From the NCBI GenBank assembly GCA_028685815.1, contig JAQUDG010000003.1:1-50528 (forward strand): 50,528 nt of DNA, read 5' to 3'. Positions within the stretch are counted from its first letter, which is position 1. Each line of letters begins with the position of its first letter. Origin of the DNA: Desulfuromonas sp. (lineage in GTDB: Bacteria > Desulfobacterota > Desulfuromonadia > Desulfuromonadales > Desulfuromonadaceae). A program made the position numbers and the translations under genes. Shown one piece after another: positions 1 through 50,528 of this stretch. Under the pieces are notes generated by a model that was given only the letters and a program-made list of their open reading frames with translations, did no database searches and was not told the DNA's origin.

Positions 1-416
1 ACCGACAATGATTCAGACAGTGATTTCTCTACTTCGGTGCTGAACCAACTCTCGATAGAGTTGGTGATAAATGCAGCGGAAGCAAAAAACAGCAACAACG
101 TAGGTATTAGGGATAGGGATACGAAGGTAGCAACCAGACGCGTGCGTAACTTAGCGCCAGGAGTGTTACGCCTGCGCTCCAGCACAAGTTTTAGAATGTT
201 TCTGAAGATCAGAAAAAAGAACAGGATGACGAGTAGGATATTTAGATTGATTAGGGCTAGAACCAGAATATTGTTAGATATTTGGATTTGCGCTGCTTGC
301 TCGAATAAAAGGCGCTTTAAAAAAGGAAATACGCCGATTAGAATGACACTTAGAACTATGAGTGTCCATTCGCGTCTGCGTTTCCGTTGTTCTTGGCCGG
401 ATTTTGGTCTGAGCAT
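1..416 (-). CDS. NtrY-like sensor histidine kinase, N-terminal part (runs off the window)
   Basis: Reading the minus strand from an ATG at 416 gives an open frame of 138 codons to the window edge. It begins with a basic stretch (KRRREW), followed by hydrophobic helices (around residues 18-32 and 50-70), an RRR-containing loop, and a third helix containing LIPTLLLFF and then SIESWFS. That layout is typical of NtrY, the membrane kinase of the NtrY/NtrX two-component pair. An AGGAG lies about 12 bases upstream of the ATG, which supports the start. The kinase core would lie beyond base 1 and cannot be checked. Open frames on both strands that overlap this stretch are out-of-frame shadows. The family call is fairly secure, but the signal sensed is unknown. 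Confidence 0.75.
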   Translation of the reverse strand, partial: MLRPKSGQEQRKRRREWTLIVLSVILIGVFPFLKRLLFEQAAQIQISNNILVLALINLNILLVILFFFLIFRNILKLVLERRRNTPGAKLRTRLVATFVSLSLIPTLLLFFASAAFITNSIESWFSTEVEKSLSESLS

Positions 417-530
417 AGGAAAGAAAAGCTCCTGTAAAAGCTGGTATGCGCAGAAGAAATGTATTTATCTTGTGCTTAACAAGCATAATCTCACGCCCGA
501 GTCGAACACGCAAGTCGCTGGGCACGACAT

Positions 531-555
531 AAAAAAGGCAGCCACGAGGGCTGCC
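531..555 (-). terminator. Rho-independent terminator of lpxC
   Basis: Read on the minus strand, the 7-bp stem GGCAGCC / GGCTGCC with a 5-base loop (537-555) is followed directly by six T residues (531-536). It lies 31 bases past the lpxC stop codon and separates lpxC from the ntrY-like gene. Confidence 0.85.
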
Positions 556-585
556 TTCAAAAGTATTAACTATGAGTTTGATTGA

Positions 586-1509
586 TCATGCCTTAGCCAT
601 AGCAACCTCGGGTTGCAGTACTGGTATGCTCAATCCTGCCTGGACTTCGGACTTGCTGAACTCAATGTAACGCCAGCTATCTGGGGACGCCAGAATTTTT
701 TCAACCATTTTGTGGTTTATGTCGTGTCCGCCCTTGTGCGACTTGATATGGCCTAGAATTGAATGCCCCAGCAGACTAAAGTCACCTACCGTATCAAGGA
801 TTTTATGGCGGACGAATTCGTCTGCGTATCGAAGTCCTTCTGGGTTCAGAATTCGATCAGTGCCGATTACTACCGCGTTATCCAAAGAGCCCCCCTTGGC
901 TAGTCCCTGCGATTTTAGATATTCTACCTCTTCATAGAAGCCAAAGGTGCGTGCAGCGGCAATATCTTGGCGGAAACCTTGCTGAGAGACCTTAAACGAA
1001 CGACTTTGACGCTTGATGCAGGGATGGTTGAAATCTAAATCAAAGCTGATGCGCAAGAAGCGTGACGGAATGATGCTGATCCGCTTATCACCCTCCTGCA
1101 GGTGGATAGGTTTAGTGATGGAGATAATTTTGCGACTCTGCTCTAGGCGGGTTACCCCGACGCTGAGGATTTTATCGATAAATGGAGCTGCGCTACCATC
1201 CATTATAGGAACTTCAGGACCATCAATCTGGATAATTAGATTGTCGATGTGGCAGGCTACGAGTGCTGCCATTAGGTGTTCTATGGTGGAGACCCGTAAC
1301 TGACCATCTCCGATCACGGTAGCCATTCTGGTATCAACTACATTCTGCGCACAGGCCTTGATGCGCTGGGTTATATTGCCCTCTTTGCGTTCAAAGATGA
1401 TTCCCGTTCCAGCCTTGGCTGGGCGTAACACCATGTTGATAATGCTACCCGTATGCAGGCCAATACCGCTGATATGTAGAAGATTTGTAATAGTGCATTG
1501 GTGCAACAT
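586..1509 (-). CDS. lpxC: UDP-3-O-acyl-N-acetylglucosamine deacetylase LpxC
   Basis: LpxC is the zinc deacetylase of the first committed step of lipid A synthesis, acting in the cytoplasm on UDP-3-O-acyl-GlcNAc. From the ATG at 1509 the protein has 307 residues, close to the usual 305. Visible motifs are TIEHLMAAL (zinc His in EHL), the family signature MDGSAAPF, HKILDTVGD (zinc His and Asp) and KGGHDINH (catalytic His). The frame is open up to 1620, but the 1509 start has an AAGGAG 8 bases upstream and begins at the conserved N-terminus. The longer version would also begin upstream of the sigma-54 promoter at 1582-1597. The gene appears monocistronic, with its own terminator at 531-555. Confidence 0.95.
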   Translation of the reverse strand: MLHQCTITNLLHISGIGLHTGSIINMVLRPAKAGTGIIFERKEGNITQRIKACAQNVVDTRMATVIGDGQLRVSTIEHLMAALVACHIDNLIIQIDGPEVPIMDGSAAPFIDKILSVGVTRLEQSRKIISITKPIHLQEGDKRISIIPSRFLRISFDLDFNHPCIKRQSRSFKVSQQGFRQDIAAARTFGFYEEVEYLKSQGLAKGGSLDNAVVIGTDRILNPEGLRYADEFVRHKILDTVGDFSLLGHSILGHIKSHKGGHDINHKMVEKILASPDSWRYIEFSKSEVQAGLSIPVLQPEVAMAKA

Positions 1510-1581
1510 AGTAATAACTCCTTTGTGGAGGATTTTTTGTAGAGTCGTGTGATGTGCACACATAAGCTTACTTAAGAGATA

Positions 1582-1597
1582 AGCAAAACCCGTGCCA
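1582..1597 (-). promoter_or_regulatory. Sigma-54 (-24/-12) promoter of lpxC
   Basis: The minus strand reads TGGCACG-GGTT-TTGCT. This matches the RpoN consensus TGGCACG-N4-TTGCW at every defined position, with the GG and GC doublets at the required spacing. Transcription would start near 1571, giving a leader of about 60 bases to the lpxC ATG at 1509. Confidence 0.75.
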
Positions 1598-1880
1598 CGT
1601 ATCGGTGCTAGGGTAAGCATCTGTATTGATTGGATATATATATTCGGGGGAGAGTGTGGGCGGATTGGATGTGGTGTTGTTGCATCGAATCGTGTTGTTG
1701 ATGTGTTGCTGCGGTCACACCTGTGACATTGCTGTTGAGCTCACTTAAAAGGTGTTCGATTTATGCACAGCGTTAGGAGTGCTTTTTCACGGAATTGATT
1801 CGGGCACTTTATCTGGGAGGGTAAGCCTAAGAAGGCGACATCCTAAGCTTGGGTTGTTGAAGAGTTCCAACTGTTATTGT
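1598..1880. other. Gene-free spacer between lpxC promoter and ubiB-like gene
   Basis: No credible reading frame is seen in this stretch. An alternating TATATATA tract lies near 1634-1644. Around 1829-1856 the minus strand can form an 8-bp wobble-containing hairpin (AAGCTTAG with TTAGGCTT), but no T-run follows, so it is at best a weak 3' structure for the ubiB-like gene. An enhancer for the sigma-54 promoter would be expected in this spacer, but none could be recognised by eye. Confidence 0.4.
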
Positions 1881-3572
1881 TTAAAGACGCCCGGAACCGA
1901 TGATGGCAATCGCAAGCCACAGGCCTAAAAATGCGGCGATTGAATATCCGAACAGTCCCAGAGCGGGTAACCCGAAAAGTTGAGGGCCAGCCCCAGTCTG
2001 CACAATCAGGGAAGAACCGATTATCAACGATCCAATCACGAAGCTGAATGAGATTCTATTGCTGGATTGATCCATAGTGCGGATGAGGCGTTCAAGGCCG
2101 CGGTGCTCAAGGTCAATTTTGAAATTATTGTTGGTTATACGAGACAACAACTCTTTAAGGTCAACGGGAAGAGCCTTGGTGACTTCATAGTAATCGCGTA
2201 GAATTTGCTTGAATTCTCGGCGTAGATGTTCACTTGAATGGCGCTTGCGAATCAGGACTTCCACTGCCGGGCGTACCTCATCAATGAGATTGAAGTCAGG
2301 ATCGAGGTTGCGCCCAATTCCTTCAATGGTTATTAGTGCTTTTGCCAAAAGGATCAGGTTAGAAGGAAATTTTATTTTATGCGCCCGGATGATGGCGAGA
2401 AACTCAGTAATGAACCTATATGAGTCGATACGCTTCAGAGACAGGTTGTAATAATCTTCAATGAAGGTGGCCAGATCACGTTTAAGGGTGTTCTTGTCGA
2501 TATCCCGAGCGCCGGGTCGTGTGCTGATGAGAAGGGAAGCTAGTTCGTCAGCGTTTTTGCTGAAAATACTCAGAATAAGGGTTGCAAGTTGTTGTTTGCT
2601 TTCTTCGTCGATGAGGCCAACCATCCCTAGGTCGAGAAAGCACAGGCGTCCGTCCGATAGCACAAAAAGGTTGCCCGGGTGGGGGTCAGCATGAAACATG
2701 CCGTGGTCGATTATTTGTGCCATAAAGGCCTGCGCGCCGTCGTGCGCCAGACGTTTAAGGTCGATATTCTGGTGTTTGAGCTCAGCGGTGGCGGATATCT
2801 TTGTCCCTTCAATAAACTCCATGGTCAGCAGGGCTTCGGTCGTGTAGTCCCAATAGACTTCAGGAATATGGACGCGATCGTTGGAAGAGAAGTTGCTCTT
2901 AAAGCGGCACAGATTGTGCGCCTCTTTGACGAAGTCGAGTTCGCGGTAAATGGTGCGTCTGAATTCCCGGACAATCTCTTCAGCAGAAAAGAGCTTGCCC
3001 ATGTTGCCGTGGGTGTCGATCAGGCTAGCAAGGTTTTCGAGGATATCCAGGTCTGTGGCGATGGTTCTTTCTATGCCGGGGCGGCGTACCTTCAGCGCAG
3101 CCCATTCCCCGGTGCACAATTGGGCTTTGTGGACCTGTGCCATTGAGGCCGCAGCTGTGGGGATGGAGTCTACATGCCTGAAAAACTCTGTTGTCGCGCC
3201 GCCTAGCTCTGCTTCGATCTGCAAGCGTATCTGGCTCCAGTCAACAGCACCGACTTTATCCTGCAGGTTGTTGAGTTCAAGAATGTAGCTGGCGGGGATG
3301 ATGTCAGCTCGAGTAGAAAGCAATTGCCCCAGCTTTATAAAAGTTGGTCCCAGCTCTTCAAGCGCCATGCGCAGACGCACCTCGTCTGGAAGGCGCTCAA
3401 GAGCCTTTTTTTTTGCGTCTCTGGTGATGATACGGCGTCCAAGTTCGAGATAATAATCGATGTTAAGCTGTTCGATTATATGCCCGAACCCGTGTCCGAC
3501 CAGGACTGAGAGTATTTCACGGTAGCGTTTCAGCGAGCGCAGATTTCGGTTGACGCTGAGCAATGAAAGCAT
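1881..3572 (-). CDS. ubiB: UbiB/ABC1-family atypical protein kinase
   Basis: This 563-residue protein has the full set of UbiB family marks: KLGQ (the KxGQ helix), the alanine-rich loop AAASMAQVH, the lysine in ALKVRRPG, HADPHPGN, and DLG in place of DFG. Two hydrophobic helices close the C-terminus (about residues 500-525 and 535-563), anchoring it in the inner membrane. Relatives are ATPases that assist ubiquinone synthesis; no other quinone gene is present here, so its exact partner is unknown. It starts 16 bases after the phasin-like gene and probably shares its transcript. No strong ribosome-binding site precedes the ATG at 3572, which suggests translational coupling. Confidence 0.85.
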   Translation of the reverse strand: MLSLLSVNRNLRSLKRYREILSVLVGHGFGHIIEQLNIDYYLELGRRIITRDAKKKALERLPDEVRLRMALEELGPTFIKLGQLLSTRADIIPASYILELNNLQDKVGAVDWSQIRLQIEAELGGATTEFFRHVDSIPTAAASMAQVHKAQLCTGEWAALKVRRPGIERTIATDLDILENLASLIDTHGNMGKLFSAEEIVREFRRTIYRELDFVKEAHNLCRFKSNFSSNDRVHIPEVYWDYTTEALLTMEFIEGTKISATAELKHQNIDLKRLAHDGAQAFMAQIIDHGMFHADPHPGNLFVLSDGRLCFLDLGMVGLIDEESKQQLATLILSIFSKNADELASLLISTRPGARDIDKNTLKRDLATFIEDYYNLSLKRIDSYRFITEFLAIIRAHKIKFPSNLILLAKALITIEGIGRNLDPDFNLIDEVRPAVEVLIRKRHSSEHLRREFKQILRDYYEVTKALPVDLKELLSRITNNNFKIDLEHRGLERLIRTMDQSSNRISFSFVIGSLIIGSSLIVQTGAGPQLFGLPALGLFGYSIAAFLGLWLAIAIIGSGRL

Positions 3573-3588
3573 ATGCAGGGATGCTTTT

Positions 3589-3894
3589 CTATGCGTCTTG
3601 CTTACAGCATGACTGTTCTAAAGCGGCGATCCGCGCTTCTAGCGCAGCTAACTCTGTTTTGGTTACCAGTCCCATCCGCTCCGCAGCTTCGCGCACTTCT
3701 CTAGCGGCTTCTTGCTGTAGCTCATCGCGCCGTTCGGTAGCTGCGGTTTTAACTTTTTCTTTCAGGCGGCGCCCTTCCTCTTCCGTGAGGTTAAAACGTT
3801 CCTTCAATTCGTTTACCACCTCTTCAACTTTTTTCTGAGTCATGGACGCGGCACCAAGAGCGGTAAGAAGGGTTTTCTCAACTATTTCGAGCAT
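3589..3894 (-). CDS. Phasin-like coiled-coil protein
   Basis: The product is a small (101 aa), highly charged, almost wholly helical protein. A short hydrophobic start (LLTALGAAS) is followed by heptad-like Glu/Lys/Arg-rich sequence and a C-terminal leucine-zipper-like segment (LAALEARIAALEQ) ending in a Cys pair. This matches small phasin-family or PHA-synthesis-regulator-like proteins often found next to ubiB-like kinases. AGGAG lies 9 bases before the ATG. It precedes the kinase with a 16-base gap, so the two are probably one operon. A role in polyhydroxyalkanoate granules is not supported by any neighbouring gene, and binding of the kinase is a guess from position. Confidence 0.6.
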   Translation of the reverse strand: MLEIVEKTLLTALGAASMTQKKVEEVVNELKERFNLTEEEGRRLKEKVKTAATERRDELQQEAAREVREAAERMGLVTKTELAALEARIAALEQSCCKQDA

Positions 3895-3989
3895 ACTTGT
3901 ATTCTCCTATGGATGAGAGTTCAAACAGCGGACACGCTGCGCCTATTCTAACATTTCAGAGGCGTTTGCATAGACATGTTCTTTTTATA

Positions 3990-5975
3990 TCAGCTAGGTG
4001 TGTGCAATTCCAGCCCCAGTTGTGACGCAATCTCTTGGCATATGTTCCATGGCGGGAGGTTCAGCTCCTTCCAGAATTTGTTAGCGAAGCGTTTCGCAGC
4101 GGCTGAGGTTTTCAAGTGTACATGGGCTTCCTGCATGATATGCAGATAGGTTTGGTTGAGATCACGCAGATACTGGAGCAGGACTTCCTGACACTGCCCT
4201 TCATTAGCTGGGAGAAGTACATCGATGTCCAGATACGAAGCCAGCACTAGCGCATATGCATGTGGAGCCCGTGCTTCACAGATTTGGTCCTGTTCTTTGT
4301 TACATAGTGAAAAAAGCCCCATAAAGGTTTGGCATATATGCCATGGACCCTTATCAAGGTGAAACTTTTTCAGATTTTCTGCTGGGATATTGAAAACATA
4401 TGTAGTGGGGAATTGTGGCACCCCTTGGGAGTCCAACTCGTGGATCAGCTGCTGTCGCAGATTCTGCTGTTTGTTGCCGCTAATACGTGGTGTAGGAGCG
4501 CTCGCGTTTTGGGCGCTGTCAAGTTGTAGTGCAGAATAAAAGGCGGCTATTGGATCTTCAAGTGCGTGCCATGAGATTTCGGATTTACTCTCAGTGTAGA
4601 ACGTGGTGGCTTCGTCCTGGGGGCCTGACTTGCGCAGTAGAAGTTCGACATTGCCGGTTTCAGGGCGGTATCCTGCACCAGCAAGTGTCATGCAGGAATG
4701 AATCAAGGTCAGAACCTTGTCGCACCCCACAGCCTGAAACAGATCGGGTGCAAGGCAAGCGTAGATGCTTTCACCTTCGGCGAGAATGCCCAGCAAATAG
4801 GTGAACTGCCAAAGACCCATCGGGGTGGACTTCGTCAAGTTTATGCGCCGCCCCGGCCATGCGGTGCGCATGTGGGCATTAAGGGCATCAACTCTGGCTG
4901 CGTCAGGTTTGACGCTAGAGAAAAAGCAGGCGCTGCAATGGGTGCGTGGTAGCGGCGTAGGGACTGAAAAAAGTTGCTCAAACTGATTTGTAATGCAGGT
5001 GTCTGCGTTACCCAGTTTGCGCGCCAAATTTTTGAATAAAAGTCTCGCGCCGGTATCAACTTCGATTTCAAGCGTACCGGGTTCTACTTCAGGCATATAA
5101 ACTGAAATCCCGGATGGAGGCAGGTCAAAGCTTTTTTGTTGTTTACAGCTTGGATGAATGGTGCTGCTCAGTAGCTGCTCGAGCATGGCGCAGGCACGGG
5201 CGCGATTCCCCCGAAATAGGTCAATTTGATCCAAGCGGCGCAGCAGGTTGTGCAGAAGAATGCTACTTTTCTTGTCCAATCCCACTTCTGGCTCTTCAGC
5301 TTTTAAGCCTGAGTGCAGATCAGAGAGATCTTTTAGAGTTCTGTCCAGAATTTCAGGCTTGGTCTGGGAGGGAAGGGTGTCGGCATGAAGTGCGGTAAGC
5401 ATGCGTGCCACACAGAGTATTAGCTTGCTGTGAGCCTGCTGTGCTGCACTTTCGCCATCACTTAAGTTCTTACGGCGCAGGTATGCGCTCAGGCTTAGAG
5501 TCCCTTGGGTAACACTCTGCAGGCACAGATTACTGATATGCCAGCTGGTGAGTTCGTTGTTGCTCTTGGCTTCTATCACAGCCAGAAGCTTAAATTGATC
5601 TAGGAGCTCAGTCAGTCCATCGATATCTGAGTGAGGCTCCAGCTCAAAACGTTTTTCCAGAGTCTCTGCCTGCCAGATGATTATTTGGTTGGAGCTCCAG
5701 GTGGCAAATTGATTTAGCGCCAAAGCTTCGGCGCATGCCTGTGCCTGCTGAAGTAGTTCAGGCAATAGTTGTGGCTCCGGACAGAAAAACACGCAGCCAC
5801 CAGCAATGCAGCTATCCCGATTTATCCAGAAAACTAGATCAGGAGTGACGTATCCGCCCGCAGTAAGCAGGGCAGAATCGGTAGTGATTTTGCGAAAAGG
5901 GTAGCGTCCTTGGGTGATTATGCCGCGCGCTTGGAAGCGGAGCTCTTCCGCAGAGGCAATGGTGTTAGCACTCAT
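3990..5975 (-). CDS. Conserved-looking hypothetical protein of 661 aa in the ruv operon
   Basis: I do not recognise this protein. It is soluble (no signal peptide or membrane helix), rich in Leu, Gln and Cys, and lacks Walker or HTH motifs. The N-terminal 100 residues look like a compact alpha/beta domain (ITQGRYPF, TPDLVFWINRD, FATWSSNQIIIWQ). A middle region contains a CSAC pair and the segment PMGLWQFTYLLGILAEGESIY. The C-terminus is helical. It begins 9 bases after the ruvB stop codon, so it is almost certainly co-transcribed and translationally coupled with the Holliday-junction genes. Codon use resembles its neighbours, with no sign of recent import. A role in DNA repair is suggested only by position. 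Confidence 0.6.
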   Translation of the reverse strand: MSANTIASAEELRFQARGIITQGRYPFRKITTDSALLTAGGYVTPDLVFWINRDSCIAGGCVFFCPEPQLLPELLQQAQACAEALALNQFATWSSNQIIIWQAETLEKRFELEPHSDIDGLTELLDQFKLLAVIEAKSNNELTSWHISNLCLQSVTQGTLSLSAYLRRKNLSDGESAAQQAHSKLILCVARMLTALHADTLPSQTKPEILDRTLKDLSDLHSGLKAEEPEVGLDKKSSILLHNLLRRLDQIDLFRGNRARACAMLEQLLSSTIHPSCKQQKSFDLPPSGISVYMPEVEPGTLEIEVDTGARLLFKNLARKLGNADTCITNQFEQLFSVPTPLPRTHCSACFFSSVKPDAARVDALNAHMRTAWPGRRINLTKSTPMGLWQFTYLLGILAEGESIYACLAPDLFQAVGCDKVLTLIHSCMTLAGAGYRPETGNVELLLRKSGPQDEATTFYTESKSEISWHALEDPIAAFYSALQLDSAQNASAPTPRISGNKQQNLRQQLIHELDSQGVPQFPTTYVFNIPAENLKKFHLDKGPWHICQTFMGLFSLCNKEQDQICEARAPHAYALVLASYLDIDVLLPANEGQCQEVLLQYLRDLNQTYLHIMQEAHVHLKTSAAAKRFANKFWKELNLPPWNICQEIASQLGLELHTPS

Positions 5976-5984
5976 AGTTAAAAG

Positions 5985-7004
5985 CTAATCAAAGAGATCG
6001 TTTGAGGGTGGCTTCTTGCGACGTTTGAAATGCGAGTATGCCAGTTCTGTAGCGATGCGTCCACGTGGGGTACGGCTTAAATATCCTTGTTGGAGCAGAA
6101 ACGGTTCAATAATCTCTTCAATGGTATCTTTTTCTTCCCCTATTGCGGCTGCGAGTGTGTCGAGGCCAACGGGGCCTCCGCCGAACTTGTCGATAATAGT
6201 TTTCAACAAGGTGGTGTCCATTTGGTCAAAGCCGCATCGATCGACTTCAAGGCGCAGTAAGGCCATGTCCGCAGTAGTGCGCGAAATGGTGCCATCTCCC
6301 TCTATCTGGGCGAAATCGCGTACGCGGCGTAGCAAGCGGTTGGCGATGCGGGGGGTGCCGCGACTGCGTTTGGCGATCTCCATCCCTCCGTCGGCGCTGA
6401 TGGGGATCTGCAGGATCCCAGCGCTACGTCGTACAATTATTGCCAGTTCTTCATCGGTATAGAATTGCAGGCGGCTGATAACACCGAAGCGATCCCGCAA
6501 GGGTGAGGAGAGTAGACCAGCTCTGGTAGTTGCGCCAACCAAGGTAAAGCGGGGCAGGTCGAGTTTTATGGTACGTGCAGAGGGTCCTTGGCCGATCATG
6601 ATATCGATCTGGTAGTCCTCCATTGCTGGGTAGAGGATCTCTTCTACCACGGCAGACATGCGGTGGATTTCATCAATAAACAGAATGTCACCCTCTTCGA
6701 GGTTGGTCAAAATAGCTGCTAGGTCTCCGGCTTTTTCAATAACCGGGCCTGAAGTGCTTTTGATGTTGACCCCCATTTCACTAGCTATGATGTTGGCCAA
6801 AGTGGTTTTGCCCAGCCCAGGGGGGCCGTAGAACAGGACATGATCGAGGGCTTCGGCACGCTTACGCGCTGCTTGGATGAATACTTCGAGGTTCTGTTTG
6901 ACCTGCTGTTGGCCGATATATTCTGCCAAGGTGCGTGGTCGCAGCGGATTCTCGAAATGTTCATCATCGCCAAAGTCTTCGGCGTCAATAAGGCGTTCGC
7001 TCAT
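5985..7004 (-). CDS. ruvB: Holliday junction branch migration helicase RuvB
   Basis: RuvB is the AAA+ motor that drives branch migration with RuvA. The 339-residue product carries Walker [10 protein letters not shown], Walker B FIDEIH, the sensor-1 segment LVGATTRAG, the arginine-finger region SPLRDRFG and a C-terminal winged helix containing GFLLQQGY-like and RTPRGR sequence. Length is normal for the family. It follows ruvA by 27 bases and precedes the unknown 661-aa gene by 9 bases. Confidence 0.97.
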
Positions 7005-7031
7005 AATCGTGTCCTGGGGGGGTATAATTTG

Positions 7032-7637
7032 CTAGCGGGTGAGATGCTGCAGTGCCTGCTTAAGGATCTCCTGGGTCGACGTATGTGCATCAATGTGCAT
7101 TTTCTCCAACACTCCACGCGCTTGCTTCTCTTTGTAGCCCAAACTGATCAGGGCAGAGAGGGCGTCTGCGCTAGAGTCTCTCAGTGCAGGAGTGAGCGGC
7201 TCCTGCTCCTTGCTTAGGCTGTTTTTTGCGGTGGCTAGTTTGCGTATTTTCTCATGCAGCTCGAGAATCAGGCGTTCAGCCGTTTTTTTCCCTATCCCGG
7301 GAACGGTTGTCAGGCGCGCGACATCCTCGTTAAACAATGCTTGATGCAGATCGGCACAGCTCATGTGGGACAGGATATTAAGCGCTGCTTTTGGGCCGAT
7401 ACCACTGATTCCAATTAGCAGGATGAAGGTTTCTTTTTCCGCTAAGGTGAGAAACCCATACAGCCTGAGGGTGTCCTCACGCACGTGGGTATGGATGTAC
7501 AGCGTAGCCTGTCCTTCTTCCGGCAGACCATAGTAGCTTGATAGCGGTATATCGACACTATAACCCACCCCGTTGGCCTCGATGATGACATGTTCCGGGC
7601 TTTTGTGGCGCATCGTACCGGTTAACAAGGCAATCAT
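7032..7637 (-). CDS. ruvA: Holliday junction DNA-binding protein RuvA
   Basis: RuvA forms the tetramer that holds four-way junctions and loads RuvB. The 201-residue protein shows the N-terminal OB fold (VGYSVDIPLSSY), two helix-hairpin-helix motifs (ISGIGPKAALNIL and VPGIGKKTAERLI) and the mobile C-terminal domain (ALISLGYKEKQA) that contacts RuvB. It lies in order between ruvC and ruvB. Confidence 0.97.
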   Translation of the reverse strand: MIALLTGTMRHKSPEHVIIEANGVGYSVDIPLSSYYGLPEEGQATLYIHTHVREDTLRLYGFLTLAEKETFILLIGISGIGPKAALNILSHMSCADLHQALFNEDVARLTTVPGIGKKTAERLILELHEKIRKLATAKNSLSKEQEPLTPALRDSSADALSALISLGYKEKQARGVLEKMHIDAHTSTQEILKQALQHLTR

Positions 7638-7678
7638 GATTTAAGCTCCTCTGGGGTTGTAGTGGATATACGCCCTAG

Positions 7679-8191
7679 TCAGTGTTTGTTCGTGGCACCA
7701 CTGCTAAGACCAACGCGCCGCGCGAGCGCATGACTGTGCGCATGGCAGATGGCGATGGCAAGCGCGTCTGAGGCATCTTCTTGGGCAATCTCTGGAAGTT
7801 TTAAGAGCGCTTTTATCATTTGTTGAACCTGGGTTTTGCTAGCTCTACCGTATCCGACAACTGCGCTTTTAACCTGCAGGGCGCTGTACTCAAATACCGG
7901 CAGTCCAGCGTTGACCCCCGCCACTATGGCAGTCCCCCGAGCTTGGCCTAGCTTGAGCGCCGAACCAGCGTTTTTAGCAACAAAGACCTTTTCAATTGCC
8001 AGCGCATCAGGCTTGTAGGTTTCAATCGCGCACAGCAGTCCGCGGTATATTTGACTTAGGCGCAAGGGGAGTTCATCGCAGCTACGGGTGTAGACTGCAC
8101 CATTGTCCACATGGGTCAGGCGGTTGCCGCGTTGGTCGATTAAGCCATAACCGGTGATGCGGGTGCCTGGATCAATCCCCAGAATTCGCAT
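7679..8191 (-). CDS. ruvC: Holliday junction resolvase RuvC
   Basis: RuvC cleaves Holliday junctions after RuvAB branch migration. The 170-residue protein has the RNase H-like fold with its four acidic residues visible: Asp in GIDPGT, Glu in AIEKVF, and the two Asp of EDASDALA. The stop codon lies 41 bases before the ruvA start, and its own start is 3 bases after the yebC stop. Confidence 0.97.
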
Positions 8192-8194
8192 GGG

Positions 8195-8941
8195 TCAGCT
8201 CATAAGTTTTTCGAGGATTTCATCGTCAATATCGGCGTTATGGTAGACCTCTTGAACGTCATCGTTGTCTTCAAGCATATCGATAAGCTTAAGCATCTGT
8301 TCGGCCTTTTTTTCATCCAAGTCGACTGTTGACTGCGGTATCATCGTGACTTCAGCAGTCTGAAGTTCAAGCCCTTGTTCCTTGAGGCCGTCGCGCACCG
8401 TGGGAAAATCAGAGGGTTCCGTCAGAATTTCATAGGTTCCGTCCTCATCTTTCACATCTTCAGCCCCACTTTCAAGAGCGGCTTCAAACAGCGCGTCAAA
8501 GTCCGTGTCTCCGCTGAGGGTTATTAGCCCCTTGCGATCAAACTGGAATGCAACCGAACCATCAACCCCTAGGCTGCCGCCGTGCTTAGAAAAACTGTGG
8601 CGCACGTCGGCGACGGTACGGGTGCGGTTGTCGGTTAGAAATTCAACTAGCACCGCAGCGCCACCGGGGCCGTAACCCTCGAGGGTGCCTTCTTCGTAAT
8701 TGACTCCATCGAGATCTCCGCACCCCTTTTTGATGGCGCGCTCTATGGTGTCTTTGGGCATATTACCGTTTTTGGCTTTATCGACTGCGGTGCGCAAGCG
8801 TGGATTCGCATCCAAGTCACCACCACCTATTTTGGCGGCTACAGTGATCTCTTTAATCAATTTGGTGAAAGTTTTACCGCGTTTGGCGTCCTGCGCTCCT
8901 TTGCGGTGTTTTATGTTGGCCCATTTGCTGTGTCCTGCCAT
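8195..8941 (-). CDS. yebC: YebC/PmpR-family transcriptional or translational regulator
   Basis: This 248-residue protein has the family signature [15 protein letters not shown] at its start, followed by [10 protein letters not shown] and the acidic C-terminal segment. Relatives act as DNA-binding regulators or help ribosomes at proline-rich stretches. It heads the ruvCAB run, as in many bacteria, and is probably the first gene of that operon. Candidate promoter sequence on the minus strand lies near 9130-9165. Confidence 0.93.
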
Positions 8942-9171
8942 TGCAAGTCTCTCCAGTTAAATTAGTGGGTTGAAAATTTACTGACTGCAGTGTTTTCGTT
9001 GCGGATGGTGCCGCAGTGTTTGGTCTTAGTGTGGGGCAATGGGGTGTCTATTTTTTAGTTGCGACCCCAAGGGGTAAAGCGGTTTTGTGCCTCGGTGGTC
9101 GCGCGGCCACTTCCGAGCTCGCGTGAAAGCTCACTATAGTAGCATGGACTGAGTTGAAGGCTCAACTTGAT
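8942..9171. other. Promoter region of the yebC-ruvCAB run
   Basis: No gene is seen. On the minus strand a TATAGT -10-like element lies near 9135-9140 with weak -35 candidates upstream. A short hairpin (AGTTGA/TCAACT) sits at 9152-9167. The assignment rests on position more than on sequence match. Confidence 0.3.
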
Positions 9172-9208
9172 AAAAAAACGCCACCGGAAGGAGAGAACCC
9201 GATGGCGT
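9172..9208 (-). terminator. Rho-independent terminator on the minus strand
   Basis: On the minus strand ACGCCA-T-CGG, an 11-base loop, CCG-G-TGGCGT (9178-9208) forms a stem broken by one mismatch and is followed by seven T residues (9172-9178). It stops minus-strand transcripts coming from the regulator gene ending at 9523 before they reach yebC. Confidence 0.75.
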
Positions 9209-9522
9209 AAAAATAAGGGAGGTTTTTCTGTATAGAGTTGGGGGATAGAAAATTTGTTGCTCCCTTGTCATGTGATGTTGCTCTGAATAGCATCTTTCGT
9301 GCCATTACTTAACATGAGCAAGGACGCCTACTTATTTCATCGGTATAAGGCGCTGAAATCTTTAGCTATACCTAGATTTTAAAAGTATTTATCTTGAAGT
9401 ATTCTACCTCCGTGCAGAGGCATAGAAAAACTTTTTGTGCCTAAAGTGGCACAGTTAGCGAAAGCAGTGTGGCGTAAGTGGCTCATATTTGGCATGTATT
9501 GCAGTAAGTGTACGAACTAGGC
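9209..9522 (-). other. Long 3' stretch after the hydrogenase-like regulator gene
   Basis: This interval of about 310 bases separates the regulator stop codon from the terminator at 9172-9208. It has no credible reading frame. A perfect hairpin TGTGCC/GGCACA (9436-9453) lies inside and, on the minus strand, is followed by AAAAGTTTTT; it may be a first, weaker terminator. A small RNA from this interval is possible but not shown. Confidence 0.35.
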
Positions 9523-11805
9523 TCACTTCTGGTGTTTGAAATCGGCTCTGTTCAAATGATGCTTTTCAAGCAAGCGGTAAAAACTTCGCCTTGGGATCTG
9601 CGCCTGCCTTGCTGCCAGAGCTACATTGCCAGCACTTTTGTGCAGATATGTTTTTATCAGTCCCTTCTCGATCAAGTCTGCCTGTCTTTCCATCTGGGCG
9701 CGCAAAGATGCCGCGTCGGGGTCTGAGTCTGAAGCTTTCCCGCCGATTAGTTCAGTGAACACCACTGGTAGGTTGGCCAAATGAATACAGGTGTCGTTGG
9801 TCAGCACCGCTGCACGCTCTATAATATTCTGTAGCTCACGGATATTTCCGGGCCAGTGGTACAGGCGCATAGCATCGATAGCGTTGCGGTCGATACTGTC
9901 GATATGTTTATTCACTCGCTTGCTAGCGTGGCGTAGAAAATGTTCGACCAATTCTTCCAGCGCACTGAGACGACTGCGCAAGGGAGGCATGGTTATAGAA
10001 AAGACATTTAAGCGATAGAATAGGTCCTCGCGGAACCATCCTTCTTCCAGGCCATGTTCGAGATTTTTATTGGTTGCCGCTATCAGGCGTACATCAACTT
10101 TTTTGCTTTTGGTGCTCCCGATGGGACGTATTTCACCACTGTCGAGAACCCGGAGCAATTCAGCCTGCAATTTCGGGGTAATATCCCCTATCTCGTCTAA
10201 GAAAATAGTGCCGCTATTTGCCGCTTCAAACAGCCCTATTTTATCACTTATGGCGCCGGTAAATGCCCCTTTGCAGTGCCCGAAAAGTTCACTCTCAAGC
10301 AGGCTATCGTTGAGGGTGGTGCAGTTCAGGGTTACTAGGTGTCGGTCTGCCCTGGGGCTCACCTCGTGGATAGCGCGTGCCGTTAGTTCCTTGCCGGTGC
10401 CACTCTCTCCGCGGATAAGAACCGTGGTCGGAGTCGGGCCAACTTGGTGGATAAGGTTCAGAACGTCGGCAGTGTGGATATCGTTGCCCACGATGGATAT
10501 TTCTCCAAATTCCTGTGCTAGGGCGTGTTTTGCCAACTCGTATTTTTGGGTGAGGATAAGCCGGTCCTCTTCGAGCCTTTTTAGGGCAAAGGGCGGACAC
10601 ATCTCAATTTCTGCCAGCCCTTGGTGTACTGCAATGGCATGATCACGGCACGTGCTGTAACCGCATCCACCACAATTTAATTCATCAGCCGCAGTGCGTT
10701 TGTTGGTCTGCTGTAAGATTTTGCGCACACTTTCACTGCTAGGGAGCTCCAGGGGCTTGTGTTTGTTGTAAAATTTACGGGTGAGGTCCGTTTCTAGGTG
10801 TTCAGTATTTGCCACAGCGGGCTCACGGTAGGAGATGTCTCGGCGGCGATAGTGGCACTGGATAAGCTTTTGTTTGGAGTAGGTGGTAAGGCGGTTGTTT
10901 TTACCTGGTCCGCCGATACAGCCGCCGTTACAGAAGCGGATGTCAACCAGTTTGGCCTCAATGCGACCTGCGGCCAGATCACGGATTATCTCCAGCGAGT
11001 TTTGTTCCCCTTCACTGCAGATATACTCGGGATTAGCAAAGTCGGGATGGATGTCGAGTACCTGAAATGGCCCGCCGCTGATGGGGAACAGGCAGCCTCT
11101 ATCTGGTTGGTGTCCGTTAAATGGGGTGGAGCCCAGGCGCGCGAGATCAAGTTTGTGGCGGTTGAATAGCTGGCTGAGTTCTTGATAGGTGAGGACGACA
11201 TCGATGGCGTCAGCCACAGCATCTGCGTAGATTTCGAATTTGCCTGCGATGCATGAACTGATATAGACCACACTTGCGTCTGCGCCATGTTGCCCTTTGA
11301 GCATCCGCCCCATGGCTACCATCGGAGACACCACCGGCATCAGATTTTTGATGATCTGTGGGTAGTGGCGTTCGATAAGATCGACAATGGTGGGGCAGTG
11401 TGAAGCTATAAGCGGAGCCGCGGCTTTGGTTTTGAGGTGCTTGCGATATTCGTGACTGAGCAATTCTGCGCCATATGAACCCTGATGCACCTCATCGAAG
11501 CCCAGACGCCTAAGGCCAGTAACGAGTTGATTGGGGGATATGTCCTTAAAAAAAGCCGGGTAAGAACAGCCAAGAACCGCTATTTTGCGATTCTTCTGTG
11601 CCAGGATTTGCACAGCATTTTCATAGCTGTCCGCCACAACTTTTGCCTTTTGGGTGCACACGGCAATGCATTTTCCGCAGCCTATGCAGCGTGAATGGAT
11701 AACTTCTACATGGGTTGGGCGCACGCGTATAGCCTTGACGGGGCAATTGCGCACGCAGGCGTAGCATTTTTGGCAACGTTCTTTTACGGTTTTAATCGGA
11801 CCCAT
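9523..11805 (-). CDS. Sigma-54-dependent activator fused to a ferredoxin and [FeFe]-hydrogenase-like sensor
   Basis: The 760-residue protein has three parts. Residues 1-55 hold two ferredoxin-type 4Fe-4S motifs (C11/14/17/21 and C40/43/46/50). Residues 70-330 resemble the large-subunit domain of [FeFe]-hydrogenase: Cys137 in SHCP, Cys185 in SSCIAGKFE, Cys292 and Cys296 in FCNGGCIGG align with the four ligands of the H-cluster 4Fe-4S part. The usual proton-relay Cys before Cys137 is His. A further CxxC-C-C motif (C378, C381, C386, C403) resembles the PF04060 cluster domain. Residues 435-670 are an AAA+ sigma-54 activator with GESGTGKE, GAFTGA and FLDEIGD. A Fis-type HTH ends the protein. There is no receiver or PAS domain, so the iron-sulfur part is the likely sensor, for H2 or redox state. 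GGAGC precedes the ATG. Confidence 0.85.
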   Translation of the reverse strand: MGPIKTVKERCQKCYACVRNCPVKAIRVRPTHVEVIHSRCIGCGKCIAVCTQKAKVVADSYENAVQILAQKNRKIAVLGCSYPAFFKDISPNQLVTGLRRLGFDEVHQGSYGAELLSHEYRKHLKTKAAAPLIASHCPTIVDLIERHYPQIIKNLMPVVSPMVAMGRMLKGQHGADASVVYISSCIAGKFEIYADAVADAIDVVLTYQELSQLFNRHKLDLARLGSTPFNGHQPDRGCLFPISGGPFQVLDIHPDFANPEYICSEGEQNSLEIIRDLAAGRIEAKLVDIRFCNGGCIGGPGKNNRLTTYSKQKLIQCHYRRRDISYREPAVANTEHLETDLTRKFYNKHKPLELPSSESVRKILQQTNKRTAADELNCGGCGYSTCRDHAIAVHQGLAEIEMCPPFALKRLEEDRLILTQKYELAKHALAQEFGEISIVGNDIHTADVLNLIHQVGPTPTTVLIRGESGTGKELTARAIHEVSPRADRHLVTLNCTTLNDSLLESELFGHCKGAFTGAISDKIGLFEAANSGTIFLDEIGDITPKLQAELLRVLDSGEIRPIGSTKSKKVDVRLIAATNKNLEHGLEEGWFREDLFYRLNVFSITMPPLRSRLSALEELVEHFLRHASKRVNKHIDSIDRNAIDAMRLYHWPGNIRELQNIIERAAVLTNDTCIHLANLPVVFTELIGGKASDSDPDAASLRAQMERQADLIEKGLIKTYLHKSAGNVALAARQAQIPRRSFYRLLEKHHLNRADFKHQK

Positions 11806-11939
11806 GAATTTATATAGCTCCGTAGTAGGGCGGGTGGCGGGAATGGCGGTAAAATCCGCAATTCAGCCAAGTGTGCCATTGGTGACACATCAAGTCAACG
11901 CTTAATCTTAGTGCTCAGTGCAGCAGTGGGGTGGGGGTA

Positions 11940-12920
11940 TTAAAGACCGCGTAGCTGTAGTTCCAGGTAGCGATGACATGCAACCTGCTGCATGGTGCCT
12001 GCGGCGACAAGTTCTGGTTGTTGGATTGCGCAGAGCGCGATAGCGTAGGGACAGCGGGGATGGAAGGGGCAGCCATCAGGACGGGAAAGAGCAGAAGGGA
12101 TATCTGGGCTTGGGACATATTCTTTGCGTCTGTGGGGGTCAGCAACGGGGAGTGCTTGCAGGAGCATCTCGGTATACGGGTGCAGCGGTTTTTCGAAGAT
12201 ATCCTGGGTTGGAGATGTTTCGACAATGCGCCCTAGATACATTACCGCCACTCTGGTGCAGATACGCTGTACCACGGAAAGGTCATGGGATATAAATACG
12301 TAGGTCAGGGAAAATTCCCGCTTAAGATTGTGCAGTAGCGCTAAGATTTGAGCCTGCACCGATAAGTCTAGGGCGGATACGGGCTCATCAGCAATAATTA
12401 GCTCCGGGTGCAGGCTCAGGGCGCGGGCAATCCCTATCCGCTGACGTTGTCCACCGGAAAATTCGTGCGGGTAACGCTGCGCATCTGCTGCATCGAGCCC
12501 CACGGCGCGGAGATTTTGCTCAACCTGAGCCCGCATGTCGGCAGGGGTTAGCCTATGGATAATAAAGGGCTCAGCTAAAATATCCTGTACCCGCATACGT
12601 GGATTCAGGGAGGAAAAAGGATCCTGAAAAACCATCTGGATTTTGCGCCGCAGAGGGCGCATACGTCGGGAAGATAGGTGGGTGATGTCTATGTTATCAA
12701 AATAGATACTGCCGCTGTCGACGGGGAGGAGCCGTGTCGCCAGTTTTCCCAGGGTAGATTTACCGCAGCCAGATTCCCCCACCAATCCCAGAACTTCACC
12801 CCTGTGGACGCACAGATTTACCTCGCTGACGGCGCGGACTTCCTTGCACTTTGAACCCGGCGCGCGGCTGTGGATGCTGAACGTTTTACTCACATTGTTG
12901 AGGTGTAATAATGTCTTCAT
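11940..12920 (-). CDS. oppF: Oligopeptide/dipeptide ABC transporter ATPase, OppF/DppF type
   Basis: This is an ATP-binding subunit of peptide importers. It carries Walker [10 protein letters not shown], the Q-loop FQDPFSSLNP, the signature SGGQRQR, Walker B LIIADEP and the switch His in FISHD. The C-terminal extension retains Cys residues in DGCPFHPRCPYA, ALC and VACHR, which in recently studied relatives hold a 4Fe-4S cluster. The frame is open up to 13013, but the ATG at 12920 overlaps the oppD stop (ATGA), has GGGAGA about 8 bases upstream, and gives a normal 326-residue protein. No permease or binding-protein gene lies in the window. Confidence 0.9.
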   Translation of the reverse strand: MKTLLHLNNVSKTFSIHSRAPGSKCKEVRAVSEVNLCVHRGEVLGLVGESGCGKSTLGKLATRLLPVDSGSIYFDNIDITHLSSRRMRPLRRKIQMVFQDPFSSLNPRMRVQDILAEPFIIHRLTPADMRAQVEQNLRAVGLDAADAQRYPHEFSGGQRQRIGIARALSLHPELIIADEPVSALDLSVQAQILALLHNLKREFSLTYVFISHDLSVVQRICTRVAVMYLGRIVETSPTQDIFEKPLHPYTEMLLQALPVADPHRRKEYVPSPDIPSALSRPDGCPFHPRCPYAIALCAIQQPELVAAGTMQQVACHRYLELQLRGL

Positions 12921-13864
12921 TCCGCGATCTCCCAAGTGCGCACCCAATGGCTCTTGCCGACTTGTTGCATGGGGGGGAATCCACTCGTACGGGGGCGAAA
13001 GTTTGGCGCCCACTGCTCCTGCGAGTGTGGAATAGCTGCAGAGATGGAGGTGGCTAGGTCCGTGCTGACGCAGCTGAGGAGATGCCGGGTGTACGGATGG
13101 TGTGGACGTTTAAAGATGCTGAACGTGTCAGCCTGCTCAACAATCATGCCGGCGTACATCAGGGCAATATGATCGGCATGTTGCGCAACTACTCCCAGAT
13201 CATGACTTATTAGCAGTAAGCCCATCTGGCGCTGGCGCTGCTGGGTGCGCAATAGATGCATTATTTGCGCTTGAATGGTCACATCCAGAGCTGTTGTAGG
13301 CTCATCTGCGATTAAAATCTGCGGGTCACATGCCAAGGCCATGGCAATGGTCGCGCGCTGGCGCATGCCGCCGGATAGCTGATGCGGGAAAGAGTCTAGA
13401 CGTTCCTGTGGATTGGGCATGCCAACTTGGTGGAGTAATTCTGCGGCTTTGGTTCTGGCCTGTTTTTTGCTGAGCCCTTGGTGCAGTAAAAGCACTTCTT
13501 CGATCTGGACTCCGATGGAAAACACTGGATTCAATGCGGTCATGGGGTCTTGAAAGATCATAGCGATCTGGTTGCCCCTGACGCGGCGCAGTTGCTCTGG
13601 AGCCAACAGGGTTAGGTCGCGTTTGTCGAACCATATGTGCCCATCAACAATGCGCCCTGGTTTTGGCACCAACCCGAGGATCGATAGCGCGGTCATTGAT
13701 TTTCCACACCCAGACTCGCCTACCAGAGCGGTGGTCTGCCCTGCATGTAGGGTCATGCTGAGGTTGCGCACCGCCTTAATTATTCCGGTATGGGTAAAGA
13801 AAAAAGTGCTTAGATCTTCAATTTGTAGCAGCGGATCTGTGGCTATAGAATGGTCAGCATGCAT
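12917..13864 (-). CDS. oppD: Oligopeptide/dipeptide ABC transporter ATPase, OppD/DppD type
   Basis: This is the partner ATPase of OppF, with Walker [10 protein letters not shown]-loop [10 protein letters not shown], signature SGGMRQR, Walker B LIADEP and switch His in LISHD. The 315-residue length is normal. The C-terminal tail is odd: the cysteine signature expected there (as in OppF) is absent, leaving FRPRTSGF and HWVRTW, where relatives have Cys. It starts 10 bases after the histidine kinase stop codon, so the kinase, oppD and oppF form one transcript. The ribosome-binding site is weak (GGGAGC lies about 15 bases away), which suggests coupling. Confidence 0.9.
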
Positions 13865-13874
13865 GTGGTGTAAT

Positions 13875-15404
13875 TTATGCTCCCTTGCTCAGGGGGAGGC
13901 CAAATGTGACGATGCTGCCTTGGTGCGGCTTGCTCTGGATCTCAATTTCGCCACCGTGGGCAGTTATTACCTGCTTAACCAGACTCATCCCCAGACCGAT
14001 TCCGGGGGTTGACTGGCCCCAGTTTTCCGCCCGATAGAAGCGGTCAAATATGTGGCTGAGTTCTTCTTTGCTCATCCCCACCCCTTCATCCTGGATTTTA
14101 AATATGTAGCGTTCCTGTTCACGCCTAGCGCTGATTTTGATAATGCCATTTTTCGGGGAGAATTTAACCGCGTTATCGATAATGTTTTCCAGCACCTGAT
14201 ATATCTTTTTAGCGTCCACATTCAAGCTGGTTTCTGGTTGATCTATGTCAAACTTGAAGCTGACTTCGGCAGGTAGATCCTGGCAGAGTTTGCGTACCGG
14301 CTGCAAAATCTCGGCAACGCTGTGAAATCCCTTGTGCAGGCACAGGGCGCTTCCGTTTTCGATTCGGCGCAGGGCAAGCAAATTGTCAATCATGTGGTCT
14401 AGGTGCCAGGCTTTATCGTAAATATAGGTGAGGAATTCGTGCTGCTGTTCTGCGGGGAGCTGCTCCTGAGCCAGGAGTAGTTCGGAGTAGCCAGAAATAG
14501 CGGTAATAGGTGTTTTGAGATTGTGGGTTGCGGTGGAGAGAAATTCGTCTTTGAGCTGTTCAAGTTTATATTCATCGGTCGTATCGTGAAGGATGAGAAT
14601 TATCGCGCCGGTACGAACATTTTCATTGTTGACTGCGGCTATTTTGGCTTTTACCACCCGCGTGGAACCGTCGGCGGTGAGCAGGCGGAAAGTGCGACCG
14701 CTGCTTCCTTCGGCGCCAACGTTGAAGAAGCCTTCTGTGCTGTCACTGGTACAATTATCAAACATTTGAGCCAGGGGTTTGCCACGCATTTTTTCGGCAG
14801 AAATTTCCAGCATAGCAACGGCGGCGCTGTTTACCAGTTCAATATTGCGGATTTCATCGGTCACCACTAGGCCATCGTCTATGGAGGCTAGAATGTCATA
14901 GATTCGGTTGCGTTCCTGCTGCAGGTGCGCATGTGCTCGGGCCTGCTGCGCTGCAAGTTGGCGAGTGCGGTGCATATATAATCCGAGGATGATTCCGCTT
15001 GCGCCCCCGAACAGTATTGGCGTGACAAAGCCTGGCGCTTTTAGCGGATAGCCCGCCAGCACCTTTTGGGTTGCGGAGAAGGCACTCAAAACTACACTGC
15101 CGCCAATGAGACATGCGACGTAATAGGTGATTTTATGGAGCGTTCTTTCTGGCCCCATCTCTGCGTATGTTTTCAGTTCGTGTTGCTGTAGACGCATGAT
15201 CAGGATGCGGAGGTAAAGAGCAACGCCTCCCCCTAGCGTGATTGGTACCACATAGCCTACGCTTCGTTGAGGATAGCCGGCCATGGTTTTTTGGATATAA
15301 GAAAAAAAACACAGGATAATCGCCCCGGCTACGAAGGCCCCTATATGAAACAGCACTGCGCCAGTTGAGGAGGGGGTTTTTTTGTTGGTGCGTTCTTGTT
15401 CCAT
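13875..15404 (-). CDS. Membrane PAS sensor histidine kinase with duplicated transmembrane domain
   Basis: The 509-residue protein begins with four hydrophobic helices arranged as two copies of one unit: residues 35-60 and 110-135 share the pattern QKxxAGYPxxxxGYVxPIxxGG. A short coiled coil leads into a PAS domain (about 165-280). HisKA follows with the phospho-acceptor His294 in THNLKTP, then HATPase with the N box (DNAVKFSP), DEGVGM and GIGLGM. No response regulator is adjacent. The gene sits directly upstream of oppD-oppF. GGAGC lies about 9 bases before the ATG. The signal is unknown. Confidence 0.85.
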   Translation of the reverse strand: MEQERTNKKTPSSTGAVLFHIGAFVAGAIILCFFSYIQKTMAGYPQRSVGYVVPITLGGGVALYLRILIMRLQQHELKTYAEMGPERTLHKITYYVACLIGGSVVLSAFSATQKVLAGYPLKAPGFVTPILFGGASGIILGLYMHRTRQLAAQQARAHAHLQQERNRIYDILASIDDGLVVTDEIRNIELVNSAAVAMLEISAEKMRGKPLAQMFDNCTSDSTEGFFNVGAEGSSGRTFRLLTADGSTRVVKAKIAAVNNENVRTGAIILILHDTTDEYKLEQLKDEFLSTATHNLKTPITAISGYSELLLAQEQLPAEQQHEFLTYIYDKAWHLDHMIDNLLALRRIENGSALCLHKGFHSVAEILQPVRKLCQDLPAEVSFKFDIDQPETSLNVDAKKIYQVLENIIDNAVKFSPKNGIIKISARREQERYIFKIQDEGVGMSKEELSHIFDRFYRAENWGQSTPGIGLGMSLVKQVITAHGGEIEIQSKPHQGSIVTFGLPLSKGA

Positions 15405-15797
15405 TTCGGTGCTCCAGCGTTGCAGGGGAGGTGTTTAAGCGAATTTTGGCTGGTCTATTCAGCGTTTCTGGGCGTATTTTGACACAAAATGGCGTAGTCT
15501 ACATTTGCAGACAGTGCGCGGTATTTTGCGTTTGTTTTGGGTCTTTTGGGCGCTCTGAACAGAGACCGTTGGCTGCGCCGAAGGACCTAGCGCACAGCAT
15601 AACATATTTGATAAGCTTTGCCTCGTTCATATAGAAGCTCTTATGTGTACCTGAAGTAAGTGAAAAGGGTTCCGCTGCATTCACCTTTTGCCCAAGGGTT
15701 ACACTATGCTATATTGCGAAAATTACGCTGTTTTAGCCAGCTTGGGATTGCCCCTCGGGGGCAGTGGAAGAAAAGCACTGGTGAAAGGGATAAGTTG
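15405..15797. other. Divergent intergenic region between kinase and PHP gene
   Basis: No gene is seen in these 393 bases. It must hold the minus-strand promoter of the kinase-oppDF unit, which could not be pinpointed, and plus-strand promoters for the PHP gene: TTGATA-N16-TATAGA (15608-15635) and the site annotated at 15688-15715. A GC-rich hairpin (TGCCCC / GGGGCA, about 15748-15764) lies in the PHP leader. Reading frames that extend the PHP protein upstream to 15660 lack a ribosome-binding site and conserved sequence. Confidence 0.4.
15688..15715 (+). promoter_or_regulatory. Candidate sigma-70 promoter of the PHP gene
   Basis: TTGCCC, a 16-base spacer, then TATATT preceded by TGC (an extended -10). 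A start near 15722 would give a 76-base leader. Confidence 0.45.
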
Positions 15798-16658
15798 GTG
15801 GCTTCTCGGGTTGATTTGCATGTGCATAGTTCCTGTTCTGATGGTAGATACCCGCCTGCGCAGTTGGTAAACATGGCTGCGGAACGTGGGGTGGATGTGC
15901 TAGCCCTGTGTGACCACGACTGTATAGATGGTATTGCCGAGGCCCAAAAAGCTGGAGTTAGTGCGGGGATGACACTGATTTCTGGGGTAGAATTTTCCTG
16001 CGTATGGGAAACCGATTCAAGAAACTACCCCGATATCCATTTGCTTGGCTACGGTTTTTGTCCCGATGATATACCGTTACAGGACGCCTTGCGTGAGTTT
16101 CAGGCTTTTCGCGCTCTGCGCAATGAGCGAATAGTTTCCAACGTCAACGTCATGTTGGAACGCGCGGGTTATCCCGGGCTTGATTTTAAGGCGGTGAAGC
16201 GTCGCGCAGGTGGCAGTATCGGGCGTCCACATATAGCCATGGAACTGATAGGGCAGGGATATGTTGCTGATGTTGAGGAAGCTTTCAGGCGCTATCTGGT
16301 GCCGAGTAACGTCGCAAAGCGCTTTTTCCCGGTGCAGGAAGCCATAGCCATGGTTCATGCAGCTGGCGGGGTGGCGGTTCTGGCTCATCCGCCCTACATA
16401 ACTTCATCCCGTGCCGAGATGTACACGCTCCTTGATGCCCTCACCGATATTGGGCTGCAGGGAGTTGAGGTTTACAACAACGGTGCTTCACGCGCCGACA
16501 TAGATTGGTATCTGGCGCAGACACGTTACCGTGGTCTCATCGCTACCGGGGGGTCGGATTTTCACGGCCTCGAAGAGGGTGGGGCAGAGTTCGGGCGGGT
16601 GCGCGCCTGTGGAGATATTCCACGCAGTTGTTATACGCAGTTGCAAGCTTTACTGTAA
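15798..16658 (+). CDS. PHP-domain phosphoesterase/nuclease, RNase AM (YciV/TrpH) family
   Basis: A polymerase-and-histidinol-phosphatase domain is shown by DLHVHSxxSDG, the Glu in GVEFSC, GRPHIA, LAHP and GSDFHG, which together make a three-metal site. YciV/RNase AM relatives trim 5' ends of short RNAs and rRNAs or hydrolyse 3',5'-bisphosphonucleotides. I chose the GTG at 15798: AAAGGGA lies 7 bases upstream and the protein (286 aa) then begins just before the conserved motif. An open frame extends to 15660 without support. Its neighbour downstream is an FKBP isomerase, 29 bases away. Confidence 0.85.
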   Translation: MASRVDLHVHSSCSDGRYPPAQLVNMAAERGVDVLALCDHDCIDGIAEAQKAGVSAGMTLISGVEFSCVWETDSRNYPDIHLLGYGFCPDDIPLQDALREFQAFRALRNERIVSNVNVMLERAGYPGLDFKAVKRRAGGSIGRPHIAMELIGQGYVADVEEAFRRYLVPSNVAKRFFPVQEAIAMVHAAGGVAVLAHPPYITSSRAEMYTLLDALTDIGLQGVEVYNNGASRADIDWYLAQTRYRGLIATGGSDFHGLEEGGAEFGRVRACGDIPRSCYTQLQALL

Positions 16659-16687
16659 CCCCAAAACAAGCAAAGGCAGTATGTATT

Positions 16688-17128
16688 ATGGCTCAGGTTA
16701 AGGCACAGGTAAAACAGGGCGCGCTGGTAAAGGTTCATTATACCGGCACATTCGATGACGGCACCGAGTTTGACAGTTCCGTGGGGAAGCAGCCCCTTGA
16801 GTTCACCTGCGGGGAAAGTCAGGTTATCTCGGGGTTTGAACAGGCCGTTAAGGGGATGAGCGTAGGGGAGAAAAAGGAGTTTCGCGTAGAGCCGCAGCAG
16901 GCTTATGGTGAATATGATGCCCAGCAGCAGATTGTGGTGGAGCGTTCCATGCTGCCGACCGATCTGGAACTGGAAGAGGGGGTTCAGCTTCAGATTGAAA
17001 TGGAATCTGGCGCACCGATACTTGTTCAGATCACCGATGTCAGTGCAGATAAGGTCACCCTTGACGCTAATCACCCGTTGGCTGGGAAATCCCTGAATTT
17101 TTCTCTTGAAGTTGTAGAAGTGGATTAG
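16688..17128 (+). CDS. FKBP-type peptidyl-prolyl isomerase, SlyD/FkpB-like
   Basis: The 146-residue protein shows the FKBP core (VHYTGTFDDGTEFDSS, PLEF, VISGFEQAVKGM, GEKKEF) with an inserted IF chaperone flap of about 55 residues, followed by the returning core sequence NHPLAGKSLNF. This is the SlyD/FkpB layout. The metal-binding His-rich tail of E. coli SlyD is missing. The ATG at 16688 is preceded only by a weak AAAGGC. Cytoplasmic location is inferred from the lack of a signal peptide. Confidence 0.9.
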   Translation: MAQVKAQVKQGALVKVHYTGTFDDGTEFDSSVGKQPLEFTCGESQVISGFEQAVKGMSVGEKKEFRVEPQQAYGEYDAQQQIVVERSMLPTDLELEEGVQLQIEMESGAPILVQITDVSADKVTLDANHPLAGKSLNFSLEVVEVD

Positions 17129-17134
17129 AAAAAC

Positions 17135-19345
17135 GTGAACAATCACCATACGGAATCCCAATATCAGCTCTTTGTTACTGCGCCTAAGGGGCTAGAACCG
17201 CTGCTCCACGAGGAGATTGTTGCCTTTGGGGGAGTCGAGTCGCGTCCGACCCGCGGGGGCGTATCTTGTAGTGGCCCTCTGGAGTTGGCATACACCATCT
17301 GCTTGTGGTCTCGCTTTGGCGGGAGGGTGCTGCTTCCCTTGGCCCAAGAGCAGGTAACCGATGAGGAGCAGCTTTACTCTCTGGTTCGTAGTATTGACTG
17401 GGTGGAACACTTCCCCTGTAGTGCTACCTTTGCGGTGGACTGTAACGCACAGCAGTCACGTCTGTATCACTCTCAGTATATAGCCCTAAAAGCCAAGGAC
17501 GCCGTGGTTGATTATTATCGCGAGCGCTGTGGCCAGCGTCCCGATGTTGATGTTTCTAATCCAGACTGGCGTTTAAATCTTCACCTCTATCGCGACCAGC
17601 TTATTGTCAGTCTCGATCTGTCTGGTACCAGTTTGCACCGGCGGGGCTATCGCATCGATACAGGAAAAGCGCCCCTGAAAGAGAATCTTGCTGCGGCGCT
17701 GTTACAGCGTGCTGGCTGGCCCGACATCGCAAAGCGTAGCGGCCCCTTGCTCGATCCGATGTGCGGTTCTGGCACCTTGGTGCTGGAAGCGGCCCTTATG
17801 GCGGCGGATTGCGCCCCGGGCCTTCTGCGCGAGCGCTTTGGATTTTCCGCTTGGGAAAAACACGACGAAGAGCTGTGGCAGCAGGTACTACAGCAGGCCG
17901 AAGCGCGCCGTGAAGTAGGTATGGGCTTGCTCCCGCCGTTACTTGGGTACGACAGTGATCCGCGCGCCATTGCTGCGGCAGAGTACAATGCGCGCCGTGC
18001 TGGGCTTGAAAATGTGGCACAGTTCCGGTGTAAGCAGCTCGAACACTTCGATCAAAGTGACCTGCCCTCGCCACAGACATACGCTTCGGGCTTGATAATT
18101 GCTAATCCTCCCTATGGAGAACGCATGGGTGAGGTGGAGGGGTTGCGCGTGCTGTATCAACAGCTCGGAGAACGCCTGCGCACCCAGTTTGATGGCTGGA
18201 GTGCCGCTATTTTTACCGGCACCCCAGAACTTGGTCCTGAGATTGGCCTACGTGCTCGACGCAAGCATCACTTTTTCAATGGGGCCTTGAAGTGTGAATT
18301 GCTCCATTTCGATATAAATCCACAGACCCACTTTCGTCCTCCGGTGGAGGCTGCGCACGGATTGGCTCCGGTAGCGGAAGTGTCCGCTGCAGCGCAGATG
18401 TTTGCCAACCGGATGCAGAAAAATCTTAAACAGCTGCGCCGTTGGGCCAAGCGCGAAGAAATAGAATGTTACCGTGTTTATGATGCTGATCTACCAGATT
18501 ACGCAGTTGCCATCGACATTTATGCGGATCAAGTTCATGTACAGGAGTACCAGGCCCCCGCGGAGGTTGATCCCCGCATTGCGCGCCGGCGTCTGCGGGA
18601 GGTAGTTACCCTCCTTCCCACCATTTTAGACGTAGCCGACACTTCAATTCACGTCAAGGTGCGGCAGCGCCAGCGTGGAACTTCTCAATATGAAAAACAG
18701 GGTACCCAGGGTGAATTTTTCAGCGTGGATGAATATGGGCTGAAATTCAGAATAAATCTGACCGACTATCTGGATACCGGCCTGTTCCTCGACCATCGCC
18801 CCATCCGCAGAATATTGCGCGATAAAGCTGCAGGCCAGAATGTGCTCAACCTGTTTGCCTATACCGGCAGTGCCAGTGTGGCGGCTGCCGCAGGGGGTGC
18901 AACTTCAACGACTACTGTGGATATGTCGGCTACCTATCTCAACTGGGCGCGAGATAATATGCGAATTAACGGTTTCGTTGGCCCAGAGCATACCTTTGTG
19001 CAGGCAGATTGCCTGCAGTGGCTTGAAGGCTGTACCTCTACCTTCGGACTCATATTTCTTGACCCTCCGAGTTTTTCCAATTCGAAACGCATGCAGGATA
19101 CCTTTGATGTGCAGCGGGATCACGTCGGTCTCATTCAACAGGTGAGTGCACTGCTGCGCGTGGGAGGTGAGTTGATTTTTTCCACTAATTTACGCCGGTT
19201 TAAATTTGATGTGCAGGCTCTGATGCAACATGGTCTTGAGTGCGAAGATATTACGCGTTCCACCATTCCGCCGGATTTTGTCCGCAATCCGCGCATTCAT
19301 ACGTGCTGGAGTATCCGGGTCTCGAGTGCAAAAGTAGAGGCGTGA
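17135..19345 (+). CDS. rlmL: Bifunctional 23S rRNA methyltransferase RlmKL
   Basis: The 736-residue protein joins an N-terminal THUMP domain and an RlmL-type m2G methyltransferase (DPMCGSGTLVLEA, NPPYGERMGE) to a C-terminal RlmK-type m7G methyltransferase (NLFAYTGSASVAA, FLDPPSFSNSKRM). In E. coli the fused enzyme (702 aa) makes m2G2445 and m7G2069. The start is a GTG six bases after the FKBP stop codon, with only a weak upstream GGA. Confidence 0.93.
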   Translation: MNNHHTESQYQLFVTAPKGLEPLLHEEIVAFGGVESRPTRGGVSCSGPLELAYTICLWSRFGGRVLLPLAQEQVTDEEQLYSLVRSIDWVEHFPCSATFAVDCNAQQSRLYHSQYIALKAKDAVVDYYRERCGQRPDVDVSNPDWRLNLHLYRDQLIVSLDLSGTSLHRRGYRIDTGKAPLKENLAAALLQRAGWPDIAKRSGPLLDPMCGSGTLVLEAALMAADCAPGLLRERFGFSAWEKHDEELWQQVLQQAEARREVGMGLLPPLLGYDSDPRAIAAAEYNARRAGLENVAQFRCKQLEHFDQSDLPSPQTYASGLIIANPPYGERMGEVEGLRVLYQQLGERLRTQFDGWSAAIFTGTPELGPEIGLRARRKHHFFNGALKCELLHFDINPQTHFRPPVEAAHGLAPVAEVSAAAQMFANRMQKNLKQLRRWAKREEIECYRVYDADLPDYAVAIDIYADQVHVQEYQAPAEVDPRIARRRLREVVTLLPTILDVADTSIHVKVRQRQRGTSQYEKQGTQGEFFSVDEYGLKFRINLTDYLDTGLFLDHRPIRRILRDKAAGQNVLNLFAYTGSASVAAAAGGATSTTTVDMSATYLNWARDNMRINGFVGPEHTFVQADCLQWLEGCTSTFGLIFLDPPSFSNSKRMQDTFDVQRDHVGLIQQVSALLRVGGELIFSTNLRRFKFDVQALMQHGLECEDITRSTIPPDFVRNPRIHTCWSIRVSSAKVEA

Positions 19346-19385
19346 TGGTTAGAGACGTAATGGTAAAAAATATGCTGAGGGTAGA

Positions 19386-19817
19386 ATGGTAATGGGCGAA
19401 TTTGATGCGTTGGATCAGGTCCTCAGACAGATGGATATTGAGTTTGTCGGGCGCGGCAGACACAAGGTTACGCTGGAAAAACTTTTTGCGACTCCGCAGG
19501 CGCTCTTGCTTGATATCCGCACGCCTGAAGAACAGGCCAGCCTGCCCCTGTTATTCCCAGGGCGAATACCGTGCGTTCATATCCCTCTCGATATGCTGCC
19601 GCAGCGCTGGGATGAAATCGATAGCGCTGCGGCAGTGGGGGTGTTTTGCCCGCACGGAGTGCGTGCTGCCATAGCATATGCCTATCTGCGTGCGCGCGGA
19701 TATGCCAACGTTATGGTCGTGGACGGAGGCTACGCTGCCGTAACTGAGTTGGCTCGCCCTGGGGCGGTGTTGCAGAATATGGCAACAAGAGGCGCAATAC
19801 CTAAGGTGACGCCGTAG
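19386..19817 (+). CDS. Rhodanese-like domain protein
   Basis: The protein is a single rhodanese fold of 143 residues. LLDIRTPEEQ marks the first half, and the active-site loop FCPHGVRA carries the catalytic Cys, followed by ANVMVVDGGY. About 30 residues precede the domain. GAGGGT lies just before the ATG at 19386; a second in-frame ATG at 19392 is also possible. Substrate is unknown; the family transfers sulfane sulfur. Confidence 0.8.
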   Translation: MVMGEFDALDQVLRQMDIEFVGRGRHKVTLEKLFATPQALLLDIRTPEEQASLPLLFPGRIPCVHIPLDMLPQRWDEIDSAAAVGVFCPHGVRAAIAYAYLRARGYANVMVVDGGYAAVTELARPGAVLQNMATRGAIPKVTP

Positions 19818-19950
19818 TTCGGAGCTCGAAGTGGGTGGAAGAGTTTGCCATATCCGCCATTTCGGTTTGTATTAAGCGCAGAAGGAATGTTCAAACTGTC
19901 AACATGTAGTACTGGCCAGAGAAGCGTAAATGTAGCATAATGGCCAATTA

Positions 19951-19973
19951 TTGTATTATGCATATAAATACAA
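19951..19973. promoter_or_regulatory. Inverted repeat, candidate operator of the TetR regulator
   Basis: TTGTATT, a 9-base spacer, AATACAA is a perfect 7-bp palindromic pair within an AT-rich stretch containing TATAAA, 82 bases upstream of the tetR-like start codon. Position and symmetry suit autoregulation. Confidence 0.5.
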
Positions 19974-20054
19974 ATTTGAGCGCAGATGTGCGCGGCTAGC
20001 AATGTTATTTAATGTTTTATGCCTGCTTAATCTATATTGTGAGGAGATTGTTCC

Positions 20055-20651
20055 ATGTTGAAACCTAAAAGGCGCCAAATCGATCCTGAAGAGAAGATGG
20101 GCCGTGTGCTGCGGGTAGCACGCGATTTGTTTGTTGAAAAGGGCTATCATAATGTGACCATCCCCGCCATTGTGAAAGCTTCCGGCGTCAGTACCGGAGC
20201 CATATATAGTTATTTCACCAACAAGGAATCGTTGGCCCGCCATATTCATGAAGATACCATGCATGATTTCCAGAGCATGTTGCAGGAACGCTTGGATGAT
20301 GTTTCAAGCATACGCGGCAAACTTGAGGCCTTCGGCACTCTGTGCTTCGATATCACCGAGTCTGATCCTGTAATGATGGAATATCTGTTATATATGAAGC
20401 ATTCCGAATTTATGAGCGATACCGTCCCCATCTGTTTTAGCGAACCGTTTAAAATGGTGCGCCAGGTTATAGTTGAAGGGATTGAGTCGGGGGATATTCG
20501 CCAGCAGGATGTTTTTGTTGCGGCCATTTCTTATACGGGGGTTATTATTCGCGCGATTGAACTTAAGTTGATGTGTGTTGTTAGTGCTGATTTGCATGAT
20601 CTTTCTGCAGATCTGTTGCAGAATGCTTGGGCAGCCGTAAGAAACGCATAG
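20055..20651 (+). CDS. TetR/AcrR-family transcriptional regulator
   Basis: The 198-residue protein has an N-terminal TetR HTH (ARDLFVEKGYHNVTI, SGVSTGAIYSYF, NKESL) and an all-helical ligand-binding C-terminus. GAGGAG precedes the ATG. The palindrome at 19951-19973 is a likely binding site. No efflux or metabolic partner is adjacent, so its target beyond itself is unknown. Confidence 0.9.
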   Translation: MLKPKRRQIDPEEKMGRVLRVARDLFVEKGYHNVTIPAIVKASGVSTGAIYSYFTNKESLARHIHEDTMHDFQSMLQERLDDVSSIRGKLEAFGTLCFDITESDPVMMEYLLYMKHSEFMSDTVPICFSEPFKMVRQVIVEGIESGDIRQQDVFVAAISYTGVIIRAIELKLMCVVSADLHDLSADLLQNAWAAVRNA

Positions 20652-20779
20652 TTCCGAGATATTTACCCCTAACACTTATTTTAAAAATCTTCCACGTGTG
20701 TTCTTCTGCCCCCTGTGGGCGCCGGCGTTGTCTCTTGACATTCGCGGGGGGAGGAATATATCCTCGTAGATTATTATTG

Positions 20780-20800
20780 CCCTGGCCCCAGGGTTTTTTT
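20780..20800 (+). terminator. Rho-independent terminator after the TetR gene
   Basis: CCCTG-GCCC-CAGGG forms a 5-bp GC-rich stem followed by seven T residues. It lies 45 bases before the next gene, so it could also act as an attenuator in that gene's leader. Confidence 0.65.
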
Positions 20801-20844
20801 GTTTGTACTAAATGGGGCATGAACGACAATGAAAAGGAGCGAAG

Positions 20845-21555
20845 ATGAGGCATAGGGGTATATTTTATCTTGTGAATGCTCTGCTGGCACTTGGGGTCGT
20901 TTTGCTTTTTTTGCAAATCAAAGATATAGAGCCCCTGCCGCCACAGGAGAGAGAAAAACCTGAAGAGATATTTAGCGTATCGGATAAAAAACAGCGCTTT
21001 CTTGCAGCGCTGGCGCCGGTAGTGGGTCGAGTTCATGACGATCTTATGCAGCGCTATCTGCAGGTGCAGAGATGGCTGGAGCAAGGACGTAAGCAAGAAG
21101 CCATTGCAAAACTCAAACTAGAATACAAAGTCGATACCGACCCTGAATTGCTGCAGGCGCTTAAGCCGCATCCGCCAAGTGTGGCTCTGGCTCAGGCCGC
21201 GATGGAAAGTGCCTGGGGGACTTCACGTTTTTTTGTTGAGGCTAACAATGTTTTCGGGGTGTGGTCATTTAATTCCCATGAAGCCCGTATCGCTGCTGGG
21301 GAAAAGCGCGGAGAGAAAACTATCTGGGTACGTAAGTACGACTCCTTAGAGGCCTCAGTACGCGATTATTACCGTCTTTTGGGGCGCAGCGCCGCTTTTA
21401 AGGAATTTCGTCAATTGCGCATGCGCTCTGATGACCCACACGAATTGGTAAAAAAACTGCATCGCTATTCGGAAAAGAGCCATGCCTACGGCGAAGAACT
21501 TTCAGCTGTAATCAAGTATAACGAATTTACCCGCTTTGATGGCGAGGGGTATTGA
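20845..21555 (+). CDS. Bax-like glucosaminidase-domain protein, membrane anchored
   Basis: One N-terminal hydrophobic helix (about residues 7-25) acts as a signal anchor. The periplasmic part matches the Bax/FlgJ-type glucosaminidase family: AQAAMESAWGTSRF (with the likely catalytic Glu), NNVFGVWSF and YDSLEASVRDYY. The family hydrolyses peptidoglycan glycan strands. GGAG lies 8 bases before the ATG. 236 residues is close to family length. Role in division or flagellar assembly is not shown by the neighbours. Confidence 0.85.
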   Translation: MRHRGIFYLVNALLALGVVLLFLQIKDIEPLPPQEREKPEEIFSVSDKKQRFLAALAPVVGRVHDDLMQRYLQVQRWLEQGRKQEAIAKLKLEYKVDTDPELLQALKPHPPSVALAQAAMESAWGTSRFFVEANNVFGVWSFNSHEARIAAGEKRGEKTIWVRKYDSLEASVRDYYRLLGRSAAFKEFRQLRMRSDDPHELVKKLHRYSEKSHAYGEELSAVIKYNEFTRFDGEGY

Positions 21556-21623
21556 ATAAATACTGTGACAAATACTTTTGCCATAGACGTGTCTCATGTC
21601 TTTACCCTGTGGAAGTTGAGGGC

Positions 21624-22385
21624 TTAGACATGATGCTGCGCCCGTGGTGGTGTCTGGGGTTGATATTTCCATAAGGCGAGGATGACGCCGCCAATAAATC
21701 CGCCGATATGGGCGCCATGGGCCACGCCACCACTGCCTGTGGCAGCAAACAAAAAGGGCAGCAGGTTGTCAAATAGGATGTAAAACCCCAGAACCAGACG
21801 TGCCGGCAGATATATGGAGTCCATGATAAAGGGGAACAGGAAAACGAAGGTTTTAACTTTGTTGCGCGGGAACCAGACAAAGTAGGCGCCCAGTACCCCT
21901 GAAATCGCGCCGGAAGCTCCCACCAGCGGGATGTTGGAGCCAGCGGCGAACAGAGCAAAGAACAGGGTGGCGAGCACGCCGCAGCCAAGATAGGCGAGAA
22001 GGAAGCGCAGACTGCCGAGGCGGTGCTCCACATTATCACCAAATATCCATAAAAACAGCATATTCCCACCTAGGTGGAGCAGTCCACCGTGCAAAAACAT
22101 GGAACTGAACAAGGTCAAGACCGAAGGGGCTGCCGGACGATAGCCGTATTGATACACAAATGCCTGATAGGCGCTTAGGTGATTCCAAATTTGGTGCAGT
22201 TGGGCATTGTTGTCTACTCCGATGCTTTTTAAGTACTCAAGTAGCCACGGATTATTGATGTCGGGTGCGGTGGTGCTTAGAGGTACGGTAAATATGATGA
22301 AGACCACAACGTTGAGGCTGATCAGCCCCAAGGTGACCGGGCTGATCCCGGGTGGATTGGGTGTATCGGCAAACGGAAAAAACAT
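21624..22385 (-). CDS. Rhomboid-family intramembrane serine protease
   Basis: This 253-residue protein has six or so membrane helices. The motif FLHGGLLHLGGNMLFLWIFG lies in the loop 1-TM2 region, the nucleophile Ser is in GASGAISG, and the catalytic His is in AHIGGFIGG, so the catalytic dyad is intact. Proteases of this type cut membrane proteins within helices. The gene is divergent from the TRIC gene. AAAGGA precedes the ATG. Confidence 0.92.
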   Translation of the reverse strand: MFFPFADTPNPPGISPVTLGLISLNVVVFIIFTVPLSTTAPDINNPWLLEYLKSIGVDNNAQLHQIWNHLSAYQAFVYQYGYRPAAPSVLTLFSSMFLHGGLLHLGGNMLFLWIFGDNVEHRLGSLRFLLAYLGCGVLATLFFALFAAGSNIPLVGASGAISGVLGAYFVWFPRNKVKTFVFLFPFIMDSIYLPARLVLGFYILFDNLLPFLFAATGSGGVAHGAHIGGFIGGVILALWKYQPQTPPRAQHHV

Positions 22386-22541
22386 TTATGCTGTAATCCT
22401 TTCCGGACCTGTAGGTCCTTAGGGCATTGATCAAATCCCTGAGGTGGGGCTTTATAACATTCTGGTTCGGTGTCGCCCAGGTTCGACTGGGAATAGAGTC
22501 GTATGTAAAATCTATATGCACGCAATTATAGGGGATCAAGC

Positions 22542-23147
22542 GTGAATCTACTATACGCTTTTGACTTGCTTGGGACAGCAGCTTTTGCTGCATCAGGGGC
22601 CTGGGCCGGTATCCGGCGTCAGATGGACCTGCTTGGCGTTCTGGTGCTCGGGGTGGTTACCGCCATCGGCGGTGGGACTCTGCGGGATATCCTTCTTGGC
22701 GATACCCCTCCATTTTGTTTGCAGAACGACACCTACCTATACCTTTCTATAGCAGTAGCAGTGGTGGTTTTTGTTTTCCACCATCGCTTTGAGCAAGTTG
22801 TCTACCCCCTTTTATATCTGGACGCCATCGGTCTGGGAACTTTTGTAGTTATTGGCACGCAGAAGGCGATCAACTTCGGAGCGAGCTTTATCGTTGCGGT
22901 GGCTATGGGGGTGATGACTGCAACTGCCGGCGGCGTGATTCGAGATATGCTCTCAAGTAGGGTGCCTTTAATCCTGCGCCGGGAGATTTATGCTTCACCT
23001 TGTATCGCTGGGGGTGCCCTTTTATACGCCTGTCATATGCTTGAGGTTAACTTCGCCATCTCGGCCTTGGCTGCCGCCACTTTGGTGGTTGTGGTGCGAA
23101 TCCTTGCGATCCGGAACAATTGGGAATTACCGCGTGCTAAAAACTAA
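22542..23147 (+). CDS. TRIC-type (YicG/UPF0126) membrane channel protein
   Basis: The 201-residue protein has about seven membrane helices and two internal repeats marked by GGGTLRDILLGDTPP and AGGVIRDMLSSRVPL. This is the signature of bacterial TRIC monovalent-cation channels; some relatives are annotated as glycine transporters. The start is a GTG with AGGGGA 6 bases upstream. Confidence 0.88.
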   Translation: MNLLYAFDLLGTAAFAASGAWAGIRRQMDLLGVLVLGVVTAIGGGTLRDILLGDTPPFCLQNDTYLYLSIAVAVVVFVFHHRFEQVVYPLLYLDAIGLGTFVVIGTQKAINFGASFIVAVAMGVMTATAGGVIRDMLSSRVPLILRREIYASPCIAGGALLYACHMLEVNFAISALAAATLVVVVRILAIRNNWELPRAKN

Positions 23148-23227
23148 GTGGAATCGTGACGTAAGAGCTGCGGTGGTGCTGTGCTGTAGCCATTACGCTG
23201 CGTAAGCCGGAGAACTGGAGGATCTAT

Positions 23228-23884
23228 ATGCATAGTGTAATCCTGCAGGGAGAATTCTGCCCTGTCCGTGTTGGTAAAATACTGTGTCTAGCGCGCAACT
23301 ACGTGGCACATGCAAAAGAGCTTGGAAACGAGGTTCCCGCCGAGCCGGTACTATTTAGTAAGCCTGCCAGCAGTATTGTGGGGAACATGGGCAGCGTGGT
23401 CATCCCAGCCTGTTCTCAGGACTGTCATCACGAAGTGGAGCTCGCGGTTCTAATCGGCGCAGTGGGTAAAAATGTCACCCCCTGTCATGCCATGGAGTTA
23501 GTGCGCGGCTACGCTGTGGCGATTGATATGACCCTCCGCGATATTCAAACGCAGTTAAAGAGCAAGGGGTATCCCTGGGATTTGGCCAAGGGGTTTGACA
23601 CCTCCTGTCCACTGTCTGAATTTGTCCCCACCGCAGCCGTTAGTGATCCACACAAGCTGAAGCTTGGCTTGGAAGTCAACACAGTGATGCGCCAGAGTGG
23701 CAACACGGAGTGCATGGTCCACCGCATTCCCGATATCATCGCGTTTATCAGCAGGGTTTTTACCCTTGAGCCTGGGGATATCATCCTCACGGGAACCCCT
23801 GCTGGGGTGGGGCCAGTTGTACCTGGTGACCACATGCGTGCATGGATAGAGAATGTTGGAACGCTGGAGGTGCAGGTTCAGTGA
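23228..23884 (+). CDS. Fumarylacetoacetate hydrolase-family protein
   Basis: The 218-residue single-domain FAH protein resembles YcgM/FAHD1. ILCLARNYVAHAKE opens the fold, the metal ligands are in HHEVELAV and DMTLRDIQ, and LTGTPAGVGPV lies near the C-terminus. Relatives act as acylpyruvate hydrolases or oxaloacetate decarboxylases. GGAGG precedes the ATG. It overlaps the next gene by four bases (GTGA), so the two are co-translated. Confidence 0.88.
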   Translation: MHSVILQGEFCPVRVGKILCLARNYVAHAKELGNEVPAEPVLFSKPASSIVGNMGSVVIPACSQDCHHEVELAVLIGAVGKNVTPCHAMELVRGYAVAIDMTLRDIQTQLKSKGYPWDLAKGFDTSCPLSEFVPTAAVSDPHKLKLGLEVNTVMRQSGNTECMVHRIPDIIAFISRVFTLEPGDIILTGTPAGVGPVVPGDHMRAWIENVGTLEVQVQ

Positions 23885-24789
23885 AGCCTGCCGTCGCAAT
23901 TGTTGGTCCGGGGCGCGTGGGGCAGAGTGTAGGACGCCTACTGCGTAGCGCCGGTTATCCAGTAAGTGCAGTAGTTGGGCGAGACCTTGACGCTACCCGC
24001 AGCGCTGCTGTCTTTATCGGGGCAGACTTAATGGCCACCACTTGCTTGGAACGCTGCAGCGCCAGCAGGGCTATTTTTCTTACCGTGCCTGACGATAGTC
24101 TCGTCGCAACGATTGACGAACTCAGTCGGGTTGAGCTGCACCCCGGCACCTTGCTGATTCACTGCAGTGGGCTGCACACTACCGAGGTTTTTTCCCCCTT
24201 GTGCCCCGCTGAGCATCAGCTCCAGACCTTAGCACTCCATCCGTTGCAGGCCTTTGCTTCTCCGACAGCGGGCTATGCAGCCCTGCCTGGCAGTTACTGC
24301 TCCCTGCAGGGTGAGACGCAGGCTCTTGAGCGTGGGCATGAAATAGTGGCTGATCTCGCCTGTCGCAGCTTTGTCATCTGCGCGGAAGATAAAGTGCGCT
24401 ATCATGCTGCCGCCTGTATGGTGTCCAACTATGTTACCACCCTAATCGATGCAGCATGTGAGCTCTGCAAGGATATGGTCTCTCAGGCGGTTCTCGCGCC
24501 GGGCCCTAAATCTCCCCCCCTAGCAGAAATGTTTCCGGCCGCCTTTGCCCCCCTAATTCAAGCAGCCGTACACAATACCCTGAGCGTTGGGGCGCAGCAC
24601 GCACTCACCGGACCGGTGGCACGCGCGGATGTCGGCACCGTGGCAGCGCATCTAGAAGAGATCAGAACCGCGTGTCCTGAAATTCTCCCTGTGTACCGGG
24701 CTTTGGCGCACCATACAGTTGCGGTGGCACTTAAGGGAGGACACCTTGACGAAGCCGCCGCCCAAACTCTGCGGAGCATTTTGGCATAA
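23881..24789 (+). CDS. Rossmann-fold DUF2520 protein
   Basis: The N-terminal NAD(P)-binding fold has GPGRVGQSVG. LTVPDDSL and LIHCSGLHTTEVF follow, and then LHPLQAFA and the DUF2520 helical domain (HAAACMVSNYVTTLID, ALTGPVARADVGTV). The layout resembles beta-hydroxyacid or pyrroline reductase relatives, but the substrate is not known. I chose the GTG at 23881, which overlaps the FAH stop and has GGAGGTG upstream; the open frame extends to 23842. The product has 302 residues. Confidence 0.82.
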   Translation: MKPAVAIVGPGRVGQSVGRLLRSAGYPVSAVVGRDLDATRSAAVFIGADLMATTCLERCSASRAIFLTVPDDSLVATIDELSRVELHPGTLLIHCSGLHTTEVFSPLCPAEHQLQTLALHPLQAFASPTAGYAALPGSYCSLQGETQALERGHEIVADLACRSFVICAEDKVRYHAAACMVSNYVTTLIDAACELCKDMVSQAVLAPGPKSPPLAEMFPAAFAPLIQAAVHNTLSVGAQHALTGPVARADVGTVAAHLEEIRTACPEILPVYRALAHHTVAVALKGGHLDEAAAQTLRSILA

Positions 24790-24855
24790 GCACAACACCG
24801 TGCCGCTGAAGCCGAACCGTAAATGTTGCAGCGGAGCGACTTATCATTTTTGCTC

Positions 24856-24883
24856 TAAACCATTGCTTCAAGCATGCCGATAA
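24856..24883 (+). promoter_or_regulatory. Sigma-28 (FliA)-type promoter of fliDS
   Basis: TAAA, 16 bases, GCCGATAA: the -10 is a perfect match to the flagellar sigma-28 consensus (TAAA-N15-GCCGATAA), with the spacer one base longer. Transcription would start near 24890, 64 bases before fliD. Confidence 0.7.
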
Positions 24884-24953
24884 GAGCATGCAGAGGTAAG
24901 GCGCATGGAGGCGCTGGGATAATGTCTAACGGAATAGATGGTAGGAGAATATC

Positions 24954-26366
24954 ATGGCAGACATAACGTTCAGTGGTTTGGCTACCGGAATGGACACCGA
25001 CTCTATCGTTAAGCAGACGATGGAGATTGAGCGGCGCCCCATTGCGCGGCTGGAAAAGCAGAAAGAGTCAGAGGCTACACGCCTCAATGCGTTTAAGCAG
25101 TTTGACGCTCTCCTAAATGATCTGCGTGAAACAGTCAGTTCTATGCACATCACCAGCGAGGTGCGTCAGAGCAGTGTGAATATAAGCGAGTCGGCACCCT
25201 TTACCGCCACCAGCAAAGGAGCGGGCAGCGGTAGCTACGATGTTGCCGTGATACAGCTAGCCCAGGTACAAAAAAGCGTCGCCAGTGGGGTGTCTTCAAC
25301 CACTGAGGCGATTCTCGGGGAGGGTACGTTTAAGATCGGCGGTACGACTATTAATGTAGGTGAGGGCAGCAATTCACTGCTGGGATTGCAAGAAGCGATC
25401 AATGCCGTGGCTGACCAAACAGGGGTGAAGGCGTCCATTATAAATGACGGCAGTGGTACCACCCCCTATCGCTTGGTGTTAACCGGTCAGGATGCTACGA
25501 CCGACTTTACTGTTGTCGCAGATTTGAATGGTGTTGAGTTTGGGTTTGAACAGGTGCGTCCCGCGCAACAGGCGATAGTGAAGGTTGATGGCATTGAGAT
25601 AAGAAGCGACAGTAACACTCTGACAGGCGCATTGCCAGGGGTGGAATTGCACCTTAATTCCGTCAGCGAGAAGGTATCGCCCGAGAGTTCCGAGCATCGC
25701 ATTTCACTCATAAATATCCAGCCTGATACCTCTTCATTAAAAGAAAAAGTGCAGGGTTTTGTTGACAGCTACAACGCTGTAATGGACTGGATCTCTGCCG
25801 GATACGATGAGTTTGGAGCCAGTCGTCCATCTGCTGCTGAGATTGAAGATGGGAAAGAGGATGTTCTGAGTCATTTGGTTCGTGGCGACAGTAGTATAAA
25901 TGGAGTGAAACGGCAGTTGCAGAGCCTACTTTCTACTCAAATAAATGCCGGCGGTGAGTTCTCGGTGTTGAGCCAACTTGGGATATCAACCCAGCGCGAT
26001 GGCTCTCTGAATATAAATGAAAGTACACTGGATAAGGCTTTAGAGACCGGATTTGACGATGTGGTTTCATTGCTTGCCGGTTCGGGGACAGAGCCGGGGG
26101 TTATGAAGCATTTTAATTCAGCACTTCTGAAGGTCACTAGTGTGAGTTCAGGACTTTATGCTGATAAAAAAGAGAGCTACAATAAAGCTCTTAAAGATAT
26201 TGATAGTCAGGTAGTGCGCATGGAAATGTTGATGGAAAAGCGCGAAGCTACTATGCGGGCTCAGTTTGGTACTCTCGAACTGCTGGTATCTTCAATGAAC
26301 TCACAAAGCAATTTCCTGACTCAGCAGATGGAATTTATGAGCAAGATGTTGACTGGAGGAAAATAA
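24954..26366 (+). CDS. fliD: Flagellar filament capping protein FliD
   Basis: The 470-residue protein has the N-terminal D0 sequence FSGLATGMDTDSIV, typical of FliD, and a coiled C-terminal region ending in a glutamine- and methionine-rich helix (SMNSQSNFLTQQMEFM). FliD forms the pentameric or hexameric cap under which flagellin assembles. GGAGA precedes the ATG. It overlaps fliS by one base (TAATG) and lies behind a sigma-28 promoter. Confidence 0.95.
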   Translation: MADITFSGLATGMDTDSIVKQTMEIERRPIARLEKQKESEATRLNAFKQFDALLNDLRETVSSMHITSEVRQSSVNISESAPFTATSKGAGSGSYDVAVIQLAQVQKSVASGVSSTTEAILGEGTFKIGGTTINVGEGSNSLLGLQEAINAVADQTGVKASIINDGSGTTPYRLVLTGQDATTDFTVVADLNGVEFGFEQVRPAQQAIVKVDGIEIRSDSNTLTGALPGVELHLNSVSEKVSPESSEHRISLINIQPDTSSLKEKVQGFVDSYNAVMDWISAGYDEFGASRPSAAEIEDGKEDVLSHLVRGDSSINGVKRQLQSLLSTQINAGGEFSVLSQLGISTQRDGSLNINESTLDKALETGFDDVVSLLAGSGTEPGVMKHFNSALLKVTSVSSGLYADKKESYNKALKDIDSQVVRMEMLMEKREATMRAQFGTLELLVSSMNSQSNFLTQQMEFMSKMLTGGK

Positions 26367-26830
26367 TGAATGCGTACACGCAGCAGTATCAACAAAATCA
26401 GATTTTATCTGCTTCACCAGAGCAAATCCTTATAATGCTCTACGACGGGGCCATCCGCTTTACCCGTCAGGCCATCGCCGGGGTTGAAGCTGGGGACAAG
26501 TTGAAAAAATTCGAGGGTACTCGGCGCGCCATGGCTATTATTGCAGAATTCGCCAATACGCTTGATCACGAGATTGGGGGAGATATCGCCCAGAATCTGG
26601 ATGCTCTGTATGCTTTTATGACTCGCGAGCTCACAACGGCGAATCTTAATAATGACATCGCTCGATACCGAGTAGTGGAAAGTTTGCTCACAGGCTTGAG
26701 ATCCACATGGGTAGAAGCTATAGAGATCAGGCGCAGTGAGTCTGCTGCCACTGCTCAGGTAGAATCAAATAATGCATACTCCGCCCAGGCGGCACCAGAA
26801 GCGTATCGCCCCCTGTCAGCTTCGGGCTAG
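26366..26830 (+). CDS. fliS: Flagellin export chaperone FliS
   Basis: A 154-residue helical protein with the FliS signature: QILSASPEQILIMLYDGAIRF, then NDIARYRVVESLLTGLRSTW. It binds the C-terminus of flagellin before export. The tail beyond residue 130 is extended and rich in Ala and Ser. The ATG overlaps the fliD stop, with GGAGG inside fliD, so translation is coupled. Confidence 0.94.
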   Translation: MNAYTQQYQQNQILSASPEQILIMLYDGAIRFTRQAIAGVEAGDKLKKFEGTRRAMAIIAEFANTLDHEIGGDIAQNLDALYAFMTRELTTANLNNDIARYRVVESLLTGLRSTWVEAIEIRRSESAATAQVESNNAYSAQAAPEAYRPLSASG

Positions 26831-26859
26831 ACTTTTTAAGGACGCGCAATAGAATCTTA

Positions 26860-26907
26860 CCTCCTCTCCAGCATGCTAACGAGCGCGCCGGGGAGGAGGC
26901 ATTTTTT
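26860..26907 (+). terminator. Rho-independent terminator after fliS
   Basis: CCTCCTCTCC pairs with GGGGAGGAGG over 10 bp with one G-U pair and a 20-base loop, followed by CATTTTTT. Confidence 0.85.
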
Positions 26908-26974
26908 CTGGAGAAAATTTCTTCTGTCTTTTCTCCGCAGTGTTTTTCTGAGATTATGAGTGGGTGAATAGTCC

Positions 26975-27412
26975 ATGGAAAAAAATCGTTTAGGGGATTC
27001 TGAATTAGCAGAGCTAGATAGGGCTTTACAGGTTTCGGTGGAACGCTATTCGGTCCTGTTGCAGTTGATGCAGCAAGTTTCGGCTGAGTTGGCTGACGAA
27101 AAAGGGCAGGTGGAGCCTTTGGCCCTCGCCTTGGCGGAGCAGCAGCAATGCATAGAGATCGAAGATACCACGTTGCTAATACAGCTTGAACAGGCCCAGC
27201 CAGAAGTTCTTGCGACGCATTCAGGATTCCATAAGCGCTTGAAGCTTATGGAAGAAATCAAGGCGATGAATGATTTGCTTTTGCCTAAAATTAGTGGCAT
27301 CATGGCTCTCATTTTTCAGGAAATAGGAGAATTAAAGAGCGGCAGAAATGCTGTTAGCGGATACCGGACGCAGGGGCAGGGAACTGCCGCAAGACGTTCT
27401 TTTACCGCGTGA
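26975..27412 (+). CDS. Probable flagellar export chaperone, FlgN/FliT-like
   Basis: This 145-residue helical, acidic, Gln/Glu-rich protein has no catalytic motif. The C-terminal pattern ELKSGRNAVSGYR resembles the end of FlgN-type chaperones, and size, helical content and position after fliD-fliS fit. Family assignment by eye is uncertain; FliT-like is the alternative. No strong ribosome-binding site precedes the ATG. Confidence 0.5.
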   Translation: MEKNRLGDSELAELDRALQVSVERYSVLLQLMQQVSAELADEKGQVEPLALALAEQQQCIEIEDTTLLIQLEQAQPEVLATHSGFHKRLKLMEEIKAMNDLLLPKISGIMALIFQEIGELKSGRNAVSGYRTQGQGTAARRSFTA

Positions 27413-27465
27413 GTCATTGACGTACTTACTCTGTTTCCGCTGGCGTTATTTAACGAGGCATGTTT

Positions 27466-28137
27466 ATGTCAGATTTTGCTCTTTTCAAGCATCTTGAGAA
27501 GCCTACAGTTTTACGCGTGTATCTTTTGCTGGAAGATGGCGCCAAGGAACGACTGGAGGCAGTGGCTCGGATTATAGCGGAGCCATATCTTGAGTTGAAG
27601 TTTCGTCCTGACGAATTGCCCATGAAAATTGTGCGCCCAGGGGGAAAGATCCTGCTCTCGCTCGATACTCGGGTTGGGACTGTTTCCATGTATGCCCATA
27701 TAGATGCGGTTACGAGTCAGCGAGTATTGCGCGTGCTGGCGATGGAGAGCTTTTCGTTCGCACAGGAACGCGAGTATTTTCGCGTCAATGCTCCGGTTTC
27801 AGTTGTCTGCCAACGTGTAATGCCTGGCAGTGATAATAAGCCAGAGCCCATAACTGCTAAAACTGTCAATATTAGTGGTAATGGAGCGCTGATCTGTTGT
27901 GATACCCCTCTCAAGCTCAACGAATTGTATGAACTCATATTCTATTTTGAGGGGCAATTGCCACAGAAATGCACAGTACGGGTAGTGCGAGTACGTGAAA
28001 AGCTACGTGGTGGCTTTGAAATTGCTCTGCACTATGTTTCCATTGAGCAAGAAATGCGTGACGCACTGATATCTTTTTGCCTTGCACAACAACGCCAGTC
28101 GCTTCGCACCAAAGTACAGATTTCTGACTTTAACTAG
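27466..28137 (+). CDS. PilZ-domain protein, putative c-di-GMP effector
   Basis: A degenerate N-terminal domain (about residues 1-95, YcgR-N-like beta sequence) is followed by a PilZ domain opening with REYFRVNAPVSV and carrying NISGNGALI, close to the N/DxSxxG motif; the RxxxR motif is reduced to one clear Arg pair. This is the layout of YcgR-type flagellar brakes. Of two in-frame ATGs I prefer 27466, since GAGG lies 7 bases before it and only 1-2 bases before the ATG at 27460. Its position among flagellar genes supports a motility role. Confidence 0.75.
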   Translation: MSDFALFKHLEKPTVLRVYLLLEDGAKERLEAVARIIAEPYLELKFRPDELPMKIVRPGGKILLSLDTRVGTVSMYAHIDAVTSQRVLRVLAMESFSFAQEREYFRVNAPVSVVCQRVMPGSDNKPEPITAKTVNISGNGALICCDTPLKLNELYELIFYFEGQLPQKCTVRVVRVREKLRGGFEIALHYVSIEQEMRDALISFCLAQQRQSLRTKVQISDFN

Positions 28138-28174
28138 TCATTGCGTGCAACCTAATCCTCAAGCAATTAACTCA

Positions 28175-28229
28175 GCGGAACCGTTCTTTGTTGTGCTGTT
28201 CCATGTGGTTGATCTGCTCCGCCTTTTTT
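28175..28229 (+). terminator. Possible terminator after the PilZ gene
   Basis: GCGGA (28175-28179) pairs with TCCGC (28218-28222), with an inner AACC/GGTT pair, followed by CTTTTTT. The stem is interrupted, so strength is uncertain. Confidence 0.4.
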
Positions 28230-28561
28230 AGTTTCATTTCTGCCTTTAGTTACTTGCTGGGTGTTTTTAGTGGCTGAATATTTGCTTCTAAGCGCCTTCG
28301 CTTTCTTAGTTTTCTTCCGGAAATCATTGAAGTTGTTAGGTGTGTGAAATTTAAATGCATTCAGGGGTGGTCATCTTTCAGAATTGGCGTATTCTTATGT
28401 GAGAAAACAGCGTTTTCTTGGCGTAACTGTTTTAATTTCCCGCGACTTTTTTAGTTGTATTTGAGTTTTAAAGGATACTGCTGCATGCAAAGTTCTGAAC
28501 TCTTGTGGGTTGCCAGGTGTGGGTGTTTTAGTGTTTTTCTGGGCAAGCGCGGTGGAATGCA
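28230..28561. other. AT-rich leader region before the EAL-HDOD gene
   Basis: No gene is seen. It contains the sigma-54-type site at 28271-28286. Otherwise it is T-rich and unstructured to the eye. A minus-strand open frame ending at 28451 antisense to the EAL gene has no support. Confidence 0.4.
28271..28286 (+). promoter_or_regulatory. Candidate sigma-54 promoter upstream of the EAL-HDOD gene
   Basis: TGGCTGAATATTTGCT matches TGGC-N7-TTGCT with correct GG/GC spacing. The start would be near 28297, a 265-base leader, which is long and lowers confidence. Confidence 0.45.
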
Positions 28562-29770
28562 ATGGCCAATATTTTTATAGGACGTCAGCCGATCTTTGAT
28601 CGTAAGATGAACGTTATTGCCTATGAGCTCTTGTATCGGCATGCTGATGTTGATCGGGCGATTATAAGCGATGCTGATGCCGCCAGTTCTGAGGTTGTCG
28701 TTAACTCGCTGATCGATGTCGGGCTTGATCGTCTGGTAGGGCATGCCAAGGCTTACTGCAATTTCACGCGCGGATTTCTCCTCAAGGGCGCTGGGGTTCG
28801 TTTGGCACCAGACCAGTTGGTTATCGAAGTACTTGAGTCGGTTAGACCTGAGCCGGAGGTCTTGGCGGCACTGGCACAGTTTTCTGCTGCCGGGCATCAG
28901 ATCGCTTTGGACGATTTTGTCTTGTCGGAAGAGACTCAAGCGCTGGTTGCATGCGCCGATATTGTTAAAATCGATATACTGGCACAGAGTCGAGCTCAGG
29001 TTGCAAGCCAGGTACTGCGTCTTCGGGACCTCAAGGAACTGAAGCTTCTAGCTGAAAAAGTTGAAACCCACGAAGATTTTCAGTATTGCATGATGCTTGG
29101 GTTTGACTATTTCCAGGGTTTTTTCTTCAGCAAGCCCCAGGTAGTGTCCGGCAGAATGATAGCGCCAAGTCGACTGACGATGTTGCGCTTGATGGCCGAA
29201 ATTCAACGACCCGAAATTAATGTAGAAGCTTTACAGCAGGTTATAGAGACCGATGTGAATCTGTGTGTGAAGTTGTTACGCCAGATAAATTCGTGTTTTT
29301 ACAGTTTGTTGTCCCAAATGAGGTCTGTGCGCCAAGCTATTTTGTATCTTGGGGTGATGCATATCCGCAACTGGGCATGTGTTGTCTCGCTCGGATCTAT
29401 TGATGATAAGCCTAAAGAAGTGGTGACCATGTCGCTGGTGCGAGCCAAAATGTGTGAACTGCTCGGCGAGTCTGAAGATGCGGACCGAAGTTCAGAGTTT
29501 TTTACCGTCGGACTTTTTTCTCTGCTTGATACCATTTTCGATTCCACCCTGGAAGAAGTGCTAGAGCAGATGCCTCTAGACCGTGAGATCAAGGTTGCAT
29601 TGATGCAGCGCAGTGGAAGTCTGGGGAAGGTCCTTGCGAGTGTGGAGGCACACGAAAAAGGACAGTGGGATATTGTCGAAAGCCTTGGATATGGTCAAAA
29701 ACAGATAATGGATGCATATCTCAAGGCGCTCGAATGGGCACGCACCGTACAGGATAATATGGGGGTGTGA
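28562..29770 (+). CDS. EAL-HDOD (YuxH-family) signalling protein
   Basis: The N-terminal half is an EAL-like domain opening FIGRQPIFDRK and YELLYR; the EAL motif is changed to ELL, so cyclic-di-GMP hydrolysis is unlikely. LDDFVLSE and FFFSKP mark later EAL strands. The C-terminal half is a HDOD domain (VKLLRQINSCFY, RQAILYLGV). CdgJ of Vibrio cholerae, a family member, affects motility. Position next to flagellar and PilZ genes fits such a role. The ribosome-binding site is a modest GGTGG. 402 residues is the usual length. Confidence 0.85.
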   Translation: MANIFIGRQPIFDRKMNVIAYELLYRHADVDRAIISDADAASSEVVVNSLIDVGLDRLVGHAKAYCNFTRGFLLKGAGVRLAPDQLVIEVLESVRPEPEVLAALAQFSAAGHQIALDDFVLSEETQALVACADIVKIDILAQSRAQVASQVLRLRDLKELKLLAEKVETHEDFQYCMMLGFDYFQGFFFSKPQVVSGRMIAPSRLTMLRLMAEIQRPEINVEALQQVIETDVNLCVKLLRQINSCFYSLLSQMRSVRQAILYLGVMHIRNWACVVSLGSIDDKPKEVVTMSLVRAKMCELLGESEDADRSSEFFTVGLFSLLDTIFDSTLEEVLEQMPLDREIKVALMQRSGSLGKVLASVEAHEKGQWDIVESLGYGQKQIMDAYLKALEWARTVQDNMGV

Positions 29771-29782
29771 GCTGAGGTGGGT

Positions 29783-30619
29783 ATGCAGCTGTTTTTGGCT
29801 CCGGCCAAAATAAATTTGTGTCTGCACGTGCTGGGGCGCCGCGTTGATGGTTACCATGACCTGTGCATGTTAATGCAGAAAGTCAGTTTATATGACGAGG
29901 TGTGGATAGGTCTGCGTAATGACTCTCTTGTGCAGGTACAGTGTGATGGCGTTGTCCTTCCCGTTGGGAACGAGAATATTGCCACTCAGGCTGCTCGTGC
30001 TGTATTGCAGCATGATCCTTCGGGGCGCGGAGTCGACATCCGAATCGCAAAACACATCCCTGTTGCCGCTGGGCTAGGGGGTGGATCCTCCGATGCCGCT
30101 GCGGTTCTGCTTGCTTTAAATAGCCTGCTTGGGTTGGGACTCAGACATGATATATTGGCGCAAGAAGCCTTAAAGCTGGGTGCGGATGTGCCATTTTTTT
30201 TATGCCAGTCTCCGGCCTGGGCCGAAGGGGTAGGTGAGCGCCTTACTCCGGTTAGGGACAGTTTGCCCGAGTGTTACTATGTGCTGGTCAATCCTGGCGT
30301 CTCAGTGTCTACGGCTGAGGTGTACGCCAATGTGCAGAGCTATTCAGCATGGTGTACGGCAGGGAAGTGTCCCGGCACTATCGAGGCCCTGTCGCAAATT
30401 CTACATAACGACCTTCAGCAGGCAGCGCTGATGCTGGCACCAGTGGTGGCGGTTGCCATGGAGTGTTTGCTAGAGTGCGGCGCCAGTGGGGTGCTTATGT
30501 CCGGCAGTGGCCCTACGGTGTTTGGCCTGTTTATGAACAACTCCAGTGCCCATGCCAGTGCTAGGCGCCTAACGCAGACCCATGGCTGGTGGACAGAGGT
30601 TGTGACGGGTGTGTGCTGA
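29783..30619 (+). CDS. ispE: 4-diphosphocytidyl-2-C-methyl-D-erythritol kinase IspE
   Basis: IspE is the GHMP kinase of the MEP isoprenoid pathway. PAKINLCLHVLGRRxDGYH opens the protein, PVAAGLGGGSSDAAAVL is the phosphate loop, and MSGSGPTVFGLF lies near the end. I chose the ATG at 29783 behind GAGGTG; a GTG at 29777 is the alternative. The gene starts 12 bases after the EAL-HDOD gene. Confidence 0.95.
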   Translation: MQLFLAPAKINLCLHVLGRRVDGYHDLCMLMQKVSLYDEVWIGLRNDSLVQVQCDGVVLPVGNENIATQAARAVLQHDPSGRGVDIRIAKHIPVAAGLGGGSSDAAAVLLALNSLLGLGLRHDILAQEALKLGADVPFFLCQSPAWAEGVGERLTPVRDSLPECYYVLVNPGVSVSTAEVYANVQSYSAWCTAGKCPGTIEALSQILHNDLQQAALMLAPVVAVAMECLLECGASGVLMSGSGPTVFGLFMNNSSAHASARRLTQTHGWWTEVVTGVC

Positions 30620-30673
30620 GCGCAAATTAATACGAACAAGATGGGCAGGAGGAGAGTAAACAGTTTTTTTAGT

Positions 30674-30702
30674 TTGCACCTCGGCGTTGTTTGTTGTATA
30701 AC
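30674..30702 (+). promoter_or_regulatory. Sigma-70 promoter of the tRNA-Gln gene
   Basis: TTGCAC, 17 bases, TATAAC, followed by a GC-rich discriminator (GCCCTCC), as in stringently controlled stable-RNA promoters. Start near 30709. Confidence 0.65.
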
Positions 30703-30771
30703 GCCCTCCATCGACATTGACAGAAGTCAGTGCACGGCAGTGTCGGTACGAGACAGAGTATTAAATGCTGA

Positions 30772-30846
30772 TGGGGCGTCGCCAAGCGGTAAGGCACCGG
30801 ATTTTGATTCCGGCATTCCCAGGTTCGAATCCTGGCGCCCCAGCCA
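30772..30846 (+). tRNA. tRNA-Gln (anticodon TTG)
   Basis: A complete cloverleaf of 75 bases: acceptor TGGGGCG with CGCCCCA, anticodon stem CCGGA/TCCGG around loop TTTTGAT (anticodon TTG at 30804-30806), T-arm with GTTCGAA, discriminator G and an encoded CCA. The U-A first pair is typical of tRNA-Gln. Confidence 0.97.
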
Positions 30847-30847
30847 T

Positions 30848-30905
30848 AAAACCTCTTGCGATGGCTTAATGTCGTAACCCGGCGTGCCTGGAGAGGTTTT
30901 TTTTG
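30848..30905 (+). terminator. Rho-independent terminator of tRNA-Gln
   Basis: AAAACCTCT pairs perfectly with AGAGGTTTT, closed over a 35-base loop, and the T-run continues for nine bases. It begins one base after the CCA end. Confidence 0.75.
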
Positions 30906-30975
30906 TTTTATGCCCATTTGTCGGGTAGATTTCTGGTAGCATCAATCAGGCTCAGTCAACACTTCAGGATTAGAC

Positions 30976-31914
30976 GTGGAAAAATTCAAGGTTTTTGCGG
31001 GGAATTCGAACTGTGCCCTCGCGCAGAAAATTTGTGCAGATTTAAATGTGCCCCTGGCAAAAGCCAGGGTGACTAGTTTCTCCGATGGGGAAACCATGGT
31101 TGAGATAGGGGAGAATGTTCGCGGTCGCGATGTCTATGTGGTGCAATCTACCAGTGCACCCTGCAATGAAATGCTGATGGAACTGCTGATTATGGTTGAT
31201 GCATTGTCGCGGGCATCAGCGGCAAGCATTACTGCCGTAATTCCCTATTTCGGCTATGCACGCCAGGATCGCAAGGTCGCCCCTCGAACTCCAATAACCA
31301 GTAAGTTGGTCGCAAACCTGCTTACCACCGCTGGTATCGATCGCGTCGTAAGCATGGATCTCCACGCAGGTCAGATTCAGGGTTTCTTCGATATCCCTGT
31401 AGATCACATATATGCAGCTCCGGTATTGTTGGAAGATATTCGCTCCCGATTCACTGGCCCTTTGGTTGTGGTTTCGCCGGACGCTGGTGGAACAGAGCGC
31501 GCGCGCGCTTTCGCCAAACGCATCAACGCTGGGCTGTCCATTATCGATAAGCGTCGCAGCAGAGCCAATGTCTCTGAGGTTATGCATATTATTGGTGATG
31601 TTGCCGGACAAGACTGTGTAATAGTCGATGACATGATCGACACCGCTGGCACTCTGTGTAACGGCGCTCAGGCGTTGAAAGAGGCCGGAGCTAAGCGTAT
31701 ATTCGCCTATGCTACCCATGCGGTACTTTCAGGCCCAGCGCTCGAGCGGATTGAATCCAGCTGTATTGAGGAAGTTGTTGTTACTGACAGTATTTGCTGC
31801 AATTCGAAGCTGGAACGGTGTAAGTCCTTACGTCAACTGTCTGTATCGGCGTTGTTGGCTGAAGCCATTCGACGCATTCAAGCCGACGAGTCTGTAAGTT
31901 CACTGTTCGTATGA
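30976..31914 (+). CDS. prs: Ribose-phosphate pyrophosphokinase
   Basis: Makes PRPP from ribose-5-phosphate and ATP for nucleotide, His and Trp synthesis. Motifs: [47 protein letters not shown] and the PRPP loop [13 protein letters not shown]. 312 residues, class I. GTG start with AGGAT upstream. It stands in the usual ispE-tRNA-prs-rplY-pth order. Confidence 0.97.
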
Positions 31915-31961
31915 CACAAATATAACTAATGTATGAGATGTTGGCGGCGGCTCCAACTAAC

Positions 31962-31988
31962 AGCTTGTTAAGCAATTAAAGCTTGTTA
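31962..31988. repeat. Short direct repeat before rplY
   Basis: AGCTTGTTA occurs twice (31962-31970 and 31980-31988), 18 bases apart, in the prs-rplY gap. Function is unknown; it may be chance. Confidence 0.35.
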
Positions 31989-32041
31989 TGCGTGAGTGTC
32001 AACGCTTTGCCGTATTAATAGAGATGGAGGAATAAAAAGTT

Positions 32042-32683
32042 ATGCAACAGTCTGAACTGAGTGTTTCATTGCGTGAGCGTGTGGGAAAAGGCGGAGCTAG
32101 GACAGCACGGCGCGCTGGGTTGATTCCAGGGGTTGTATATGGAGTTGATATCGCGACCTGCCCCATTGTCGTCAGCCCCAAAGATCTCGCTGCCGTTCTG
32201 AATACCGATGCAGGTATTAATACTATTCTCACTCTGCGCGCAGATGGTCAGCCCTTTAACGGGCTGAATGTAATGGTAAAAGACGAGCAGATAAATCCAA
32301 TCAGAAGAGAACGAATTCACGTAGATTTTCAAGTTGTTGACCTGAAGAAGAAGGGCAACTACATGGTGCCTGTGATCACTGTAGGCGAGTCTGCCGGTGA
32401 AAAAGAGGGCGGCAACCTGCAACTTATCCGTGTCGAATTGGAGGTCTACTGTCTTCCCGGCGAGGTGCCCAACCATATCGAGATTGACGTGAGTGCGCTT
32501 GAAATCGGCGATAGTATCCATATCGAAGATGTCACCGCTCCGAAAGATGTAGAACTTGTGCATGACGTAAACTTTACCGTCATTACAGTTGTCGGCTTCA
32601 AAGAGTCCGAACTTGATGAAGATGAAGATGGCGCAGAGAGTGACGTTGAAGCGGCTGACGAGCAAGTTAAGGATACGGAATAG
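32042..32683 (+). CDS. rplY: 50S ribosomal protein L25 (CTC/TL5 long form)
   Basis: The 213-residue protein has the 5S-rRNA-binding L25 domain (SLRERVGKGGARTARRAGLIPGVVYG-type start) and a second beta domain (about residues 95-185), as in the general stress protein CTC. An acidic tail rich in Asp and Glu ends it. GGAGG precedes the ATG. Four bases separate it from pth. Confidence 0.93.
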   Translation: MQQSELSVSLRERVGKGGARTARRAGLIPGVVYGVDIATCPIVVSPKDLAAVLNTDAGINTILTLRADGQPFNGLNVMVKDEQINPIRRERIHVDFQVVDLKKKGNYMVPVITVGESAGEKEGGNLQLIRVELEVYCLPGEVPNHIEIDVSALEIGDSIHIEDVTAPKDVELVHDVNFTVITVVGFKESELDEDEDGAESDVEAADEQVKDTE

Positions 32684-32686
32684 AGA

Positions 32687-33262
32687 TTGAAGATAGTAGT
32701 TGGTTTAGGGAACCCTGGAAGTAAATATGCGGATACTCGCCATAATGTTGGTTTTATGGTGGTTGACTCTCTAGCCAGGGTTGCTGGAATCGGTCTCAAG
32801 AAAAAGGGTCATCAGGCATTATACGGCGTTGGACATGTTGCTGGCAATGAAGTGCTGCTACTACAACCACAGACCTTCATGAATTTGAGTGGCACTAGTG
32901 TGGCTTCAGCCTGCAAGGCCACCCAGACAGAAGGTGGTGATGTTGTCGTTGTACACGATGATATAGACCTGCCGTTCGGTGTTGTGCGCGTTAAGGTTGG
33001 TGGTGGACACGGAGGTCATAATGGCCTGCGTCATATCATCCAGCTTACGGGTAACGATTTTGTCCGTGTACGGGTCGGCGTCGACCGCCCACCGGCGGGA
33101 GGGGATACTGCAGCATTTGTTCTGCGCCCTTTTAGTGCCAGCGAAAAGAAAGATATTACCAAGGTTCTTGACCATGCAGCCAGCGCACTGGAAACAGTGC
33201 TGCGCTCAGGTGCGCAACAGGCAATGTGCGAGTTTAATGGACAAGATGTGTTGAACGATTAG
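32687..33262 (+). CDS. pth: Peptidyl-tRNA hydrolase
   Basis: Pth recycles peptidyl-tRNA that falls off ribosomes. VGLGNPGSKYADTRHNVGF carries the catalytic His19 and Asn9, PQTFMNLSG and HDDIDLPFG (catalytic Asp) follow, and GGGHGGHNGLRHI is present. 191 residues is normal. The start is TTG, which is rare but fixed by the conserved N-terminus; a stop codon of rplY lies just upstream. Confidence 0.95.
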   Translation: MKIVVGLGNPGSKYADTRHNVGFMVVDSLARVAGIGLKKKGHQALYGVGHVAGNEVLLLQPQTFMNLSGTSVASACKATQTEGGDVVVVHDDIDLPFGVVRVKVGGGHGGHNGLRHIIQLTGNDFVRVRVGVDRPPAGGDTAAFVLRPFSASEKKDITKVLDHAASALETVLRSGAQQAMCEFNGQDVLND

Positions 33263-33288
33263 CAAATAGCTAAGGGGAGAGGGTATCA

Positions 33289-35301
33289 ATGGCGTATTTT
33301 GCCGTAATAATCGGGATAGCGGGTTTTGCCATGGCTATCACTCTGTACAACAAGGTTAAGGCAGAGCCAGTTGGAAGCGAGAAGCTGGCTGAGATTGCTG
33401 AGTCTATTCATTCAGGGGCTATGGCTTTTCTTAATCGGGAGTATCGCGCTCTGGCTATATTTGTCGGCGTTGTATTCGTCCTGATAGCGATTAGCATGGA
33501 GATTCAGACCGCGCTGGCGTTTCTTGGCGGTGCAGTATGCTCTATGTCCTGTGGCTTTATCGGGATGAAGGCAGCGACGCGTGCCAACGTGCGCACCACA
33601 GAAGCTGCACGGCAACATGGACAGGCCCGTGCCCTTGAAGTTTCCTACAACGGTGGCGCAGTTATGGGGCTTTCCGTTGCTTCGTTGGGTCTTGTTGGTC
33701 TCGGGATAGCCTACATCTTCTTTGGTGGCGACCCGACTACAGCGACTTACATCAATGGGTTTGCCATGGGTGCTTCTTCTATTGCCCTGTTTGCCCGTGT
33801 GGGTGGGGGTATTTACACCAAAGCCGCTGACGTCGGTTCTGACCTGGTTGGTAAGATTGAAGCTGGTATTCCTGAGGACGACCCACGTAACCCTGGGGTT
33901 ATTGCGGATAACGTTGGTGACTGTGTGGGCGACACCGCAGGTATGGGTGCGGATATTTTTGAATCCTATGTGGGCTCAATTATCGCAACCCTGGCAATCG
34001 CTGCTGCTGCAAGTCCCGAACTGCTGGCTAAGCTCGGTTCGAACGGTGAGGCTACCCGTTCCGCCGCCATGCTTCTGCCTCTAGTATTGGTGACTTTTGG
34101 GCTGATATTTTCTTTTGCCGGTATCTACGCTATGAAGCGTTTCCAGGATAAAGATCCTGCGACTGCACTGCGCCTGACTACCTTTGTTGCTGCCGGACTA
34201 TTCATCGTGGCATCACTGCTTATTATCCCCATAATGGGCTTGAGCTTCGGGATCTTTATGGCCCTTGCCGCAGGTTCTTTAGCGGGTATCGCCATCGGGC
34301 TTGTTACCGAATATTACACTGCGGATGCTCCGGTTTTTCGCATCGCTGAAGCGAGTAAGACAGGTCCAGCTACAAATATTATCAGCGGCCTTGCCGTAGG
34401 TCTTGAGAGTTGTGTTGCACCTATCCTGATCATTTGCGCGGGTATTCTCGTGGCCAACTTTTTTGCTGGGCTTTATGGCATAGGCATTGCTGCGGTCGGC
34501 ATGTTGGCTACTGTTGGAGTAACCATGACAGTCGACGCATATGGTCCCATCGCAGATAATGCCGGTGGTATCTCGGAAATGGGTGGTCTTGGCCCCGAAG
34601 TACGCGCAATAACAGACGGCCTCGACGCCATTGGCAATACTACTGCTGCCGTTGGTAAGGGCTTCGCTATTGGCTCGGCTGCGTTGACCGCTTTGGCGCT
34701 GTTTTCGGCCTATGCAACAACGGTTGGCCTGCAGACCATCGACCTGATCCAACCTAAAGTAGTTGTTGGGCTTTTTATCGGTGGGTGCATCCCGTTTCTG
34801 ATCGGCGCTATGACCATGAATAGTGTTGGGCGCGCAGCTTCACAGATGGTAGATGAGATCCGGCGTCAATTCCGCGAGATTCCTGGCCTGCTTGAAGGGA
34901 AAGAAGGAGTCAAACCTGAGTCAGAAAAGTGCGTTGACATTTCTGCTAAGGCGGCCCTGAAAGAGATGATTCTTCCAGGTGTGATCGCAGTTCTTGCGCC
35001 ACCCGTAATCGGATTCCTTCTTGGTAAAGAAGCTCTGGGCGGTATGCTCGCTGGTGCTACTCTTGCGGGTGTGCTGCTTGCCCTGATGATGTCCAATGGT
35101 GGCGGTGCATGGGATAATGCCAAAAAATACATCGAAGGTGGCAAGCTCGCCGGTGAAGAGAAGGGTGGCGTTGCTCATATGGCAGCGATTGTCGGCGATA
35201 CAGTAGGTGATCCGTTCAAGGATACCTCCGGTCCAGCCATGAATATCCTGATCAAACTGATGAGTGTTGTATCTCTGGTATTGGCACCACTGCTTGTATA
35301 A
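33289..35301 (+). CDS. hppA: Membrane-bound ion-pumping pyrophosphatase, K+-dependent type
   Basis: The protein has 670 residues and about 16 membrane helices, coupling pyrophosphate hydrolysis to H+ or Na+ export. [22 protein letters not shown] and DNVGDCVGD are the substrate-binding loops. [10 protein letters not shown] has Ala and Gly at the positions that mark K+-dependent enzymes (Lys and Thr in K+-independent ones). IFESYVG keeps a membrane Glu at the position used in Na+-pumping and related bacterial enzymes, so the pumped ion is uncertain. Second half: [13 protein letters not shown] and [15 protein letters not shown]. Confidence 0.95.
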
Positions 35302-35326
35302 AACTAACTGAATATTTGTGTCTGAC

Positions 35327-35361
35327 GATAGCCGAGGCGACCGCCTCGGCTATCGTTGTTT
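35327..35361 (+). terminator. Hairpin terminator after hppA
   Basis: A perfect 12-bp stem (35327-35338 with 35343-35354) around a 4-base loop, followed by the modest T-rich tract GTTGTTT. The same stem reaches to within 20 bases of the ychF start codon. Confidence 0.65.
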
Positions 35362-35374
35362 GGAGATTGATAAT

Positions 35375-36469
35375 ATGGGATTTAAATGCGGAATTGTCGG
35401 GCTGCCTAATGTCGGCAAATCTACAATATTTAACGCGATAACCAGCGCTGGCGCAGAAGCGGCTAATTACCCCTTTTGTACTATCGAACCCAACGTAGGG
35501 GTGGTTGCAGTACCGGACATACGCTTGGATGCTTTGGAGAAAATTGTGAAGCCACAGCGGGTTCTGCCTACAACCATGGAATTCGTTGATATAGCTGGGC
35601 TTGTCAAGGGTGCCAGCAAGGGTGAGGGGCTTGGGAATCAATTTCTAGGCCACATCCGCCAAGTAGATGCTGTAGCGAATATAGTACGCTGCTTTGATGA
35701 TGATAATGTGGTGCATGTTGACGGAAGCGTTGATCCGTTACGCGATATTGACGTGATTCAGACAGAGTTGGGGCTTGCAGATCTAGAAGTTGTGGAGCGG
35801 CGGAGTGCTCGCTTGCGTAAGCTAGCAGCTAGCGGCGATAAGGCTGCACGTGCAGAGTTGGATGTGCTGGATAAGTTAACGGTCGGTCTTGATGCGGGGC
35901 AGAGCGCGCGTATGCTCAAGCTCAGCGCCGAGGAACGCGCGTTAGTGGCGAACCTGAATCTGATTACCATCAAGCCAGTCATGTATGTGGCAAATGTCAG
36001 TGAAGACGATTTGGCTGGTGAACATGAGTATGTAGAGCAGGTGCGTAAGTACGCACACTCCCAGGGTGCTGAGTTGGTGATCATCTGCGGGAAGATCGAG
36101 GCGGAGATAGCCGAACTTGATGGGGAAGAGAAACTTGAATTTCTGGCTGAACTTGGTCTTTCCGAGTCTGGGCTTGACCGCATGGTGCGGGCTGGTTACT
36201 CGCTTCTTGACTTGATTACTTATTTCACTGCAGGGGTAAAAGAGGTGCGCGCATGGACAGTTCCGCTAAATAGTCGCGCTCCGCAGGCTGCTGGAGTGAT
36301 ACATACCGACTTCGAGCGTGGCTTTATTCGCGCTGAGGTTATTGCTTACGCCGATTTTGTTAGTTGCGGGTGCGAAGCCAAAGCACGCGATAAAGGGGTG
36401 CTGCGTATTGAAGGCAAAGATTATGTTGTTAACGATGGTGATGTAATGCATTTCAGGTTTAACGTCTGA
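35375..36469 (+). CDS. ychF: Redox-regulated ATPase/GTPase YchF (OLA1 family)
   Basis: Obg-related P-loop protein of 364 residues with G1 [10 protein letters not shown]3 [10 protein letters not shown], and an NxxE-type G4 (YVANVSEDD) that favours ATP, followed by the coiled-coil arm and the TGS domain ([25 protein letters not shown]). It binds ribosomes and affects stress responses. The ATG at 35375 has TGGAGA upstream; an open frame extends to 35318 through the hppA terminator and is rejected. Confidence 0.95.
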
Positions 36470-36544
36470 TTTAGTTCAGTGATTATTTAGATGAAAAGCA
36501 TGGACACCGTAACCGCAATGTGTTAGTTAGGACGATTGCAAGTC

Positions 36545-36597
36545 GAGCAGGGCAAATGGGTTGTTCGCTCGCTCCTTGCTCCGGGGATGACCGGGGC
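36545..36597 (+). promoter_or_regulatory. Structured leader of the rpsF operon, candidate S6:S18 control element
   Basis: GCTCCGG-ggatga-CCGGGGC (36578-36597) forms a stable hairpin just before the rpsF Shine-Dalgarno. An upstream GAGCAGG (36545-36551) could instead pair with CCTTGCTC (36574-36582), giving two exclusive folds. Many rpsF operons are autoregulated by S6:S18 binding to a CCG-containing hairpin in this place. Match to that motif is by eye only. Confidence 0.4.
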
Positions 36598-36622
36598 TGT
36601 AATCCAGAAGGAGGAAGTTAAA

Positions 36623-37000
36623 ATGCGTACGTATGAAACAATTTTCATCATTCGGCCACAGATTGCCGGAGATGAGTACACTGCTCTGCTTGGAAAATAC
36701 AAGCAGATACTTGCTGACCAGAGTGCTGAAATTCTCAGATGTCAGGAATGGGGGACCAAGCGTCTGCCTTATATTGTCAAAAAGCAAGACCAGGGAACCT
36801 TTGTTCTAATCAATTTCATTGCTGGCAACACCGTGGTAAAGGAATTTGAACGACGTCTACGTCTTGATGATGCAATTATGCAGTTTCAGACGGTCTTACT
36901 TGAACATGGCCTCGATCTCAATGCGCCCGAAGCGGCTGCTAAGACCGTAGAAGATGACTTGGATGACGATGACAGCGAGCAGGACGAAGAGCAAGATTAG
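36623..37000 (+). CDS. rpsF: 30S ribosomal protein S6
   Basis: The 125-residue protein has the S6 start YETIFIIRP, then EWGTKRLPYIVKK and RRLRLDDAIMQF, and an acidic tail (DDLDDDDSEQDEE). The ATG at 36623 has a strong AGAAGGAGG; the open frame extends upstream to 36536 only by chance. First gene of the rpsF-rpsR-DUF2232-rplI set. Confidence 0.96.
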   Translation: MRTYETIFIIRPQIAGDEYTALLGKYKQILADQSAEILRCQEWGTKRLPYIVKKQDQGTFVLINFIAGNTVVKEFERRLRLDDAIMQFQTVLLEHGLDLNAPEAAAKTVEDDLDDDDSEQDEEQD

Positions 37001-37036
37001 ATCTGACAATAACCCGGAACAGGAGGGATAGGTATC

Positions 37037-37294
37037 ATGGGATTTGATAAAACAGGTGGGGCACGACGTCGTTTTGGTCGCCGTAAAGGATGTCGTTTTT
37101 GTGCGGACAGTGAGATTAAAATTGACTATAAGGATGTGCGCACACTGAAGTATTTTGTTTCAGAGCGCGGCAAAATTGTCCCACGGCGCATTTCTGGAAA
37201 CTGCGCTATTCATCAGCGTAAAATTACCGAAGCTATCAAGCGTGCACGTAATATTGCTTTGATATCTTTTACTTCAAAACGCACCATCGAGTAG
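37037..37294 (+). CDS. rpsR: 30S ribosomal protein S18
   Basis: The 85-residue protein has the S18 core [17 protein letters not shown]-type sequence and [15 protein letters not shown]. The N-terminal extension holds CRFC and a later NCAIHQ, so this is a cysteine-containing form able to bind zinc. AGGAGG precedes the ATG. Confidence 0.97.
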
Positions 37295-37314
37295 ACGACA
37301 GAGAAAAGTAGAAA

Positions 37315-38277
37315 ATGGCGGAACAGCCCAAGCATGTGCAACCTAGGCATAACCAGACTTTACTGGGAACCACACTGATATGTTCGGCATTGAGTACGGT
37401 ATTGCTCGTGGCCGCAGCGTACGCAGGTTCCGTTGGAGCATTTCTACATGTGTTTCTTGCTGTTCCGCTTGTTATAGCTGGGTACACTGCTGGAATCATG
37501 GCTGCGGTGTTGGTTTTGCTGGTGTCGCTAGGAGTTCAGTTTGCAACTGCAGGGGGGGCAGCATTTCTGCTGTATCTGGCTCAAATCGGTCTGCCTGGAG
37601 TGTGCTTGGTCTGCGCCTTGCGCCACAATGTCGGCTGGCCCCGTGCAGTGTTTTATGCCTTGCTGGTAGGTGGCACCGCTGTTGCTACCCTTGCTATCAT
37701 TACTGCCTATATGGCCGACAGTAATGTCTCGGCGCTGGTGGCTAACTATATCGATGCTGAGATGGAACAGATTCATGCTGTCTACAATCAGGCTGGTATA
37801 GAGGGTCAGCAGTTAAAAGAACTCGTTGCGGTGGTGGAAGCCACAGCGTCGTTTCTTAAGCGAGCGTATGCAGGGATAACGATCGCTGCGCTAGGGTTGG
37901 TTTATCTGGTTACCGTGGTGGTGCTCTACACGGTGGGCAGAGGCAGATTTACTTTGCCTGGCATTGCTTTTCATAATTTTAAGATAGCCGAGCCAGCCAT
38001 CTGGATATTGATAGGGGCGGGTTTTTCTCTGTTGTTGCCCATGGTTTGGCTGAAGATTGCGGCCTTGAATGTTTTGACCGTATTGCTGCCGCTGTATTTT
38101 ATACAGGGCATAGCAATTGTAGCGTTTTATTTCAGAAAAAAGGCGTTTTCGTTTTTGGCGCGTTTGTTTGCTTACACCATTGTTTTGGTAATTAATCCAT
38201 TGCCGCTGATAGTGACCGCTCTGGGGATATTTGATCTTTGGTTTGATTTTCGCAAGCCCCGCGTAAAAACGACTTAG
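37315..38277 (+). CDS. DUF2232 (YybS-like) integral membrane protein
   Basis: The 320-residue protein has about eight hydrophobic helices and conserved Pro/Asn residues near the end (VINPLPLIVTALGIFDLWFDFR). YybS-like DUF2232 proteins often sit between rpsR and rplI, as here. Function is unknown; some resemble S components of ECF vitamin transporters. It starts 20 bases after rpsR; the upstream ribosome-binding site is weak. Confidence 0.8.
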   Translation: MAEQPKHVQPRHNQTLLGTTLICSALSTVLLVAAAYAGSVGAFLHVFLAVPLVIAGYTAGIMAAVLVLLVSLGVQFATAGGAAFLLYLAQIGLPGVCLVCALRHNVGWPRAVFYALLVGGTAVATLAIITAYMADSNVSALVANYIDAEMEQIHAVYNQAGIEGQQLKELVAVVEATASFLKRAYAGITIAALGLVYLVTVVVLYTVGRGRFTLPGIAFHNFKIAEPAIWILIGAGFSLLLPMVWLKIAALNVLTVLLPLYFIQGIAIVAFYFRKKAFSFLARLFAYTIVLVINPLPLIVTALGIFDLWFDFRKPRVKTT

Positions 38278-38298
38278 TTCCTTTGTGGAGGAGTTATA

Positions 38299-38745
38299 AT
38301 GGAAGTTATTTTAACAGAAAGTGTTGACGGGCTTGGAGATGTAGGAGCCCATGTTAAGGTTAAGCCAGGTTTTGGCCGCAACTATCTGTTGCCCAGACGT
38401 TTGGCTGTTGTTGCTAATAGCAGCAATGTTAGAGAATTCGAACACCACAAGCGTCAATTGGAGCATAAAGCTCTGGCAATCGCTAAGGATTCGGAATCGA
38501 TGAAGGTTAAAATTGAAGCGCAGAAATGTGAATTTACTCTGCGCGCCAGCGAGGATGGCAAACTCTTCGGTTCTGTTACTTCTGCAGATATCGCAGACAA
38601 ACTTGCTGCAGCGAATATTGTTGTCGATCGCAAAAAGATTCAGCTTGGTGAGCCTATTAAAGCGTTGGGTGAGCACAGCATCGACATCAAACTTCCTGGC
38701 AACGTTGTTGCAACAGTAGGGATTAGTGTCGTATCAGCTGAATAG
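38299..38745 (+). CDS. rplI: 50S ribosomal protein L9
   Basis: The 148-residue protein has the L9 start EVILTESVDGLGDVGAHVKVKPG and GFGRNYLLPR, the long connecting helix, and the C-terminal domain with LFGSVTSADIADKL. GGAGG precedes the ATG. Confidence 0.97.
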   Translation: MEVILTESVDGLGDVGAHVKVKPGFGRNYLLPRRLAVVANSSNVREFEHHKRQLEHKALAIAKDSESMKVKIEAQKCEFTLRASEDGKLFGSVTSADIADKLAAANIVVDRKKIQLGEPIKALGEHSIDIKLPGNVVATVGISVVSAE

Positions 38746-38777
38746 GGCTGCCTGCACGTAAAATACCGATGTAACTG

Positions 38778-38810
38778 CCCCCGGACAGCCGCAATGGCTC
38801 CGGGGGTTTT
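38778..38810 (+). terminator. Rho-independent terminator after rplI
   Basis: CCCCCGG pairs with CCGGGGG, with an inner AGCC/GGCT stem, followed by TTTT. It lies 20 bases before dnaB, so it may partly separate dnaB from the ribosomal operon. Confidence 0.75.
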
Positions 38811-38830
38811 GCGTTTGAGTGGAATTTGCC

Positions 38831-40198
38831 ATGGCCGAAATAGAATCTCACCGTCTTCCTCCACAAAATCTCGAAGCCGAAATGTCCGTTTTGGGCGCGG
38901 TTTTGCTCGAGAATGAAGCTCTTAACCGCGCTTTGGAAACTCTGATCCCAGACGATTTCTATCGTGACAGTCACAAGCAAATCTTCAAGGCTCTGGTCAG
39001 CCTGAGCGATCGAAGTGAGCCGGCGGATCTGGTTACGTTGACAGCTGAGTTGAAAAAAACTGGACACTTGGAAAAAGTGGGGGGAAGTTCATATCTCGCC
39101 GCATTAGTAGACTATGTGCCGACTGCGGCTAATATGGCGTATTATGCCCGCATGGTTAAGGAAAAGTCTGTCGCGCGGCACATGATCAGTGTTGCGACTG
39201 AGATTGTAAAGCGGGGGTATGATGGGCAGGAGATAGAAAAAACCCTAGATTGGGCAGAAAAATCAATCTTTGATATTGCGGGTATGCGCAGTCGCCCTTC
39301 GTATTATTCCACCCGTGAAATAATGCAGGATACCTTTAAGGCCATCGAGGAACTCTACGAACGCAAGGAGTTGGTAACGGGGGTTCCAACTGGTTATACC
39401 GATCTAGATACCATGACAGCTGGACTTCAGAAAGGCGATCTTCTGATCGTCGCGGGGCGCCCCTCCATGGGGAAAACCGCGTTTGGGGTCAATATTATTG
39501 AACATGCGACTATACATGCCAAAAGCACTGTTCCAGCGATGATTTTTTCTTTAGAGATGAGCAAGGAACAGTTGGTACAGAGGATGTTGTGCTCGGTGTC
39601 TCGGGTTGACGCAGCGCGTTTACGCACCGGCCATCTGGGAGACTCTGACTGGCCTAAATTAACCAACGGCGCCGGCATGTTGTCAGAGGCGAATATTTTT
39701 ATCGACGATACTCCGGCTATCTCGGTGCTGGAATTACGTGCTAAAGCAAGACGTTTGAAGGCGGAGCATAATTTGGGGTTGGTGGTAGTTGACTATCTGC
39801 AGTTGATGCAGGGTAACAACGCGGAAAGTCGCCAGCAGGAGATTTCAGAGATATCGCGTTCCCTCAAGGCGTTGGCGAAGGAACTTTCACTGCCTATAAT
39901 TGCGCTGTCGCAGTTGAATCGTTCGCTGGAAAGTAGGACTGACAAGCGCCCGATGATGGCAGACCTACGAGAGTCGGGTGCAATTGAGCAGGATGCAGAC
40001 GTTATCATGTTTGTATACCGAGAGTCGGTCTACTGCGAAGCGTGTCGGCGTCGGGATGGGTCTTGTGATAAGGATCACGCCCATGATGCTGAAATCATTG
40101 TAGCTAAGCAGCGTAATGGCCCAATTGGCACAGTACATCTGACGTTCAAGGGTGAGTTTACCCGGTTCGAAAATCAATCTAGGCGAATGGAGCATTAG
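38831..40198 (+). CDS. dnaB: Replicative DNA helicase DnaB
   Basis: DnaB is the hexameric RecA-fold helicase of the replication fork. PPQNLEAEMSVLGA opens the N-terminal domain; Walker A GRPSMGKTA, FSLEMS, Walker B LVVVDYLQLM and DLRESGAIEQDADVI follow. Residues of about 401-418 form a Cys/His-rich insert (CEACRRRDGSC, then H-x-H) in a loop where most DnaB proteins have acidic sequence. I start at the ATG 38831 behind GAGTGGA; a GTG at 38819 is in frame. 455 residues. Confidence 0.96.
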   Translation: MAEIESHRLPPQNLEAEMSVLGAVLLENEALNRALETLIPDDFYRDSHKQIFKALVSLSDRSEPADLVTLTAELKKTGHLEKVGGSSYLAALVDYVPTAANMAYYARMVKEKSVARHMISVATEIVKRGYDGQEIEKTLDWAEKSIFDIAGMRSRPSYYSTREIMQDTFKAIEELYERKELVTGVPTGYTDLDTMTAGLQKGDLLIVAGRPSMGKTAFGVNIIEHATIHAKSTVPAMIFSLEMSKEQLVQRMLCSVSRVDAARLRTGHLGDSDWPKLTNGAGMLSEANIFIDDTPAISVLELRAKARRLKAEHNLGLVVVDYLQLMQGNNAESRQQEISEISRSLKALAKELSLPIIALSQLNRSLESRTDKRPMMADLRESGAIEQDADVIMFVYRESVYCEACRRRDGSCDKDHAHDAEIIVAKQRNGPIGTVHLTFKGEFTRFENQSRRMEH

Positions 40199-40244
40199 AC
40201 ATACTGTTTGCCAGGTAGGAGCTAAATCAGTTTCGGCATTAACT

Positions 40245-40529
40245 CTAGCGTTTCCCATTGCTGGTGCGGCATGGGGTAATGCCCAGAGTAGCCATTTTCT
40301 TGCGCAGGGTGTTGCGGTTTATCCCGAGTATTTTGGCCGCATGAAGCTGATTCCCCTTGGTCTTCTCCAGAATGATGCGGAGCAGAGGGCGCTCCATCTG
40401 ATACAGAACCATATTATACAGATCGTTTATTTCAATGATGTCTTCCTGCATGAGAGAGGCACGCAGCTTTGCTTCAATGATTGACTCTAGTGACTGTGTT
40501 TTCGGCGTAAGCGCGGACGGATTATGCAT
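40245..40529 (-). CDS. fis: Fis-family nucleoid/transcription factor
   Basis: This 94-residue protein has an N-terminal helical part and the Fis HTH near the end (NQLHAAKILGINRNTLRKKM). E. coli Fis has 98 residues. I chose the ATG at 40529, which overlaps the last 8 bases of dusB and has GGAGC about 9 bases upstream; the frame stays open to 40586. The dusB-fis order is the same as in enterobacteria. A regulatory role in rRNA transcription and DNA bending is likely but not shown here. Confidence 0.88.
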   Translation of the reverse strand: MHNPSALTPKTQSLESIIEAKLRASLMQEDIIEINDLYNMVLYQMERPLLRIILEKTKGNQLHAAKILGINRNTLRKKMATLGITPCRTSNGKR

Positions 40530-41556
40530 TTTTCTTGCTCCAGATGTTGGTTGTGGCGGATGCTTCAGAGCCAAAAAACTCATCAAGCAAGGTATAGAGA
40601 GTTGAGATGTCTTGGATTTTATTCACCTGTTGCCGAAAATCGCTTGCTCCGCTGAGTCCTCGAGCATACCAGCATAGATGTTTACGCATTTCGGGTATTG
40701 CTCGAGTATCGTGCATATCTTCACGTTGAAGCTCTAGGTGCAGGCGCGCAACCTGCCCCCGCTCTTGGCGCGTCGGCGTGTGTAGGGGGAGCCCCTGACG
40801 CATGGCCAGAATGTCTCTAATTAACCACGGGTTCCCGTAGCTACCTCTGCCTAGCATGACTCCGTCGCAACCGGTTTGGCGTAACATGGCGGTGGCGTCA
40901 GCAGCGCACAAAATATCGCCACTGCCAATAACTGGAATGGTCACAGCCTGTTTCAGTAGTCCAATATCTTCCCACGCAGCACGACCACTAAACCCCTGGG
41001 CTTTTGTGCGGGGGTGAAGGGTTATCGCCTCGATACCTTCTTGCTCCGCGATGTGCCCAATCTCTAGGAAATTTAGGTGTTCTTGGTCCCATCCGGAGCG
41101 AATTTTTATGCTCAGCGGCAGCCTACATTCTCTTCTAACCGCCGCCATCACGGCTCCCGCACGGCTTGGGTCACAGAGTAGGGCACTACCAGCCCCGGAG
41201 CGTATTACCTTCCGTACTGGGCAGCCCATATTGATGTCGAGCATGTCGGCTAGGTCGTTGCATATGGATGCAGCTTGCGCCATCACTGCGGGGTCATCGC
41301 CAAACAACTGCAGTGCAAAAGGGCGTTCGCATTCACGATGCTGCGCCAGTTCTAGAGTGCGCTCGCCATCGCGTATCATCCCATTGGCGCTGATCATCTC
41401 TGAAAACACTAGTCCTGCGCCCGCCTGCATGTGGATCTGGCGGTAGCTGGAATTAGTTATGCCTGCCATGGGGGCAAGTAGAACATTGTTCCTTAACTTC
41501 ATGGAGCCGATTCTAAGGTCCATATCGTTGTCTGTTTTACTGCTGAAAGCCTGCAA
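40522..41556 (-). CDS. dusB: tRNA-dihydrouridine synthase DusB
   Basis: FMN-dependent TIM-barrel enzyme reducing uridines in tRNA. LLAPMAGITNSSYR, INMGCPVRKVIRSGAGSALL (active-site Cys in GCP), TLHPRTKAQGFSG, IPVIGSGDI and VMLGRGSYGNPW are all present. The start is probably TTG at 41556, with AGAGGA 4 bases upstream; the ATG at 41523 lacks a ribosome-binding site. It is followed by an overlapping fis gene. Confidence 0.93.
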   Translation of the reverse strand: MQAFSSKTDNDMDLRIGSMKLRNNVLLAPMAGITNSSYRQIHMQAGAGLVFSEMISANGMIRDGERTLELAQHRECERPFALQLFGDDPAVMAQAASICNDLADMLDINMGCPVRKVIRSGAGSALLCDPSRAGAVMAAVRRECRLPLSIKIRSGWDQEHLNFLEIGHIAEQEGIEAITLHPRTKAQGFSGRAAWEDIGLLKQAVTIPVIGSGDILCAADATAMLRQTGCDGVMLGRGSYGNPWLIRDILAMRQGLPLHTPTRQERGQVARLHLELQREDMHDTRAIPEMRKHLCWYARGLSGASDFRQQVNKIQDISTLYTLLDEFFGSEASATTNIWSKKNA

Positions 41557-41714
41557 AGTATCCTCTCACGCCATCACGTAGCAATATTAAATTGTACGGG
41601 GATCTAATTCGCTGTTTATTAGAACCCCTCGGCGCCCTTTAATTCGGTTGGAGCGGCAGTCTGGAGACTACCTCAGCAGGCCACTAGAGAGTGGATACTG
41701 TATACCGAATAACC

Positions 41715-41744
41715 TTGACGCATTAAGAAAGGCTTTGCTATAAC
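41715..41744 (+). promoter_or_regulatory. Sigma-70 promoter of the 6S RNA gene
   Basis: TTGACG, 18 bases, TATAAC preceded by TGC (extended -10). The predicted start, 41751, coincides with the 5' end of the folded RNA. Confidence 0.75.
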
Positions 41745-41750
41745 AATTCT

Positions 41751-41957
41751 ACAGCGCATAAAACAAGGTTCGAAAGCGGTGGCTCAAAACTGCTGATCCA
41801 GTCACACAGTGCAAGTCAGTAGAGGTCGTATTAACGATCGCCCAGCGACTCCACTCCCATTTGTATCTTCCATACCCTTGGGCAGGAAGATGATAGTGCC
41901 ACAAAGGTCGCGCCCTGACAAGGCACGCAATACACCACCTCTTGACGCGGTTTTTTT
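41751..41957 (+). ncRNA. ssrS: 6S RNA (regulator of RNA polymerase)
   Basis: About 205 bases fold into one long rod: GCG/CGC, CAAG (41764)/CTTG (41941), GGTGG (41778-41782)/CCACC (41935-41939), then a large central bubble (41783-41808 facing 41927-41934), GTGC (41809-41812)/GCAC (41923-41926), GTCAG/CTGAC, GCGAC (41845-41849)/GTCGC (41907-41911), and ATCTTCC (41865-41871)/GGAAGAT (41885-41891) near the apex. A side hairpin GGTCGT-ATTA-ACGATC sits at 41824-41839. The segment GTTCGAAAGCGG resembles GTTCGCAAGCGG near the 5' end of E. coli 6S RNA. It has its own promoter and ends in seven T residues. 6S RNA mimics an open promoter and binds sigma-70 RNA polymerase. A minus-strand open frame here is spurious. 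Confidence 0.8.
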
Positions 41958-42215
41958 GCCATCTAGCATAATCCAGAGGGCAGCTTAAGTCGTGACGCAG
42001 ATGGGGTGAAATAGCGGTAGCGGATAAATAATTTAAATATATTTGTTGATTGCACTTGTTAATCTTAGTTTTATTTGTTTTATTGAAGTTGTAAAGTTTC
42101 AAGTCAGTAGGAAAGGCTCGGGTCAATATGATGTCGGGGGATATCATGTTGCGGGTCTAATGTAGTCGGATGGTGGTAAACCCCACCTGTTTTTATTCCA
42201 TTATAAGGAGAGTAT

Positions 42216-43532
42216 ATGTCCACAATGAAAGAAGTCCTGAAGAAGAAGATTGATGAGCATCGTCCTCGGACAGCCAAACTGGTTAAAGAGTTTGGTGATG
42301 TGAAACTGGGTGATGTAACTATTGCTCAGGCAATTGGTGGCGCACGTGGCGTTAAGTGCTTGGTAACAGATATCTCCTATCTTGACCCCATGGAAGGTAT
42401 CCGTTTTCGTGGCTTGACCATTCCTGAGACCTTTGCTGCTCTGCCTAAAGTTCCTGGCAGTGAGTATCCTTATGTTGAGGGTTTCTGGTATCTGCTCTTC
42501 ACCGGTGATGTGCCTACTATGGCGCAGACCCTTGAAATCGTTGAGGACTGGAAGCAGCGTTCTTGCGTGCCCCAGTATGTAATTGACGTACTGCGCGCAA
42601 TGCCACGTGATTCCCATCCTATGGCAATGTTCTCTGCAGCTATCGTTGCCATGCAGCGTGACTCTGTTTTTGCAAGCAACTATACCGCCGGCAAGTTCAA
42701 CAAGATGACCTGCTGGGAAGATATGCTGGAAGACTGCACCAACCTGATGGCTAAACTTGCCCCCATCGCTGCATATATCTACCGCATGAAGTACAAAGGC
42801 GATACCCATATCGCTGCTGATCCAAACTTGGATATGGGTGGAAACTTTGCCCACATGATCGGCCAGAGCGAAGAATACAAGGATGTTGCGCGTATGTACT
42901 TCATCCTCCACTCTGACCATGAGTCCGGTAACGTATCTGCGCACACCACCCACCTAGTTGCTTCTGCTCTGTCTGATATCTACTATTCTTACTCAGCTGG
43001 TATCAACGGTCTGGCCGGTCCTCTGCACGGTTTGGCTAACCAAGAAGTTCTTGGCTGGACTCAGAACTTCATGGAGAAGCTCGGTGGCAAACTGCCTACT
43101 GAAGAAGAGCTGAAAAAAGCTCTGTGGGACACCTTGAATAGTGGACAGGTTATCCCTGGCTACGGTCACGCTGTTCTGCGTAAGACCGACCCACGCTATG
43201 AGTCACAGCGTCAGTTCTGCTTGGATACCCCAGGGCTGAAGGATTACCCCCTGTTTAAACTCGTAAGCATGATCTACAAGGTTACTCCGCCGATCCTGGA
43301 AGAGCAGGGCAAGGCAAAGAACCCATGGCCAAACGTTGACGCGCAGTCTGGTGTTATCCAGTGGTACTATGGCTTGACTGAGTACGACTTCTACACCGTA
43401 CTGTTCGGTGTTGGTCGTGCTCTTGGTTGCCTCGCCAACGTAACTTGGGATCGCGCGCTTGGCTACTCTATTGAGCGTCCGAAGTCTGTTACAACAGCAA
43501 TGCTCGAAACCGCTGCAGGCATCAAGAAATAA
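42216..43532 (+). CDS. gltA: Citrate synthase, eukaryote-like form
   Basis: The 438-residue enzyme condenses oxaloacetate and acetyl-CoA. The catalytic His are in LHSDHESGNVSAHT and GPLHGLANQE, and the Asp is in NVDAQSG; GYGHAVLRKTDPR is also clear. The N-terminal region, without the Zn/NADH-regulatory domain of E. coli GltA, resembles mitochondrial and Geobacter citrate synthases. Codons are strongly biased toward common ones, suggesting high expression. AAGGAG precedes the ATG. The 258 bases between the 6S RNA and this gene are AT-rich; no clear promoter was fixed there, and readthrough from 6S is possible. Confidence 0.95.
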   Translation: MSTMKEVLKKKIDEHRPRTAKLVKEFGDVKLGDVTIAQAIGGARGVKCLVTDISYLDPMEGIRFRGLTIPETFAALPKVPGSEYPYVEGFWYLLFTGDVPTMAQTLEIVEDWKQRSCVPQYVIDVLRAMPRDSHPMAMFSAAIVAMQRDSVFASNYTAGKFNKMTCWEDMLEDCTNLMAKLAPIAAYIYRMKYKGDTHIAADPNLDMGGNFAHMIGQSEEYKDVARMYFILHSDHESGNVSAHTTHLVASALSDIYYSYSAGINGLAGPLHGLANQEVLGWTQNFMEKLGGKLPTEEELKKALWDTLNSGQVIPGYGHAVLRKTDPRYESQRQFCLDTPGLKDYPLFKLVSMIYKVTPPILEEQGKAKNPWPNVDAQSGVIQWYYGLTEYDFYTVLFGVGRALGCLANVTWDRALGYSIERPKSVTTAMLETAAGIKK

Positions 43533-43564
43533 TTCAAGCAACTAGTTAGCTTGATGTTCAAGAT

Positions 43565-43595
43565 GGCACCCTCTGAAAAGAGGGTGCCTTTTTTT
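43565..43595 (+). terminator. Rho-independent terminator of gltA
   Basis: A perfect 10-bp stem GGCACCCTCT/AGAGGGTGCC with a GAAA tetraloop and a following T-run of seven. Confidence 0.95.
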
Positions 43596-43980
43596 ATTGT
43601 GCGCGCTCCAAATTGTATTCTAGCGCGTAGTTAACGATCCTCCTACACTTGACCAAACCTTCTTTTTTTAATTTTCCATATTGCTACCCGTGACCGAAAA
43701 ACATAACAATACAAAGTAATTGACGAGAATTGGCGTCACTGACTATATTGATATTGTGAAGAATAGTACCTGCACCGAAAAAACAAAAACTTGCGCGAAA
43801 GAGATTCTTATCACTATGCCGTTGCGCGTAGCTGCGTGGCATAACATGTAAATCACTTCGCTTTAGAACTCATTGGTTACACGCGTCTGTATCGGAATGG
43901 ATGCTCGGTAATTTAAGCAGTGTCATTAGACTGCTGGGGAAATCGCGTCTAGCCTAGAGTCAAAAGTAAGAAAAGGGGCA
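43596..43980. other. Regulatory region before the porin gene
   Basis: No gene is seen. It holds the promoter and palindrome at 43720-43749 and then a leader of about 225 bases with no recognised RNA family. Confidence 0.4.
43720..43749 (+). promoter_or_regulatory. Sigma-70 promoter overlapped by a palindromic operator
   Basis: TTGACG, 18 bases, TATATT. The palindrome TGACG-N8-CGTCA (43721-43738) covers the -35 box and the spacer, the place where a repressor would block RNA polymerase. The gene downstream is the porin. Confidence 0.6.
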
Positions 43981-45357
43981 ATGGTGGTAGTAAAGCACAT
44001 AAAAGAACTAATTTTAGCCTTGCTATACTTGCTCCTGCTGACACCTTTGATCGGCAGAGCGCAAGCGGAGCACGATCCTTTTCATGGATATGTAAATGTG
44101 CGCTATCGCTACGAATTCCAACATAATTTTAATTTTAAGCATTATGGAAAAAACCCACTAAAAGGTGAGCGTTCCGATGGGTTCTTGCTGCAGCGGGTGC
44201 AAGCCGGTGGGCGTTGGGCGTTTGCGCCCAATATTCATGTGGCTTTGGGAGTGCAGGACGCTAGAGTATTTGAAAGCAACTATGATTCGGATCTGTTCTA
44301 CAGCAAAAGATTTGATCATAAGCACAATGCTTACGAAGACCAGTTCGAGCTATATGAAACATATCTTGAAGTTTCGGATGAGACCGCCGAACTTTGGACG
44401 TTCAAGGGCGGTAGACAAACTATTCTTTATGGTGATTGCAGGATATTCGGCTCTGGCAGTTGGGGCAATTCTGGTGGCTATCAATGGGACGCTATAAAGC
44501 TGTCGTTAAAGCATCGAAAGCACTTTATTGATTTTATTTGGGGGGGTGTCGTCATCCATGAGCCAGAACAATTCAGTTTGCGTCATCGGCATAAAGAGTA
44601 TGGAGCAGGCTTCTACAGTCATCTCCAAGTGTCATAGTACGTTGAGCTTGAACCATTTTATCTGCTCAAATATGATCTGCACGAGCGTTATACTGCAATT
44701 TCAGGCACGGCTGTGGATGATCTGATATGCCATAATGCGGGATTTCGTGCTGCGGGGGATTTTTCACCGCTGTTTTTTGACCTAAACCTTGTCCACCAGT
44801 GGGGAGATTACGGCAGACAGCGCCTAGATGCATGGGGAGCACATCTGCTGCTGGGGACTAAATTTGACCATTATCGGTGGAATCCGATCCTTAGTATTGA
44901 GTACAGTTTTGCATCGGGAGATTCTGATCCTGATGATGGTAGGATGGAGACATATCAGGGTGTGTTTGGTGCCCGCGATAAAATGTATCGGCGCATGCAT
45001 TTTATGGACTTGAGCAACTTGCACGATCTTCAGTTTAATTTAGAGCTAGTGCCGTTAAAAAATGTGCAGATTTATTTCGGTGCGCATAGATTCTGGCTTG
45101 ATGAGAAAAAGGATGGATGGTCGAAGAATTTTAGCACCTATCGTGACTTGTCAGGTAGCAGTGGTCGCCATCTTGGCGATGAAGTTGACTTTATGCTGCA
45201 ATGGAACTTGGACGCAGTTGTGTTTGACTCCAAGGTACGGTTTGTTCTTATGGCAGGATACTGCCATTTCTGGCCCGGAGAATTTTTAAAAAATGTCGCA
45301 GATGGCAGCCAGGCAGACTGGGTTTTTACCCAGATAGAGTGTAAATATGTATTTTGA
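43981..45357 (+). pseudogene. Outer-membrane porin (alginate-export-like) interrupted by an in-frame TAG
   Basis: A signal peptide (basic start, leucine-rich core, cut near AQA-EHDPF) leads into sequence rich in alternating aromatic/polar strands, as in the alginate_export (PF13372) porin family. Codon 219 (44635-44637) is TAG; the same frame then continues without another stop for 240 codons (FYLLKYDL, DFSPLFFDLNLVHQWGDYG, FASGDSDPDDG) to TGA at 45357, and the C-terminal strand ends YVF, an outer-membrane assembly signal. The full product would be about 457 residues. The second half lacks its own ribosome-binding site. A recent nonsense mutation, a sequencing error or amber readthrough can each explain this; AAAAGGGG precedes the start codon. 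Substrate is unknown. Confidence 0.7.
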
Positions 45358-45411
45358 TTTGTGTGCGCTATGTCCTGGCGGGCTCTTGGCCACGCCAGCC
45401 CTCAGTTGATT

Positions 45412-45431
45412 GTATTCAGGGAATACTTTTT
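45412..45431 (+). terminator. Terminator after the porin gene
   Basis: GTATTC-AGG-GAATAC with TTTTT following. The stem is short and AT-rich; an additional CTGGCG/CGCCAG hairpin lies just upstream (about 45374-45397). Confidence 0.5.
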
Positions 45432-45543
45432 GGTAGGTAACTCTCCGATGCGGAAAAATTTCATATCAAAGTTTATGCTACGTTGTTCTTTTATCTAGTT
45501 TGGAAGTGAGTATTTCCTGGGGCAGATGCAACAGCGGGTAGAT

Positions 45544-45575
45544 TGATAACGAGATAGTTCAAGCTTTGCTATAAC
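45544..45575 (+). promoter_or_regulatory. Candidate promoter of the tat genes
   Basis: The extended -10 TTTGCTATAAC (TATAAC at 45570-45575) is nearly identical to that of the 6S RNA promoter. The best -35 is TTGATA at 45544 with a long 20-base spacer, so the extended -10 would do most of the work. Confidence 0.45.
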
Positions 45576-45625
45576 TTGGCGCAGCAGCGGTACGCATAGG
45601 GCAGATAAGAGCGGAAGAGGTGGCT

Positions 45626-45817
45626 ATGTTTGGACTGGGAACTCAAGAGTTACTTATTATTTTCGGGATTGTCATTGTTTTGTTCGGGGCTAAACGTTTG
45701 CCCCAGTTGGGCTCCGGAGTTGGAAAAGGGATAAGAAATTTTAAAAAAGGTCTTAGCGATGATGAAGATGAGTCCAGCCCTTTGGAGGAACCTCACACCA
45801 AAGATAAAACAGAATAA
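45626..45817 (+). CDS. tatA: Sec-independent translocase protein TatA
   Basis: The 63-residue protein has the TatA layout: FGLGTQELLIIF membrane helix, FGAKRLPQLGSGVGKGIRNFKKG amphipathic hinge and helix, then an acidic tail. I chose the ATG at 45626 behind AAGAGG; a GTG at 45620 is in frame. TatA forms the pore for folded, twin-arginine proteins. Confidence 0.9.
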   Translation: MFGLGTQELLIIFGIVIVLFGAKRLPQLGSGVGKGIRNFKKGLSDDEDESSPLEEPHTKDKTE

Positions 45818-45913
45818 GTGAGGGAAGTATAACAAGACTTTGTACTGCGGATTTTGCTGCGCGGGTCATGCTCTGTGGGTTCTTAGTTAATCCTCGTCTG
45901 TGGGAGGCGGTCG

Positions 45914-46171
45914 ATGTTCGGAATCGGAATGATGGAATTGCTGTTGATTTTGGCGCTTGCGCTTATCTTCATCGGCCCTAAAAAAATGCCGGTTGTCGCT
46001 CGGGCTCTTGGGCGCGGGGTGCGGGAATTTCGTAACGCAGCGGATGATCTTAAACATAACATCGATGTTGATGCCCAACCTACCCAGTCGCAGAATGGAG
46101 AATTTACGAGGCCAAGCTGTACCCCGCTAAAAAAGCAGAAAGGGGCGGAAGGCGGCGATAGTGGAGAATGA
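45914..46171 (+). CDS. tatB: Sec-independent translocase protein TatB-like
   Basis: The 85-residue protein has one membrane helix starting [21 protein letters not shown], then [18 protein letters not shown] and a polar tail. The GP-KKMP hinge and the Glu in the helix favour TatB over TatA, but it is short for TatB (171 in E. coli). GGGAGG precedes the ATG. It overlaps tatC by 11 bases. Confidence 0.75.
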
Positions 46172-46913
46172 GCAGGGTTTTTTCTCCCACTTGGAGGAGC
46201 TGCGTCGCCGCCTGATAATCTGCATGCTCGCGTGGGTGGGCGGGTTTGCCCTCTGCTACGGTTTTGCACAGGAACTGTTTGAGTTTATCTCCCTTCCGGT
46301 CCGTGCTTCGTTGCCGCAGGGGAGTTCGTTGGTGTTTATTCACGCCACCGAGCCTTTTTTCACCTTTCTTAAAATTAGCGCGGTGGCCGGATTTTTACTG
46401 GCCCTGCCAGTTGTTCTGTGGCAGATATGGGCCTTTGTCGCGCCCGCACTGTATCCGGGAGAAAAACATTTGGCTATCCCCTTTGTCATCTCCGGTTGTG
46501 CCTGCTTTGGCCTCGGGGCCTACTTTGGGTTTACCTTTGTGTTCCCAGTAATCTTTACGTTTCTTATCAACCTCGGGGTCGGCTCCAGTGGCACTGAAGC
46601 GATGCTCTCCATGGGGGGATATCTGGCGATGTCTACCCGGCTACTGTTTGCGTTCGGCCTAGTGTTTGAGCTCCCCATAGTGATCTTTTTTCTCGCCCGC
46701 CTTGGCGTGGTGGATCATATCTGGCTGGGCAAAAACCGGCGCTACGCGTTTATACTCGCGTTTGTGATTGGCGCGGTTCTCACCCCACCGGATGTTTTCT
46801 CTCAGGTTTCTATCGCGCTCCCTTTTATCATTCTGTATGAAGTAGGGATATGGGTGGCGCGAGTGTTTGGCAAAAAGCGCTCTGTTGACACCACGGCACT
46901 CAGCAAAAAGTAA
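46161..46913 (+). CDS. tatC: Sec-independent translocase protein TatC
   Basis: The 250-residue protein has six membrane helices. [12 protein letters not shown] is the conserved cytoplasmic start that recognises the twin-arginine signal; [16 protein letters not shown] and the late [19 protein letters not shown] are also family marks. The start is a GTG inside tatB, so translation is coupled. Confidence 0.95.
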
Positions 46914-47224
46914 AAAGGTAGGTATAAACAAAAACCCAGACTGATCTCTGCCGTGGTATTGCCTGCCCCGGCAGTTCAGTTCTGCTCCCTTTCGTATGGT
47001 TCCATCCCTAAAAAACTGCTGTATCCTCCATATCCCATATTCTCCATATTTTATATGCCCGCTGAAATAATAAGCAGAATTGAGCTGAATCAATTGTGCT
47101 ATGGCAAGGTTATGGTACTTGTTAGCTTCGACTAGATAATAATAGAGCGCCGGAGTATTTATATATCCGCTTCGGTGCCATTTGCCATTTAAGAGAGACC
47201 ACGCAAAGAGAACGAAGAGGGAGA
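46914..47224. other. Regulatory region before the GTPase/ABC cluster
   Basis: No gene is seen in 311 bases. A hairpin CTGCCG/CGGCAG lies near 46948-46976 without a T-run. Three CCATAT direct repeats are at 47028-47049 (annotated separately). An AT-rich -10-like tract (GATAATAATA) is near 47135-47145, but no matching -35 was found. Confidence 0.4.
47028..47049. repeat. Triple CCATAT direct repeat
   Basis: CCATAT occurs at 47028, 47035 and 47044, followed by TTTATAT. Repeat spacing is 7 and 9 bases. It lies about 176 bases before the first gene of the cluster and could be a regulator-binding array. Confidence 0.4.
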
Positions 47225-48460
47225 ATGACTTTGAAGTTGCCGAATTCGAGCATGACCATACAGCAGATTGTCCAGCAATGGCCTGAAACCAAAGACGTCT
47301 TTGTTGCCAATGATCTAGAGGAGTTGACTACTCCAGATTATCTGCAACGGGTGGGGCGTTTTATGAAACTGGAGACTGCCCTGAAACGCAAAGGTTTTGC
47401 AGTGGAAACATTTGTGAAGCTTTTGCAAGATAAAATCACCACCGAAGCCGAGCGTGTCGATGTCACCGCGCCAGAGTCTAGTCACACCGGCACCGCAGAT
47501 ATCGATGTCGCCGGGCTGCTCCCGTGTCCGGTGCGAGTTCCGCTGCTTGAAGCGGTCGATAGGTTTGTCACAGATTATTCAACCCGTAGCGGTCTGAACA
47601 TCTCCACTAGGTTCAGGGCTGCATCCGGTGGCGCGGAGTGGATAGAAGAGGAGATTCATGCTGCCAAAACAGAATCCGCTCTGCCAGACATCTTTCTTTC
47701 CGCCGGATTTGACACGTTTTTTGACCCCGAAGGCATTGGGCGTTTCAGTGCGGCAGGGGCGTTTCATTCCATCGATTACCCTAGCGTCAACGCTGATTTT
47801 GCCGGACTGGATATGGTGGATCCGCAGGGGCATTATTCTATAATTGCGGTAGTGCCGGCCGTATTCATGGTGGACCTCAGGCAATTGGGCACGACCGCAG
47901 TACCTCGCACCTGGAAGGCCTTGCTGGAGCCGGAATTTGAGCGCAAGGTGGCCATGCCGGTGGGAGATTTTGATCTGTTCAACGCGATGCTACTTACCCT
48001 GCACAAGGAGTTTGGCACCGCAGGGATTGAACGCCTGGGGCACTCGATGCTGGAGGCGCTGCATCCGGCCCAGATGGGGAATGCACAGGCCGCGACAGAG
48101 CGGAAACCGACCGTCACCATCATGCCGTATTTTTTCACCCGCATGGCGCAGCATATCCCCGGCGTTGAAATCGTCTGGCCTGAAGATGGCGCGATCATAA
48201 GCCCAATTTTCATGCTTACCCGCTCGGCACAGCGCGACGCGAGCGCACCGTTGGCAGAATTTTTGGCCGGAGAAGAAGTCGGTACCATCATGGCGCAGCA
48301 GGGGCTGTTCCCCTCTTTGAATCCGCAGGTTGAGAATACCCTGCCCACCGCCGCTAAGTGGGAGTGGCTTGGCTGGGATTATATATACAGCTGCGATATT
48401 GCTAAACGGATTAAGTATTTGGACAAAATTTTTCATGCTGCTTTTGATGCAGGTGCTTAA
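47225..48460 (+). CDS. Cytoplasmic substrate-binding-protein-like protein with N-terminal DUF1858-like domain
   Basis: The 411-residue protein starts with a helical domain (about residues 9-75; TIQQIVQQWPE, then a Phe/Leu-rich helix) resembling DUF1858/ScdA-N domains. The rest resembles type-2 periplasmic binding proteins of iron/thiamine importers: PDIFLSAGFDTFF, YSIIAVVPAVFMVD, PRTWKALLEPEF, PVGDFDLFNAMLL and GIIMAQQG-like GTIMAQQGLFPSLN. There is no signal peptide or lipobox, so it should stay in the cytoplasm. GAGGGAGA precedes the ATG. It is followed 62 bases later by the GTPase gene. I infer a metal or oxyanion carrier role inside the cell; the ligand cannot be read from the sequence. 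Confidence 0.65.
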   Translation: MTLKLPNSSMTIQQIVQQWPETKDVFVANDLEELTTPDYLQRVGRFMKLETALKRKGFAVETFVKLLQDKITTEAERVDVTAPESSHTGTADIDVAGLLPCPVRVPLLEAVDRFVTDYSTRSGLNISTRFRAASGGAEWIEEEIHAAKTESALPDIFLSAGFDTFFDPEGIGRFSAAGAFHSIDYPSVNADFAGLDMVDPQGHYSIIAVVPAVFMVDLRQLGTTAVPRTWKALLEPEFERKVAMPVGDFDLFNAMLLTLHKEFGTAGIERLGHSMLEALHPAQMGNAQAATERKPTVTIMPYFFTRMAQHIPGVEIVWPEDGAIISPIFMLTRSAQRDASAPLAEFLAGEEVGTIMAQQGLFPSLNPQVENTLPTAAKWEWLGWDYIYSCDIAKRIKYLDKIFHAAFDAGA

Positions 48461-48522
48461 ATGTACGCTAGTAAGGCAGGATTGAAGAGCAGACCCATAA
48501 GAAATAACATTGGAGCATTGCG

Positions 48523-49230
48523 ATGAAGTTTATCACCGTATCCGGACCACCATCGTCCGGTAAGACCGCTGTTATTCTGCAGGTGATCAAGGCCATGCAG
48601 CAGCGCAATATCAATGTCGGCGTGGTTAAGTTCGATTGTCTTGCCACCGATGATGACTTGCTGTACGCACGCCATGGTATCCCGGTGCGCAAGGGGCTTG
48701 CCGGGCCGTTGTGCCCCGATCATTATTTTGTCAGCAATGTGGAAGAGTGCTTGGAGTGGGGGCTCAGCCAGAACTTTGACGTGCTGATAAGCGAGAGTGC
48801 CGGTCTGTGTAACCGTTGTTCGCCCCACATCGAAGGGATCACCTCTGTCTGTGTCATCGACAATCTCAGTGGCATTGGCACCCCGAAAAAAATTGGCCCG
48901 ATGCTCAAGACTGCAGATGTGGTGGTTATAACCAAGGGCGATATCGTATCCCAAGCGGAGCGCGAAGTGTTTGCCTCTAGGGTGGTGCAGGTCAACCCGT
49001 CTGCGCTGACCATGCATATTAATGGAATAACCGGCCAGGGCGCGTATGAACTTAGTACCGTGTTTTTCGCCGCGCCCGAGACCGATACTCTACAGGGGCT
49101 ATCACTGCGCTATTCTATGCCGGCGGCGCTGTGCTCATACTGTTTGGGCGAAAAGCGGATAGGTAAGGAGTACCAGATGGGCAACGTGCGCAAGATTCAA
49201 CTTGGTGGAGTGGAGGAGCCCAAAAAATGA
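48523..49230 (+). CDS. HypB/CobW-like SIMIBI GTPase with cysteine motifs
   Basis: The 235-residue P-loop protein has Walker A GPPSSGKT (8-15), FDVLISESAG (about 85-94, Walker B region) and TKGD (137-140) for guanine recognition. Cysteines are placed as in metal-handling GTPases: Cys64 in LCPDH, C96-x2-C99-x2-H102 directly after the ESAG motif, and C204-x2-C207 in LCSYCLGEKRIG near the C-terminus. This suggests nucleotide-gated binding of a metal ion or cluster. It resembles HypB (nickel insertion) more than transport proteins. GGAGC precedes the ATG; the stop overlaps the ABC start (ATGA). Confidence 0.75.
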   Translation: MKFITVSGPPSSGKTAVILQVIKAMQQRNINVGVVKFDCLATDDDLLYARHGIPVRKGLAGPLCPDHYFVSNVEECLEWGLSQNFDVLISESAGLCNRCSPHIEGITSVCVIDNLSGIGTPKKIGPMLKTADVVVITKGDIVSQAEREVFASRVVQVNPSALTMHINGITGQGAYELSTVFFAAPETDTLQGLSLRYSMPAALCSYCLGEKRIGKEYQMGNVRKIQLGGVEEPKK

Positions 49231-50225
49231 AGCAGGCCGATCTGTTTACCACTCCGCTTAACCAGTTGTGCGCGCGGATGCCGGAGTTAATCGATTTTTT
49301 CGCCTCATTCGGGCTTGAGGTCGCGCGCAATGAGGCGGATATAGATGCCCTGTTAGCGTCGTTGTCTGCCACCCAGACTGAGCACTTGGGGATGACACCA
49401 ACTCAATTTAGAATCGCACTGCAGGATTATGTCGCCGGAGTAGAGGCGCTGGATATGGGGCAGGACCGGGTGCACTCAATTCGTATTCTGCCGGGGCGAG
49501 ATAAAAGCGGCCACGCCGAAGAGTTTGAGCTCGAATTGGTACCGGGGCAAATCGTCTCCATCGTCGGCCCGACGGGATCGGGAAAGAGTCGACTGCTTGC
49601 CGATATCGAATGGGTGGCGCAGGGAGATACCCCGACCGGCAGACGTATTCTGCTTAATAACGCGCAACCAGATGCAAAGTGGCGTTTCTCTACCCGGCAT
49701 AAACTGGTGGCCCAGTTGTCGCAGAACATGAATTTCGTCATGGATCTCACGGTGGAGGAATTTATTCGGGTTCACGGAGAGAGCCGCTTCGTTCCTGAAC
49801 TGGAGCAGAAGATTAAACAGGTGCTGGACTTGGCTAACTCCCTGGCGGGGGAGCCGTTTGCGGCAACGACCCAGATCACTGCGCTGAGTGGGGGCCAGTC
49901 GCGCGCGCTCATGATTGCAGATATAGCGATTTTGAGCCAATCACCGGTAGTTTTGATCGATGAAATTGAGAATGCCGGTATCGAGCGCAAAAAGGCGCTG
50001 GAACTGCTGGTGCAGAAAGAAAAGATCGTCCTTATCGCCACCCATGATCCGATTCTGGCCTTGCTAGGAGAGAAACGCTTAGTGATTAGCAACGGTGGAA
50101 TAAAGAAGGTGATTACTACCAGTGCAGCAGAACGGGCGAATCTGGTAGAGCTTGAACGGATGGACCGGGTCTTGATGCAGTTGCGCCAGCGGATTCGCAA
50201 TGGCGAGACGTTGGAACAACTCTGA
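49227..50225 (+). CDS. Soluble ABC ATPase with N-terminal DUF1858-like domain
   Basis: The 332-residue protein begins with a helical domain (about residues 8-72) whose pattern PLNQLCARMPE and FFASFGLE echoes the start of the substrate-binding-like protein. Residues of about 80-310 form one ABC domain: Walker A GPTGSGKS (114-121), a Q-loop QLSQNMNF, signature LSGGQSR, Walker B VVLIDEIENAG and switch His in IATHDP. Unusual for an importer ATPase, Asn follows the catalytic Glu pair region (EIENAGIER) and the C-terminus adds a short charged helix. No permease gene is near. It starts inside the GTPase gene with GGAGGAG upstream. Confidence 0.78.
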   Translation: MKQADLFTTPLNQLCARMPELIDFFASFGLEVARNEADIDALLASLSATQTEHLGMTPTQFRIALQDYVAGVEALDMGQDRVHSIRILPGRDKSGHAEEFELELVPGQIVSIVGPTGSGKSRLLADIEWVAQGDTPTGRRILLNNAQPDAKWRFSTRHKLVAQLSQNMNFVMDLTVEEFIRVHGESRFVPELEQKIKQVLDLANSLAGEPFAATTQITALSGGQSRALMIADIAILSQSPVVLIDEIENAGIERKKALELLVQKEKIVLIATHDPILALLGEKRLVISNGGIKKVITTSAAERANLVELERMDRVLMQLRQRIRNGETLEQL

Positions 50226-50269
50226 ATAAATACAGAAACTGCAAAACTTCATTTACAGGAGGAGAAACC

Positions 50270-50521
50270 ATGCACGATGGACACGACGGATGTAGCGGCA
50301 GCTTTGCTTCAGGAGCAGATGTAATCCGCAAGTTACGTATTATGGGGTATGACACCCAGAGTATGCCGGCAGAGTTGAGCATCACCTGCGAGGGCTGTAA
50401 ACACGCTTTTACGATGCAGACCTACGCGAGTTTATGCCCACAGTGCGGTCTGATGTACGGGGTTACCCCGTGTCATGCCCATGACCCGAACGCAGTCCAG
50501 TGTGCCGGGCGCGAGGTTTAA
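50270..50521 (+). CDS. Small Cys/His-rich zinc-ribbon protein
   Basis: The 83-residue protein opens with MHDGHDGCSG, then has C40-x2-C43 and C56-x2-C59 knuckles of a zinc ribbon and a C-terminal CHAHD and Cys78. It follows the ABC gene by 44 bases behind AGGAGG and probably belongs to the same transcript. I do not recognise the family. It could store or hand over metal, or dock the other three proteins. The stop lies 7 bases from the window end. Confidence 0.65.
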   Translation: MHDGHDGCSGSFASGADVIRKLRIMGYDTQSMPAELSITCEGCKHAFTMQTYASLCPQCGLMYGVTPCHAHDPNAVQCAGREV

Positions 50522-50528
50522 CCTGGGG

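Follow-up and report, generated by a model that had tools for sequence, protein, structure and literature searches.

The stretch of DNA analysed here, referred to as the window, comprises the first 50,528 nucleotides of contig JAQUDG010000003.1 in the assembly GCA_028685815.1 of a Desulfuromonas sp. Near its left end lies lpxC, preceded by a ubiB/aarF-type gene and followed by a terminator-like stem and the beginning of a gene for an NtrY-like kinase, with a sigma-54 promoter element, an IHF-like position and a dyad in the 371-nt interval between ubiB and lpxC (Table 1). Elsewhere in the window, a 760-aa protein encoded at 9523-11805 on the minus strand combines 4Fe-4S and iron-only-hydrogenase large-subunit domains with an AAA+ domain of the sigma-54 activator type and a Fis-type HTH, and reads as a sigma-54 regulator to which a hydrogenase-like sensor has been fused. 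Two adjacent open reading frames on the plus strand (43981-44637 and 44713-45357), the second matching Pfam Alginate_exp from profile position 199 and the first without a match, look as if one outer membrane protein gene had been split. A 661-aa reading frame between ruvB and a phasin gene (3990-5975, minus strand) has no Pfam match, and the loci L032 and L033 carry similar-sized reading frames at the equivalent position.

Table 1. Features at and around lpxC, in window positions.
Feature	Position	Strand	Remark
NtrY-like sensor kinase, N-terminal part	3..416	-	truncated by contig end; remainder and ntrX on contig C8
Intrinsic-terminator-like stem, 10 pairs, T-rich tail	534..558	-	after lpxC
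lpxC, 307 aa	586..1509	-	LpxC profile matches
Sigma-54 -24/-12 promoter element TGGCACG-N4-TTGCT	1582..1597	-	exact match, conservation
IHF-like bend site position (WATCAANNNNTTR)	1614..1626	-	weak here, 3 mismatches by eye; position-locked in relatives
Upstream activator dyad TGTG-ACCGCAGCAA-CACA	1702..1719	-	centred 113 nt upstream, counted from the T of the -24 box
ubiB/aarF-type gene (Pfam ABC1)	1881..3572	-	upstream of lpxC, same strand

The lpxC product passes the family cut-offs of both Pfam (357 bits, cut-off 27) and TIGR00325 (338.8, cut-off 187.25), and is the only LpxC match in the genome. The longest open reading frame would extend its N-terminus to 1620; this extension was rejected because homologues begin at the equivalent of 1509 with a shared M-L/I-x-Q-x-T, and the start was placed there. 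The gene context was followed in the 29 loci of the order, out of 57 lpxC matches, that had enough flanking DNA: 26 have ubiB upstream of lpxC and 28 have ntrY downstream, the lone miss for ntrY (L017) stopping at a contig edge. A terminator follows lpxC in 25 of the 29, the window's own among them, so that lpxC looks like its own transcription unit and not the head of an lpxC-ntrYX operon. The idea of a single lpxC-ntrY-ntrX operon with positive feedback, which had also been considered, is weakened by this terminator. Between ubiB and lpxC no terminator was found, the scan giving 2 matches in 56 loci, both of which overlap the dyad (at 3 of the 56, where the ubiB stop could not be placed, the scan covered the last 350 nt); read-through from ubiB into lpxC is therefore possible.

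The preliminary description had read a full TGGCACG-N4-TTGCT consensus on the minus strand, 70-90 bases before the lpxC start codon. A pattern scan of the window bears this out: the element, TGGCACGGGTTTTGCT, with the spacer GGTT, has 0 mismatches and lies 73-88 nt from the start at 1509. The exact pattern TGGCACGNNNNTTGCW occurs once in the whole 2,597,042-base genome, namely at lpxC, and its backwards control does not occur at all. At up to two mismatches the window holds 10 matches against 10.8 expected, a count that is uninformative alone, so the weight is carried by the exactness and position of the match. A looser pattern, TGGCAYRNNNNTTGCW, finds 3 sites in the genome including that at lpxC, against 2 for the backwards control; one of the others lies within the reading frame 33289-35301 of the window and the third at the 3′ end of a Lon-like reading frame (named by eye), about 250 nt before an HU/IHF-type gene. 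The -24 GG and -12 GC of the lpxC element stand at the fixed 10-nt spacing in a near-consensus setting, and RpoN is encoded in the genome. Compared by eye with the RpoN consensus TTGGCACGGTTTTTGCT of Geobacter sulfurreducens, as given in the passages of PMC2725144 on that consensus, the element agrees at 15 of 17 positions. Transcription of lpxC is predicted to start at about 1571, which would leave a leader of about 60 nt. An inverted repeat, GTGTG-CACAT-CACAC, is found within the predicted leader (1547-1561, minus strand), in a stretch that is absent from the sister species.

Conservation of the site in relatives had been named as a check, and it was followed through the order with a sigma-54 weight matrix of our own making, entered from general knowledge. 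The 58 genomes yielded 56 usable lpxC loci from 55 genomes and 20 families; G028 and G053 have no lpxC match, and the G046 locus, with only 29 nt of upstream DNA, was left out. When the 150 nt before the start were scanned, the best match fell 35-111 nt upstream at all 56 loci, and it outscored all 100 shuffles in 54 of them, the exceptions being G014 (1/100) and G034 (3/100). Matches of at least 12 bits over the 250 nt upstream of lpxC were found at 51 of the 56 loci, where dinucleotide shuffles lead one to expect 0.75, and at none of the 56 on the reverse strand or in the next 250 nt further upstream. When the columns were compared one at a time, GG did not vary and GC hardly did (C in 95%), whereas most surrounding bases drift, and the spacing from the site to the start differs among the loci. 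That the match is due to chance, or that the stretch is conserved for some other reason such as a leader RNA or a coding overlap, is hardly credible: the chance-level count of two-mismatch matches in the window would fit it, but not the near-fixed GG and GC among drifting neighbours, the variable distance to the start, or the dyad conserved independently further upstream. Since the site is conserved across these 56 loci it is not a chance match, and, as far as sequence can tell, it is almost certainly a real RpoN promoter.

An additional housekeeping promoter had likewise been suggested as something to look for. In a consensus scan of the order loci, sigma-70-like pairs occur before lpxC at 8 of 56 against 7.5 expected, without enrichment, and the scans of the lpxC strand gave nothing above chance. 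These numbers bear on the alternative that the sigma-54 promoter is a minor, conditional addition and that read-through from ubiB, or a housekeeping promoter too diverged to score in a consensus scan, supplies the bulk of lpxC mRNA. Such a supply would be in keeping with the lack of a terminator between ubiB and lpxC and with the essentiality of lpxC in E. coli and Pseudomonas, as mentioned in the relevant part of PMC3333781, which makes a basal supply plausible. It is nevertheless an unlikely account, carrying some residual weight, in view of the chance-level sigma-70-like sites and of the fact that the columns that stand out as conserved around the site and the dyad are those of the sigma-54 box and the dyad, with an IHF-like element less pronounced. 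The preliminary claim of RpoN control of lpxC thus gains support from the conserved -24/-12 element, the conserved dyad and the absence of sigma-70-like enrichment; because basal lpxC transcription from ubiB is possible, RpoN need not act here instead of a housekeeping sigma factor.

The dyad, TGTGg-N8-cCACA, was exposed when the upstream sequences were anchored on the sigma-54 site. In upstream stretches of up to 220 nt, the strict form TGTG-N10-CACA is present at 44 of the 56 order loci, where mononucleotide shuffles, run twice, gave expectations of 0.25 and 0.05, and when spacers from N0 to N20 were compared only N10 was strongly enriched (N12 gave 9 and the others at most 2). The best dyad, or the first-listed where several were equal, scores 8-10 of 10 and lies 92-127 nt upstream of the -24 box at all 56 loci, with equal-scoring dyads also at 75-81 nt in G027 and G036. 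Enhancers of NtrC-family activators stand roughly 80-200 nt from the transcription start, and the position and conservation of TGTG-N10-CACA make it a candidate enhancer for such an activator. In the Desulfuromonas genome itself the only composite of dyad and -24/-12 element is the one at lpxC. A search of all 58 genomes found 59 such composites, where the backwards control found 3; of the 59, 37 (in 35 genomes) are at lpxC and 22 elsewhere, so that the activator may have other targets in some relatives. In G031, G045 and G053, which belong to one genus, one composite match each lies away from any lpxC found and might mark a second target of the same activator; those of G031 and G045 are similar in sequence. 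Between dyad and promoter, the IHF-like motif WATCAANNNNTTR was found with at most one mismatch at 18 of the 56 loci against 3.7 expected, and with at most two at 38 against 24.1; at 27 of these 38 its centre falls 21-23 nt upstream of the -24 box. The Desulfuromonas genome has four HU/IHF-type genes.

Which activator would bind the dyad was approached through the neighbouring genes. The N-terminus of the window's own NtrY scores 20.2 against Pfam NtrY_N, below the cut-off of 23.2. The regulator encoded with it on contig C8 has the domain order expected of NtrX (receiver, AAA+ sigma-54 domain, Fis-type HTH), carries GAFTGA and finds its best full-length match in NF051870; it is called NtrX-like here because its score of 516.9 misses the NCBIfam equivalog cut-off of 600. 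A set of named loci was also used, namely the best 80 matches of one search, which is a biased sample and in which phyla were taken from the record titles. Seventeen of these have ntrY after lpxC. Five stop too early to show what follows, and in 8 of the 12 that are long enough an ntrX-type gene comes directly after the kinase, as on contig C8; L039, L050, L065 and L069 run 1.7-2.6 kb past ntrY without ntrX, and L065 and L069 still have the site and the dyad. In six loci, L050, L061, L067, L074, L077 and L079, lpxC is followed by ntrY, and in three of these by ntrX as well, and no 12-bit site lies within 250 nt.

Across the phylum outside the order, an NtrX-like match (E <= 1e-130) accompanies the site in every one of its 25 genomes and occurs in 12 of the 28 that lack it (Fisher p 2e-6 over 53 genomes, a value that ignores kinship). 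For this comparison 54 of the 58 non-order genomes were scored for NtrX and PilR, those with no full LpxC (G059, G099, G100 and G106) being left out, as was the second G104 locus; 30 candidates per genome were scored in nearly all genomes. In G071, G072 and G109 the NtrX-like gene lies far from lpxC on the same contig and the site is present. A PilR-like regulator of the Desulfuromonas genome, named by eye, served as the control. At 1e-130 it finds a match in 12 of the 25 site-bearing genomes and in 14 of the 28 others (counted by eye), and at the cut-off of 1e-115 in 25 of 25 and 26 of 28; it has no link with the site comparable to that of the NtrX-like regulator.

It might be argued that promoter and enhancer are real and that the activator is another NtrC-family regulator, for instance a counterpart of D. 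vulgaris DVU2934, if that is not NtrX. DVU2934, whose operon also encodes a histidine kinase and an HD-GYP regulator, is described as binding lpxC in the section of PMC3333781 devoted to it. The Desulfuromonas genome holds 16 more matches to NtrX at E <= 1e-40, at least three of them with GAFTGA, and there are the 12 phylum genomes with an NtrX-like match and without the site, as well as several named ntrYX loci that lack it. The adjacency of ntrY to lpxC in 28 of 29 order loci and of ntrX to ntrY in 8 of 12 named loci weighs the other way, as do the presence of an NtrX-like match in every one of the 25 phylum genomes with the site, even when the genes are far apart, and the want of any such association for the PilR-like control. 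We regard a different activator as improbable, if worth keeping in mind, and NtrX as the reasonably likely activator of the lpxC promoter on the grounds of gene order and co-occurrence.

A survey at the level of the class showed that LpxC splits into two groups, type A, which resembles that of the window, and type B (282-302 bits). The site is present at 20 of 21 further type A loci (8 in the order, 13 outside), and the same 20 have a dyad of at least 8 of 10; the exception, G142, is a type A locus in the order without site and without dyad. Type B loci have the site in 0 of 29 cases (28 plus G082), and in the five genomes where both types occur only type A has the site. One type B genome without the site, G082, does have an NtrX-like match. 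The type B lpxC of G117 (locus L305) comes after a cysE-like reading frame, named by eye. When an NtrY-like gene was sought near type B lpxC, the 8 kb of L305 gave only a kinase match of 24% identity, and L306 gave no match.

Over the phylum outside the order, from which G114 with 33 nt of upstream DNA was left out, 25 of 54 lpxC loci have the site (21/28 plus 4/26), and in many of the genomes without it the LpxC reading frame stays open far upstream. The dyad is weaker here than in the order: it reaches at least 8 of 10 at 14 of these 25 loci (5.9% of shuffles do) and at least 9 of 10 at 10 of them (0.3% of shuffles). Among the named loci, sites of at least 12 bits were found in Myxococcota, Nitrospirota and some Desulfobacterota, sites of only 9-11 bits in Acidobacteriota, and none reaching 10 bits at the loci of Campylobacterota or of alpha-, beta- and gammaproteobacteria. 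The dyad recurs in four Desulfobacterota loci (L065, L066, L069 and L073), is perfect in two from Acidobacteriota (L084 and L093), scores 9 of 10 in the Nitrospirota locus L075 and is weak in L096 and L099 of the same phylum; the named Myxococcota loci have the sigma-54 site and no dyad. In L048, L082, L089 and L098, three of which are titled Nitrospira or Nitrospirae, a shared TGGTATCTA-NN-TTGCT stands 16-153 nt before the lpxC match and is possibly a group-specific form of the sigma-54 site.

From these elements we infer the following course of events. RpoN-RNA polymerase would bind the -24/-12 element and stay in the closed form until an NtrC-family activator in its phosphorylated form, most probably the NtrX-like partner of NtrY, binds the dyad; NtrY would be the sensor of the signal. 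DNA looping, aided in many relatives by an IHF-like bend, would bring the activator to the polymerase, and ATP hydrolysis would open the promoter. Transcription would then run through lpxC and mostly end at the terminator that follows it, and the commitment to lipid A would be set transcriptionally by a signal that is probably related to the envelope, while read-through from ubiB may supply a basal level of lpxC. Taken as a whole, the reading that we consider rather likely is that lpxC has a sigma-54 promoter of its own, with NtrX as the most probable activator. Full dependence on RpoN is argued against by the type B genes and the ntrYX loci that lack the site and by the possible read-through from ubiB.

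The control of LpxC is known mainly from enterobacteria, where its level is set by proteolysis. A promoter of the sigma-54 type requires an activator, and LpxC carries out the first committed step of outer-membrane lipid synthesis; expression of lpxC thus seems to await a signal and not to be simply constitutive. If the conserved promoter holds, a two-component signal sets an essential envelope enzyme in a large group of environmental bacteria. One might go further and suppose that NtrYX-sigma-54 control of the commitment to lipid A is ancestral in a number of diderm phyla (Desulfobacterota, Nitrospirota, Acidobacteriota and perhaps, without this enhancer, Myxococcota) and was lost or replaced elsewhere, and that where it is the sole strong lpxC promoter it helps to explain why rpoN cannot be deleted in certain of these bacteria; this broader proposal is tentative and on present evidence rather doubtful.

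The essentiality of rpoN is a puzzle: in the passages of PMC2725144 on this point RpoN is indispensable in G. sulfurreducens, M. xanthus is cited as the sole other case, and the reasons are said to be unknown. The RpoN regulon described there has a -24/-12 consensus nearly identical to the lpxC site here, and its main text contains none of the terms "lpxC", "lipid A", "UDP-3" and "deacetylase". Many genomes of the class to which G. sulfurreducens belongs have type B LpxC only, without the site, and the lpxC promoter as the cause of rpoN essentiality in that species is weakened by this type B lineage. Part of the puzzle becomes testable all the same; for bacteria that have type B LpxC only, a different reason must apply. 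A comparative study (PMC3162934) ties sigma-54 to LPS and other surface polymers generally, with neither "lpx" nor "lipid A" in its main text, and the main text of a 2025 review of lipid A regulation (PMC12444477) contains neither "RpoN" nor "promoter". Among the open-licence matches listed, no title or abstract opening reports an NtrX enhancer at lpxC or a TGTG-N10-CACA dyad.

Sigma-54 control of lpxC as such has precedent. In Myxococcia, COG0774 (LpxC) is among the groups predicted to be sigma-54-enriched (PMC12316311), and a predicted lpxC promoter in Leptospira is cited in PMC12655853; in both, a sigma-54 promoter before lpxC is thus predicted as it is here, and the relevant passages mention neither a conserved enhancer nor an activator for lpxC. 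In our own data the Myxococcota loci have the sigma-54 site and lack this dyad. A close likeness is to D. vulgaris, where DVU2934, a sigma-54-dependent NtrC-family regulator with GAFTGA, has lpxC (DVU2917) as its sole target according to the parts of PMC3333781 and PMC4641369 that treat it, the latter, a sigma-54 regulome paper, filing this target under lipid A biosynthesis. The two systems would share sigma-54-type control of lpxC and differ in that the partners of DVU2934 are the histidine kinase and HD-GYP regulator of its operon, whereas here the neighbours are ntrY and ntrX and the dyad is TGTG-N10-CACA. In the same part of PMC3333781 the validated DVU2934 motif before lpxC is found in Desulfovibrio only, lpxC of Syntrophobacter fumaroxidans is placed directly upstream of the regulator operon, and the authors consider that elsewhere the regulator may recognise a different motif before the same gene; to this question, posed in 2011, of another motif for the lpxC regulator outside Desulfovibrio, TGTG-N10-CACA offers a direct candidate. 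A connection between NtrYX and the envelope is described for Rhodobacter sphaeroides in the corresponding passages of PMC7240162, where the system governs envelope genes and its loss raises lpxC mRNA 8.8-fold and LPS about twofold; the lpxC gene there has no NtrX site, the proposed motif being GCA-n9-TGC, and the effect is termed indirect. The effect in R. sphaeroides runs in the direction opposite to that proposed for Desulfuromonas, in which the dyad lies directly upstream of lpxC.
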